Positions 1-64,000 of a stretch of 64,000 bases of DNA are shown here, one piece after another. The stretch's first letter is position 1. Each line of letters starts with the position of its first letter. Made by a program: the position numbers and the translations under genes. A model generated the notes under the pieces. The model saw only the letters and a program-made list of their open reading frames with translations, was not told where the DNA came from and searched no databases. The stretch covers positions 744,001-808,000 of the forward strand of contig JAAVVG010000010.1 of assembly GCA_012976225.1 (NCBI GenBank). Direction: 5' to 3'. The DNA is from Golubevia sp. BC0850 (Eukaryota > Basidiomycota > Exobasidiomycetes > Golubeviales > Golubeviaceae).

Positions 1-3000
1 AGCTAATTTCTTCCTAGTATCATTCAATTTCTTAGCTCTCTTCTCACATTCCTCATTCTCAATAGCAGGATCCATATCCAAAGTTCTTTTCTCCTGGAGC
101 GCTTTACCTTCTTCGAACCATTTTGTATCCTTCTCCAAACTCTCCTTCAGAGCATCTAGTTCGGTTACCGAATATTTAGAAGAACCTCCCGATTCCATAG
201 CTTCAGTTAAATTGGTTCTAGCTTCAGTTAAGAATTCTTGAGTTGAAGAGATGGCGGAAGTAAGGATTTTGAAAGCAGTATCTCTGGCACTTGCACTTGC
301 GATTCTCTTGTCGATAGGTTTGATTAACTTTTCCATTTCTCTTTTCTTATCTTTGAGAGCACTGTGATCAGCTTTCTCTTCAGCATCAGTTCCGAACCAC
401 TTTCCGACTTCTGCTAACTTCTTCTTCAGAGCTTCTCTTTCTGACTTTTGAGATGCTTTGACGAACTTAGATTCAACGTCATCTTCAGAGTCGACTAAAG
501 ATCTTGCGTGGTAGAAGTAAGCTTCCAATTCGTTTCTGGCAGTATCCCTCTGAGCCCTCCTCTCAGTGGCTTTGTCGGCTAAGTAGAGTCTGTCCTTTGA
601 AGCCTTCAATTCGTCTCCGCCAATAGGTTTTGGAGCTAGTAAACCAGATTGGGAAGCTCTAGTGTAAGCTGCTAGCTTGACAACTCTGTCCTTTGGTTCT
701 GGAGCCGGCTTCTTCTTCTCTTGAGGTGAGGTTGAGTTTGAGGAATCAGTAGAATTCTCGTCTGTTAGGCCTTCGTCTAGAGGATCTTCTTCCTCCGCTC
801 CGGCACCAGCCTTCTTCCCACTAAACCAGCTCTTCAAGACTCCAGCGATTCCACCTTCATTCTTTGGCTTGACAGTTAGAGTGGCTCCATCGACGATGTA
901 AATTCCAGAAGGTCTGCTTGCGATCGTCACATTTACGTGAGTGAACACGTTATCCATCTCACCTGCATCTTTCAATTCTTGTAGAGCTTCCTTGATCCCA
1001 TCGATCTTGATATCGTATAATCCTAGTTTCTCAGTCGAAGTTTCCTCTTCACTCAAACCTAATTTCAGAGCATCTTCCTTAGAGTAAGAGAAAGAGAAAC
1101 CGAAGTCATCATGAACGTCGTGGTATTCACGAGTGAGAGTGACTCCTTCCTTAGCATCTCCAACGTCGAGACTTCCTCTTGGGAAGAGGACTTCTTCCTT
1201 TCGTAGAGCTCCGTCATCTCCCCTTTCTCTGATCCTGACTTCGAAAGCGTGAGCATCTTTAGCTTGAATGGCTTTCATTCTGAATTGAGGGTTGAAAGAA
1301 GCTCCATAGAAAGCTGCTCCCATGACTGCTGCTTCATCCGCGTTGAGGTTCTGAGCGATGAGAGAAGTTGGAACTGAAGCGTGGGTCTTGAGGGCGTTTT
1401 GGACTAGAGGAACTCTTGAGCCTCCACCGACTAGGACCAGAGAGGCGAGATCAGACTGGTAGGAAATGGTTTGCTGGTTAGAAGAAGTTACGAACGCATA
1501 CATCCAACTTCCTCTAGAGATGTTCACTCACCATGGAGACTCCAGCGTTCTTCAATGCATCTTCAACCGGTCTTGAAAAGCCTTCTTCCAGACCTTTATC
1601 CTTTACTCTCTTTTCGAACTCCTCTCTATCAATTTTAGATCTGAAGTCAACATCCTCAGCCAATCCTTCAACACTAGTGGCTGCGAAAGCATTAGCACTT
1701 AGAATGTGTTTAACCCGGTTAGCTTCACTCAGTAGTCTAGTCATAGCTCTATCATTTTCTCTAAGAGGAGTCTTGAGCTTGTCAGCTGATTTTTCGTTAA
1801 ACTTTTCCACCAACATTTCTCTGATGATTAGATCGAGAGAGAGACCGTTTGAAGGTAGATCCCAACCAACTCCTAACATGTCGATTAGAACTGCTTCTTT
1901 TGAGGAACCGATCGATGCTAAGGAATCTCCGGGAGTTGAAATCATTGAGAATCGAGCTACTGTGGCTTTTGTTGAACCAGAACCAGAATCGTAAAAGAGG
2001 TGGGTTTCTGGAGTTGGGAAGGTTCGAGTGATGGCATACGAGATTGCGACTGGAGGAGGGAAGATTGATGGAGATAACGTGAACTTAGACAAGAGCAGCT
2101 TACACAGTTGACAACTAGTCAAAAAGGAAGATAGAACAGCCTGACTTGCATCTCTGTTGTTCTTTACCCCACATCCTCTCCGGATCCCTTCCTTCCTTTC
2201 GAGCCCCAGCTCCTCTGACCGAATCCCCGCCTCGTCTACTCACCAGCTGTACCATCGCTGACCAACCTAGGTTTGATCCCACTCAAACTAGCAGCATCAA
2301 TCAAACTCTGCCTTTCCTTCGCACCAAAATGACTTGGAACAGTTAAAACCACATCTAATCCCCCAAAAGTTCCAATGTTAGTTCCAGGAAATGTCATCTT
2401 AACCTTTTCACCAGCAACTTCTTCAGCTAAATCCTTGGCATGAGACAATTGCATTCCGACCAATTCTTCAATCGAATAAGAAACTTCATCTCCACCATCT
2501 CCAATCCTCTGAATTGAGAAAGTGTCTCTATCAGTAGTTCCAAACCTAGTCGCTTGATATAAAGATTGTACTAGATCCTTTGAATTCTGACCTAAAGTTG
2601 AGGTTGAAGTTGAGCCTAGAAGAATTTTAAGAGATGAATAAACGTCTGAAGGATATCTTGAAGATAAACCTAGAGCATCTGTTCCTAATAACCTTTCGTG
2701 AGGTGACTTTGATCGAGACGGTGCTGGTGGTTTCCATCCTACTACTGAAGGGAATTTCCTCTTTGAATCTCTTGATAGTACTACGTCGAAAGGTAAACCT
2801 GGTTTAACAAGAGAAGTCTTTAAGAAGGACGTTCCATAATCCATTCCAATGACACCCATACCTTCAACGGAGGGAGCGAGCGAGATCAACGAGATAAAGG
2901 ATAGTAATGATATGAGTAGAAGTAAAGGAAAAGATTTCGACTTGGAGGAGGTAGAAGAGGAGCTCTTTCCCTTTCTGGAAGGAGTGTTGCTGTTGGCTAT

Positions 3001-3015
3001 CAGCATCTTGGCCAA
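1..3015 (-). CDS. LHS1: LHS1/ORP150-type ER Hsp70, 3' end outside window
   Basis: ER-luminal Hsp70-like chaperone of the GRP170/HYOU1/Lhs1 class, which acts as nucleotide exchange factor for BiP during protein import and folding. Exons are 3015-2244, 2049-1532 and 1455 to beyond base 1 (introns 194 and 76 nt); phases match and the frame stays open to the edge, giving at least 915 residues. A basic, Ser-rich start is followed by a hydrophobic signal segment (about residues 29-50). The nucleotide-binding domain begins with GMDYGTS at 58-63, and the phosphate-loop motif LVGGGSRVP lies near 438-446. The visible C-terminal half is charged and helical, as in GRP170 proteins. Any C-terminal ER-retention signal lies outside the window. 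Canonical BiP is unlikely because of the long insert-rich C-terminal half. Confidence 0.93.
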
Positions 3016-3204
3016 GGCTGTCTCTGAACTCTACTTTCTGATTTGAACGTCTATTTGCTGATAATTGATAGTTTCTAGATGCTATGATAGAATGAATGGA
3101 TAGGTCTTTGAATGAATAGGATGAGTTTGCAATGGGGGATGGGAAGCAGGAAGGTTGCCAGCACTTCTCCAACGCTCCAACCAATACGCCAGCGTTGCCC
3201 GCTT

Positions 3205-3212
3205 CCACGTCC
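3205..3212 (-). promoter_or_regulatory. ATF6/UPRE-like core upstream of LHS1
   Basis: The plus strand reads CCACGTCC, so the LHS1 strand reads GGACGTGG, one base from the ATF6/UPR core TGACGTGG. It lies about 190 nt before the LHS1 ATG, with a CCAAT box at 3181-3185 on the opposite strand relative to the gene. Spacing does not match the animal ERSE. An 8-mer like this is expected by chance about once or twice per window. Confidence 0.3.
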
Positions 3213-3324
3213 ACCTTTCTCTCCATCACCATTCAGTTTCACATTCTATTCGAATCTTACCAATAGCTATCCAAAGCCTGTTGTTTTTACTCGCCAATCT
3301 CATCGAAGATTAATCTGCCCTTCT

Positions 3325-3332
3325 CCACGTCC
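3325..3332 (-). promoter_or_regulatory. second copy of the GGACGTGG core upstream of LHS1
   Basis: Identical 8-base core, 120 nt farther upstream than the first one. It lies at the edge of an LRR-gene relic, so it may be coincidental. Confidence 0.22.
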
Positions 3333-3344
3333 GGATAGCAGTCA

Positions 3345-4460
3345 CAACAACCCCTTGTTCGCCTCTCTTCCAGATTCACTCCCTCGACCACCATCAATCA
3401 TCATCTCAACCATCTATCCAATCTCTCCAAACACCGACTCACCAAAGCTAGTCTTAAATTATTCTCGTTCTCCGAAGGTTCCTCCGCAAAAGGCTTTATT
3501 TGGGATATAAATGAAACAGCTCTGTCCATTCCTTTCAACATTCTCAAATTATCGCAGCACACCCTAAGAGAAATCTTTTTGGAGATCCAGGTAGATAAAG
3601 GCGTGGAGATTTACTATGCCAAATTCTACCTTCTACCTCTTCTTCAACAACTTTGTTCATTCTCTCAATTAATGAATATCAAGATAGAAGCTCCTTGCAT
3701 TCGAAGCTTTCAGAGTGGGGAAGATTTCCATGGCTCTAAATTCATCGAGATCAAGGAAGGAAAAAAGTTTCAGCGTGACTTTAGCTATCGGAATATCATG
3801 ATGGATTCAGTTGAGCTATTGACAGAGGCTACAATTTCTAGATGGGTCGGATGTGAGTTACAATATCTTGAATTAATGGACCAATCTTCACGTGCTTCAT
3901 TTACTGATCCCATTCCGCTACTGTTAAATTCTAGGGAAACCTTAAGAACAATTAAGTTGATGCGAATCGGAAGCGAAGAAGATTTTGATATTCAACCTCA
4001 ACAGACACCGATTCTATTTCCGAATTTAAGAAGACTCAAGTTGAGCCAAACCTTCTCTTCTATCTCGTAATTCTTCTCCCAAAGTCAAGCCCCTCAGCTC
4101 TACGAACTCTCAGTTCATCCACTTTGGGTTGGTTTGCGGGACCATCAACATTATGAAAATTTTATGTGCTTAATTGCGATGCTCAGAACCAGTCATTCAA
4201 CATTAATTTATGTCTCTACCGGACATCTTGGGGAGCATCAAGAGTCGGCCATCAATTCTTTGGAGCCAAATTTTTCACTTCCTCTCCTAGAATCTCTTAC
4301 ACTATTTGACATTTCACCCTTATCCGCTTGGTTTTCACAGCTTCATCATCCAGTGTTGAAGCATCTTTTCATTCCGGGTCGGTATCGAAGTACTTTCTTG
4401 ATTAACTCTCCAAATCTACTGTCAAGGAATGTCGGGGTCTCTGCTAGACTCCCCAACTAA
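3345..4460 (+). pseudogene. F-box/LRR family relic
   Basis: An open frame from about 3345 runs through LRR-like protein (for example LSQHTLREIFLEIQVD near 3555) to an in-frame TAA at 4068-4070. It then continues in the same frame for about 130 codons to 4460. The second part ends with the signature shared by other F-box/LRR genes here: WFSxxxxPxLKxLxI followed by FLINSPNL. No F-box domain or credible ATG is visible at the 5' end; a stop lies at about 3338. I infer a member of the local F-box/LRR family that has lost its N-terminus and gained at least one stop. A spliced functional gene is less likely because no GTGAGT-type donor flanks the stop. Confidence 0.6.
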
Positions 4461-5529
4461 TGATAAGCAGAAATCAAACCTCAACGTAAACCGGAATTGA
4501 TTCAAAGTTTTGAGGATTCTCCGGGAGAAAGGGGCTTGAAATCGATTGAGGTTGAGTCAAGAGATTGGATTAGAAGTGAGCGACTTGGGAGTGAAACTAA
4601 ATAGCAGTTTCGCAAGAGTTTTATAACAGTGGAGAATTATGAGGAAAAAGTTTGGGAAGAGATCGACTTCATGTAGAGACAAATACGAATGTATAAAAAT
4701 GAAGACGAATCAGCCTTTCGAACCTCTCCATGGCTTGTCCTCGAAACCTCTCTGAGTAAGGATGAATGGAGAAAGTTGTATTTGGAAGCTCGTAGATTTG
4801 AGGTTTTTCAGGAGGAGAAGGAGGGTTGGGATGATAGCTCGAAGATGAGCTGTGTTGCTATTTTGTGTTGTATCTGCACGAGTTTCGTCCTTTGGTGTAA
4901 TCATCTTTGTTTCTTCTGTCGACATAGTTGGGTGATCTGAGTGAGATGGGCAGCTCTTTTTGGTACTTGCTCCCAACCGAGCTTGATTTGCAAAGTCTCA
5001 AACTCTCTGACAAGATCTTCAGGGATTTAAATGAGAAGGAATTGGGAGACATGAGAGATTGGCAGATCGGATTGTCGAAAGGTTCAAAAGTTTAAGTCAA
5101 ATTCTGGACTTCAAGCTGACTAGGTACCTTGACACTTCTGTCTGCAATTCAACCGAGCTGGTTGGGAACAATTCTGAAATAGTGTCCAAATGAAACATCT
5201 GAAAATTCATTTCAAAAAAACCGCGAGCAAAGCCTTTCTCCTTCCCTTGAAATCCTCCGCCCATCTCCAACTTTCATCTCCTTCTCGTCCTCACCCGTCT
5301 ACGATCCACCGATGCATTGACGAGATCAAGTAGTTCTTGCTCTTACAAAAATGAAGTTCTGTTATTGAGGAAAGGCAAAGATCCATGGAACAGTTGAAAG
5401 ACAGTTCTCTCCTTTTGATTCATCGCCAACTGAGGATAGGAAGTGGGAAGAGAGGGAGCTCAGGATCAGATGACCCCCATGCACCAAAAGCAGCGCTAAA
5501 AGAACACAACATATTAAGGTCTTACTTAC
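4461..5529. other. gene-poor stretch with short coding-like fragments
   Basis: Two plus-strand pieces read like old coding sequence: about 4689-4860 (with LVLETSLSKDEWRKLYLEAR) and about 4945-5093 (with LSDKIFRDLNEKELGDM). They are in different frames with no convincing splice sites, and I cannot assign a family. The remainder shows nothing clear. The 5385-5520 part may hold a 3' exon of the minus-strand F-box-like gene next door. Confidence 0.3.
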
Positions 5530-7050
5530 CAGTCTCTCCTACCTCCAGAGTCCTCAGCTTTAATTTTCCGCTCTTCACCCTCTCGTTCTCTCCCAACAAC
5601 TCCCTGGACTCTTTCCAGAGTCTGACTGCGTGGGGAGTAGTCACCTCCCGACTGTCTGGACCGATTGGCTTAGAAGGAAGTACCGTCTCTGCTAAGTTCG
5701 GCAGAATCCTGTTTGAAACGATACCCGAAAGAAACCTCTCTTCTTCGAAGTCGGCATCTCTGGGTTGAGATTCGTCGAACATGTAGTATGGAAGATGTAA
5801 AATCTTGACGCTTGACTGCGAGTCACCTAGCGTCCCTTTCTCCATCTCTGACAACATAAAACAATCCAGACTCAAGATCTTTAGGTCTGTAAAGATTGAA
5901 AGATCTAAATTGCTGGACTGCGCAGGAAAGAGATTGATGAGGCGAAGATGTTTGATTGAAGGATGAGAGTTGAAGAGACTTGAGAGACATTCCGTTGTGA
6001 CAGCGACGTCTGTTTCTGACACTTCTCCTGAGGAAATTTAGGCGTTTCCGATGCCTAGTTCCAGTGAAACGAGAGAGTCGGTAACCTGAAGAAAGTGATA
6101 AACCGCTGTCGTCTCTTCATTGCTTCCCACTAATTCTTTGCTCCACTTTCTCCCTACCCATCCGTTGTCATTGACAGATCCATCATCCCAGAACCAATTG
6201 GATTGAATGGCCAGCTGCTTCACTTTGGAAAGACCTTGGAAGGTCGAGGAATACTCCAGAAGAAAGTTGTACCCATCCAGCGTCAAAATCAAAGAGAGAG
6301 AAGCTTGACGTAGATGAGGACAGGAGACCAAAATCCAAATAACGTTCTGAGCATTCATCGAATAATCTAGATCCCCAAAGCCTCGAAGGCATAGTCTTCC
6401 CTTCCATTTCCTGACACACTCACTGAGAACTCCTTTCTGCCCCGTCAGAGGGAAGCGGGAGGTGCTGTCGCTTAGGTTTAGAGTCTGGAGGTTCCGGCAC
6501 TTTCCAAGGATGGATTCAAGAATCATCCCTTCTGCTTCGTTCTGAGTAACTTTCCGTCCAATAGCGATCCCGAGTTGTCCCCAGAGCTCTTCGAAGGAAG
6601 CATAGTCCTCTGGCGAAAAATCCTCTGGAAAAGGAATAATGTTGGGGTCCTTCACATGGAAACCTTTTGGAGCATCTCTTTCCAGGAGATCGTAGAGGGA
6701 GTTTACGTTGATCAATGAGAGAGTGACAGTTTGAAGAAGATGAGGAAGCCAACGATTGTATCCGGACTTGGAGCTCGCAACCAGAGCAGAGAGGGCCAAA
6801 TCTCTTGACCTGATGAGAGGCAGAAAGAATAGCGAAACAAAGAGAATAAGTTTCAGAAAAGTAGAAACAATGAACAGTCGAAGACGAGAGCTCACCTTCT
6901 GTTTTCCTCTCTCTTTTCTCTCCACTTTGGCCCAACCTCTTCTTCCTCCGTCCAGCTCCTGATTTCTCCGACGACTGGGGGAATGACATCATTTAGTAGG
7001 TTATCTAAGGTCGGCGGTGTCTTCTCTGAGTCGACGATTGCTTGATCCAT
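5530..7050 (-). pseudogene. F-box-like/LRR gene with one in-frame stop
   Basis: Exon 1 is 7050-6896; an 86-nt intron (6895-6810) has a GTGAGC donor and CATCAG acceptor. Exon 2 from 6809 reads RRSRDLALSALVASSKSGYN, resembling the second half of basidiomycete F-box domains, then leucine-rich segments. A TAA at 6040-6038 ends a 308-residue product, but the same frame continues for about 170 more LRR-like codons to a consensus GTAAGTAAG donor at 5529. So the gene has either a single recent nonsense change or a short form. No pair of splice sites of matching phase removes the stop. The downstream exon after 5529 was not identified with confidence. Confidence 0.5.
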
Positions 7051-9041
7051 GTTAGCAAAGCAATCTGAGAAGATAGAATCCGGGCGGAAGCAGATCAAAA
7101 GGAGGAAGGTCAGCGTCTGTTCCGTTGGCTTTGATGCTCTAAACCAACCATGAATCTGAGTCTCGTTGATCTCACTTGCTTCTTCTTGAGATGACTGTCC
7201 GAGGTGAAACTTAAGGACGGTTCTACGGGTAGGAAAGCGATAGAGAATCAAAGCCGACTCCTTGCAATGAGTCTATCCCAAGTGACCTTCGAAAAGCAGC
7301 CTGACGTTATGAGCTGAGCTTTGAAGGTATGTTATACAATCGAGAAAGTTGAAGAGGGAATGAGTAAGAGCATTCGACGAAGCAGAGAAGGTTCGAATCA
7401 GAGAGGAAGTAATGGAAAAGTCGCTCTCTTCCTCTTTACTCACCAAGATTCTTCGGCTTGAAAAGATTTCCAGAGATTTATTTGATGGATCTTCCTTTAG
7501 ATCTAAACTTTGAAAGAAGTTCGCGAGAGGAACCGAATTGAGTGGTGATGGTTCAGAAACTACCAGATTGTTAGGAATCGTCACTGCTTTCACATCTTCC
7601 CGACAGCACCAACCGCTACTCAACTTCGAATGCTTCATCTTTGATTCAATTCATTTCATCTATGGTCAATCTCAGCTTCACAGTGATCTCAATTGGGAAA
7701 TTCGAGAAGCCGGAGACGAACGAGAGGTAGCAGCTTCAAGATGGAAAGCTGGCTATGTATAGTAGAATGTAGAGCAACTTCTCTCTTCTCTCTCTGAATA
7801 CCTCAATCGCGACATTCTACTAGATCAACTTCGAGTCATTGTGAAACTCTTGATCTCTCTTCCTGAGTCATAGAAGAGAAGATAGATAGATCGAGAGTCT
7901 CTTCTCGCAGCTTGCAAGATCAAAGAGAGATGCTGCGAGAGCATGAGTCAACCTATGGGGCCGAAGGGGCCAGACCAGGAAGAGTATGGAGGAGAAAATA
8001 GTCGATAGGGGAAGAAAAGAGGTTGGGGAACCGAGTGAGTAAGAGATGGGGAGACGTCAGAAGCTGGCGCGGTGGGAAAAGATTCCAGAAGAAGGGAATG
8101 GAGATCAGAGGGTTGTATCTTCGACCTGGTCTCATGAGATTGTGAGAAAATGAGCGGATATGAAGTCAGATTCTCTGGAATCGGGTTCGATGTGAGAGCA
8201 AGGTGAGGAGATGGCGACTAGGAATGGCAGTTCCAAGTTGCAGGTCGAACCTCGGTCTCTCACATGATGTCTGTTGAGAAATTCAACGACAAAATGGACA
8301 CTTTCTCTGAGTTCGAAGGAGCCCTGTCGAACCTGGTGGGGTCAGGCTTGACGAGACTTTGAGCTACGAGCTGAGGAGACACGAGAGGAATCAAGATCAA
8401 CCAGAGCAACCTTCTTAGAAGACGCTCAGAGCATGATCTCAGGATCTTAATTTGAAGCTTTGGTCACTCAGAACTTCTTCCAACAAGTTGGAAGAAGGGA
8501 ACGAAGCTCCAGAGAACGATGGTCTAGACCAACTCGATGCTCTCTCTCCCAACCTCTAACCTCTTTCTCTTAGGACGCTTCACGGTTTCTTGGTGCAAGT
8601 ACCCAGCAGAGAGAGCAAAGTCATCATTATGGATCAGCAAGAAGTCTTGGATCTGATCTTCGATTGCCTTGCCGAGGATTGAGGATTGATTGGGAATTGA
8701 CTGGGCAAGAGACTAGAAGCCAAGCTTTAGTCAAAATGTGCTTGATTCAATGACCCGGACTCTCGAGGAAGAAGGAGAGGAGCAGACGAAGAGAAAAGCA
8801 AGGTAGGATGAGGCGAAGAAGAGAACTGACAAATGTAGGAAGAGGAAGGCGGAAGACCTCGTACCTCGTGTCTCCTCCCTCCTGCCTCGGCTTCTACGCC
8901 GAGATATTTTCAGTGTCTGAATCGAGTCATTAGAGAACCTTCTTTCCATGAGGTCAACGAATCCTTTCGATTATAAAGGCAGATCTTTAAATTTGTCAGA
9001 CTTGTCCTCCAAATCACCTTCTATCAATCAACCAAAAGCAG
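7051..9041. other. 2-kb stretch without a recognisable gene
   Basis: On the minus strand the frame upstream of 7050 is open to about 7251. A separate open piece covers 7638-7447 and ends at a GTGAGTAAAG donor, so another exon of the neighbouring F-box-like gene or of a relic is possible. From 7650 to 8940 I see only short discontinuous frames. A short minus-strand reading at 8949-8860 starts with ATG and could be intronic or spurious. Confidence 0.3.
8972..8978 (+). promoter_or_regulatory. TATA-like box before the 9042 ORF
   Basis: TATAAAG lies 64-70 nt upstream of the ATG at 9042, followed by an A/C-rich leader. It is the clearest TATA-like element in this part of the window and mildly supports transcription of the small ORF. 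Confidence 0.3.
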
Positions 9042-9488
9042 ATGGGATCCCCTCAACTCGGTGAGATCTTCCCTCAACTTCCAATCGACGGCGACAACGA
9101 ACTACCAAAGCTCTCAACTTTATCTCCAACTCCTTCAACTTCATCTCCAAACTCTCCATCTCAATCTCCATACATCGACGACAATTCTTTCGAAGGAGGA
9201 AGTGAAATACGTTTCCCGGATCCTCAAGACGATAAAGAGTATGGAAGCATCATTGGACTCTTTCTGCACGAAAGAAGATCAATGGGTGGAATTAGAAAAA
9301 TCTACTTTTATGAATCAAATGGTGGAATCGCTTTGAATTATATGAAGGTTTTAATGATAGCTACTAAAGGGGTTAAATTTATTGATAGTCGGAAACTAGC
9401 GGAGGTTTTGGAATTGGTTAGACATGGGAAGAGTGAACTTGAGGTTTTGAAAGTCAAAGGCGGGAAGTTGGTCATTATTGCTATTTGA
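9042..9488 (+). CDS. small protein of unknown function, 148 aa
   Basis: Single-exon ORF with ATG and no recognised family. Residues 1-60 are Ser/Pro/Thr-rich and probably disordered. Residues 65-148 are mixed, with alternating Leu/Val/Ile, for example RKLAEVLELVRHGKSELEVL, which could form one or two leucine-rich-repeat-like units. Given the many F-box/LRR remnants nearby it may be a C-terminal LRR fragment with a new start. A TATA-like element upstream is the only regulatory hint. Codon use does not look odd against neighbours. Confidence 0.45.
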   Translation: MGSPQLGEIFPQLPIDGDNELPKLSTLSPTPSTSSPNSPSQSPYIDDNSFEGGSEIRFPDPQDDKEYGSIIGLFLHERRSMGGIRKIYFYESNGGIALNYMKVLMIATKGVKFIDSRKLAEVLELVRHGKSELEVLKVKGGKLVIIAI

Positions 9489-10287
9489 AGAAGAACGTTT
9501 GTCGGAGAAGAAGAAATTAGAAGAGAAAGCAATCGTGACGTAGCACGGAGAAGGAAAAGAAGAGGAAGAAATCAACTTTTGATTTTTATGGAGGAATGAG
9601 ATACAAAAAAACACACTTTTGGAAGGAACAGAAAAAAAATTGTGAGAGGTTTCTCCTTAACAAATGGAGAGAATAGTGAAGGTGATGCAAAATGAAAGCA
9701 AAGAGAAAGGAAGGATTTGCAAGTGAAAGATAGAAAGAGGTGGAGAGTGGAAAAGAGAACAGAAACAGAAGAGGGGAAGATCGTGCAAAATGGAAGATCT
9801 GGCCAAACTGTCTTTGAACATCATCTATTGTACTGTATATCTCCCTTCTACCTAGCAACCTAGCATCAAAAGTACTTTCTCTGGCTTTCCTACCTACCTC
9901 AGGAGCACAAGAAGGAAAACTACCATCTCCACTTCCTCTCATTGGAATGCTTCTGAGTGGGTTTAACTTCTACCGTACATATTTGAAAGACGCTTGGCCC
10001 AAAAACAGAGAAATAGAAGAGTACGCTTGGGAGAAAAGGGTGAGAATTGGGAGCCAGATTCCACTTGATCTTCTTTAGTCGACCACTCATAAGCTCGGAA
10101 TGCATCCTTGAACGCAATAGAGGTCTCGTTTGAGAAGATTCGACTCTGAAAATCGACCCAAAAATCGGCGGGAAGACATTCCTGAGGCTGTCTTTTGCCC
10201 TGACGACTCCTCCCTGTTTAAGAGATCTGATGAATTATTTGGACTTCTTCTATTTTATCGTTTGGATGTTCATCCATCAACCAATAG
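9489..10287. other. intergenic, no gene seen
   Basis: Purine-rich on the plus strand from about 9490 to 9800. The minus-strand open frames here are Leu/Phe/Ser-rich shadows of that composition. Nothing else is recognised before the tRNA gene. Confidence 0.4.
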
Positions 10288-10390
10288 TCCTTGCTAGTAC
10301 ATCGGTTAGTATATCTGCTTTTCAATCAGCACAATTCCCCGTAGGTTGTGTGTCTGCGCAGGCGAGCGGGGTTCGACTCCCCGGCAGGGA
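10288..10390 (+). tRNA. tRNA-Glu (anticodon UUC) with 32-nt intron
   Basis: The acceptor stem TCCTTGC pairs with GCAGGGA (10384-10390) with one G-T wobble. The D arm is at 10297-10312 and contains GGTTAG. The anticodon stem TCTGC (10314-10318) pairs with GCAGG (10358-10362). The loop reads TT-TTC-A, giving anticodon TTC (Glu) at 10321-10323. An intron at 10325-10356 lies between positions 37 and 38, the canonical eukaryotic site. The T arm CGGGG/CCCCG encloses TTCGACT, with a perfect B box GGTTCGACTCC at 10370-10380. The mature form is 71 nt. A TTTT run at 10396-10399 can end Pol III transcription. Stem pairing was checked by hand. Confidence 0.88.
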
Positions 10391-10395
10391 AATTC

Positions 10396-10399
10396 TTTT
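10396..10399 (+). terminator. Pol III T-run terminator of tRNA-Glu
   Basis: Four T residues begin 6 nt after the tRNA 3' end. A longer T run at about 10449-10457 could act as back-up. Confidence 0.6.
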
Positions 10400-10594
10400 G
10401 GCTCTCTGATGGAGGGAGCGCCGTAGAAAGAACTTGGGCGTTTCCTCCATTTTTTTTTGCCTCCTGTCATCTCTTTTGGCTCTCTGCAACCCCAGTAGTC
10501 CTTCTGGATACTCTCTGTACCGGAAGGGGACGCCTGTTGGATTTGTTTTGGTGAGGTTGCCTGTTCGTGTAAACACCTATTTCTTGCTGTCTTT

Positions 10595-10765
10595 ACCCTC
10601 TGTATGCCCCTCTCTCCCTCTTTATAGTCTGTTCAAATCTCTCTGATACCCTTTGAGACCCTTCAAATCATGATTCCAAGTCAGGGAATACCAATTGGCT
10701 TTTGCTTGGTTGAAGCTGTCTTGTCTCCCTCACTACCCTCCTACATCCTCTTTCTTCTATTTAAG
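10595..10765 (+). repeat. diverged direct repeat, unit A
   Basis: Matches unit B about 308-310 nt downstream. Shared blocks include TGATACCCTTTGAGACCCTT and CCAATTGGCTTT, with small indels; identity is about 75 percent by eye. No terminal inverted repeats, no coding capacity and no obvious target-site duplication. It lies 205 nt after the tRNA gene. Confidence 0.6.
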
Positions 10766-10904
10766 CTTCAAACTTCAAACTCAAATCTCGAACACTTTAT
10801 CCTTTAAAATTGTAAACTGTGAATTTTTACCTTAGTTTCCAGGGTAGTTTTGTAATACTTGACTGCAATGAAATTCAACAGATTCGATAAAAAAATAAAA
10901 AAAA

Positions 10905-11070
10905 CCCCTCTTTGTGCCCGTCTCTCTCTCTTAAAACTGCTGTTTGAATCTCTTTGATACCCTTTGAGACCCTTGAGATGATGCTTTCAGGGCAGTGATT
11001 CCCAATTGGCTTTGGGTGATGTCTCTCCCTCGCTAGCCTTCCCCTTGTCCTATCTCCTCTTTTTTCCCTC
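10905..11070 (+). repeat. diverged direct repeat, unit B
   Basis: Partner of unit A, preceded by an A-rich stretch (10889-10904). The similarity carries the same CT-rich start, TGATACCCTTTGAGACCCTT core and CCCAATTGGCTTT block. Confidence 0.6.
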
Positions 11071-11875
11071 TCATTCTCTCACAATCTTCCACTGGGAACC
11101 TGTTGACAACATGTATCAACTGCATTCTTTACCTTTTCACTCTCTTTCGTCTACGCTCTCCGAATGTCTCCACGCGAGACACATGGCACCTCGAGCCTTT
11201 CTCTCTCTTTCGTCCCTCAGTCACTTCTGCTATTGTCCTAATTTCGTCTCACTCATTTCAAACATAACAGAGTGCAATGTTCTCTCACTTCTTGATTGCA
11301 ATCTTACTCCTACCTTTCCTTCAGTTTGGGTGACCAGACAAGTCACTACCAAGCATATGTCGACTTTCCACAGGGTGCCGACTGAAATTGATGTCTCAAC
11401 TTCAAGGTTCCCCACAAATCGAACTGTAATAGAGAGCGATGACGAAAGGAAGACACTTAGGAGAAGAAGTGGTATGGGCTGTTGACGTCAGCCTTCAACT
11501 GGCTTCACTAATAATCACAAAATTGTCTCAAGTGGCAATGCTGAAGAACATACCAGACATGAAAAGATGTTTGAGTTAGGAAACAAAGATATTTGAACAA
11601 GGCTGGGGAAGAAAAACGCTCCATGACATTCTGGTGCTAGAGTATAAAGTGAATCAAAGCTCCTTCAGTCCTTCTCCCTCCAACGTTCACGATAACCCTA
11701 CTCTTTCGACACTTAGTTAGCTCAGACAGAACCTAAGCCTGCTTCTTTCTTGAGGACAACCGGCCAACATCGCCTGACTTGTGTATCCATTCTTCATCTT
11801 CACACCCACTTGCATCCTTTTATCTTCATCTTGTGTCTCTTCAGCTGTATTTCTGTCTTCTTAATTATCATGCTC

Positions 11876-12508
11876 CTAAGAGTCAGACTCCAAGGGAGGT
11901 CCGTCGTACTCAGGAAGTCTCGGCGAGTCATTCAGAAACATCGACCTAACCTTGTCGCTGATTCTAAGAAAGTTCAACATGGGGTAATTGAAGTTCGAGA
12001 ACCATTTAGCAGTGATCTCATCTTGACGACTGATCACCAGAAGCTTCAGATTTGAAGAATTGAAGGAGAGGCTTGGGCTTGGAAGAACGAGACTTGCTGG
12101 ATTTTGATGGTAGAATCGGATGTGGATGAGATTTGAGTGATAGCGACCGATTAAACTGTAAGGGCAGTCGAAACCACTCTGAGTATCTCTAACTCTTACT
12201 CTGCTCTGGAAATAAATCTGGATCTCGATGAGATTTGGAAGAAATGCATTTGAGAAGATCCTGTGAAACGATAAGAGACATCGACTCCATGGAAGTGCAG
12301 CTCTTGAAGGGAGATAGATGGTTCTCCATTCTGAGTCCAAGTCGTCTTGAGTTCGAAGGTTCCGGATCTGAGTGGTTCTAATGGTGCTCCTAGAGCAGAG
12401 TAGCATTGAAGGTAGAGCAGCGGAGGAACTCAAAGGTGGGGCCAGATCCACATCTTCAACCTTCCTCTGATCTGTTAAATCGAAGATGTACAATTGGTTT
12501 CCGATCAT
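11876..12508 (-). pseudogene. C-terminal fragment of an F-box/LRR gene
   Basis: An open frame of 210 codons from ATG at 12508. It has no F-box; it corresponds to the C-terminal third of the local F-box/LRR family. It ends with the family signature KWFSNFNYPMLNFLRI, then FLNDSPRLPEYDGPP. Upstream on the same strand lie only about 150 nt before the 3' end of KRI1, so the N-terminal half is absent. It could be expressed as a short LRR protein, but truncation is the simpler reading. The frame itself is undamaged. Confidence 0.6.
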
Positions 12509-12656
12509 CAAAAATCAGGAGAGCAGAAAGGGGGAAAGAACGAGCTTTGGCCAACTTTTGTCCCCCTCCTCTCTAAGAGAATGGCATTGAACAGGATGAA
12601 TTAAGAGAGCGCAGCGAGGAAGAGCGAAAATATTCAACAATCAACGGCACAATTCA

Positions 12657-15600
12657 CTACTCATCAGCAGTCTTCCTAGATTTTTTACTCTTCTTCTTCT
12701 TCGGTTCCATCTCTTCCGCCCCCTTCTCCTTGCTTCCTCCGACTTCTTCCCCAGCAGCAGCTCCTCCTTCCCCTTCTTCTTTCTCTCTCTTCCTCTTCTC
12801 TCTTTCACCTTTTCCAGCTCTCTTTTTCTTCTTCCCTTCTTTCCCATCAGTCCTCTCAACCTTCCAACCTCTCTTTTCCATCTCTTCGTCATTACCTCTC
12901 TGAGATTTAGCGAAGTCGTTTCTGAAATCTCTGAGTCTCTGACCAAGATCTGCAGGTCGCTTAGCTCCTTTCCTGTAGGGTTGTAGGTTCTTCAATCCTA
13001 CGATGTTGTTGAGCTGATTATCATCTGCAAGAAGAATCTCAACTGGAGTAAGACCATAAGAGCTTGAAGGGACTTTCGTGTACTTGAATCGAGTTGGTTG
13101 ATCTCCAACCTGAAGGAACGTGTGAAAAGAAGATATGTTAGAGATCGAATAGTACGAGATCAGCTCATTACTTTGTACTCACCACATCTTCGTAATCCAA
13201 ACCATAGTACTCCTCCACCAATCCGTCCATCCTCTTCTTCTTCTCTTCAGCAGTCTTGGGTTCCACCTCCGGTTCTTTTTGAATGTTTGGTAAAGTATCA
13301 GCATTCATTTCATCCTCATCAACAGCTTCATCTCCATCTTGCTGTTTCGCCTTCTTAGCCTGAGCTTTCTCTTCAGCAGCTTTCAACTTCTTCTTGAGTT
13401 TCTTCTTTTCCTTCTTTGACATTTCTTTGTTCTGTTGACCAGCATTTCCTTCATTCCCATCAACAAAGTCAGCGTCCATCTCAATCGGACCATCATCGTC
13501 ATCTTGATTCTTCGACTTCTTGTCTTTCTTCTTTGACTTCTTGCTATTACTAGCAGCAGCTGGTTCGTCTTCATCCATGATATCTTCAATGTCGATATCA
13601 TCATCCCAGGTTGGCTTTCCATCAGCATCGTAGTTGACATCTTCATCGTCGTAACCACCTTCGCCAGCGAAATCTCCTTCTTCCCCTGCTTGGTAATAGC
13701 TGTCATTGAAGGCTCCTCTCATGGCTTTGTCGTGAGCTTCTGGATCGAAGTCGGCATCCAAATCAAGATCTTCGAATCCGATAGCTGTTGGAGAGAAGAT
13801 AGAAAAAGGTCAGAAAACCTTGCACTCCTTCGAATATTCTCAACGTTTCATGAACTCACCATCACTTCCGGTAGCCTCCCTCAACTTCTTCAACCTCTCG
13901 ACGATATCTTTCCTCTTCAAATCTCTATACCTCGTAAGTTCTCCCAACTTATCTTTCTTTTCCTTCTCCTTCCTTTCCTTCTTGAGTTCTCTCTCAATCT
14001 TACGCTTGTCATCTTTCCTCCTGACACTTCCCTTCGGGTCTCTAGCAAATGAAGCAATGTTTGCTCCAGTCTCTCCAGATTCCAATTGCTCATATCTGAA
14101 ATTATAAGCAGTCTCGAAAGCATCAGCTCTGGAATCGAAGGAAGCTTCAGATTCCAACTCGGCTGCTTCTGCATCCCAATCTCTTCCGTAGGCGCCTTTT
14201 GAAGTCGATGGAGCTAGATCGCCTTCGTCTGAAAAATCGGAAGAAGAAGCTTTGGGAGCATCTCTCTTGGATTTCAAGGCTTTGACGGAGGGTTTGGAAG
14301 GACCAGCAGGAGCAGAATCGTCCATCCAACCTCTGTTGAGAATGTAGCTGCGAGAAAGAGGGGGTGGATACAAACCAAGATAGTCAGTGAGAAGCGAATT
14401 TCTTTGTGCTTTTGTCTCGCGTCTTCCGTCTGATAAATTTGCTATACTCACTTCATCAAGAAATCCTCATCTTTCTCTTCTTTGCTCTTCTCCTTTTTCT
14501 TTTCCTTTCCCTTATCTTTCTTCTTCTCCTTCTTTTTCTTCTCCTCAACTTCCTGATCTCCCTCCTCGTCGACGTCCTCCAAATCTTGATCTATAACTCT
14601 AACTTTCCTCCTCAATCCATCATCACCTTTCTCAGCTTCCTCAATTTGACTTTTGAGCGCCTCTCTAACAGCTTTCTCACCTCCACCACTTCCACCACTT
14701 TCCTCCAGAACACTCAACAGGAACTTCCTATAATCATCTCCTTCCAGAGCTTCCTGATCCAGATCTCTCTTAACAAAAAATCCAGCATCATCTCCATCTT
14801 GTTCTTGATCGAAATCGTTGAAAGCATGTGTAACCTCTCTTTTCAATTTCTCTTGTTCCTGAGCTGGAGCTAAGAGTGTTTCATCTCCATTAGTAGCCTG
14901 CTTTCTGGAGCCATAACCTTGATCTTGATTCTGTCCATAACCATATTCATTCCCTGCAGAAAAGGAAGTTGCTTCTGCGTAGGCTTTGGCTGGGTCTGAA
15001 GAGGTTTTCATTAACTCTTCAACTCGAGATCTTTGATAGGATGCTAGAGTCATTTTCTTTTGGTTCTTCGATTTGGGATTGGTTGGGTTGGGTCGGAGAG
15101 ATGAAGTGGAAGCTAGAGCTCTTTCGTCTGGGGGAAGGGAAATGGAAGGAAGATGTAGTCAGCGTTTCGGAGTTTGACTGAGGTTATGAGTGTGAGCTAT
15201 TGAAGACCATCAGAATCTCAGAACACATTCGAATCGGTACCATTGCATGGGACTCAGCATCGTAAAAAGCAGCAGCTGGAGAGGTTGAGCTTGCCATCTC
15301 TCGAGCTCGCAGCAAGCCAAGCCGTACAATGACACCTCTATTGTCCCTCCTAGCGAAGGTTTACTCCGGATCGAACAGGCTAACAGCTCCTACAGAGCAA
15401 GTAGGCCCGCCTACGATCCATAGCTTGCACTCTTTATTCTCATTCCAGTCTTCCTTTCGATCTACCAAGAGATCTGGCCGTTATCAACTCTACTCCCCTC
15501 TCTCATAACTCAAAGAACTCACCATCGAATACCTTCTTTCCATCCTCGTAGATACCAGTATCTTTTGCTCTGATTCTAGCAATGGTTCTAAGGATGGCAG

Positions 15601-15811
15601 CATCCACTTCTGGAGTGATCTGCTCTCCTTCTTCATCCTCCGTTTCGTCATCACTACTACTATCTTCATCTCCATCATTCTTTCCAGAATATTTTTCATC
15701 CAACCGTTGAAGTTCCGCTCTAGCTTTGTTGTGTTCAAACTTGGAAGCGTAGGATTTATTGATTGAGAAAGAATTTGAAGATTCTGGCTTGTCGTCCTTG
15801 AACAACTCCAT
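12657..15811 (-). CDS. KRI1: KRI1, ribosome-biogenesis factor, 835 aa
   Basis: Nucleolar Kri1 works with Krr1 in small-subunit pre-rRNA processing. Exons are 15811-15523, 15127-14452, 14347-13860, 13784-13183 and 13109-12657 (introns 395, 104, 75, 73 nt); the model closes exactly at 835 codons. Family hallmarks are an N-terminal SYASKFEHNKARAELQRLDE, then EQITPEVDAAILRTIARI, the joined exon 2/3 segment EDFLMNYILNRGWMDD, and the Kri1 C-terminal domain beginning at residue 686 (TRFKYTKVPSSSYGLTPVEI). Long acidic and Lys-rich stretches are typical of the family. The GTG just before the ATG at 15811 is not used. Intron 1 is unusually long. The C-terminal 90 residues are Lys/Glu-rich. Confidence 0.93.
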
Positions 15812-16192
15812 CACGGGAGAAGGCTTGCTGCTACTTTGAGGTGATTGATGAGGTTATCAGGAGATAGAATCGAAATTGAGAAGGAAGGAAAAGGCTTACG
15901 AGGGGGGTGGTAGATTGAGGAAGGGAGAAGAGGAGAAAGCTCTCTCTGTCAGGAAAAAGCTGAAGACAAATAACTTCTCCCTCTCAAGACCTCCAATCCC
16001 TGCCCTCACCTCTTACTTCAAGACCTTTTCTTGAAAAGGGAGCATTCCCAAGGCCTTAGTAGTGAGTAGCTCTCTCATCGACATTCAGAAAATGATCTTG
16101 TTAAGCGTTAAATCGAACTCTCTCTCAAGCCTCAGTCTCTCTCGTATCATCATCTCTTCCATTCAACTCTTCCACCTCTTCCTTCGTCAAAC
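15812..16192. promoter_or_regulatory. divergent intergenic region KRI1 / F-box copy 1
   Basis: Contains the 5' flank of KRI1 and, from 16010, the start of the 2-kb repeat. A CT-rich stretch precedes the F-box ATG. No TATA box or other named element recognised. Confidence 0.4.
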
Positions 16193-18036
16193 ATGGAGGG
16201 CTCTAGATTCAAAGATCCTCTAAGATTACTTCCGAATGAGCTGTTTCTTCACATCTTCAGCTTGCTTTCAAACGTCAACGTAGCTCGTTCTTCAGCCACC
16301 AACCGAGCTTGGAGGCAATGCATACATACAGTCAGACACTACCCTCTTTACCATCACAGATCAAGACATAGATACAGAGGAACTCGAGAGGTTCTACGAA
16401 CAAGATAGCTTTCCAGGCAAGCAGATACCAAAGGAATTCAAGAAGCTCCTCAGACATTCAATCCTCTCCAAGAACAAGCTCAAAGACGTTTCAATTCATC
16501 TGTTTCCTTTCGTAGATGACAAAGACTCGGCTTCTGAAGAATGGCCATCAAGCAGAGTTTCTATCGTCTTCGATATCTTGGAACTTTCTAGTCATACCCA
16601 CGAAAAGAATTAACTTCTACGGACGGGTTTGGAATCCTGACATGATCCCAGATAGTGAATGGAGAATCGGTGATCAGATCATTACGCTTCTACGAAACCT
16701 CAATGTATTTCCTCAACTGAGTCAAGTGGACATCCAGGCTTCAGCTTGGTTGACTCTGAAGGCCGTTTCTCTGACGATGGTCTTGACCCTCTATGAAATC
16801 GATGCTTTCGACAGCTCGGGAGTTTCAATGTCAGATTTAGATCCTGAATTTACGGGATTAATTCGGGAGATTAGACGTTTTACCAAAGGAGATATTGAAC
16901 AGTTGGAGGATGACTACAGCTACGTGGAATTGTGAGTTCTTGGGGAGCTGAACAAAGGATCTCAAGAGGCCATGAAAAGACTTCGTCTATCACCCTCTAG
17001 TGTATCTATCATGGTGGGCTATCTTCAATTCATCTTTACATGCTCAAACCTCCAATCTCTACGACTAGACGGTGGAGAGGATGATGAAGAAGAAGAAGGA
17101 CATTTTGAGTTTCTCGTTCCACGGAATTGCAGCTCGAATTTACAGGATTTACATCTTACTCAATGTTCAGTTCCTATCGTTTGGGACCGAGCTTTCTCAA
17201 ACTGGATTGGCAAAAAGCTCAAGGATTTAAGAGTGTAGCAAAGCTTGAATGAGAAGGAGAACAAATTTGCCGATGCTGAATCTCTCATCTCCTCTTTAAA
17301 TGCCGACGCTCCTTCTCTCGACTACCTTCGACTCTATTCAGTCTATCTACCATCTGATTCCAACATATGCTTTCTTGGAGGGTTAAACTTCCGAGCTCTG
17401 AGAACTCTTCATCTCACTTCAAATTTGGCCCTATTTGAATTCTTCGCTGCTTCAAGCTATCCCCCTGGTTTAGTCAATTTATGGTTGGTCCTGGATGATC
17501 AACCCACAAGCTGTGACGATATTATGGTCTTTCATCAGTCCGCCTTCCAGATCCTCAGAAGCTCCAGTCACTCAATTGCTCGATGCCTTCTAGATGACGG
17601 AGTCTTCAGCGATGATGGGATGTATATAATAGGAGAACTAAAGGCAAAGGAACTTCATCTTCAAGCGATTTCCTTTCCACGTACGTTTAGAAGAATTCAA
17701 GCTTTTGGTCCAATCTAGAATGATTCTTAAAGCTTACTCTTCACTTGGTTATCCTGAGCTCAAGAAAATCACCTTTCGGGGAAATTCTGGAAACGCCAAT
17801 CGTGAGGAAGCTGAGGTCGCTTGCTATCCTAATGCCCCAAAGCTACGAAGATGATGTTGAATCACCTCCGTCTTCAAGGTTGTTTACTCGCTGTCGATGG
17901 ATCTTCTCTAGTCCGTAACGCCCAGTAAATTCCTTTCAAGTAGCTCAAATCGTTCAAGTCTCTCTTTCTGGACCTCAATGTTTTCAAAATTCTCAAATAG
18001 CAACTTCTGTCTCTTCTTCTGGTTCCCGTGTGCCAA
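16010..18036 (+). repeat. 2.0-kb dispersed repeat, copy 1
   Basis: Matches copy 2 (37652-39680) in inverted orientation. Homology begins at CTCTTACTTCAAGACC and ends near GGTTCCCGT. The flanks outside the F-box frame differ by several substitutions and a 3-nt indel. The core 16164-17618 is also shared with copy 3 at 47601-49055. No terminal inverted repeats, transposase or target-site duplication was seen, so this is a segmental duplication and not a recognised transposon. Confidence 0.85.
16193..17854 (+). pseudogene. broken F-box/LRR gene, copy 1
   Basis: It begins with a good F-box (RLLPNELFLHIFSLLSNVNV, then SSATNRAWRQC), after which the frame shifts near 16325-16340. The shifted frame (with DTEELERFYEQDSF) runs to about 16610, where it shifts back to a long LRR-like frame. 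That frame is cut by TGA at 16933 and TAG at 17236. A further shift lies near 17670, and the tail reads AYSSLGYPELKKITF up to TGA at 17852-17854. None of these breaks is flanked by splice sites of usable length. The longest pieces are 139 and 157 codons. Copies 2 and 3 share the first four lesions, so the gene was broken before it multiplied. A role as transcribed RNA cannot be excluded. Confidence 0.8.
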
Positions 18037-18976
18037 GAACTCATCACCCTCACACTAGTATAGCTGGGAACACTCCAAAGTTTCGTGTCAATGATTAAAA
18101 AAAAGGGAATGAGAGTCGCTTTATACAGAAAGGTCAAAGGTGATGCTGAACAACATTAAGGCCGTCGCATTTGAATTTTTTCAGCCGTAAATCAGGCTGT
18201 CGAGGATCGGTTTATTGGGTGGAAAGAGGCGGTTTGGGGATGGTCACCGGTCAACAAAAGGTGTCGTCAAACAAGGAAGACGAGACCATCTAGCCTCTTT
18301 GAAGTCTTGAAATCTTCATTCAGAGCCGTCGGATTCCTCAGGGGTGGTTTAGCTTTACTTCCTCTGCCTCATCAGAAGAAAGGTAGAAATCCTCTTCTCA
18401 GATCCTTCAACTCCCAACTTCCACTCATGAAATCAACCATTGTTCCCACGATCTTTCCTCTTTCCTCTGTTCTCTTTCCCTTTCCGATCTCGCAACTCAG
18501 ATCCTGTCTTTTTTCCTCTCGCCCCTCCCAGAGCCCTGTCCCCATCTTTCCCCCTTTCTTTTTGGTTCGCTGTATATTGCCCCCCCCCTTGTTTCTCTTT
18601 CTCTTTCTCTTTTCCTCTTCTCTCTTCTGTTTTTCTAATTCCAACTCCTTTGTTCTCAAAAGTTCGAACGGCACCTTTTTTCAAGTCAGACACAGAGTGA
18701 GACGGCTGTTAAGAAGATCCCCGAGGGAAACGCGATAGAAGGACTCAAAAAAGCTTAGGTGAAAGTGGAAGTAAAGGAAACTTAATGATGGAACAGGAGT
18801 ATGCGAGTACAGAAAATCTAGGTAGAGAGAAAAACGATGAACTTGATGATGACCGATAGATAAGAAGGTGATAATTAGAGAGAAAGAGAAAGCCGGGTGA
18901 GACTTAAGATAAACCAATGATGCATTGAACGTCGAAGCAACAGTAAAGAACTAAATAAATTGAAATTCCCCAAAAT
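18037..18976. other. intergenic, strongly pyrimidine-rich on the plus strand
   Basis: About 18360-18680 is a C/T-rich tract including a run of C and repeated CTTTCT. ORFs across it on either strand are low-complexity shadows. It also covers the 3' flank of REX4 (minus strand). No gene is supported. Confidence 0.5.
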
Positions 18977-20799
18977 TCAAAGATCCTTCCACCATTCTCC
19001 CTGATCGACCTTTTTAGCTCTCTTTTTAACTTCTGCCCCTTCAGCATTCGATTCCCTCTTCTTTGAATCACCACTCTCTTTCTCAACTTTCCTTTTGCCT
19101 TCCTTTCTCAGTCCAACAGCATTACCTCTCCCTTTTCCATTCCTCCTAACTTCAGCTTCCCAAACCTTCATACCAGTTTTATAAACCTCCATAGTAACTC
19201 TAGCATCTTCAACACTACTATGTTCTTCACCTTCACCCTGTACTTCAACACCCACAGTCAACCTAGCCAAATTTTTCAAACTTGGAAATTTAGTCTTAGC
19301 TAAATCTCTAAAAGGCTTGAATTTTGAAGTATCTCTAATTAACCAATTTGGATGATCTAATAATAAGGCCTTCAAATCATTATGAATAGCATGTCCAATT
19401 AAGATTCTACCTTTAATTAAAGAAGCCACTTGAGATTGAACTGATGAAAAAGAAGGTGCGTTTTTTAAATTGAAAGATCTAACTCCTGAAACCCAAGTTC
19501 TATAATCTGTGACTTTTTCTAAAGGTTTGACGAAGGAATCATATAATGGATAACCATAGAAATTCACTATTGAAACTCTTGCTAGGATCGATTCAGAGCC
19601 TAAAGGTCCTACTCCCACCATTTCACAATCTATTGCTAGGTATTGACCGGGTCTGAAAGGGAAACACACACAGAAAAGATGAATGAACAATGTCAGATCT
19701 CCTTTTCAACAGAGCCAAAATGCACGACTCCCCATCTAGACTTCAATCGAAGGAAAACACGAGGTTACTCACTCTTTCTTCTCCTTACTGATCTCCTCTC
19801 CCGGTCCCTCCTTTATAAACCTACTTTTCCTTCTAACTTCCTCTTCTGATCCAATTCCAACCAGCCCATTTTCAGTTTCTGTATTGCTCACTCCTCCTCC
19901 CGTTCCCTTTCCAGCGGCCATAACGATCCCAATAGCTTCATCTCTACCAGTGCCATCTTTACTCAATCCTCTAACTAGATCTAAATCTTCTGGAGAGAGA
20001 TCTTCAAAGAACCAAGGTAAAGCGGTGGGAGCTGGTGAACCTGAAGGTGAATCTACGTCGGAGGGAGATAGTAAAGGTTGTTTGGATTTGAGTTTGAGAG
20101 AAACGGAAGTGGAAGTGGAAGTTGAGGAAGAAGGGAGAGTTGAGGTTGAAGGAGAAGAAGTTGAGGTGGAAGAGCTTGAGGGTCGAGATCGAGGTGGTTT
20201 GTTTGGGTTCGTTGGGAGAGTCTGGAAGATTAAGAGAAAGTGGGGATTTGGACCAAAGAAGGAAAAGAAGGTGGGAACAAAAAAAGGGTCAGAAGGAGGC
20301 CAGGAGAAAAAAGGCTGATGAAATGGAAGCGGTTGCTGCGAGAGCTCGAGAAAGGGAGCCTGTTCTGCGTCGATGAGGTTTCACTTAAGCTCTTCTTTCA
20401 CCGACCAATGAGAACAGACTTTAATTCATTTCAACTAGATTCAAAGAAGGATAGGGCCTCCGAGCTTCAATGGGCTCTTTGACTGAGAAACAGCTGGCCG
20501 CCTGCTCTCCAACTCTTTCTATCTCTTTCGTCTCGCCACGAGCTCCTTAGCTTCTGTCTTTGACTCGTTGATACTTCTATTCGTTCCTATCCTGTCTTTC
20601 AATTGGACTCAAGATCACATTCCAAGTAAAGGCTTGTCCAAAACTTGCCAGTGCAACTCACCTTTTTGAAAGCGTTCCAATTACTCCCAGGTTTCACCAC
20701 TTTTGTCTCTGTCTTGCTCGATTTGGGCTTAAGCTTGTGCTTCTTATGAGAAGTAGAAGATGACGGATTCAGATTTGAGGTGGAAGTTGAGGGAGTCAT
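18977..20799 (-). CDS. REX4: REX4-type 3'-5' RNA exonuclease, 420 aa
   Basis: DEDDh exonuclease of the Rex4/XPMC2 family, involved in pre-rRNA processing in the nucleolus. Exons are 20799-20662, 20221-19773 and 19652-18977 (introns 440 and 120 nt); phases fit and total 420 codons. Exon 1 is basic and contains GSNWNAFKK, the conserved N-terminal Trp motif of the family. Exon 2 carries a Ser/Thr-rich linker and ALPWFFEDLSPEDLDLV. The catalytic domain has Exo I AIDCEM (D204, E206), Exo II GHAIHNDLKAL (D288) and Exo III HSSVEDAR (H340, D345), so all DEDDh residues are present. The C-terminal tail is Lys/Arg-rich, probably a nucleolar signal. It faces UTP20 across a 461-nt divergent region. Confidence 0.93.
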
Positions 20800-21260
20800 T
20801 GGATGAGAAGAAGTGAAATGAGACAGTTTAGAGGTTGGACTTGATGGATGAAATGTAGAAGGAGAAGCAATGCTCTGATGTGGATGCGGATGCTGATGCT
20901 TGGGTAGAAATGGCTCTTACTAGATCCTTAGTTATTAGGATATGAGATCGAATCTTGCAATTGTTGAATAGAATAGCAAGTTGGCTGTGTTGCACTTGGT
21001 CTCTCACTCTCTCCCTTCTGTGAGTGTCCTCTGCTCTGCTTTGCTCTTCTCTTCCTTTTGCTTCCTTTCCTTTGCTCTTCGTCTGATTGAAGATAAAGAA
21101 ACTTACTGAATGTTCTACCTAAGCTTATTCGGTTGTTTCTGGAAGAATAAAATGTTAGTGTGTACAGGTGTGGATAGTAACAGCAATATGATCGAGTTTT
21201 TCAATAAATTTCAATTTCTTCCTCTCACCAACCAACCACCAACCCATCGGATCCTTCAAG
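20800..21260. promoter_or_regulatory. divergent promoter region of REX4 and UTP20
   Basis: 461 nt between two start codons on opposite strands. Contains a GGATGC/GATGC-type short repetition near 20880-20900 and a CT-rich tract at 20995-21075. No TATA box or recognised ribosome-biogenesis element (PAC or RRPE) was found by eye. Confidence 0.45.
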
Positions 21261-24200
21261 ATGGCCAACTCTTCCTCTTCTTCCTCTTCTTCTTCTAGAC
21301 CTAAGAGAAAGATGTCAAGAGAAACGCAATTCAATCGAGCAGAAGCTGCAGCGAAGAAGGAAAGAAAGCAGAGAGCGGCTGCTGCAACGAGTAACTCTAC
21401 CTCTGCCCCTACCTCTACCAGCTCCTCATCCAGATCCAAGCCAACTTCTAGAAAGAAGACCTTAACGATAGATCCCTTGAACCATAGACATCGATACAAA
21501 TCTTTCAATCAAAGACTTTCTTCACTTCACATTGATGTCTCACGTTCAAAATCCACTTCAACCATTTCAGGTTTAGAACACAATCCTTCAACTTCCACTT
21601 CTTTAGCGATTCCAACTTTACCAGAAGATTCAACAGAAGAAGAATTACAACTTCATTCTTCTCTAAGCCAAACCAATTTCGGTTCAGCTTTATTGGTTTG
21701 GAGAGAATTGAATTTGAGTCTAGGTTTTCAAGCTTTTTTGAAAAATGTGATTGGAATCAGTGGAAGTTTGGTCATGTTATTGCATCACAAGGATGAAATC
21801 TTGGAGGCTATTTTACAGGGTTTAAAACTACCTTCATCAAATTCAAATGTTGAGGCCTCCTCTTTCTATTCTTCACCTTCTTCTCTACATCTCTCCTATG
21901 AACCTTTGTTAGATTTAATCCCTCGTCTATCTCAAGATCTTTCAAATGAATTCCTACCTTTTTATCCTCAAATCTTATCAAGCATCTTACAACTTACAGA
22001 GATTACAAAATCAGACACTGGTGGGAATGAAGTTGAAACTGCCAAAATCGTAGAGAAAGCCTTTGAAAGTTTGGCTAGACTTTTTAGAGAATTGAGTGGA
22101 GAGATTTTGAAAGATTTATCAACTTCAACTTCGGAGAACGATTATCTAGAAGAAACTTGGAGGATCATTAAACCTTACCTTGGTTATTCTGAACCTAAAC
22201 TTCCTTCACCTCAAACCCAATCTCAATCTCAAGATGGAAATCAATTTCAATCAATTGAATTAATAGAACCTTCTTCTTCTTCATCTATCACTCCTAACCT
22301 CCCTTCAACGACCTCTTCAAGACCCCCAAAATTCTCTCCTCACACTCTACGATTCTCTTCAGAAGCCTTAGCTCATCTGGTTCGTAAATCTCCAAGATCC
22401 AAATTGGGAAAGATTGCATCGGTAATGTGTAGAGATTTGGGAAAGATGTTGGATTTGGCTCAGGAGAGAAAGGAGGAATCGAATGAAGGTGGTTCAAGGT
22501 GGGATGAGAAAGGATATGAGAGGAAAATTGGGAGGATGAGAAGAGGGATTGCTGGGGTTTGGGGAGAGGTTGTTAAGGTGAGTTAGTTTGATCCATATTT
22601 AGAGTGAGAGGAGTCGAAAAAGTTGAGAGGGTGATTGGATACGTAGATGAGGAGGATGGGTGGTGAGGTTAAAAAAAAGTGTTGACCTTGCTGCTCGGTT
22701 CTCCCGGGTGGTGTTGAGCTTCAGCCTACTGTAAAAAACTAGAAAAGTGATTGCAACGGGCTGTCAAGCTAAGTTAGTCTAAGTCTTCCTGACTTCTCCG
22801 TACTGACCTTCTCCCGCCACCCGGACCTTCTCTCAATCCTCTCCCACTCAACAGTCAGTAGACCATCGATTACATTCTCAAACCTCATTTCTTCTTTCTT
22901 CCCTTTTTGAGTGCTCTCCACCTTCAACTTCAACCTCCAAGAATTTTCTTAAAGCCAGATCTCAAATCGTAACTCTGGTTTTGACTTCGATAGTTCATCA
23001 CACTTCTAGACCTCATTTGACTTTCCTGATTGAAGAAATGTGTAATCGATGTGGACTCAAATTGAGTGCAACTGAAGGATTGTTGGACAAGGGAGATGGC
23101 ATGGATGTAGATAGAGATGTCGAGTCGGATCAGACACTCATCGACGATTTGAAGGACGCTGTGAATTGGTTGGGAACTTTGATTGGAGTGAGGAAAGGTA
23201 ACAGAGTTGATGGTGAGTATCATAAGAACCTTATTTGTTCAACAAGAATTCCCTTCTGACATTCTCTTTCAATCTCTTCGACCCTCTCAGATTCTATCAA
23301 ATCATCCTTATTCAGCCTCCTTCGAAATCTCTCAACTTTACAATCCAAGATCTCTTCATCTTCTACAAAGAACGACTGGACTTCAATCTCTTCGTCTCTT
23401 ACCATCTTTGAAGCCCTTCTAATTCCAATTGGTAGGATTCAAGATTTAGTCGGAAATGGAATGAAGTCATTGGAGATTTTATCATCTTCCAAATCTTCGA
23501 AACAAAATTCGACAAGTCTTTCTCCTTCTTTCTCGACTCTTGTTCTTTCACTCTCAAATCCATCTTTGAATTGGTCTTCTTTTCATCAATTTGCTTTCCC
23601 AATCGTTCTGACTCAAACGAGTAGAATTATCTCATCGCTTCAAGATGGGGATGATGCTGAAGGGGTCAAGGTTCTGGAGTTTCTAAACGACTTGAACAAG
23701 AATGGGAAATTCGATGGTTTCAAGAATGACGAGTCAAACCATTCGAAGGTTGAAGAGGATGAAAGGTTTGGATCGGGAAAATTGAACCAGAACGAAAGGA
23801 ATTGGATCAGGATTCTAGGAACTTATGTTCTGAAAGGTTTGAAAGCAATGGAAGAGAGAATTCAAGTCTCTTCAAAAGATCAAGGAGTTCAGCTCAAGTT
23901 CAGTCGAAATGACATCAACCTAATCGAACTATCAACACTTTTCAAGAACTATGCTTCGAGTAAATCCGATCAACACGCTGGAGAAGGATTTTCGGGATTC
24001 GCGGACCCTCTGAGGGCGAGCATTGAATCTTTGCTGGACATCATCGAAAGGGATTCTTCGTCAAAGGAGAAGAAGAGTTTTGAATCCCAGGGACCTCTCA
24101 ACAACTACTTTCTCTTAAGCTCTTTGGTTTCGTCTCTCAACTCTATGATTTATTCCTGTTCATCTTCTTCCAAATCGTCAAAGCCAAGTCCAAGCTCCCT

Positions 24201-27200
24201 TTTCTACTCCTCAACCTCTTCAACTTCAAACACTTTAGTCAGTCGAGTTCTTTCTCTTGCAAGCTGGCACAAGCCTACTCTCATCTCTCTTGCTGACTTG
24301 TTAGAGACGTTGAGTCTCAAGAGTATCTCCATACCTCTACCTCTACCTAAACCCCATGAAATCGTAGACTCGCTCACAAATGCATTCATGAGCGGTGACG
24401 GAGAAAGAAGATTGAGCTCTCTGAAAGTCCTTAAAGAATGCGAAAGTTTTCATCAAAAAGATGGTGGCCTTTATGAGAAAGTTTTAGAGGTTGAGAAGAT
24501 CGAGTTGAGCGTTGAAATGATTAGAGACAGAAATGTTAGGATGAGAAATCTCGGTAGAGAAGTAGAGAGATTATCAAATCTTAAATCGAATTCAATCTCA
24601 GAGGAAGAATTCAAGTCTTCAGTCAATTCAGTCATCAAATATCTAGTCGGAAGTTTCAAGCTCAACTTCAAACCAGTTTGGGAAGAAAGTAGAAAGACTC
24701 TTATCGATCTCAGTGCTTCCATTCATTGGGAAAAGCAAGTTTGGGATATCTCTTTCAACGAAATGTTGATCTGTGGGAATGAGAATGTTGGAACTAATCA
24801 AGAGAATCAGATTCCAGAAGTCGAATGGAACGAAGTTATCAGAAGTTTGGCCAGCAAAACCAATCTCAATTCTGGCTTAGATGAAGATCACGAAGAAGAA
24901 GAAGAAGAAGACCGATCTGAACAGGAAGAGGAAGAAGAAGTCGATCCAGATGCTGCTAAACAATTCATAGATCCTCAACTCTCTTCAAGGCGTAAAGCCA
25001 TTAGATCACATCTCTCTGCTCATCTTCAGAAATCAGAAATATCGTTGCCATTTTATGAAGAAGTCATGGATAAGCAGAGGTTTAATGAAAGACTCGACTT
25101 GATCAATTATGAAGCTCAAGTCTTAGCACTTTATGAGAAAATTCCAAGGACTGTGGAGAAGAACAACAAGGAGTTCTTGGAAGTCTTCTTCGAAAGAGTC
25201 CCTTATAGACCGGAGGAAGATGAGGACGAAGAGATCGAAGAAGAGGAGGAGGCTGAAGTAGAGGAAGATCAGGAGGATTCATCCAAAGAAGACGAGGAGA
25301 AGGAAGAAGAAGAAATCGGATCGAAGCAGATTGCTAAGCCTATCAGCAAGAGCTCTTCAACTCCAAAGCTATCTTTGCTTCAAAGACGATCTCGTCTCTG
25401 CTCTTACCTCTCAGTCTTCTCCAAGTTCGGCAATCCAAAAGCGCTCTCTCGTTCTGCAGAACTTCATTCCTTTCTCTACGAGTTATGCTCACTAGGAGAT
25501 GCTAAAGTTCAGAAGCTAGCTTTGGATTGTGTTCTAACATGGAAGAATCCATCACAAACACCTTACGCAGAGAGAATGAAGAACCTTCTCGATCCGAGCA
25601 AATTCAGAGATGAATTGACTGGATTTACTCTCTCCAGCGAAGCTGATTTCGAAGCTGGCTTAGGTGGTGGAAAACCAAAAGGAAACAAAGGTGGATTCAA
25701 AGAATCGAACAAAGAGATCAAGGTACAAGAAAATGATAGGCAACACCTAATGCCGCTAGTTCTGAGACTTTTCTTTGGTCAGATGGTTTCTAGAAGGGGT
25801 AAGAACACTTCAGGTGCTGGTCAAGCTGCTAGGAAAACTGCAATCTTGATCGCTCTCGTCGGTTGCCCTGGAAAGGAACTTGGAACTCTAGTCGATTTAA
25901 TGTTGGATGCTTTCGATGATCAGAAGCCAACGTTTGACAGTGAAGGAAGATTCCAACTAGCTAAAGAAGCTCCAAAAGCCTCGACCAAGAGACAAATCGG
26001 ATTCTTATCTCTACTCGGTGACGTGCTGAAGCATCTAGGTTTAGTTCTGGTTGATTATTGGCCTCAATTAATAGGCGTCACTTTAAATCTCACCAACTAC
26101 AATCAACAGAAAGCATCTCAAGGAAAGGGATCTATCACTCAACCAGCTAGGAACATCAGACAATTAGGATTAAAGAGACTAGCCGAATTCTTCAAGAAGC
26201 CAATCTTCTTCGATTGGAAACCTTTCCTCTCTATCATCTTCAGTGAAATCGTCTCTCCCAAACTCTCTCTCCTCAGAGTCGAAAGTATCCAGAATCCTTC
26301 TGCTCTTCTAGATTTGATTCATACCTGGTCAAGCAAGTCGGATACCATTCACCTGCTAGTAAGCGGAGACAAGACTCTTTTACCTAATCTTTATGCCTGT
26401 TTAAATTCTACCGGAGTCAAGCCTCTGGTCATCACTAGGATTCTAGACGTGGTCGAACGAGCTTTGACTGTCGCAGAAGAAGAGAAGCAAGCTCGTGGAA
26501 TGGGTGAAGAAGCTGAACAAGAAAACGTTTTGAACTCTATCGTCAGACCTTATGTCAGTTCCCTTCTATCGAACATTGGTCCCCTGGTTCATAAGACAAG
26601 CAGTCTATCAGGTGCAGCTGCTATCGCTTCTCAGAAGGACATCTTGTTGAAAAGGGAAATCTCTCTGCTTTCAGCAGTAGCTCCTTTCGTTACCCTCTCA
26701 GCCGATGCCTCCGAACTTCTACGAATCCTAAGTCCAATGGTCAAGAAAGGAAACAAGGTCGTTAATGAGAAGACCAAAGTCGATTTACTTGGAATCTTCA
26801 GAGACCTGCTTCTTTTGACACCGGAGTTCAGAGATTCCAAATCCGAAACCTTCAAAATTCATTACGATCTCTTCTCAGGTTTGTTCGCAAGTCTTAGGTC
26901 TAGGGCAGCTAGGATCAGTTTGGTTGAAGCTTTCGTCCAATTCAAAGAAATTGATGGCTCATTGGAGAAAGTCACTGGCTGGACCAAAGCTCTGAATTCT
27001 TTCAGCACCAAGAGATTAGAAGAATACGATTTCGATAAACGTTTAGATGCTTTCGATGAGATTAACTCTGAAATCGAGAACTTTCATTTGAAACTGACTT
27101 CAACTGAATGGCTTCCACTTCTTCACAACATGATTCATTTCGTTCAAGATGAACAAGAATTAGCAATCAGATCAAACGCAGGAACTACTTTGAAGAGATT

Positions 27201-30200
27201 CGTTCAAGCCGTTTCTACTTCAACTTCCTCAGATCCCGAATCGGAAGAAACTCTGGCTAAGAAGGATCTCTTCTTGAAAGTGGTTTACCCAGGTCTAAGA
27301 AAGGCTTTACGCTCCAAATCTGAGCTGGTTAGAAGAGAAGTTCTCGGAGTTCTGGCTGTCTCAGTCGAAACCTTAGGAGATGTTGGCGCTCTAGATGAAA
27401 TGAGAGGTCTATTAGCAGATGGAGATGCGGAAGCAAGTTTCTTCAACAACATCCATCATATTCAAGTTCATAGAAGAGCTAGAGCCTTACGTCGTCTTGG
27501 AGATGAAGCGTCAAAGGGAGTCTTGAAAAGCAAAACTATTTCAGATGTCTTAGCTCCTTTGATCGGTCATTTTCTGAATCCTGAGAACGTAGAGCTTCAC
27601 GATCCAAACTTGGTTAATGAGACTATCGCATGTCTTGGTAGACTATCAAAACAATTAGGTTGGAGTAACTACAACAATCTGCTTTGGAGGTATCTTCGTT
27701 TAGCCAATGAAAAGTCAGCTCACGAGAAGGTTTACGTCAGAGCTTCAATGTCAATCTTGGATGGATTCCACTTCTCGATGGAGGAACAAGCCGAAGTAGA
27801 AGTCAAGAAGAAACGGTCTGAAGGCGATGGAGATGCCGAAGGAGAAGCGAAGGAAGATGAAGAAGATGAGGGAGACGACGAAGCTGTCGATTCAGCAGAG
27901 GTTGCAGCTGCACAAGAAGCCAAAGCTAGAAGCGTCAAGATCTTGGATGCCGTCACTGGAAAACTCCTCCCATCTCTCATGAACTATCTTTCTCAAAAGG
28001 ACGACACCGACGATGCTGTCAGACTCCCAATCGCAGTCGGAGTGGTCAAAGTGGCCAAGTGTCTGCCTCCAGCAAAGAGAGAAGCTCACATCCACAAGCT
28101 TCTCAACACTCTCGCCAATGTTCTCAAGAGTAAAGCTCAAGATACTAGAGATCTAGGTAGAGAAACCCTCTGGAAGGTCTCTCTCCAGCTAGGTCCTTCC
28201 TACTTTCCAGCGATGGTCAAGGAGCTTCGCCGATCTCTCACTCGTGGTCCTCAACTGGCGGTTCTAGCTTTCACAGTCCACGCTCTTCTAGTTCATATGA
28301 TGACTTCAGCCGAGAACGCTTTAGTCGCTCTGGATCAAGGTATCGAAGACGTAGTTCACGTTGCTACTGAAGACATCTTTGGTCACACTGCCGAGGATCG
28401 AGACGATCCAGGATACAAGTCTAAGATGAGAGAAGTTCGTCAAAGTAAGAGTATGGATACTTTCGAACAACTCTCCAAGATCGTAGTTCCTCATAGGATG
28501 AACAGCGTTCTCCTTCCTCTCAGGGACATCATGCAACAAACCGAGATTCTAAAGGCCATGAAGAGCATCGATGATGTTCTCAGAAGAGTTGCAGCTGGAA
28601 TTAACGCAAATCTTCACTTCGATTCTTCCGCTCTTCTAGTTCTTTGCCATACTCTCATCAGTCGTAACGCTGCCTTTCTTCAACCAAGAAAGCAGACTGG
28701 TGCCAAGGTTGGAGCCAAGGGTGGCCCTCTCGCTGGTTACAAGTTCGCAGTTCTTCTGAAGAGGAAAGAAGTCGAAGCTGCTCAAGGAGCTGGAAGAGAT
28801 CACTACGCAAGGAACGCTCATCGGTTCGTAGCTTTCGGGTTGGACCTTCTCGTCACTGCTTTGAGGAGAGCAAGATTCGACTTCGCTGATAATCAGGTTC
28901 TAGCTAAGATCGACCCGATGGTCTCAGCAGTTGGAAACACTCTCTATGCTACCGAATTTGGAGTACTTAATCTAGGACTTAAGGCTACAGGAGGTCTTCT
29001 CAAGTGTCCCGTTCCTTCTCTTCCTCCAAGTCTTCCAATCTTTCTCAAGCAGATCTTCGCCATTATCCACAGAAGTGGAACTGCTCAATCAGACATCACC
29101 CAGACAGCTCTCAAGACTCTCACCTCAATTCTGAGAGAGTGCAAAGATGCCGACATCAAAGAGAAGCAATTGACGGAACTTTTGGCTTTGATCCTTCCAG
29201 ATCTAGAAGAACCTATTGCTCAATCAACGCTATTCGGACTGCTCAGAGCCATCGTCACTAGGAGATTCGTAGTTCCAGAAGTTTACGACGTAATGGACAA
29301 GGTCGCAGAGATGCTGGTCACCAATCAAAGCGGACAAGTTCGAGAACTCTGCAGAGCCACCTTCCTTCAATTCCTTCTCGATTACCCTCAAGGTAAAGGG
29401 CGTCTGAAGAATCAGATGGCTTTCTTAGCTAAGAATCTCTCTTACGTATACGAAAGTGGTAGACTGAGTGTCATGGATTTAATCTCTGCAATCTTCTCCA
29501 AGTTCAGTGATGATGTCATTCGAGAGCATTCCGATCTGTTCTTCGTAGCTTTGGTCATGGTTCTAGCAAATGATGAGTCTTCAAAGTGCAGAGAGACTGG
29601 ATCCAAACTCCTTCGAACTCTCGTCGGTATGCTGGAGGAGAACCAGCTCAACAAATCGATTCAAATGACTCACGCTTGGTCCGGCCAGACTGAACGTCAA
29701 GAGCTCTCCAAGGTTGGAATGCAAGTCTACGGAATTCTGTTGGAAGGAGCTCCAGACTTCTCTTCCGGGTGGCTACCTAAAGCTTCACAGAACATTGGTT
29801 TAGCTCTCAAAGACTGTGCTGATGATCTTGAGACCCTAGAGACCTCTGCCGAATACGGAGAAGATCAAATGGACCTAGACGTGGACTGGCAACTACCTTA
29901 TCAAGCCCTTCAAGCTCTGACCAAGATTCACAAGGTCGATGCATCGCTAGTCTCGGAAGAAACTTGGGATTCGGTTCGTAGGTTGCTTCTATTCCCTCAC
30001 AAGTGGGTTAGAATCGCTGCTTCTAGACTGCTAGGATCTCTCTATTCAACTTCGACTCCTGTTGCTCCCTCAATGACAGCAGACATCAAGGATCCTTTGA
30101 GTTTCGTCGCTCTGACAGATTGCGCAAAGAAGCTGTCTCTTCAACTCAGAAGCTCAATCTTGGACGATAACCTTAGTCTGCAAATTGTCAAGAATCTTCT

Positions 30201-31228
30201 TTTCATTGGAAAATCTCTTGCATTGATCGAAGTTCGTTCGAAGCAGGTTGAGGACCTTGAGCAAGCTGTACAGGAGAATGGAGCTCCAGGTGAAGAGGGA
30301 GAAGATCCTGAGAATGAGATGGACAGGGATGACGAAGAAGACGACTCAGAGGACGAAGAGGAACAAATTGAAGCTGCAGCGAAGATCGATAACTCAGCTG
30401 GAATAGTTGAGAATCCTCTAGCTTGGCTATTCTCCAAGTTATCTCATCAAGCTCGTTCCTCACAACTTTCTAGAAAGCCTTCTGGTCCAGAGGTGAGTTC
30501 AGAACAGACTGGGTCTCTCACTTAAGGAAGCTTTCAACCTCACAATGACTAACTCAATCTCATCACTCCCCTTTCAATTGCTTCGACAGACGAAATGGTC
30601 TATTCAACCCTCTTCCATCCTCCGCTGGTTCGCAGCCATGTCTGCTCATCTAGAACCCTCAAGAGTTGAAACTTTTCTGCCTCACATCATCACTCCAATC
30701 CATCGCATTATAGATGACGAAACTATCAAGAATCCTCAGATGGGTGAGTGCTTTTCTTTTTTCTTTCTTTTATGTTCTCAAGCTTGATCTTTGAAGATGC
30801 AAGCATCAATCTGACTCTCTCTTCTCCTTTTCCCCGATCGTCTGGTTCTCTATAATCTACAGAGGAGTTGAAGACTCTGGCAACTGAAGTCCAAGATCTC
30901 ATTCAAGAAAGAGTGGGCACTTCCAAGTTCTCGACAGCTTATCAAATCGTCAGGAAACGTACTCAAGAAAAGCGTAGAGAAAGAAAGACAAACCGATTGA
31001 TGCAAGGTATCAAGAACCCAGAAGCTGCTGCTAAGAGAAAAGCTTACAAGAACGATGCTAAGCATGCTAGTAGGAAGAGGAAGAACAGTGGTTTTGCGTG
31101 AGTAGTCAAAGAGAAGCTACAGAGAGAAGGAGCTTTTACTGATCCTACCTGTCCACCCCCTGCTGTTTTCCCCGTTCCACAGCGATAGAAAAGATCGCAT
31201 CAAGCCTTTGAAGAGACATCGTGGTTAG
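21261..31228 (+). CDS. UTP20: UTP20, U3 snoRNP / SSU processome component, 3074 aa
   Basis: Very large HEAT-repeat protein of the small-subunit processome and 90S pre-ribosome, needed for 18S rRNA maturation. Exons are 21261-22577, 22942-23212, 23291-30492, 30590-30743, 30863-31097 and 31183-31228 (introns 364, 78, 97, 119, 85 nt), closing exactly at 3074 codons. The N-terminus has the family segment NHRHRYKSFNQRLSSLHIDV. The 7.2-kb exon 3 is helical-repeat sequence with acidic insertions near 24890-24950, 25210-25320 and 27780-27900. The C-terminus is basic. The last 46-nt exon adds DRKDRIKPLKRHRG; without it translation would stop at TGA 31099-31101. It is longer than yeast Utp20 (about 2490 aa), mostly through acidic insertions and a longer N-terminus. 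Confidence 0.93.
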
Positions 31229-31795
31229 GCAACAGTACATTTAAGCTTGAAAGAAAGGAAGGGGGGGGGATGAAGAGAGATAAAGAGTCGACATGTTCCA
31301 TCGTTTCGAAACAAACTTATCGTTTTATTGTTCCCTTTACATCATAGATCAAACAAACACTACAAACACAAAAGTACATAATCTTCAATTGCATTCTCTC
31401 TAATTCTTTACATTTTTCTTTCGGGCTGAGACTCAGTAAGACTTAATTCGTCTGATTCAAAAGTCGGCACAAACCGAGCAGGTAAAGATCATTCGCTTCG
31501 TGGTATTGATTGAAAAGTTGTACATTACAATTACAAGGGTCTGAAGAAGGGAAACCATAACGGGAACCTTAAAGGGAGAACTTCACTTGATTCCTTGATT
31601 GTTAGAGTCGATCGTATAAAGGTTCTCGAAGCATCTTGAAGAAGAGATTAAAGAGAACTGAGAAATTTGAACAGCACTTTGAAAGAGCAGAGAGAGAGAA
31701 AGAGAGAGAGAGAGGCAGAAGAAAAGCAGAAAGGAACGTCTAAAAGTTTAAAAATTGAGCTGGCATTGTCCGTGTAGATCTAATTCGAATCCTCC
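31229..31795. other. convergent 3' intergenic region
   Basis: Lies between the 3' ends of UTP20 (+) and the next gene (-). It holds a short G run at about 31261 and a GA-rich microsatellite at 31687-31716. A/T-rich stretches fit polyadenylation regions for both genes. No coding feature. Confidence 0.5.
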
Positions 31796-33233
31796 CTAGA
31801 CAATGGTGGCTTCATTACCTCGATCGGTGAATTCCTTCTCCTCAAACTCAGCATCCAAAGCTGCATTCTCAGCTTGTTTTAGAGCCGATTCTTTAGCTTT
31901 GATCTTCAATTTTTCATTCTCATCATTGACTACTTTCTCAACCTTCCCATCCGTTGGCTTCTCTTGCTTCGACTTTCCTTCGACGTCATTTGGGTTTTCA
32001 GTTGATCGATAAATCTCAGTTTGCGTAGCATCATTAACATTGACCTTTTCAACTTCATCCTCGTCCCCTCCCAACTTCCTCAAACTTTGTAAGATATTCC
32101 CACCAACAGTTACATATCTTCTACCACTTCTACCTTTACCTCTCGAATCTGAGAACATCAAATTAGATCTTTCCCAAGTTTCATCTCCATCTTCATGTCC
32201 GAATTTCGATTCCAGAATTTCACTTGAAAGTAAAGGTTTTTGATCTTCATCTTTGACTGTTCCTTTCCTTTGAGTCTGGGTTTGAGATATATCTTCTTGA
32301 GGGGAGGTTTGTCCTTTTATTTGATTTGAAGTTGGGTTCTCAAGTTGGGCTATTCGTCGAGCATCTTTGTCTGCTTTGTCTCTCTGAAAGCGAGATTGAG
32401 ATGGGTAGGGAAAAATTGGAGGAAGTGAAGAGTTGGAATCAGTCAACTTGAGGAATTCTTAGAGACACTTCATCAATGTTGCGGTCTGTAGATGAGAGGT
32501 CGAAGGGAGGAACGTCGAGGCTGTCCAACCCTTCCAAGGTCTAAGTCGCCTCTCGACCACCCTCCTCGTTCTACTTGGCTTCCTCCAAGCTGGTTCTACG
32601 TGCTGTTCCACTAATCCCTTCCCATCCGACGTCATTCCGATAAGAGGGGGAAACGAAAGCCCGGTACTCTCTACTCACCTGCCCAGAAGTCAAAATTCTA
32701 TCCTCACTCTTGCCAGCCAAGCCTTCCAACTTAACCGAACTCTTCTCATGTTCCAGATCTGAGCTTCCCTTTCTGGTAGAGTTAGAAGCCATACCATTCT
32801 GATTGAAGTGTAACTTCATAGCATCTCTAATCTTCTCTTCCAGACCCGAACCCGATCCAGTCCCATCTGCCGATCCATCCATCTGGCCATCGTTTGATGT
32901 GACTGTGTTTGCATTAGCTTCATTACTATCTGTATTGACATTAAGAGGGATTCCAGCACTGTTTGCAGAATTTCTGAGGAAAGCAGCTCTTTGGTTGTGT
33001 TTTCTTCTAGCTTGTTCTGCTAATTTCCCACCAGGAGCCCAATCTCTAGAAGGTTGAGAGAGGAATAAAGAATCTTTTGCCATTGGAGCGTTGAGTAAAA
33101 GATCCCTTGAAGCTGATACTGTATGCAGAATTGAGGATTGAAAGAGAAGAATTAGGAGTAAAAGTGAGATTGGAAGTGTGGAGGAAGACTGAGGTTTAGA
33201 GCAAGAGTTGCATATCCGTTTCCGATTCGGCAT
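31796..33233 (-). CDS. secretory-pathway protein of unknown function, 401 aa
   Basis: Two exons, 33233-32679 and 32446-31796, with a 232-nt intron (GTGAGT donor, CCTCAAG acceptor, phase 0). The ATG at 33233 gives a short Arg/Lys-rich start followed by a strongly hydrophobic stretch (about residues 20-41, with LLLLILLFQ), a signal peptide or signal anchor. The mature part is hydrophilic, rich in Ser, Asn, Gly, Glu and Lys. It contains RDWAPGGKLAEQARRKHNQR and, in exon 2, a Lys/Glu-rich predicted coiled coil near the C-terminus. I do not recognise a family. It is divergent from the dehalogenase-like gene, with 192 nt between starts. The acceptor choice is the least secure part. Confidence 0.7.
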
Positions 33234-33425
33234 CCTTAAGAGACTTGAATATGGAACCAAAGATCAAAGAGGAAGAAGAGGAAGAAGAGGAAGAGAGACT
33301 GTTGAAGTTGAGGAGAAGGAGAGAAGTCCACCGAAAGAATTCTATTCTCGTCAAAACGCTATCGATCTGTGTAGCTCCTGTTCCCGACCATCGACCATCA
33401 CTGACTGACACTTGATCTATTTAAG

Positions 33426-34697
33426 ATGTCTGAATTTCCAACAAGTTTCAAATCTCACTTGATCCAAATCCCATCTCCAATCAATGATCCAACTCTATCT
33501 CTCAAAATCCACGCTCTCCACTTCAAGCCCTCCTCAGCGCGAACCCGTCCGATCCTACTTCTACACGGGCACCCTCAAAACCACAGAATTTGGAGACATG
33601 TAGCCGATGCTCTGGTCAAACAATCCAATCGAAATCCAGATGCTTCGGCTTGGGAGATCATCATCCCTGATTTGAGAGGACATGGTGATTCTGAAGCTCC
33701 ACCGGCTATCGTAGAACTGGGAGCTCCGAACGAGCAAGTTGGAAAGGAGAGATACTCGAAGAGAGAAATGGGCAAAGATATGTTTGAAGTTATGTGAGTC
33801 GATAAGAGATTGATAGATGAAACTTTGAGCTGACATCGTCTTTCCAATCTTTCTAGGAAGCACTTCGGGCATACGGAAGGGTTCGATATTCTGGCCCACG
33901 ACAGAGGAGCTGTGAGGGTCTCCTTTCTTAACACGGTTTCTCAAATTGCAATTTCTATCATTTAACTGAACTGATATCTTCCTCCCGACTTCGCCATCGA
34001 TCTTTCAGAGAGTAGCTCATCGAATGAGCCTCGACGAACCTTCTCTAGTCAAATCGATGATTCTCCTCGACATCGCTCCAACCTTGGACCTCTATGAAAA
34101 AGCAGATTCAAGATTCGCCTCCATGTATTGGCATTGGTATTTCCTAATCCAGCCCGTACGTATCTCACCCATACACGGCTTGAACATGACTTTCGTCCTC
34201 AGCCCTTTCCCTACTGACTTCACCTTCCATTTCCATCCGTCATTTCTCAGTATCCAATGCCAGAACAACTGATCTTAGGTTCTCCATCAACCTACCTTTC
34301 AAAGTTAACAGAAGGGTTTCCCTCTGCCAACCTCCCAGCCTCAACATCAATCTTTTCGGACCAAGCTTTCGCTTCTTACCTCTCTCAAATGTCCAATCTA
34401 CCTCAAGTATCAGCTACTTGTTCAGATTATAGAGCTTCTGCTCCAGGAGGCCCTGATCTTACCCTGGATACTAAAGATAGAAAGGATGGGAAGGGTATTC
34501 AGTGTCGTACTAGGATTTTGTGGGGTAAGAAAGGGGTTAACGAATTACTTTTTGGGGATAGAACGCTGGAATTATGGAAGAATTGTTGTGTTGATAAGAG
34601 CAAGTGTACTGGCAAAGGTTTGAATGGCGGCCATTATTTGCCGGAAGACAGTTGGGAGGAGATTTTGGGGGAAGTGGAAAGCTTTTTTGGGAAGTGA
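33426..34697 (+). CDS. alpha/beta hydrolase, fluoroacetate-dehalogenase-like, 338 aa
   Basis: Exons are 33426-33793, 33857-33911, 34009-34155 and 34251-34697 (introns 63, 97, 95 nt). The HGHPQNHRIW oxyanion region and DLRGHGDSEAP are typical of the epoxide hydrolase/haloacid dehalogenase branch. The nucleophile motif HDRGAR gives Asp138 with Arg139 and Arg142. The acid is likely Asp162 (LLDIAPT), YWHW at 181-184 supplies a halide-site His-Trp pair, and the catalytic His is 318 (GGHYLPED). Asp-Arg-x-x-Arg plus His-Trp is the pattern described for fluoroacetate dehalogenase, where the arginines bind the carboxylate and His-Trp-Tyr holds the halide. So a haloacid or short carboxylate-bearing substrate is inferred; an epoxide hydrolase is the alternative. 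No targeting peptide is evident, so cytosolic location is likely. Confidence 0.85.
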
Positions 34698-34933
34698 AGG
34701 GGGAGAGCTTTCTGGTATCGACGAGGTGGAGAAATAAAATTGTAGCTGATCAATCCTTGTATCAAAGAATCAGTCTGTCAAGTCTCAGAAAGAGCTCTCT
34801 TGGGGTTGTAGCCGTGACTCGCGTGCAAAAGTAGAAGGCGGGAGATCAAAAAGATGAGACACAGTTAAAGAGACAAATACTCGACAAATTGAATTAAAAG
34901 GAAAAAGAGAGACCTCCGACAGTGTTGTATCAT

Positions 34934-35540
34934 TCAATAATCATCTTCGTCTCTGTAGCCATCATCGTAGCCATCGTCATTCCCATCTGAGTATCCACCG
35001 TCATCTTCGTAGTCATCGAAAGCATCTTGATAATCATCTTCTTCTTGGTAATCATCTTCGACTCCAACTTCGTCTTCATATTCTTCCACCTCTTCGATCT
35101 CCTCTTGAACATCCTCTTCTTCATGAGCTTCTTCGATTTGATGAATCTCTTCAACTTCGGGTTCCTGATCTTGAGCCTCTTCCTCGCTGTTCTCCTGTTC
35201 TTCCACCTCAGAATGAATCTCGTCTTCGGATTCGTTTCATGAAACTTGGCAATGATCTGATTCTACTTCTCGATCGTTCTGATGGAAAGCTGATTCGTCT
35301 ACGTGGGCAAACCAGTCCGATACCCAATTCTGTCTTCGTCGCTGTCTCCATCTTCCGGTTCAGATCCACTCCCTTCGACTATTTCTGATTGTTGATTGTT
35401 CTCTTGAGAGTCCTCTTCTCTTCTTCATTTACGTAGGCATATCGAGTCTGATATCCAGTGCCATCTTGATTTGATCCACTCCCATTGTGATCGTACATTT
35501 CTCTCTCTTCTTCCTCCTCGTCTGAATGAAGGTCTTGATG
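34934..35540 (-). pseudogene. decayed acidic C-terminal tail of the F-box/LRR gene
   Basis: Directly after the TAA that ends the 533-aa F-box gene, the same frame continues with Glu/Asp-rich coding-like sequence (HSDEEEEEREMYDHNGSG) for about 45 codons. Shifted frames then carry two related units, NGSGSNQDGTGYQTRYAYV and GSGSEPEDGDSDEDRIGYRT. It ends in an 89-codon acidic frame rich in DDY/EEE down to 34934. I infer a formerly longer protein with an acidic repetitive tail. The terminal acidic ORF alone is unlikely to be a gene. Confidence 0.5.
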
Positions 35541-37142
35541 TTATGAACGATAGGCGTCAGAATCGTCCGAATCAGATTCGTCGAAGTACTCAGAGTAAGC
35601 CGAGGTTGACTTTCTAGGGAAAGGGTGTTTCAGCGAAGGATAATTGAACCTCGAGAACCAATTCACCACGCTCTCATGGTTAGGATTGAGTACTAGAGTT
35701 TCAAGATGTATGAAAGATAGATTAGCTGATAGCATGTTGCGAAGTTCAGAACCTTGAGAGGAAAAGGTCAATCTGAGGAGGTTGTTCTGGCAAGAAGAAA
35801 GAAGCCAGAGGAGAGAATTGAATGTCACTTGAACCTCTGAGTGATCCCATGATTTGCTGAACTTGAAGCTGAGATCTCGTAGATTTGGAGCTGATACAGT
35901 CGAGAAAAATTTGCAGACTGAGGGGCAGATACCTGAGAGATTGAGGACTTTGAGGTTTGGAAATTCTTCTACAGTATCGTCCTCCGGAGTTTGGTGTATT
36001 GACACATGATCAAGTTGAGCAGCTCGAAGAGTCTGGCGAGAGTTGACCAGGATTGATCTGAGAGCACTTGAAAGGATCCTCGTTTCTTCTACCCCCGGTG
36101 TAGGACGGGTAATCAGACTAAATTCTTCCAGCTGGCTCCCGATCCACCTTTCCATTGAGGTCCACGGAATCTCGTAAGCTATGACTTCAAGATCCAGTAC
36201 ATTCAATCCCTCCACTAAGCTGATGCCCTCTGGAATCTCAAGTTGAAGATTGTCCATCACTGCTTCTCCGCCCTCAGGCAAATCGATCGGCATCAGGTTG
36301 AGGGTTAGAGAGATGAGATTGGGGCAAGACCTGATAGAAAAGTCCCATATTGGTCTTCCAAAGTCCATTCGAAAGTATGATAAATCTAGAATCCTGATGG
36401 TGGTTGCGGAGACTGATAGCTTATTCAAAAATTGAGGTTGATCCAGGGAGCTGCTGGCCTGAGATCCAGGATAAGGCGGAGCACAGAACCAGACCTCAGT
36501 GAACCCTTCTCCTGATATTTCGTGAACGTGTTCTAGTAGGGTTGGAAGTTGAGATAGATCTTCGGATAGCAATCTTCTTGAGTGGTTGTTTGTGATTTCT
36601 AGACTCCTCGACTCTTCCACTTGTCCTCTTGCTTTTAAATACATTGGAAAAGGAGCTTCTATCTCGATTTTACGTAGATTAGTGAACAATGGAAGTTGTT
36701 TGAGGAGGATAAGAAGCAGAGGTGAGGAGTCTTCAAAAGTGGTTACATCAATTTCGATGTTGAGTTCTCGGATGGTTTCATTTGAGTTGAGCAGGATTTG
36801 AAAAAGGAGAGAAAGACTTGTAGAAGCTGGACCTTTACCTTTGTGATTTTCTTCAAAGTCGTCCCAGAAGCATGAGAGATTCAACGACACTTTGACCAGC
36901 TTTTGAAGGGCAAGAGCAGACAACCTTGCGAAATGGTCGATGACTTGATCGATGTTACTTCCCTCTCCTAATCTCAATAGGTCGATCTCTTGATGAAGAA
37001 TCGGATTGGCTAGAATGATATTTCTCCATGACTTGTCTACAGCATTTGAGCTTGCAATTGAGGTTGGTGGAAGGAAAGAGAGTGAGTGGGCGAACAGCTC
37101 TGGCAATAGTCCGTCTTTAGGATCGACAAGCTTCATCTCCAT
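35541..37142 (-). CDS. intact F-box/LRR protein, 533 aa
   Basis: Single-exon gene and the only undamaged member of the local family. The F-box is at about residues 10-50 (DGLLPELFAHSLSFLPPTSI, then SSNAVDKSWRNII), which would bind Skp1 in an SCF ubiquitin ligase. Residues 60-500 hold irregular leucine-rich repeats such as LRKIEIEAPFPMYL and FPNLKVLNLSGICPSV, the likely substrate-binding surface. The end carries the family motif VVNWFSRFNYPSLKH and a short acidic tail ending in DAYRS. ATG at 37142. The substrate is unknown. In-frame coding-like sequence after the stop suggests the tail was once longer. Confidence 0.87.
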   Translation of the reverse strand: MEMKLVDPKDGLLPELFAHSLSFLPPTSIASSNAVDKSWRNIILANPILHQEIDLLRLGEGSNIDQVIDHFARLSALALQKLVKVSLNLSCFWDDFEENHKGKGPASTSLSLLFQILLNSNETIRELNIEIDVTTFEDSSPLLLILLKQLPLFTNLRKIEIEAPFPMYLKARGQVEESRSLEITNNHSRRLLSEDLSQLPTLLEHVHEISGEGFTEVWFCAPPYPGSQASSSLDQPQFLNKLSVSATTIRILDLSYFRMDFGRPIWDFSIRSCPNLISLTLNLMPIDLPEGGEAVMDNLQLEIPEGISLVEGLNVLDLEVIAYEIPWTSMERWIGSQLEEFSLITRPTPGVEETRILSSALRSILVNSRQTLRAAQLDHVSIHQTPEDDTVEEFPNLKVLNLSGICPSVCKFFSTVSAPNLRDLSFKFSKSWDHSEVQVTFNSLLWLLSSCQNNLLRLTFSSQGSELRNMLSANLSFIHLETLVLNPNHESVVNWFSRFNYPSLKHPFPRKSTSAYSEYFDESDSDDSDAYRS

Positions 37143-37651
37143 GTTTGGGAAAAATGAGACAAGTGGAGATCCAGTTGTTTAATATTTGATTGAAAAAAAG
37201 TGAATGTGACGAAAGGAAGAAGTATCAGAAGCCAAAGCCTCTCTTTTCTCGTACCATGAGGTCTCAGAATCTCGGATACGCACTGTACGGAGCTGCCACT
37301 TCAATCACCAATGGAGAGCACCAACTGGATTGGCCGCCTCCAACTAAATGCCTCAGCTTTTCCAGCGACTTCTCTTATCTGTTCTGAGATCCAATCCATT
37401 TTGATCTCCTTTGGCTCTCTTTGAGCTTTTTTGGTAAATCATCGAGGATGTTTCAAACCCGTCTCACTTATTCCTAAATCACTTGTAGCCTCTGCAAAGA
37501 GCAAGGTGATTCCCTAAAAGAAATCGACTTGCCGGAGCGAGGATTTGTCTCGAGCTTTTTCCTGAGAGAGAGAACTTTCTCCTCTTCTCCCTTCATAAAT
37601 CTACCACTCCTCGCAAGCCTTCTCACTCCTTCTCATTTTCCATTCTACCTC
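37143..37651. other. upstream region of the intact F-box gene
   Basis: 509 nt between the F-box ATG and the start of repeat copy 2. No gene or recognised element; short open frames lack support. Confidence 0.4.
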
Positions 37652-39680
37652 CTTCGCATACGGGAACCGAAAAAAGAGGCAGAAGTTGCTATTTGAGAAT
37701 TTTGAAAACATTGAGGTACAGAAAGAGAGACTTGAACGATTTGAGCTACTTGAAAGGAATTTACTGGGCGTTACGGACTAGAGAAGATCCATCGACAGCG
37801 AGTAAACAACCTTGAAGACGGACGGAGGTGATTCAACATCATCTTCGTAGCTTTGGGGCATTAGGATAGCAAGCAACCTCAGCTTCCTCACGATTGGCGT
37901 TTCCAGAATTTCCCCGAAAGGTGATTTTCTTGAGCTCAGGATAACCAAGTGAAGAGTAAGCTTTAAGAATCATTCTAGATTGGACCAAAAGCTTGAATTC
38001 TTCTAAACGTACGTGGAAAGGAAATCGCTTGAAGATGAAGTTCCTTTGCCTTTAGTTCTCCTATTATATACATCCCATCATCGCTGAAGACTCCGTCATC
38101 TAGAAGGCATCGAGCAATTGAGTGACTGGAGCTTCTGAGGATCTGGAAGGCGGACTGATGAAAGACCATAATATCGTCACAGCTTGTGGGTTGATCATCC
38201 AGGACCAACCATAAATTGACTAAACCAGGGGGATAGCTTGAAGCAGCGAAGAATTCAAATAGGGCCAAATTTGAAGTGAGATGAAGAGTTCTCAGAGCTC
38301 GGAAGTTTAACCCTCCAAGAAAGCATATGTTGGAATCAGATGGTAGATAGACTGAATAGAGTCGAAGGTAGTCGAGAGAAGGAGCGTCGGCATTTAAAGA
38401 GGAGATGAGAGATTCAGCATCGGCAAATTTGTTCTCCTTCTCATTCAAGCTTTGCTACACTCTTAAATCCTTGAGCTTTTTGCCAATCCAGTTTGAGAAA
38501 GCTCGGTCCCAAACGATAGGAACTGAACATTGAGTAAGATGTAAATCCTGTAAATTCGAGCTGCAATTCCGTGGAACGAGAAACTCAAAATGTCCTTCTT
38601 CTTCTTCATCATCCTCTCCACCGTCTAGTCGTAGAGATTGGAGGTTTGAGCATGTAAAGATGAATTGAAGATAGCCCACCATGATAGATACACTAGAGGG
38701 TGATAGACGAAGTCTTTTCATGGCCTCTTGAGATCCTTTGTTCAGCTCCCCAAGAACTCACAATTCCACGTAGCTGTAGTCATCCTCCAACTGTTCAATA
38801 TCTCCTTTGGTAAAACGTCTAATCTCCCGAATTAATCCCGTAAATTCAGGATCTAAATCTGACATTGAAACTCCCGAGCTGTCGAAAGCATCGATTTCAT
38901 AGAGGGTCAAGACCATCGTCAGAGAAACGGCCTTCAGAGTCAACCAAGCTGAAGCCTGGATGTCCACTTGACTCAGTTGAGGAAATACATTGAGGTTTCG
39001 TAGAAGCGTAATGATCTGATCACCGATTCTCCATTCACTATCTGGGATCATGTCAGGATTCCAAACCCGTCCGTAGAAGTTAATTCTTTTCGTGGGTATG
39101 ACTAGAAAGTTCCAAGATATCGAAGACGATAGAAACTCTGCTTGATGGCCATTCTTCAGAAGCCGAGTCTTTGTCATCTACGAAAGGAAACAGATGAATT
39201 GAAACGTCTTTGAGCTTGTTCTTGGAGAGGATTGAATGTCTGAGGAGCTTCTTGAATTCCTTTGGTATCTGCTTGCCTGGAAAGCTATCTTGTTCGTAGA
39301 ACCTCTCGAGTTCCTCTGTATCTATGTCTTGATCTGTGATGGTAAAGAGGGTAGTGTCTGACTGTATGTATGCATTGCCTCCAAGCTCGGTTGGTGGCTG
39401 AAGAACGAGCTACGTTGACGTTTGAAAGCAAGCTGAAGATGTGAAGAAACAGCTCATTCGGAAGTAATCTTAGTGGATCTTTGAATCTAGAGCCCTCCAT
39501 GTTTGACGAAGGAAGAGGTGGAAGAGTTGGATGGAAGAGATGATACGAGAGAGACTGAGGCTTGAGAGAGAGTTCGATTTAACGCTTAACAAGATCATTT
39601 TCTGAATGTCGATGAGAGAGCTACTCACTACTAAGGCCTTGAGAATGCTCCCTTTTCAAGAGAAGGTCTTGAAGTAAGAG
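37652..39680 (-). repeat. 2.0-kb dispersed repeat, copy 2 (inverted)
   Basis: Reverse-complement partner of copy 1 at 16010-18036, separated from it by about 19.6 kb. Differences noticed lie mainly outside the F-box core: CCTTTTC/CCTTCTC and ATTCCCAA/ATTCTCAA at the 5' end, a 3-nt indel and GGACC/GTACC at the 3' end. In the core it shares with copy 3 the CCACTAAG variant where copy 1 has CCTCTAAG. Confidence 0.85.
37839..39500 (-). pseudogene. broken F-box/LRR gene, copy 2
   Basis: Same length and same reading-frame interruptions as copy 1: F-box ORF of 71 codons, then pieces of 139, 88 and 157 codons whose translations are identical to those of copy 1. Its TGA and TAG stops fall at the mirrored positions. 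The 3' tail is shifted as in copy 1. It stands back to back with the mitochondrial carrier gene (ATG at 39769). Confidence 0.8.
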
Positions 39681-39768
39681 ATAGAATGGGTATAGGAAGA
39701 CAGAAAGAATTGAAATCAACGCTTCGCACTTCTCTCTCTTGCATCTTATACCCCTCCTACGTGCACTA
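39501..39768. promoter_or_regulatory. upstream region of the mitochondrial carrier gene
   Basis: 268 nt, two thirds of which are the 5' flank of repeat copy 2. The carrier gene therefore has at most about 90 nt of unique upstream DNA (39681-39768), so its promoter may lie inside the duplicated block or be very short. Confidence 0.4.
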
Positions 39769-41474
39769 ATGTCTTCCTTAAAATCCTGGCCTCCGTTAGA
39801 GATTCCGTTCTCCGATCTAGTAGCTGGATCAGCTGCCGGAGCAGCTCAAGTATTCGTAGGACAACCTCTTGATACGATTCGAGTCAGAGCTCAATTATCT
39901 CCGAAGGGAATGTTTAATGGTCCTTGGGATATCTTCAAGGTGACCGTTAGGAAAGAAGGTTTACTGGCTCTCTACAAAGGTTAGTCTTGCTTCGTTTCAT
40001 CGGGAAGGAGGGCAGAGGAATGGGCTGTACGTAGGACTGCAGAGGTCAGAGGTGGAGAAGGAGGAGAAGAGGAGGAGAAGGACAAGACTCAAGAGCTAGC
40101 AGGTTGAAGTGGAATGCTGAAAGCGGTCACCAAGCTGCTGGCTTGACTGAATATGGTACTCATGATGTTTTGACTTCAGCTTCAGACTCGAGTTAGAGTC
40201 ACCCTCGACAATTGTAGCTCGTTGAGGTTCTCCCCAGCAAGATTCTCGAAGGACTCTTCCGTCTACTCCTCTTTCCCTCACCTGGCTCTCTAACCTGTCT
40301 ATCTTCCTTCAAAACTTTGTCGTTTCTATCCTCATTCTTCAGGAATGGCCTCTCCTCTCCTAGGAGTAGCGGCTCAGAATTCTCTCCTCTTCACAGCATT
40401 TGCACTTTCCAAAAGAATAGTTTCTTCAACTCCTGACTTGTCTATTCCTCAAATCGCTGCTGCTGGTGCTTTAGCTGGATCCGTCAATTCTCTTGTCGCC
40501 AGTCCGGTTGAGCTCTTCAAGATCAGAATGCAGGCTCAGGTGAGTTCGAAGGGAGATTGGAAGAACAGGCAACCATCAGCCTGCAGAGCTCTGTTTCTCA
40601 GACATTGAACATACTCTTTGCTTTCATCATTCCATGGTTTTTTTCTCTCTTCCTGTCGAGCAGTATGGTGCAGCTTCGGACAAGAAGTTGACTCAGGTGG
40701 CGGCAGATTGTGAGTTTCAGCGAAACCACCAATGAAAACAAAATTCTCTATCGAGTTTTCCTCGGGTATAGTTCGCTGACTATAATGTCTCACTTCCTGA
40801 CTGCTCACAGTATGGAAAGAAGCCGGACTCCGACGAGGAATGATGAGAGGTTTCTGGGTTGGTAGCTTCTCTTTTCTCTCACCCGCTCTCCTTCTTCTCC
40901 ATTCGTTTCTGACCCCACTTTTCATGATTATTCTCATCATTCAGATTACAGTCATGAGAGAAGCTCCAGCCTACGCAGGATTCTACGCAGGATTCGAAAA
41001 TACCAAAAGAACTTTCAGAACTCAACTATTCCCAGATCTTCCAAAAGACCAGAATCTACCGGTCTGGGCTCTTATGATCTCTGGAAGTGTGGGTGGAATC
41101 TGTAATTGGTTGGCTTGCTATCCTATTGGTCAGTTTCTTGTCACTCCCAAACGAGACTCAATCTGTCACTCTGCTTTCTTCATCGAGATCAAAGTAATAG
41201 CAGTCTAATGTTGGCTCCTCTCCCTTCCTCCGCCCACCACACAGATGTCGTGAAATCCCACGTTCAACTGACGTCTCACAAGCTAGGCCCAACTTACATC
41301 TTCAAAGAATTTGGAACAGTCATTCGGGAAGGAGGAAATGGGGCTCTCTTTAGAGGACTCAGTCCCACGCTTCTGAGAGCGGTACCAGCTGCTGCTGCTA
41401 CATTCACTGCATTCGAGTTGACAAAAGGAGTCTTGGAAGGCAAGAGTGCGGACTCTCTGAAGGATGTGGAGTAG
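39769..41474 (+). CDS. mitochondrial carrier (SLC25 family), 304 aa
   Basis: Inner-membrane solute carrier with the expected three repeats. Exons are 39769-39979, 40343-40539, 40664-40709, 40811-40857, 40945-41128 and 41245-41474 (introns 363, 124, 101, 87, 116 nt), totalling 304 codons. The three signatures PLDTIRV, PVELFKI and PIDVVKS fit PX[D/E]XX[K/R]; the first has Arg and the others Lys. The matrix-helix segments GPWDIFKVTVRKEGLLALYKG and GPTYIFKEFGTVIREGG are present. The segment MREAPAYAGFYAGFE in the second half resembles carnitine/ornithine and Ymc1-type carriers, so an amino-acid, carnitine or related carboxylate substrate is inferred without finer assignment. The true ATG is 39769; an upstream TTG is ignored. 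Two exons are under 50 nt. Confidence 0.88.
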
Positions 41475-42097
41475 TGATGCAGAAGAAGAATCGCGGTCGA
41501 AGGTGCTGCGTAATGAACAGAACAACTCATGCTGTATTTATACTCATCAATTAGGCGCGTTCCATTCCGCCGTATGTGAACTGTGAGTGTGAGAGAATTG
41601 AAAAAAGAGTTCTCAAGCACTCTTCCCTCCTGAGAGAAGTGTACTTTCTCGCCTTTCACTTCGATTGAATCGACCATTTCTCAGAAACTGTGGTAGAAGT
41701 CATTAAAGTAGATTACTGTATTGTACTTGTTAAGATAAAAAACATGATGTCGAAATGACCTAATCAGAGAGAAAAGAGAAGACACAATAGGTCTTTGACC
41801 GTCAAGGCCATCTACAGCTTTTATTTTAAGGGAGACGTTAGAGAGATGGGAGAGATCGAGAACAAAAGTGAGCAATGAAAGGGGAGTTCTATACATGTGA
41901 GAAAAAGAAGTTGAAGGGTAAAGACTTATTAAATCGAGAAAGGAGAAAAGGGAGAACGAGGAGACGGGTGACGAAGTCAAAGGAAGGATGATACAGAGGA
42001 AGAATCTGACGTGAAGAACACTAAAAAGGGAAAAGAAGACTGCAGGAACATGGGAGCATGGGAAGAAAGGGAAGGGTGAGAGTTTTGAAAGAGAGTG
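41475..42097. other. convergent 3' intergenic region
   Basis: Between the 3' ends of the carrier (+) and the TM-bZIP gene (-). A/T-rich around 41690-41740, a likely polyadenylation area. The minus-strand ORF at 41681-41980 is a Ser/Leu/Phe-rich shadow. Nothing else seen. Confidence 0.45.
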
Positions 42098-45000
42098 CTA
42101 AACTCGTTTCTCAGTTCCGACTCCAATAGCACCCAGAACGGCTTCTCCCAGCTGATGTCTATTCCTAATTCTGGCTCCTGAGATGCTGAACTCTAACTCC
42201 AGGAAAGAGTCTCCGTTGATTGAGCTTACATCATCAAATTGAGGAATGACAGGAGTGGAACTTTGATGGGATGAAATCTTTGAAGAGGAAGAAGACGTTT
42301 TGAAAGATGAACCACCGACCTTGACCAGAGGACTTGATTTTTGAATTTGTTCCTGTTCTTGAAGTTGAGCTAGAGTAGGACAAGATTGAGGAACGATACC
42401 TAAAGCTCTAAAGATCGCTTCAGTAGAACTTGACACTTTAGCTTCTTTCTCTCTTTGTTCTCTCTCTTTCTCTTTCTGCACTTCATTAGCGGAAGGTTTG
42501 ACTTTCAACCCATCACCTAAATCTCTGCTCATAGTGACTGAAGTATCTGGTCTTAAACTTAAAGCTTTAGTAGCTAAACCTTGAAGTCCCCCAGAACTTG
42601 GAGTAGATACAGTCGAAGAACTCTTGGGTTGTTCAGAAGTCGAACATTCTAAATCTTTGAGACTCTTCGGAGTTTGCAGGAACAAGGTCAACTTGGTCGG
42701 AACTGAAGGACAAGCCTCATCTTCTTCACCTTGATTCTCGACTTCTTCAGGGTTCGACTTTCTAAGCCTGTTGGAGACTTCATTAGATTTGGGTGCTCCG
42801 ACAAGAATAAATCCTCTTTCACCATCTAACTCCAATCTACTTCCAATGAAAGCACCGAGGTCTCTAACCTTGTTATCCTGTTCCGAAGTAGAACCAGAGT
42901 CTCTGTAGATTGAAGAGTAATCTTGACTCTTTAGTGCTGGAAGACCTGACAGCCATCCTGAGAAATCTAGCAGCTCGTCCGATAAGTTCGAGAGATCGAT
43001 CCCAGCGCTTTGAGAAGAAGCACTGCTTTGCTCTTCGGGATATTTTGCATCTAGGTAGTAGTTGCCGTTTGGAACGTAGTAGTTGAGAGCTTTGTTGCTT
43101 GTTCCGGATTTGGTAGTCGAAGATCCAGAGCTGCCATTCTTCAAGATCGGTTGAATTGCGTTTGATCCTGCTCCGCGACTGGAATCCTCTATCCTACAGA
43201 CGGGCAATAGTCTTGCAGTCTCCAAGCTGACGTCGGTGATTTGACAAGCTGGAAGTTTCCTGCCTTCCGATTCCATTATTTCATCTTCGACAGAAAGATG
43301 TAAATCTTTGGAAGAGAGATGGGATGAAGGCGTACTGCCTGAAGGAGATTGGGATCTTGAGGGGTTCCTGTTTTGAGCGTTGGATGTCAGAACTCTTCCG
43401 AGAGAGAAAGGTGTGCTACTGCATCGGAGGAAGCATTAGCGAGAGAATAGGAGATGTGGGAAGGAAAGGGAGGTGATCAGTCAGAATGTATGCCATCACT
43501 TTCGACCCTTCTTCACCGCCCTTTCTTGATCGTATCCTTCCGAAAGACTCACCTCGAGCCACTCCCGCCTAGCCTTCCCATTCCGTTCTCAGTTCCACTT
43601 CCACTGGGCATTCCCCAAAGAGCGAAACTGAACAAAATTACCATCAAAGCCATTCCAGAAGCAGTCTTTCTCTGTCCCTGGTTTTGGGTTGAACTAGATT
43701 CAATAGGATTCCTCTCGTTACTGCTTGAGGGGCTCAAATGTTGATTGTGAAGAATTGGAGTTCCAGGAATTGAAAGCGAGAAAGGAGAAGCTGGACCATT
43801 TCCGAAGGAAGAAGTGAAAGAAGGTGCAAGACTTAGATGATGAGGCCTTTTGAGTGGATTTAATCTAGAAGGATTATCGATTGAAGTAGAGAATTCTTCA
43901 GGAATTGAATTCTCGAAAGTGGAAGGATAAGAGAAAGTTGGTTGAGCTTGATCTTGAGATGAGGGACCGTTTTGTGTTCCGGCAAATGATAGATCTAGAT
44001 CCATTGAGTGAGGATCAGAACTAGATTGAGGAAGAACTGAATCCGAATGAGAGAATTCTTGGCCATTTATTAAGTTCATCATTCCTAAACCACCACTTTC
44101 ATTAGAATTAGAGGTAGATCTTTCGACTGCTAGCTGTCGCAGTAAGGCTAAATTTTGAATTTTGGACTGGTTCAATTCATTTTTGAGAGCTTGAACTTCA
44201 TCTGTTCCCTCGTTAGAATAAGAGATAGGCGGTGGAGGGGGAGGAGAGTTCATGGTAATAGTAGATGAAGAAGATTCCACAGTGTTCTCTCTTTCTCTCT
44301 TCTTTCCCTTTTTGTTTCCACCTTTCTTGTTTCCCTTTTCTTCTTGAGGGGATGAAAATTGGTCTTTCTCCTCTTTATTCGCCTTTCCTAAAACCTCTTC
44401 CAAAACTTCCCCGCATTTCTCACCAGCTCTATCTAATTCGATCTTAATCATCTTCTCGACTCTTTCGCCTCCATCAATTTCGTCCTTCAACCTTCCTAGA
44501 ACTGACCAAATCGCTTTGCAAGCTCCCTCTAAGATTTGAGTCTTCTTTTCTAATTCTCCGAACTCTTCCCTTTTCCTCTGTCTGGAGAGGAAAGCTGCAG
44601 CTCTGTTCTTGACCAATCTAGCATCTTTCTTGGATAAACCTGTTACATCTGGAGGAACAAATAGCGAAGAATGAGAGACAGAAGTGTCTACTACTGGTAG
44701 AGGCTTTGTCGAAACGACTGGAGAAGAGGCAGCAGAGGGAGATCCCGAAGAATCATTTGATGTCTGTTGATTGGGAGTTGATTCTGCGTTAGTAGAATTG
44801 CTTTGTTTACGTTTCCCTCTTGTTCCAGCATTCGCAGAAGCTCCACTTTGCCTCCTCGTAGCAGCTTTTGCAGTTGCAGGAGTGGTTTCTTCTGAAGTAC
44901 CGTTAGATCTACTTGCCCCACTACTTGAAACCTTTCTCTTCTTCTCAGCTGGACCAGCCTTACTTTCTAATGTTGGTAAATTTTTTGAAGGAGGTGGAGG

Positions 45001-45717
45001 AGGAGTATTGTAAGTCGAAGTTGAAGCAGAGGAGATCTCCCTCGCACCACCATGATCTGAACTAGAGGAAGAAACTGAAGAGGAGGAAGAAGTTGAGGAA
45101 GTTCCAATCAGTGAAGGGGAGATAGAATTATCTGAAGTAGTTTCAATTCTAGCATTGAAAGCCCATTGATCTTGATTGAAAACTTGAGGATTAGTCGAAG
45201 CATTGTTGAAGAGGGATGGCCAAAGCGAAGAGAAAGTGGAGGGATGACTCCAATCAGTCGATTCTCCATCGTCTTGAGGTTGGAATTCTTGTTTGACTTT
45301 CGAATTAAAAGGGTTGCCAAGCTTGAAAGATGAATCATTTAATGAGAGAGGGTTACCAAAATCAAAATCGAAGGTTAGGTTGGAATCTTGTTGGTGATTG
45401 AATTGTGATGAGATTGGATCTGAGAAATCTAAAGTTGGTGTCTTCAATTCTTCGTCTACGGACATTTCTGAATTGAAATTTAAGGATTGAGGTGAAGAAG
45501 CTGAAGAGGAAGAAGAGGGAGAAGAGGAAGAAGAGAGAGAGGAGGAAGAAGAGGTACAGGTAGGTGCGAAGGTAGACTCCTCTTGGAATTGGTGATTGGA
45601 TTCAGGCAGAATCAAATCTTGAGCGTCTAAGAAAGTTTCAAGTTCATCGAATTGAGTTCCGGATCTCATAGACGTTTCATTATCATATTCCTGATGCTCT
45701 GCAGGATAAGATTCCAT
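42098..45717 (-). CDS. ATF6-like membrane-anchored bZIP transcription factor, 1161 aa
   Basis: Two long frames are one gene: exon 1 45717-43553, a 134-nt intron (GTGAGTC donor, GATGCAG acceptor), exon 2 43418-42098. Phase 2+1 fits and the join is open throughout. Residues 1-350 are Ser-rich and acidic, an activation-type region. The basic region is NRAAAFLSR (371-379, the NxxAAxxSR pattern) in KNRAAAFLSRQRKREEFGEL, followed by a short zipper. One hydrophobic segment, 686-703 (ASGMALMVILFSFALWGM), precedes about 458 residues that would lie in the ER lumen. This is the ATF6/plant bZIP28 layout: cytosolic bZIP, single anchor, luminal sensor. RVLT at 730-733 fits the site-1 protease pattern. The luminal part has Ser-rich linkers and an ordered end (FLELEFSISGARIRNRHQLG); I recognise no family there. 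Topology and cleavage are inference. Confidence 0.82.
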
Positions 45718-46997
45718 TCTTGCTGCGTTGCTGGCTGCTGGCTGAGGCTGTGCGACGACTCCAGGTGTCTTGTCTCTCTTGCGTCTTGAATGTAAAATTG
45801 AAATTGAAAGTGAAAAGCAGAAACTAGAAGTGGAATGGAAAGAAGAGAATGTGTTTCAGGAGAATAGAATGTTCAAGAAGAGAATCAATTTAAAGTTCGT
45901 TCCAGCACCTTTGCCTCACTTCTCTCCGCGCCGCCCGTTCATCGCCTTCCGCTCTCCCCTGATTCCACTCGAGTTCCACGTCACAAACTGCCATCTCCAA
46001 TTTCTGCTTCTCTCCAATGAAAAATCAGTAGAAGGAGTTGAACAGAACGTTGCCAAAGAGATCCAGACTAGGAGATAGCATTGTGGATAAGGTTTCTTTG
46101 AGGCAAGTAGGTTCGTTCTCCTAATAAATAGCTGAATACTATCCGATCTTCTTCTAACTTTGTTCGATTACGATTTACCAACCAAACTAGGCTTTCCTTC
46201 AATGGAGATTTACAACGATACATCCGTGATCCGTCCAAATCAGCTACGTGAGAGGTCCGTTCGCGAGAGGTTCATTCGTAGCAAAACAAGAAAGGAAAAG
46301 ATTCTCAATCTTGAGAGCTTGAACGAGGACAGATGCTGAGAGCTTCTACTGATGGTGAAGACGTCTTCAATCGGAGGAAACTTTCAGCATCTTCAACCTG
46401 CAAACGCCAGATTTGAGGAGAGAGAGAGCTGATTGCAAGTTGAGAAACGATGAGAAATTGTGCCTGAGCCCAGCGAGAAATGAATAGAGAAGTACAAAGC
46501 GCAGGAGTGGGTGTGACGATGGACCAAGACCATAGAATGAAAGAAGTGCCACAAAGAGATGAAAGAAGAGAAGATAGAAAAATAGCAGTGGGGAAACAGT
46601 CAAAGATGAGTTGGGTATAGACCCTCAAACGCCGGAGAAGAGAAAGCTGTGAGACGCAAAAGAAAAGAAAAGCAGATAACCTGAATCCAAAGTCAGTAAG
46701 GATATCAGAAGTTAGAGAGGTTGGACAGGAACTTATCTTGAGCTGGGGTCGCATGCTGTCAGGCAACAAGACAGCTCAGTGCTCGAGCCAGGCGGCCGCT
46801 CGTCTCTCTCCGGATCAATAAAGGCAGCTTAAGGAAAGATGACAAAGGTCCAATAACGCCAGCCTGCTCCTAAGCTCAGTAGCATGGTCTACGTTCTCGA
46901 GAGCTGCGCCAGCTACTGCCCTATCCCCTCTCCAGCTCCTCACCACAACTCCTCTGTCATTTGAAGCTCACCTATTTCATAGATTAATTGAAGAATA
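45718..46997. other. 1.3-kb intergenic region, upstream of the TM-bZIP gene
   Basis: Holds the bZIP promoter and the 3' flank of SELENOK. A minus-strand ORF at 46754-46305 (149 codons, very hydrophobic, with LIFDCFPTAIFLSSLLSSL) and a plus-strand 45-codon ORF at 46202 are possible but unsupported. No splice partners or family match. Confidence 0.35.
45976..45983 (-). promoter_or_regulatory. exact ATF6/CRE-type core TGACGTGG upstream of the TM-bZIP gene
   Basis: The plus strand reads CCACGTCA, so the gene's strand reads TGACGTGG. It lies about 260 nt before the ATG at 45717. This is the core bound by ATF6-class and other CREB-like bZIP factors. Autoregulation is a possibility, but a specific 8-mer occurs by chance about twice in 64 kb counting both strands. 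Confidence 0.35.
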
Positions 46998-47294
46998 TTA
47001 CACGGGCTTCGCCCCACAGCAACTATTGGCACTCCCACCAGCAGCATTATACACCTGACCAGAACCAGATTGCAGATCTCCCATCCTCCTATTCCTCGGG
47101 TTGCCACCATTCCCACCACCTCTTGAATCTAACCTGATCTCTTCTCTTGATCTGACTCTTCTGTTCGCTTCAGGTGAATAGAGAGTTGTGATGAAGAGAG
47201 AAATTGAATACCAAATCGAAGCTAGGAAACGTCGGAGAGTGTGAAGGAAAGGAGCTGATTGATGAAGTTGTCCTTTGGAATCTAGATATGGCAT
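46998..47294 (-). CDS. SELENOK: selenoprotein K homologue (Cys form), 98 aa
   Basis: Small single-pass ER membrane protein of the SelK/SelS group, linked in animals to ER-associated degradation and palmitoylation. Single exon, ATG at 47294. The order of parts matches SelK: short N-terminus with YLDSKGQL, one hydrophobic helix (about 23-42, LASIWYSISLFITTLYS), then a basic Gly/Arg/Asn-rich tail with GGGNGGNPRNRRMGDL and a C-terminal GGSANSCCGAKPV. Where animals carry Sec near the C-terminus this protein has Cys (TGC TGT), as expected for a fungus without selenocysteine insertion. The stop is at 46998-47000. SelK proteins are usually about 90-100 aa, so the length fits. Confidence 0.85.
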   Translation of the reverse strand: MPYLDSKGQLHQSAPFLHTLRRFLASIWYSISLFITTLYSPEANRRVRSREEIRLDSRGGGNGGNPRNRRMGDLQSGSGQVYNAAGGSANSCCGAKPV

Positions 47295-47600
47295 GATACT
47301 TGACGGATAGAACTTTGGCGTTAAGAGAAAACTTTAGAAGGAGGATGGAATAGTTGTAGTGCTGGGTGGGAGAGAAGCTGCTTTCGTGAAATTCGAATGT
47401 GTTTCTCTCTCTCTCCACCGACCATCACTCTTCAGCAAGCTGCAAGCCTTCTCTTTCAAACGCTTGTTTCGATCTGGTTGGTAGTTACTTCATCATCGAC
47501 GTTCCAGAAGACGATCTCATCAAAGCGAACCTTCCCTTTTTTTTCTCTCCCAGGCATCCAACACTCATCGAATCTCTCAGAGTTTCAATCATAATCATCT
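47295..47600. promoter_or_regulatory. upstream region between SELENOK and F-box copy 3
   Basis: 306 nt divergent region with a CT microsatellite at about 47401-47415. It shows no clear similarity to the 5' flank of F-box copies 1 and 2 until CAACTCTTCC at 47601. No named element. Confidence 0.4.
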
Positions 47601-49055
47601 CAACTCTTCCACCTCTTCCTTCGTCAAACATGGAGGGCTCTAGATTCAAAGATCCACTAAGATTACTTCCGAATGAGCTGTTTCTTCACATCTTCAGCTT
47701 GCTTTCAAACGTCAACGTAGCTCGTTCTTCAGCCACCAACCGAGCTTGGAGGCAATGCATACATACAGTCAGACACTACCCTCTTTACCATCACAGATCA
47801 AGACATAGATACAGAGGAACTCGAGAGGTTCTACGAACAAGATAGCTTTCCAGGCAAGCAGATACCAAAGGAATTCAAGAAGCTCCTCAGACATTCAATC
47901 CTCTCCAAGAACAAGCTCAAAGACGTTTCAATTCATCTGTTTCCTTTCGTAGATGACAAAGACTCGGCTTCTGAAGAATGGCCATCAAGCAGAGTTTCTA
48001 TCGTCTTCGATATCTTGGAACTTTCTAGTCATACCCACGAAAAGAATTAACTTCTACGGACGGGTTTGGAATCCTGACATGATCCCAGATAGTGAATGGA
48101 GAATCGGTGATCAGATCATTACGCTTCTACGAAACCTCAATGTATTTCCTCAACTGAGTCAAGTGGACATCCAGGCTTCAGCTTGGTTGACTCTGAAGGC
48201 CGTTTCTCTGACGATGGTCTTGACCCTCTATGAAATCGATGCTTTCGACAGCTCGGGAGTTTCAATGTCAGATTTAGATCCTGAATTTACGGGATTAATT
48301 CGGGAGATTAGACGTTTTACCAAAGGAGATATTGAACAGTTGGAGGATGACTACAGCTACGTGGAATTGTGAGTTCTTGGGGAGCTGAACAAAGGATCTC
48401 AAGAGGCCATGAAAAGACTTCGTCTATCACCCTCTAGTGTATCTATCATGGTGGGCTATCTTCAATTCATCTTTACATGCTCAAACCTCCAATCTCTACG
48501 ACTAGACGGTGGAGAGGATGATGAAGAAGAAGAAGGACATTTTGAGTTTCTCGTTCCACGGAATTGCAGCTCGAATTTACAGGATTTACATCTTACTCAA
48601 TGTTCAGTTCCTATCGTTTGGGACCGAGCTTTCTCAAACTGGATTGGCAAAAAGCTCAAGGATTTAAGAGTGTAGCAAAGCTTGAATGAGAAGGAGAACA
48701 AATTTGCCGATGCTGAATCTCTCATCTCCTCTTTAAATGCCGACGCTCCTTCTCTCGACTACCTTCGACTCTATTCAGTCTATCTACCATCTGATTCCAA
48801 CATATGCTTTCTTGGAGGGTTAAACTTCCGAGCTCTGAGAACTCTTCATCTCACTTCAAATTTGGCCCTATTTGAATTCTTCGCTGCTTCAAGCTATCCC
48901 CCTGGTTTAGTCAATTTATGGTTGGTCCTGGATGATCAACCCACAAGCTGTGACGATATTATGGTCTTTCATCAGTCCGCCTTCCAGATCCTCAGAAGCT
49001 CCAGTCACTCAATTGCTCGATGCCTTCTAGATGACGGAGTCTTCAGCGATGATGG
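47601..49055 (+). repeat. 1.46-kb core repeat, copy 3
   Basis: Nearly identical to 16164-17618 and to the mirrored part of copy 2. The translated pieces are identical across all three, and the only base difference noticed is at the CCT/CCA codon (16219). Identity stops abruptly after GATGATGG at 49055. Beyond it copies 1/2 and copy 3 are only loosely similar, and upstream of 47601 they differ as well. Confidence 0.85.
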
Positions 49056-49305
49056 AATGGTCATATCAAATTTAGACGCAAAAGGACTTATCCTAAATCC
49101 AATCTCGCTCCCACTTTTAGAAGACTTCAGCCTTAAGTTCTTCTCTAGAGAGATGCTTCAAGCTTACTCTTCATTTCACTACCCTGAGCTCAAGAAGATT
49201 GACTTTCGAACAGGTTCCGAAGAAGTTGAGGCTGCTTTCTACCCTAATGCCCCAAAGCTAAGAAGTAGAGAATGGTTACCTCCGTCTTCAGGGTTGTTGA
49301 TTTGA
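47630..49305 (+). pseudogene. broken F-box/LRR gene, copy 3 (mosaic)
   Basis: Carries the same F-box start, the same two early frame changes and the same TGA and TAG stops as copies 1 and 2. Its last 250 nt are different and remain open: KGLILNPISLPLLEDFSLKF, then AYSSFHYPELKKIDF and a normal stop at 49303-49305. The 3' part therefore keeps an undamaged family C-terminus where copies 1/2 have an extra frame change. I infer that the core was overwritten by gene conversion from copy 2, or was copied from it. It lies between SELENOK and the amidase gene. Confidence 0.8.
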
Positions 49306-49760
49306 AGGTGCATAAAGTCTTCCAGTCCGTAATGAGTCGTTTTTCTCCCTACTTGTGGCTCCATCTCGTCAAGCCTCTCTTTCTGTACTTTGTCTTTCTT
49401 CTTTCGATGTCTGCATGCCACCAGTCCTCTTCTGTACTCTGGTTCGTTTTCTTTCAAACAACTGTCTAGTCCTCTTGAGCTTACGACCGTTCAATTTGTT
49501 TCCTGGAACTTTTTCTGGAAATCTGCAAATTATGCCAGAGAATCCGATTCCTTTGCCTTGAGATTCCCTTGCAGCGTCATTCTTCTCGCACTCACTAATA
49601 CATGTCGTTCTGGTACAACTGAACCAAGTCATCTTTTCGTTTTTGAGTCTTTGACCTGTTCAGATTCACGCTCGTCTTCGGTATTCACTTCTCCGGATCG
49701 AGCTGATTGCGGATCCCTCTTCTTCCTTGATCCTTCTCTCCAACCATCCTATCTTCCCAA
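49306..49760. other. intergenic, amidase upstream region
   Basis: 455 nt with T/C-rich tracts. Open frames here on both strands lack support. No TATA or other element recognised. Confidence 0.4.
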
Positions 49761-52625
49761 ATGTGGTTCTTCTCGTCAGCAGCAACGGACATCAAGAATC
49801 ATGTCTCTGCAAGAGATAGAGCTCTTTGCTATCCTCTACCTTTAAACGACGAATCATCCTCTGAGCCTATCTCCTCAAGTCAAACCCTAGCTACCAACGT
49901 TCATCAATTGACTTCAACAGAGATCGATCTTCAACCTGGAGATGAAGAGATCTTAAGATGCGATATCTCTGGCTTGACCCAAGGTATCAAGAACGGTCAA
50001 TTTACTTCTACAAGAGTTCTTTGTGCTTTCATTCGCGGTGCTAGGAGAGCTCAGAGGGAGACCAACTGCTTGACTGAAGGTGAGTAGCTTTTGGGACTGG
50101 GGCTAGAAATGTATAAGACTTCTGCAAAGAAGAGAAGGTGCCGGTATTAGGAGTGGTGCTTCTAGAACCCGGGGAGAGACATGCCCGGAGAAGGTGGAAA
50201 GGAACAAGAAGCAGACGCAGGCATTGAGGATAGATGATGTCCTACTTTTTTCTATAGCTAGAAATATGGAATCTGCTGGTCCAAGGATCAACCCAATGGA
50301 CGGAGAGAGCTCCTCCAATCGAAGGTGCTGGACTTCACCAGCTCTAAAGCAACTTCTCAAGCTTCGAGCACCCGATATATTCTATTGCTGCTGAGGCTCA
50401 ATCTACAATCAGTTGAAGTAGTTTCTCTGATTTCAACTCATCTGAACCTTGACTGCCTCAATTTCTGTGTCCACAGTTTGCTTCGAAGCAGCTCTCTCTA
50501 GAGCAGCAGAACTAGATGCAGCTTTCTCAAGCACAGGGGAGCTCGTCGGTCCTCTTCATGGAGTTCCAGTCTCCTTTAAAGATCAATATCAAATCAAAGG
50601 AACCTCTGGTGAGTAGAAGACAAAGGGTGACGAAGCGGATCAGAACCTGAACTCTTTCCGCAATCTCATTTCACCTGTCATCCTCCTGCACTTCCTTCTT
50701 TCCATCTCTCTTTCCAGTCACTCTGGGATACTCCTCTTGGCTAGCCGATGCTCCTTCGACGACCGAAGCAGCTTCTGTCAATCTTTGCTCTCATCTCGGA
50801 GGTATCCCTTTCTGTAAAACCAATGTACCTCAAACTATGTTGAGTTTCGAAAGCAGAAATCCAGTCTGGGGTCAATCTACCAATCCTTATTCCAAGAACC
50901 ATGCTTGTGGAGGAAGTAGTGGAGGAGAAGCTGCTCTTTTGGCTGCAGACGGTAGTGCACTTGGATGGGGGTCTGATATCGGAGGAAGTGAGTATCGTTC
51001 GTTGGTCTTAGAGAGCTTTGGTCAGCTGCTGATATTTACCTTTGCATTCTTTATAGGTTTAAGAATTCCAGTTGGATATTGTGGGGTCTATGCTATCAAG
51101 CCTAGTGGTGGAAGATGGCCCACTAATGGAACTAAAGCGTGCGTAAAGAACGTTCCCAAGTCGATTTGTAACTCGGCATTTGATTACTTACTCATTACTT
51201 TTTTTTGCACCTTCTCAGTCCAATGAAAGGTTTCCACGGGATTGAAGTCTCATATGCTCCAATCACTCGTTCAGCAGCAGACCTGGAGCTCATCATTCGT
51301 TCAGTCATTCCTCTAATTCATCCCTCAACCGATTCCATTGTTTCAGCTTCAGATGCTCAAGAACGATTCGAAACTGAGCCAATGATCCCAAGTCCTTTAA
51401 GACCTCAATGGCTCAAGCCCTTGGAAGCAGCTCAACAGCGATCACCGACAAGAAAAACTATCAGATTAGGCTACTATTTCTCTGACGGCTTAACTACGAC
51501 CAGTCCAGCTTGCATCAGAGCTGTTGAGCTGTGTCTAGAAGCTCTAGAGAAAGCTCACGGAAAGAAAGAGGATGGACCACCTGAAGTCGAATTGATCAAG
51601 ATCGATCCAAGAGAACTGATGGCTGCTGAATCTGCCAAGATCTTCTTGGGTCTAACTTCAAGTGATGGCTTCGATGGGTTAACTTCTCACTTGAAGAAAG
51701 ATAGATTGGATCCGTCACTGTATCTAGCAATCATTATTGGGAAACTCCCAGCTTTCATTCGCAAGTTCTTGATCTTCATCTTCAGATACATTCTTCGAGA
51801 CAGACCTTTTTCTCTTATCCCAACGCTAGCTGGAAGAAAGAGTGCGAAGAAGTACTACGAAGTCACACACTTGAAGGAACAGTTCACTGAGGACTTTACT
51901 GCAAGGATTTGGAAGAAGCTGTCTTTGGATGGTATCATCTGTCCAATTCAAGCTGTACCTGGTGAGTCTCGAATCTACGTTCTGTCGAATCGCCACAGAG
52001 CCCCTTCTCTCCGCCATCCTTCCTCTCACACCTTCTCGCTCTTCCCTCTCTCAAAGCCATCCCACACGGAGCTTGCAGAGATCTCTCCCTATTGGCAGTA
52101 GCAACTTTCCTCCACAACGTTTTAGATTCTACAGTCACAGTCCTACCGGTCTGCAGAGTCGATCCTCTGTTAGACTCTTTACCTCCAAAGGGTAAACGAC
52201 CTGGAAAAGATGCTAGTGCAGTTCTGAGAGCTACTTGGCAGAAGTTCAACGCTACAACTCCAATGAGTACTAGATCATCTTTGATTCAGCATGGAACTTA
52301 TGGGAAAGGAATTTACGATGCCAAAGCTATGGCTGGTTTGCCTGTCGGAGTTCAAGTGGTGAGTTGAAAGGTGTTGGGGTCATCTCTTTTTACATAAAGA
52401 ATCTCCATCTTCCGAAGCCAGAGCTGATCAGCTCGCCCTTCCTTGCTCGTTCAATTCAATCAGGTCACCAAACCATTCGAAGACGAGAAAGCAATCGGAC
52501 TCATGAGACTTCTAGATGATGCCTTACAAGCCAATGGAAGAAACGACTTTGGTCCTGGTACTTGGACTAGTTGGGATGGGATGAGAAGGGGAAGAAGAAA
52601 CTCCAGCGGTGGGATGTCAAAGTGA
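49761..52625 (+). CDS. amidase-signature hydrolase (FAAH-like), 669 aa
   Basis: Amidase-signature enzyme hydrolysing C-N amide bonds. Exons are 49761-50079, 50477-50608, 50718-50987, 51057-51138, 51219-51961, 52057-52358 and 52464-52625 (introns 397, 109, 69, 80, 95, 105 nt), closing at 669 codons. The Ser-cisSer-Lys triad is complete: Lys141 in VSFKDQ, cis-Ser217 in CGGSSGGEAAL, nucleophile Ser241 in GSDIGGSLRIP. The 24-residue spacing equals that of rat FAAH (142/217/241). Length and the C-terminal IPHGACRDLSLLAVATFLHN segment place it with fungal general amidases and FAAH-like enzymes. It may act on fatty-acid amides or small amides such as acetamide; the substrate is not determined. A hydrophobic stretch around FIRKFLIFIFRYIL might aid membrane association. 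Confidence 0.92.
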
Positions 52626-52940
52626 AGAAGATTGATTACCAAGTTCTATATACCTCTCCGTTTGAAATTACGAGACTTCTTCTTTTCTCAGTCCTTTACA
52701 ACGCTCGCTCTTTCCTCCGGTTGGATGGCGGAGTTCCTTCACCACTGACTACTGCCGAGAAAACATTTGCGACTTCTCAAACAAGAGCAAGGAAGATTGA
52801 ATTTCTCAAAAGGTGAAAGAGTAGAAGCAGAGTTGGAAAAATAACGGACAAAGAAAAAGGACTTCGGGGATTAGCATTTTGAGTTTATAGACAAAGAGTC
52901 GTTCTAGGTTCGAGAGAAAGAGAAGACTTTAAGGGAACGA
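52626..52940. other. convergent 3' intergenic region
   Basis: 315 nt between amidase (+) and ERG9 (-). A/T-rich near 52840-52900, otherwise nothing. Confidence 0.45.
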
Positions 52941-55454
52941 CTATAATTCGATTTTACTTGCCCCACCTCTGACGAGATTTGCAGACTTGGCGACCAATCC
53001 CAACATCATTGCTTTGAAACCCTGAACAGCGTTTGTGATTTGAAGACTGAAAGGATCGGTAGTGTCTTGGGTAAGGTACCACTGTAAGAAGAGATCCAAA
53101 AGAAGAAAGGTCATCAGCGTCGATCCAGATCCTTGCTCTTCTTCAATTCCCGTCCACTTCTTCTAGATACTCACCATGACATACCAACTCAAGAAGACCA
53201 CCAGACCCATGAACAGAGTCAAACCCAACATGATGATGATGAAGAAAGTCATCATTTCCTTTCTATCTCTAGCGTCCATTTCTTCTCTCTCTTCTGGAGT
53301 CATGTTAGATCTGAAATCTCCTTGAGCGGCAGCCTGATTGGCTCTTGCTACAGCACCTGCGTCAGCTGAACGACGTTTGATGATCGCTAGCTCTTTACGT
53401 TGAGCTGCCCACCGCTTCATTGCCTCGGTCCTGACATCGGATGTAGATCCTTGCACGGCTTGGACGAAAGATGGATAGTGGGATTCGCACCAGACCTCAA
53501 TCTGAGAGGGAAGAAGTGAAAGAGTTTGATGATTAAAGACAGAATCCTAGATTCGAGAAAGGAGGGGAGAGAAAGCGATCTCTCGTAACACTCACAGCAC
53601 TGAGTTCTATCGACCACTTTGTGAAGTTAGCATCTGTAGCTGGAATCTTCCTGTGAATGGAGCGAGCAAAATCACGGAACATAGAGGAGACGTCACGAGG
53701 GTTCACTGAGTGAAGGATGAGCTAGAGCAGAGGAAACGAGTAGAGAAGAAGTGTCAGCGACAGGTTCCTAGCACGATAGATCTGGATCTCAAAGAGAGCT
53801 GAGCTCGAACCACTAACCTTGACAGCTTGACCTTTCCTGATCTTGACATTCTTCCTTAGAACATTTGGATTGCAAACCATAGCGTCGAGAGTAGCGATAG
53901 CCATGACTTGAGGAATAGCACAGAAGTTAAAGACGGATTGTTCCTTCAACATAGTCAAATAATCCAAAGCCTTAGTAGAATGAGAAATAGCGTCTAGTAG
54001 CATAGTGCTAAGAACTTGCATTCCTCTTTCACCATCTTCTCCAACAGGTTCGAATTTCCCACTACCTTTACTAGTTTCCTTGATTCCTCTACAAACATCT
54101 TTCTGAGTTTCGAAACCAGGACCACCTTCAGAAATCGGTTTCCCCCAACATTCTCTAGGCCAGAAATGTCTACCTTCTTCAACATCTTCTGCGTAATCTC
54201 TAATAATGTTGGTCTTTTGAAGGAACAGTCCCATATGATTCGACAAGTCTAATTGAGCTCCTAACCATGGTCTTTCTAGATTTGATTCTGAAAACAGTCG
54301 TGATAAACCTTCTCCTACTAAACCTGCGACGAAATGACAGTATAAATCATATTCTGCCCATCTTTCTACGTGAGCTTCAGAAGCTGAGGATTCAATGTAA
54401 GTTGCCATTCCTCCTCCCATCTTTGCTGTGATATCGGCGATGACAGTCTGATAACCAGATCCTAGAAGATGGAACTCTTCAATCACCTTGTCGAATTCGA
54501 CTAGAAGTTGACGATCCTTCTCGTTTGGCCCACCTGCGAAGAGGGAGGAAGGTGGTGAGAAATCTCGCTCCCTGGTCGATTGCCCTACTCTCACTTGTCC
54601 TTGTGTGAAGCTCGTTCAGACTCACTTTCTTTAAAGTTCCAACCTTTTTGATAAAGAATCTTGTGGAAGTTGACCAGAAGAGGAACTTTCTTCTCGATTG
54701 GAATGGTCATATCATCTTCGATCGTATCCAAGGCTCTGAGCACGAGGTAGAACAGACAAATCTGAGGGAAGAGTGAAAAAGAGGGAAACATAGAACTCAG
54801 ATTAAGAATCGAACCGAGAAAGAAATTGGCGATGGGGCGAGGTGGAAGCTGCAATTAGATAGCCTCTATCTATCCTCTCATTGTTCTCTCCCTTCCCATC
54901 TCTTTGCTGCTTCTGAGATAGTTTTCAAGCACTCAGTCCCCAGAAAGTGCTGTCAACTTGACAGGTGGTGGGGGATAGGACCAGCTGCTCTCTGTTCTTC
55001 TATCCGGCTGGTCCTTCTTCAGTCCGACCTCTGTAAGGCATCAGCTATCTCCCATCTAAGCACAGACAGGTAGTAGTTGAGCTCTGCTGAGATATCCTCC
55101 AGCTGCATTCATTTGCTTAGCTGCCTCGCTTCTGTCTTAAGATCTCCTTCCTTGCTCGCTGCATTCCCTTCCCTGTTGCTTGGCTCTGTCAGTTCAATCC
55201 TTCTCAAGGAATGCAGTTGCTGAACTCACGATTCTACTCAGTTCACCCTTCAATTCCTTGATAACAGCAGCGAAACTTCTTGAGGTCAAATCCAAGAATT
55301 TCCAACAAATCTTCATTTGTTCTCTATCCCAACCAGAAGCCTGAGGATCTTGAGTGATGGAATTCAATGGATCTCTCCAAACTTTGTAAGAAATCATAGC
55401 TTTTAACTCGTCTGGTCGAGTGAAGGCCATCTTGATCAAATCTAGTTTAGACAT
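52941..55454 (-). CDS. ERG9: ERG9, squalene synthase, 556 aa
   Basis: Farnesyl-diphosphate farnesyltransferase: joins two farnesyl diphosphates to squalene with NADPH, the first committed step to ergosterol, at the ER membrane. Exons are 55454-55230, 54761-54626, 54533-53818, 53721-53596, 53501-53175 and 53081-52941 (introns 468, 92, 96, 94, 93 nt), closing at 556 codons. The first Asp-rich motif is [14 protein letters not shown] (D87-D92); the second is [15 protein letters not shown] (D233-D237). Other family segments are [14 protein letters not shown] and [14 protein letters not shown] hydrophobic C-terminal helix [20 protein letters not shown] anchors it in the ER. It is about 110 residues longer than the yeast enzyme, with a linker before the anchor and a tail after it. 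Intron 1 is unusually long. Confidence 0.95.
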
Positions 55455-55792
55455 GATGGGCCAGTGCGATTAAAGATGCAGGCTGGAGGAAGGGTGGACA
55501 AGAGGCAAGTTCCTCGAGAAGATTGGCCCACCCCCACCTCCAGGCCCCTGATATCGTCAGACCAGAAGCGATGCTAGGTTTGGCATGGGGATAGTAATCG
55601 AGAAAGAAAAGGTAGCAAGTATTACAGTCATCATCGAGAACCAGCATCAGTGCATCAATTTTTCAAGGAGAGAAAAGAGAAACAGAGGTGCTAGGATCTT
55701 CTATTGAATTTTGGGGTTTATATTGTACGATGAATTAGGATTAAGAATGTTTCCCTTTTCAGTGGATGAGAAAACGGAGAAGGTTGAACAGA
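55455..55792. other. intergenic, ERG9 upstream / CCT8 3' flank
   Basis: 338 nt. A/T-rich near CCT8. I saw no clear sterol-response element. No gene. Confidence 0.4.
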
Positions 55793-57897
55793 CTAATCAT
55801 CATCCCAGTTTGGGTTATGCTGAGGAGCTTTGATACCGGCTGGCTTGGACTGATTCGAAAGCAAGAAGAAAGGAGGGTCAGTCACTTAAAGTTCGAAAGA
55901 GGTGATGTTTGTAGAAAGAGAACTAGACTTGAGACTCACCATGATGATCGAATCTACGCTCAACACGTTCACAGCAGCTCCAGTTGCGTATCTTATAGCC
56001 CAGTATTTGGCGGCTAGAACGTCTAAGATTTGACGAGAGGTAGCAGAGCAAGTTCCATCAGAGTCAGAAGTCTTGAGTCCATCATTCTTGAAGAGGAGAG
56101 ACAGAAAGAAATGGATGAAAAAAGATCGATCAGCTGTCATGGCTCAAGAATAGGGGAAACACCACAAGGGAGAAGCAAACAAACTCACCTCAATATCGAT
56201 TCCAACATCAGCACCTTTATCACCAGAATGTTTTGCATAAAGAATGCTCAAAACTTCCGTAGCATCTAATCCAGCATTCTCAGCCAAAGTTTTAGGGACA
56301 ACTTCCAAAGCCTCTGCGAATTTCCTAATAGCATGTTGATTTAAACCAGGAGTTTTTTCACCTAATTCAGCGATACGTTTTGCCAATTCCAGTTCAGTAG
56401 CACCAGCCCCAGGTACTAATCTAGGATCCTTTGTTAGAGCCTTGATAACATTGACACCATCGTCAACAGCTCTTTCAACATCATCTAAATGATTTGCAGT
56501 TGCACCTCTTAAAACCACAGTGCACATTTTAGGCTTAGATTTCCCGCCCTTCCCATCAACTTCTTGTCTGAAAACTGTGACTCTATCACCACCAATTTCA
56601 GTAGTTTCAACGGCATCTACAAAACCAGCTTCTTCTGGTAATGGAGCTCCTAATCTTGCTAAAGGAGTTGCTCCAACCAATCTACATAACCTTCTCAATT
56701 CAAATTTGGACAAAATCTTAACCACCAAAATATCAAATCGATTTAAATAATGAAGAGCTAATTCACCAACTGTAGATTGAGTCACAACCACTTTAACTCC
56801 AGAATCTGAAATCTCTCTGATAATCTTTTCCAATTGTTGTTCTTCACCTCTTGAGAAAGAGGACAATTCTTCTGCGTTATTCAGAAGAACAGTTCCCTTG
56901 GTTTCAGTTTGAGAAATGTCCATTCCACAAGTATAGACTGCGACTTTACTTGATTTTGAAGATCGAATCGTTCCTTCTGGCATACGACCGAAGACCATTC
57001 CTCTTAAAACTCGAGATTCTGATAAAGATCCTCCCATGATCTTGACCACTCTGACATTGTCTACTGAGAAATCGGCTAGAGGGGAACCTCCTTTGGTTGA
57101 GGAGCTGTTGGAAGGTAGGACTAAGGAGACTGCTTGAGCTACTAGTGGGGCTAGGAGATCTTCGTTTCCGTATTGTTTGGAGGCTAGAGATGGACGCAGA
57201 GCTAAGGCTAGGGATTCTACTGTTGGTGGAGTGGTGAGGGTTGCGACGGATAGAGCTGGGGGAAAGGGTAGAGGAGGAGAGTAGAAGAAGGTTAGAAGAT
57301 GGAGCTAGGTAGAAGGCTTCCCTGAAACAGTGGCCCTTCCAATCGATTCTGATGATCTCTAAATGATCAACAGTGATCAATCTGTGCCTTGTATGCGACC
57401 TTCCAACAGAGCCTTTGCCTATTCCTTCCCAATCTTCTTGAACCTTCTTCCACTTGCTGGTACTCACTCTCCAATTCCTTCAAACACTTGTCCCTAGCAA
57501 CTTCATACCCTTGTAAGATCTCAGTAGGATGTAAACCCATCGTGATCAAATATTCAGCCTTCTTTAACAATTCACCAGCTAGAATCAGTACTAGATTAGT
57601 AGCGTCACCCATTTCAGCTTCCTGTTGTTGAGAAGCCATTACTAGTAATTTAGCAGCAGGATGAACTACATCTAATTCTCTAATGATAGTAGCAGCATCT
57701 GAAGTGACGAATAGCCTTTCTAAATGATTGATTACCATCTTATTTCTACCATTTGGTCCAAAGGAAGTTCTAACTATATCTGATAATTCGTTAACTGCTT
57801 GAATGTTCCTTAAGACTGCATCTTCAATCCCATGCATTTGCTTGTATCCATCTTTGAATAGTGAAGGTCCTCCTGCTTTGGGTACTTTTAGTGCCAT
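55793..57897 (-). CDS. CCT8: CCT8, theta subunit of the TRiC/CCT chaperonin, 566 aa
   Basis: Cytosolic group II chaperonin subunit needed to fold actin and tubulin. Exons are 57897-57468, 57255-56189, 56086-55940 and 55849-55793 (introns 212, 102, 90 nt), exactly 566 codons. The theta type is shown by the N-terminus SLFKDGYKQMHGIEDAVLRN, the segment NKMVINHLERLFVTSDAATI and the C-terminus PNWDDD. The ATP-site motifs TSFGPNG (44-50), GDATN (97-101, usual consensus GDGT) and GAGATELELA are present; the Gly to Ala change at the third position is unusual but keeps the Asp. Divergent from DPH5 with only 145 nt between ATGs. Confidence 0.95.
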
Positions 57898-58042
57898 CGT
57901 GCAGGTACTGGTAGTGATCTAGTGTTTAGTGATGGGAGGATCAACGTTCAAGAGGAAGATTCCAGTTGGAGTCTTGGAGAGAGAGCAAGTTCAAAATACG
58001 CGACTCCTCTCTCTTCTCTTCTTCTTCCTAACTAAGATTAAG
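57898..58042. promoter_or_regulatory. 145-nt bidirectional promoter, CCT8 / DPH5
   Basis: Both start codons face outward across 145 nt, so core promoters must overlap. A CT-rich tract (58005-58030) precedes DPH5. No TATA box seen. Confidence 0.5.
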
Positions 58043-59243
58043 ATGGTTCTATTCGTGATTGGATTGGGATTGAGTGATGAGTCGGATATCACTTTAAAAG
58101 GTTTAGAAGCCGTGAAATCAAGTGAAAAAGTTTACTTGGAAGCCTACACTTCAATTTTGATGGTCAAAGATTATCAAAAAAGACTGGTAAGTTTCAATCT
58201 CATTTGCCTTGCCTTCTCTCTCTCATCTTCCTTCCCTTCCTTCTCTTCCCTAGGAATCACTTTACGGGAAATCAATAATTTTAGCTCATCGAGAAGTAGT
58301 AGAACTCCAATCGTCTGAAATTCTCTCCTTAGCTTCAACTTCCAATGTCAGTTTTTTAGTAGTCGGTGATCCACTTTCAGCAACAACTCATACAGATTTA
58401 ATTCTAAGAGCTAGAAAATCAACTCCTCCAATCAAAGTGGTAGTAGTTCATAATGCGAGTATTTCAACTGCTATAGGTTCAACTGGTTTACAAGGTTACA
58501 ATTTCGGTCAAACCGTTTCAGTACCCTTTTGGACTGATAATTGGAAACCTGATTCTTGGTTGGAGAGGATTTTGGAAAACAACAAAATTGGAAATCATAC
58601 GCTTTTGTTGGGAGATATTAAGGTTAGGGAACAGAGTGAGAAGGATATGGCTAGGTGAGCGGAATTGAAATTCTTCACATCTCTTTTCTTAAGTATCGCC
58701 CTTTTTGCTCATTTCGTTTTCTCTCTCAACTTCTTTGTTCTATGGTCCTCATCATATCTTTCTAAATTCATCAGAGGAATCGAACGATATCAACCTCCAA
58801 GATACATGTTAATCCCTCAATTAATTTCTCAACTTTTAACAGCGTCTTCAAACCTCTCCTCTTCTTCCTCTTTACATTCCTACAATCTCTCATCTTCTTC
58901 AACTCTAGCAGTAGCCTTATGTCGTATGGGTTCAGAAGATGAATTCATTCTTTCAGGAACTCTTGGGGAACTTCTGACTTACGGTACAACCCTTCAAAAT
59001 GGAGAAACTCTCGAAGACCAGGAAGACATTGACGAGGAACTTCTATCAGAATCAGAGATTGAAAATCTGAAGAATCAAAGGAATGAAAAACTTGCTCTAA
59101 AGAAATTTGGTGGGGCTTTACATAGTTTAGTGATTGTCGGAAAAAGATTTCATCATTTAGAAAGAGAATATGCTGGAATGTTTCAAGTTGAGGGGAGCGA
59201 TTGGGATAGAGTTTCTAGAGAGGTGTATGGCTGTGAGGATTAA
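58043..59243 (+). CDS. DPH5: DPH5, diphthine methyl ester synthase, 337 aa
   Basis: SAM-dependent methyltransferase in diphthamide synthesis on elongation factor 2. Exons are 58043-58186, 58254-58654 and 58775-59243 (introns 67 and 120 nt), 337 codons. Family hallmarks are [20 protein letters not shown] at the N-terminus, [41 protein letters not shown] and, in exon 3, [11 protein letters not shown] followed by [17 protein letters not shown]. It is longer than the usual 285-300 aa because of a Ser-rich insert near residues 205-225 and an acidic insert ([17 protein letters not shown]). Cytosolic. Start chosen at the ATG giving the conserved VLFVIGLGL. Confidence 0.95.
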
Positions 59244-60344
59244 CCCAGATTTTTCGAGGGGTATGGGTTTGATTGAAACAAATGATTTAGGGAGTCGGTG
59301 AAGAGAAGGAAGTCATAGATCGATTGTAGATGGCTGAGGAGTTATATTAGGGGTTTTTTGAGATCTTCCTTTTGTCCTCAGTTTTCACTCAAGTTTATTC
59401 ATTTTAACCAATAGCAAGCGTGATTATATCCCAAGTTGCTCGTGAAGTATCAGAGAAAATAGAGGAACCTTGACTCCTAGAGTTTTTCCTTTCACCAAAA
59501 GCGATCATGGAACGACTTGTTTAATTTGAATCTCACTTCACCTTTGTGCAAGCTAGATCTGCGAGGCCTTGAACAACTTTCATTTGACTTTTCTCTTTTC
59601 CAGTCGACAGTTTCACATTCCGACAGGTGCCTGAGGTCTTGATTCTTGAAGTATTGACGTCAGCCAACTTGATGAGCATCTCACTCAGAACACTCAAACG
59701 TTTTCAGTAGGAGAGGGGATCAGATTCATCTTGGTCGATGTAGTTCGAGCACTCGCGTCAGCGAAGGCCAACAGTATACTTTGGCTAGCCCTCTATTACC
59801 TTCCTCGCAGCTTACTTGCCTTCGATGTTGCCATATCTCGAAGATAGAACCATAAGTTCTAGCTTTTACTCGAATCCTTTGGTTTGCAAGCTCTACTCAT
59901 CGGAATGAAATCTCGCTCACAACGCCAGACTTTCTCAAGGTTCAACAGATCTGAAGCTTCCACTGCTGGAAGGAGCAAAGCGTTACGTTACTCGTTGAAT
60001 GAAGTATTAGTCCAGAGAATCATATTCCTCTATCTAGCATGCAAGGATACACCGAAAGATTCGAGAAACGAATCACCGCCCTTCATTTCAAAAGCTTTGT
60101 TTTATGCTCTTCCACTTGACCATCTTTGATTTCATTTCCCGGGGGTGATGAAGGTGGATTTAAAGTTCCTCCTTAGCAACTCCAGAGGAAGCACGTCTTG
60201 AATCAGCACTTGCGCCTGAGATTCCGAGAAGTTCGACTGATAGCGGGAGGGTAGAGAGAGAAGGAAGGTTTAGAATTCAATCTTGCCTTCCAACAAGCGA
60301 AATCCATCTTTCACCCATGAACAAATATCATCTTTAGACCCCAA
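59244..60344. other. 1.1-kb intergenic region, no gene seen
   Basis: Lies between the 3' ends of DPH5 (+) and FKBP2 (-). Short frames on both strands (for example 59884-60129) have no family features or splice partners. It may contain the decayed remains of a gene, but I cannot identify one. Confidence 0.4.
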
Positions 60345-60999
60345 TTAAGAGGCTAATGAAAAGGACAGCCTGAGTTGGAGACCTTCTACATCTCCAGCAG
60401 CGAGCTCCACTACTCCATGATTCCACTCGCTCTTGTCCCAAGAAGACCTTCGCTCTTTTTCGCTGAACCACTACCTAAGAGATACCATATGCAAAGCATG
60501 ACTCACCATCAAAGACCAAAGTAGCTCCAGGGGGAATACTGGCCCCAGCTCCTCGATCTCCATATCCGAGTTTAGAAGGAATCTTTAGCTTTCTCTTTTC
60601 ACCTTCACACATATCCAATAGACCCTGTTCCCAACCTTTGATTACCTGCCCAGTGCCGATTGTGAACTGGGATTAAGAATGGTAGATTGGTGAATGAGCG
60701 AACATCTCCTTGACTTTGCTTTCCTGTCTTGTCCCCGCAAGCAAGCAAGGCTATCAGGTGAGGATACTCACGTCGAAAGGAGTACCTCTATCTAAAGAGC
60801 TATCGAACTTAGTACCATCCCAGAGTTTTCCAGTGTAGTGCATGGAAAGCTTATCACCAGATTGAGATTTGATTGGACAAGAAGTAGCTTTATGAGTTAC
60901 TCCAATTTGTAGCTCAGTTGGTTCAGCTCCTTTATTAGCTGAGATCGGTGATACTAAAACTAATGCTAAAGTTGAGATCGAGAATAAAGAAGTCTTCAT
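60345..60999 (-). CDS. FKBP2: FKBP2-type ER peptidyl-prolyl isomerase, 150 aa
   Basis: FK506-binding prolyl isomerase of the secretory pathway. Exons are 60999-60772, 60666-60507 and 60409-60345 (introns 105 and 97 nt), closing at 150 codons. A signal peptide (residues 1-21, hydrophobic core [13 protein letters not shown]) precedes an FKBP domain with [40 protein letters not shown] and [20 protein letters not shown], including the Tyr, Asp, Trp and Ile residues of the FK506 pocket. The last exon gives the final strand VEL but then a tail without HDEL-like signal. Its acceptor (GGAGTAG) has a poor pyrimidine tract, so the C-terminus is the weak point of the model. Divergent from CWC15. Confidence 0.88.
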
Positions 61000-61114
61000 G
61001 ATTTAATCCTTGTTGGTGGGTGAGAGGGTGAGAGCAGTCTCTCTTCTTGCTTTCCTCCCAATCCATCCAATCCTCAACTTCTCAGGATAGCATCTATTTC
61101 TGTTCCTATTAGCC
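61000..61114. promoter_or_regulatory. 115-nt bidirectional promoter, FKBP2 / CWC15
   Basis: Only 115 nt separate the two outward-facing ATGs. It contains CT-rich and CCAAT-like sequence (CCCAATCC near 61056). No TATA box. Confidence 0.45.
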
Positions 61115-62511
61115 ATGTCTACAGCTCATCGACCAACATGGGACCCAGCAGTGGGAAAATCTGATTCAAAACATCTTACAAAGAACTTTTCTGCAAAGTC
61201 AATGGCTGCTCATACAAGGTTAAAGTTCAGACAACCAGCTCAAAAGGATGGCCATTCAACTGATAGAAGAGATTTGAAAGCTCAATTGGAGAAAGCTGAA
61301 AAAGATGCTAGAAATAAGAAGAGAAAGGAACAAGGATTGCAACCTGAAGAGGAAGACAAGGAGGAGCTCGTGGATGAGAGAGAACAGAAAAGATTGAAAT
61401 TGGTAGAGGCAAGTAGGTTGGATAGAGATGATGATGATGATGACCAAGATCATGATCACTCAAATGGAAATGGAAACGGGAATTTGGAAAAGGGAAAAGG
61501 AAAAGCTGTTAATCCAGAGTGAGTAGAGGTTCCATCTTGAATCCACACTTCCGGAGCCATTGCTCCTCAGACTACAGCCTCTGTTGGATCTCATGACTGT
61601 TGGATCTCATGAGCAACCAACTTATTGCCTCAAGCATCTTCGATTTACTGCATTTCTAACCTTCCTCCCCCCCCCTTTCCTTCTCTTTCTCCATCTCTTG
61701 TCTGCTCTCTCCCTCTTCTCCCACTCCCCTCCTCTCCCTCAGCGCCGACTCCGACTCCGACTCTTCAGACTCAGACGACGACGACGACGAAGAAGATGAC
61801 ACAGCGCTTCTCCTAGCAGAATTAGAAAAGATCAAAAGAGAAAGAGCGGAAGAAGCAGCAAGGCAATCTAGAGAACTGAATGAAACTGAAGAGTTGGATA
61901 GAGAGGAAGAGATCGCTAGAGGGAATCCTCTGTTGAATTTGGAGAGAGCCATGGGAGGTGGAAAGACTGGTGGAGGAGGTGGTAGTGGAGGAGGGACTGG
62001 TGGGGGAGGGTTTGAAGTTAAGAGGAGATGGGATGATGGTGAGTATTGGTGAGGGGAGGGAAGCGGGGGAGGGATAGGGTCGGAGGGAAGGGGAGCTGGA
62101 ATATATGCTACCTTCCGTTCTTCTGTTGGAGTGGTGGGGAGGAGTTGATGGGCAGAGAGCTAGAATTTGAGTTCTCGTAGGAGTCTCTTGAATTTTCTGG
62201 TACAATCAATTTATCCACTCCTTTCCCTTCCCATTGCCTCTTCTGCTCCCCAATTTAGACGTCATCTTCAAGAATCAATCAGCAGGGAATGATGGTAGAG
62301 ATAAGAAAGGTTTCATCAACGATTTGACTAGGACTGAGTTCCACAAGAAGTGAGTATTTTGGCTTCTACATTGCGATCTCACGCGCTCCTTCCACATTTA
62401 TCTACAATCCTTCACTACACAAAAGAAACATCGCAAGTTATAGAAGTTGCTGATTGATTCCACCTCTTCCTTTCCTTCTTTAACAGGTTCATGAATCGCT
62501 ATGTTAGATAA
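61115..62511 (+). CDS. CWC15: CWC15/Cwf15 spliceosome component, 271 aa
   Basis: Subunit of the Prp19-associated complex of active spliceosomes. Exons are 61115-61518, 61743-62038, 62259-62349 and 62487-62511 (introns 224, 220, 137 nt), closing at 271 codons. Family pattern: start [16 protein letters not shown], then HTRLKFRQ; an acidic Ser/Asp run [20 protein letters not shown]; the [17 protein letters not shown] helix; NPLLNL; and the conserved C-terminus [13 protein letters not shown] ending FHKKFMNRYVR. A Gly-rich stretch near residue 215 is an insertion. The last exon is only 25 nt. Mobile peptide-like protein in known spliceosome structures; nuclear. Confidence 0.94.
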
Positions 62512-62764
62512 GAGTTCCGATACCGGTTTGTTCCTTTCGCGTTTGTTTTCTAACTCTCTTCTTCTACAGCCCGAAATCGATATTTTTAACAGTATTATGG
62601 TGCGATTAATGGACGAGAGTTTCGAGATTGTGTCGCTACGAAAAGAACCAAGCTGAGAAGAGAGACAAAAGAAGGAGTGAAGAGTGCAAGAGAGGGGCAA
62701 CGCTGTGTGAAGTTGAAACAGTGAGTCGTTCGAGGTTCCGGGGAACTCATCTTATTTTACCCGA

Positions 62765-64000
62765 TTGGACCCCTCAGAGCTTCGTGGGCCAGGTGCTATA
62801 GGGGATACCTGTTTTCTGCGCATCATTCTCCATTCACGAGGTTGTTCTATATTGTCGGTCGCATCCCTCTGTTACCTCTCCAACAACAACAGCATTTATC
62901 TCCTCCAGTTTGATGAGCTGCCGGAAAGATTCAGTCGCCTCAGCTCAAATGTAGTCGCTCCCCTGGAAGATATTCCCACAAACGGAGAATTTCAACTCCT
63001 GCCAGATTCTCGTCCAGCCCATCAAAAGGATTCATTTGCCTCCTCTATTTGGTTCCCAAGCATCTCTCAAGGAAAGATTGACAGGAGTCTCGGTTTCCCT
63101 CATTGGCGTTTCGAGTTCAGTGGCCCAGTCTATCAACCTGTCGTGTCGCTGGATGGCCTCGAAGCCCATCTCAAATCGCTGTACATCAATTCCAATGGAC
63201 CTGAAATCCTCTATCCTAGATTACTCGCTTAACGCAAATACGTGGACCTTGACTTGTCTACTGTTACTCAAGGACATGAATGGAAGAATTCCCTCCTCTA
63301 TTCTCTCCTCTATTCTCTCCTCTACTCTCTCCATTCATCCGATACAAGAACGACCCTGAGGCTGTGTGGAGCAAACATCTGCCTTGCTGATAGAAGGTGG
63401 GATACGAAATAAGGAACTGCCTCATCGTTTTTCGTTTACAGCCAACGTAGCTCACGATGAGCAACTGAGATGCTCAAGACAAATATCAAGTCACACATCG
63501 CAGGCTCTTATGGAGAGGAATCTTACTTTCAAGGTCACTTCTCCTATCATCCTCTCTTTATAGCCACATCTAAAGATGACTCTTTAGACCTTGGAGCAGA
63601 ATGTCAATGGAAGGACTTGGACTCTCTTTCTGTAGAAGAATTCGCGGATTTAGTTTGGAAGTGTTTGGTTGAAGAAAGGTCACTCAAAACAGTCACTATG
63701 TCTAAATCAGAAAAGGAATGGTTAGAGAAGAAAGCTGAAGAGAGGGAGACGAGGGCAAAAGAGGCTAAGGAAGAGAAAGAGGCAATTTTACAGGAAGCTA
63801 AGAAGCAAGAGGAGAAAAAAGCACTCGATGACAAGAAGTAAGATCTAATGCACATGGAGTTGAGTGACCCATCTAATGACTAGTAGAATCTCCAAGCTTT
63901 ACTTAGACCCCCCATGAGGTCTCTTCTTTCAAATTCTCTACAGATTTCTGGTCTACTTCGTCAACTCATTGCGGCTAACACTTCAAGAACTTACGTCCCA
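62765..64000 (+). pseudogene. LRR/F-box-like gene, decayed or unresolved, runs off the right edge
   Basis: A first frame, 62765-63232, includes YLLQFDELPERFSRLSSNVV and LEAHLKSLYINSNGPEIL. After an in-frame TAA the same frame continues (KYVDLDLSTVTQGHEWKNSL, then TTLRLCGANICLADR), meets further stops near 63410-63455, and reopens at 63461-63837. That part has SLSVEEFADLVWKCLVEE followed by a Lys/Glu coiled coil. A GTAAGA donor at 63838 and CTCTACAG acceptor at 63943 join in frame to FLVYFVNSLRLTLQELTS at the edge, an LRR-like segment. So the 3' half looks gene-like while the 5' half has at least two stops. It could be a pseudogene, or two exons of a gene whose start I have not found. Confidence 0.45.
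63291..63335 (+). repeat. 12-nt tandem repeat inside the LRR relic
   Basis: About three and a half copies of a TCTCCTCTATTC-like unit, translating to SLLYSLLYSLLYSL in the main frame. A young slippage expansion within old coding sequence. Confidence 0.6.

Follow-up and report, generated by a model that had tools for sequence, protein, structure and literature searches.

Known tethered factors and fungal Ire1 targets

In the accessible portions of the literature, the fungal sensor of endoplasmic reticulum (ER) stress is given as Ire1, and ATF6-type factors are assigned to animals and plants (PMC3935401, PMC10512342); PERK-like kinases, whose role is unknown, are also mentioned for anaerobic fungi (PMC10512342). 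The plant factor bZIP28 is described with its bZIP at residues 192-237, a TM segment at 321-344, and an RRIL motif in the tail (excerpts of PMC9237531). Among fungal factors of the Hac1 type, Cryptococcus HXL1 is reported to contain an unconventional intron of 56 nt with CAG at both borders (PMC3154848, in part), and the ChIP-seq motifs of Ustilago maydis Cib1, which autoregulates cib1, are given as T/CGACGTGGAAG and TGACGTGG (PMC6490947, in part). No report of a tethered bZIP in fungi was found in the accessible text of the open-licence literature, which is not proof of absence, and the term 'transmembrane' was not found in the literature searched on Aspergillus LziP, a factor named after the human protein.

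A two-exon gene with a bZIP, one hydrophobic segment, and a long tail

The window is the whole stretch of DNA analyzed here, 64,000 nucleotides in length. One of its genes, hereafter the window gene, has the layout of a bZIP followed by one hydrophobic segment and a long tail. Its features are as follows:

45976-45983, minus strand: unfolded-protein response (UPR) element TGACGTGG, 266 bases upstream of the start codon
43553-45717, minus strand: exon 1, coding for residues 1-721 and two bases of codon 722; it covers a Ser-rich N-terminus, the bZIP, the linker, and the hydrophobic segment
44473-44631, minus strand: bZIP domain, residues 363-415 (N371, R379; zipper L389, L396, I403, L410)
43609-43665, minus strand: hydrophobic segment, residues 685-703 (TASGMALMVILFSFALWGM), Kyte-Doolittle 1.73
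43419-43552, minus strand: intron of 134 nt (GTGAGT ... CTAAT ... CAG), with a tandem acceptor CAGTAG
42098-43418, minus strand: exon 2, remainder of residue 722 through 1161 (tail, fold unassigned)

The first-pass annotation had joined two ORFs, 43549-45717 (722 aa) and 42098-43276 (392 aa), through a consensus intron, and this model was confirmed in its positions, donor (GTGAGT at 43552), branch-like motif (CTAAT, 17 nt 5' of the acceptor), and acceptor (CAG at 43419). The join of 134 nt yields a single ORF of 1161 codons. A scan of possible joins (donor pattern GTRNGW, intron length 40-400 nt, both frames required to be open) returned eight in-frame solutions, all with the donor at 43552; three had a branch-like motif, and the 134-nt join was the shortest. 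No other donor that bypasses the hydrophobic segment and keeps the frame open emerged from the same scan. Over the 47 codons from the acceptor to the second ATG, codon statistics only weakly prefer the stated frame (-0.10 vs -0.27 and -0.36 bits per codon), so the predicted intron depends on its sequence signals.

The fit of donor, branch-like motif, and acceptor to the consensus, an exon 2 frame that stays open upstream of its own ATG as far as 43435, and a gap of only 272 bases between the ORFs all argue against two genes, that is, a 722-residue bZIP protein ending 19 residues past the segment and a separate 392-residue protein. That reading, for which the ATG in each ORF and the weak coding bias of the pre-ATG part of exon 2 can be cited, and likewise the fact that intron retention would terminate the protein at 722, 19 residues past the hydrophobic segment, appears improbable to us.

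Two further observations concern the transcript. The tandem acceptor (CAGTAG, window 43421-43416) makes forms of 1161 and 1160 residues both possible. A possible leader at 45718-46300 contains five ATGs ahead of the start codon, with frames of 8 to 51 codons; translational control through them is possible if the transcript begins that far upstream. Elsewhere in the window, an ORF of 2354 residues (23461-30525, plus strand) resembles, we presume, a UTP20-type ribosome biogenesis protein, and an HSP70-family gene (1-3030, minus strand; Pfam HSP70) with a signal-like N-terminus is taken by us to be the likely ER chaperone LHS1/GRP170.

The bZIP that had been claimed at residue 371 was borne out by a significant Pfam bZIP_1 match to residues 363-415 (E 4.6e-9), the best score among the eight bZIP_1 matches in the genome. 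It has a short four-heptad zipper (region 371-410), and a linker of about 270 residues separates it from the hydrophobic segment. This segment, claimed at 686-703, was found at 685-703 and is indeed the sole hydrophobic stretch of the protein, but it stands only moderately beyond chance: its Kyte-Doolittle score of 1.73 was equaled or passed by 33 of 1000 whole-protein shuffles.

The hydrophobic segment is a borderline candidate for a membrane anchor

Such marginal hydrophobicity (33/1000 shuffles as good) would suit a soluble nuclear bZIP, merely ER-stress-induced under Hac1, in which a largely disordered chain uses the stretch as an activation or docking motif and has its tail in the cytosol or nucleus. 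What speaks against this is that a 19-residue run, mostly hydrophobic and free of D, E, K, R, N, Q, H, and P, is seen only once in the protein, and that the score was reached by only 7 of 1000 shuffles of the local region (residues 481-903). Lysine and arginine are also unevenly placed, with three in the 20 residues before the segment and one in the 20 after, so the flanking charges fit an anchor with a cytosolic bZIP. On the biological hydrophobicity scale, sums over 17-19 residues lay between +0.17 and +0.81, and over 21 residues the sum was +3.88. None of the five helix-breaking motifs taken from the available text of PMC9237531 was found in residues 685-703.

The eight bZIP_1 matches were also compared from the bZIP onward to the close of each open frame, without following introns, so that some of the stretches (33 to 549 residues) are short; no segment above 1.03 was found in the seven others, and the window protein alone scored higher. 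The HAC1-type protein described below also lacks a comparable segment (best 1.04). In the same genome, the hydrophobic segment of an SREBP-like factor scores 2.51, versus 1.73 in the window protein. According to the accessible part of a 2026 paper (PMC13294678), ATF6 itself was omitted from a 2001 screen because its anchor was detected by only two of four programs; a weak score is therefore compatible with an anchor. We consider residues 685-703 a borderline candidate for one.

Behind the segment lie 458 residues with 24% S+T, 23% charged residues, 5 Cys, and 2 sequons. The few sequons and the Ser-rich, charged composition agree with the soluble alternative, as does the failure to detect homology to the ATF6 tail. 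Exon 2 matched no family in a Pfam scan, NCBIfam gave sub-threshold matches only, and a PDB search with the tail returned nothing at E up to 10. Apart from exon 2 itself, its best match in the genome was a Ser-rich frame (25% identity, E 0.149), and no relatives were found in viral contigs (both exons) or prokaryote genomes (exon 1 only). Single-sequence structure predictions were uninformative (mean pLDDT 36 and 38). When the tail was aligned with an ATF6 tail, a single-sequence test of little power, 89/500 shuffles and 132/500 block shuffles were as good locally, and 212/500 and 303/500, respectively, globally. A likeness to the ATF6 tail near the C-terminus (EFSISGARI), spotted by eye, was discarded, as neither local nor global alignments were better than shuffles. 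Taken with the evidence on the segment, the soluble protein is a real possibility, although we are inclined to doubt it.

The promoter shares a UPR element with KAR2, ERO1, and a HAC1-type gene

The 8-mer TGACGTGG at -266 occurs once in the 64 kb of the window (0.69 expected) and at least once in 46 of 100 shuffled windows; therefore, only its placement is informative. Set beside the Cib1 ChIP-seq motifs, the form in the window-gene promoter is TGACGTGGAAC. Because four motif classes were tried on this promoter, the match is to some degree post hoc, and the other genes provide the test. The same 8-mer was found upstream of KAR2 (-320 and -214), ERO1 (-84), the HAC1-type gene (-307), and a SARAF-like gene (-74). 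KAR2 was identified by BiP as its best PDB hits, a signal-like start, and a GDEL end. The 8-mer is absent from the calnexin-like gene (2201-base region) and from the 2494 bases upstream of the LHS1-like gene, so that it is present in two of four deliberately chosen genes for ER chaperones or oxidase. It was not found in 29 other, unrelated loci (103803 bases), which include five other HSP70 loci. Of 60 loci compared, 9 carried it, and these map to five gene places.

Because the element is shared with KAR2, ERO1, and the HAC1-type gene and equals the Cib1 motif, the window gene is probably a UPR target, a member of the regulon by its promoter. The layout alone did not reveal this probable membership. 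The SARAF-like gene (locus L012, about 1240-936, minus strand, contig C22) was met by chance; it adjoins the site-2 protease on the downstream side and carries TGACGTGGAAG at -74, and its name is our presumption.

A separate gene fits the Hac1 role

Ire1 was found in the genome, as was another bZIP gene:

Contig C11 (G000:C11), about 940300-942060: HAC1/Cib1/Hxl1-type gene (locus L060), encoding a bZIP and preceded by a UPR element of its own (-307)

This gene has two CAGCAGC loops 59 nt apart, the first on a stem of 8 pairs and the second on a stem of 3, and excision of the 59 nt moves translation into a frame that is open to the locus end. In RNA folding, the first hairpin appears in the centroid with a 7-nt loop; the second is recovered only as a hairpin of 3 pairs whose loop is 6 nt. 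Overall, the 121-nt region is not stabler than shuffles (52/200 as stable, z -0.72). We take this to be the Hac1-type gene of the genome.

These data bear on the reading of the window gene itself as Hac1/Hxl1/Cib1 under Ire1 splicing, with the hydrophobic stretch guiding the message to the ER in the manner of XBP1u or bZIP60. The window gene does have the top bZIP_1 score of the genome, a UPR element as expected under self-regulation, and a hydrophobic stretch shortly before the intron. None of its eight Ire1-type loops (CNGCNGN) has a stem of at least 4 pairs, however, and its intron ends are spliceosomal, while the C11 gene combines a bZIP, CAGCAGC loops, its own UPR element, and a frameshifting 59-nt intron close in length to the 56 nt reported for HXL1 (PMC3154848, in part). 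The reading is thus largely refuted and we consider it very improbable. Since it has no paired Ire1-type loops and a separate HAC1-type gene exists on C11, the window gene, judged by these features, is different in kind from the HAC1-type gene and not a Hac1 orthologue; its candidacy as the Ire1-spliced orthologue was rejected.

Candidate proteases and an SREBP-like factor

Fungal SREBP (Sre1) is a tethered factor freed by a site-2 protease. In the genome analyzed, a site-2 protease was found on contig C22 (M50, with both metal-site motifs, HEAGH and NMLPLPHLDGD); each of its exons falls slightly below the Pfam cut-off, and a comparison with PDB gave no match at E 0.1. A signal peptide peptidase is also present. 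An SREBP-like bHLH factor with a hydrophobic segment is encoded on contig C10; since this factor by itself accounts for a site-2 protease in the genome, the protease was downgraded as specific support for a tethered bZIP. DUF2014, the SREBP C-terminal family, gave no match, and the controls were equally silent.

For a first cut, at least seven subtilase matches in at least five genes were found, these counts being lower bounds. Pfam analysis of eight subtilase exon pieces identified one with a P-domain (kexin-like) and none with a site-1 label. The strict site-1 motif Rx[LIT][KL] does not occur in the 1161 residues of the window protein; seven looser sites (Rx[LITVF]x) do, the first being RVLT at 730. 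The first cut of plant bZIP28 is itself attributed to a still unknown protease in the accessible text of PMC9237531, and the missing site-1 signals are therefore not fatal.

Discussion

We propose that the window gene encodes a membrane-tethered bZIP factor of the UPR, a plausible reading to which, with a marginal segment in one species, we give nearly even chances. The hydrophobic segment would anchor the protein in the ER membrane and leave the bZIP on the cytosolic side, and ER stress would raise the level of the protein through Hac1. Under stress, an initial cleavage of the tail and then the site-2 protease would free the N-terminal half, which could then enter the nucleus and bind UPR-type sites, alone or with Hac1. 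As a second arm driven by proteolysis, the factor would be connected to the Ire1-Hac1 arm in the way ATF6 is connected to XBP1. We advance only tentatively the broader view of a two-arm UPR, in which Ire1-Hac1 and a tethered, protease-released bZIP sensor stand under a shared UPR element, either as an overlooked fungal ATF6 lineage or as an independent invention. If true, a tethered bZIP in the UPR regulon beside Ire1 and a HAC1-type gene would alter the picture of fungal ER stress and offer a simple host for studying the origin of tethered sensors.

The first-pass annotation had suggested a second, proteolysis-driven branch and a search for site-1 and site-2 protease homologues. The distinction from the HAC1-type gene, the promoter UPR element, and the site-2 protease agree with such a branch, but no strict site-1 motif was found and no site-1 protease was recognized. 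Of the ATF6/bZIP28 layout it had seen, the bZIP, segment, and long tail hold, while the linker is far longer than in bZIP28 and the tail has no detectable ATF6 homology.

Among known systems, fungal SREBP (Sre1) differs in being a bHLH rather than a bZIP factor, and the SREBP-like gene on C10 is separate from the window gene. Fungal Hac1, Cryptococcus Hxl1, and Ustilago Cib1 share with the window gene a bZIP and a promoter UPR element; unlike them, it has no Ire1-type hairpins, and another gene fits their role. Plant bZIP28 and bZIP17 are alike in layout and in having a bZIP separate from the Ire1-spliced one, although the linker of the window protein (~270 residues) far exceeds that of bZIP28, whose RRIL motif is not in the window protein. 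Metazoan ATF6 differs in that the window protein has a ~270-residue linker, no strict site-1 motif, a tail without detectable relation, and a marginal candidate anchor. The two are alike in a bZIP followed by a single hydrophobic segment and a long tail, in an Ire1 arm alongside, and in a UPR-type promoter logic. Without assigning it membership of the ATF6 family, we propose that the window factor may function like ATF6.
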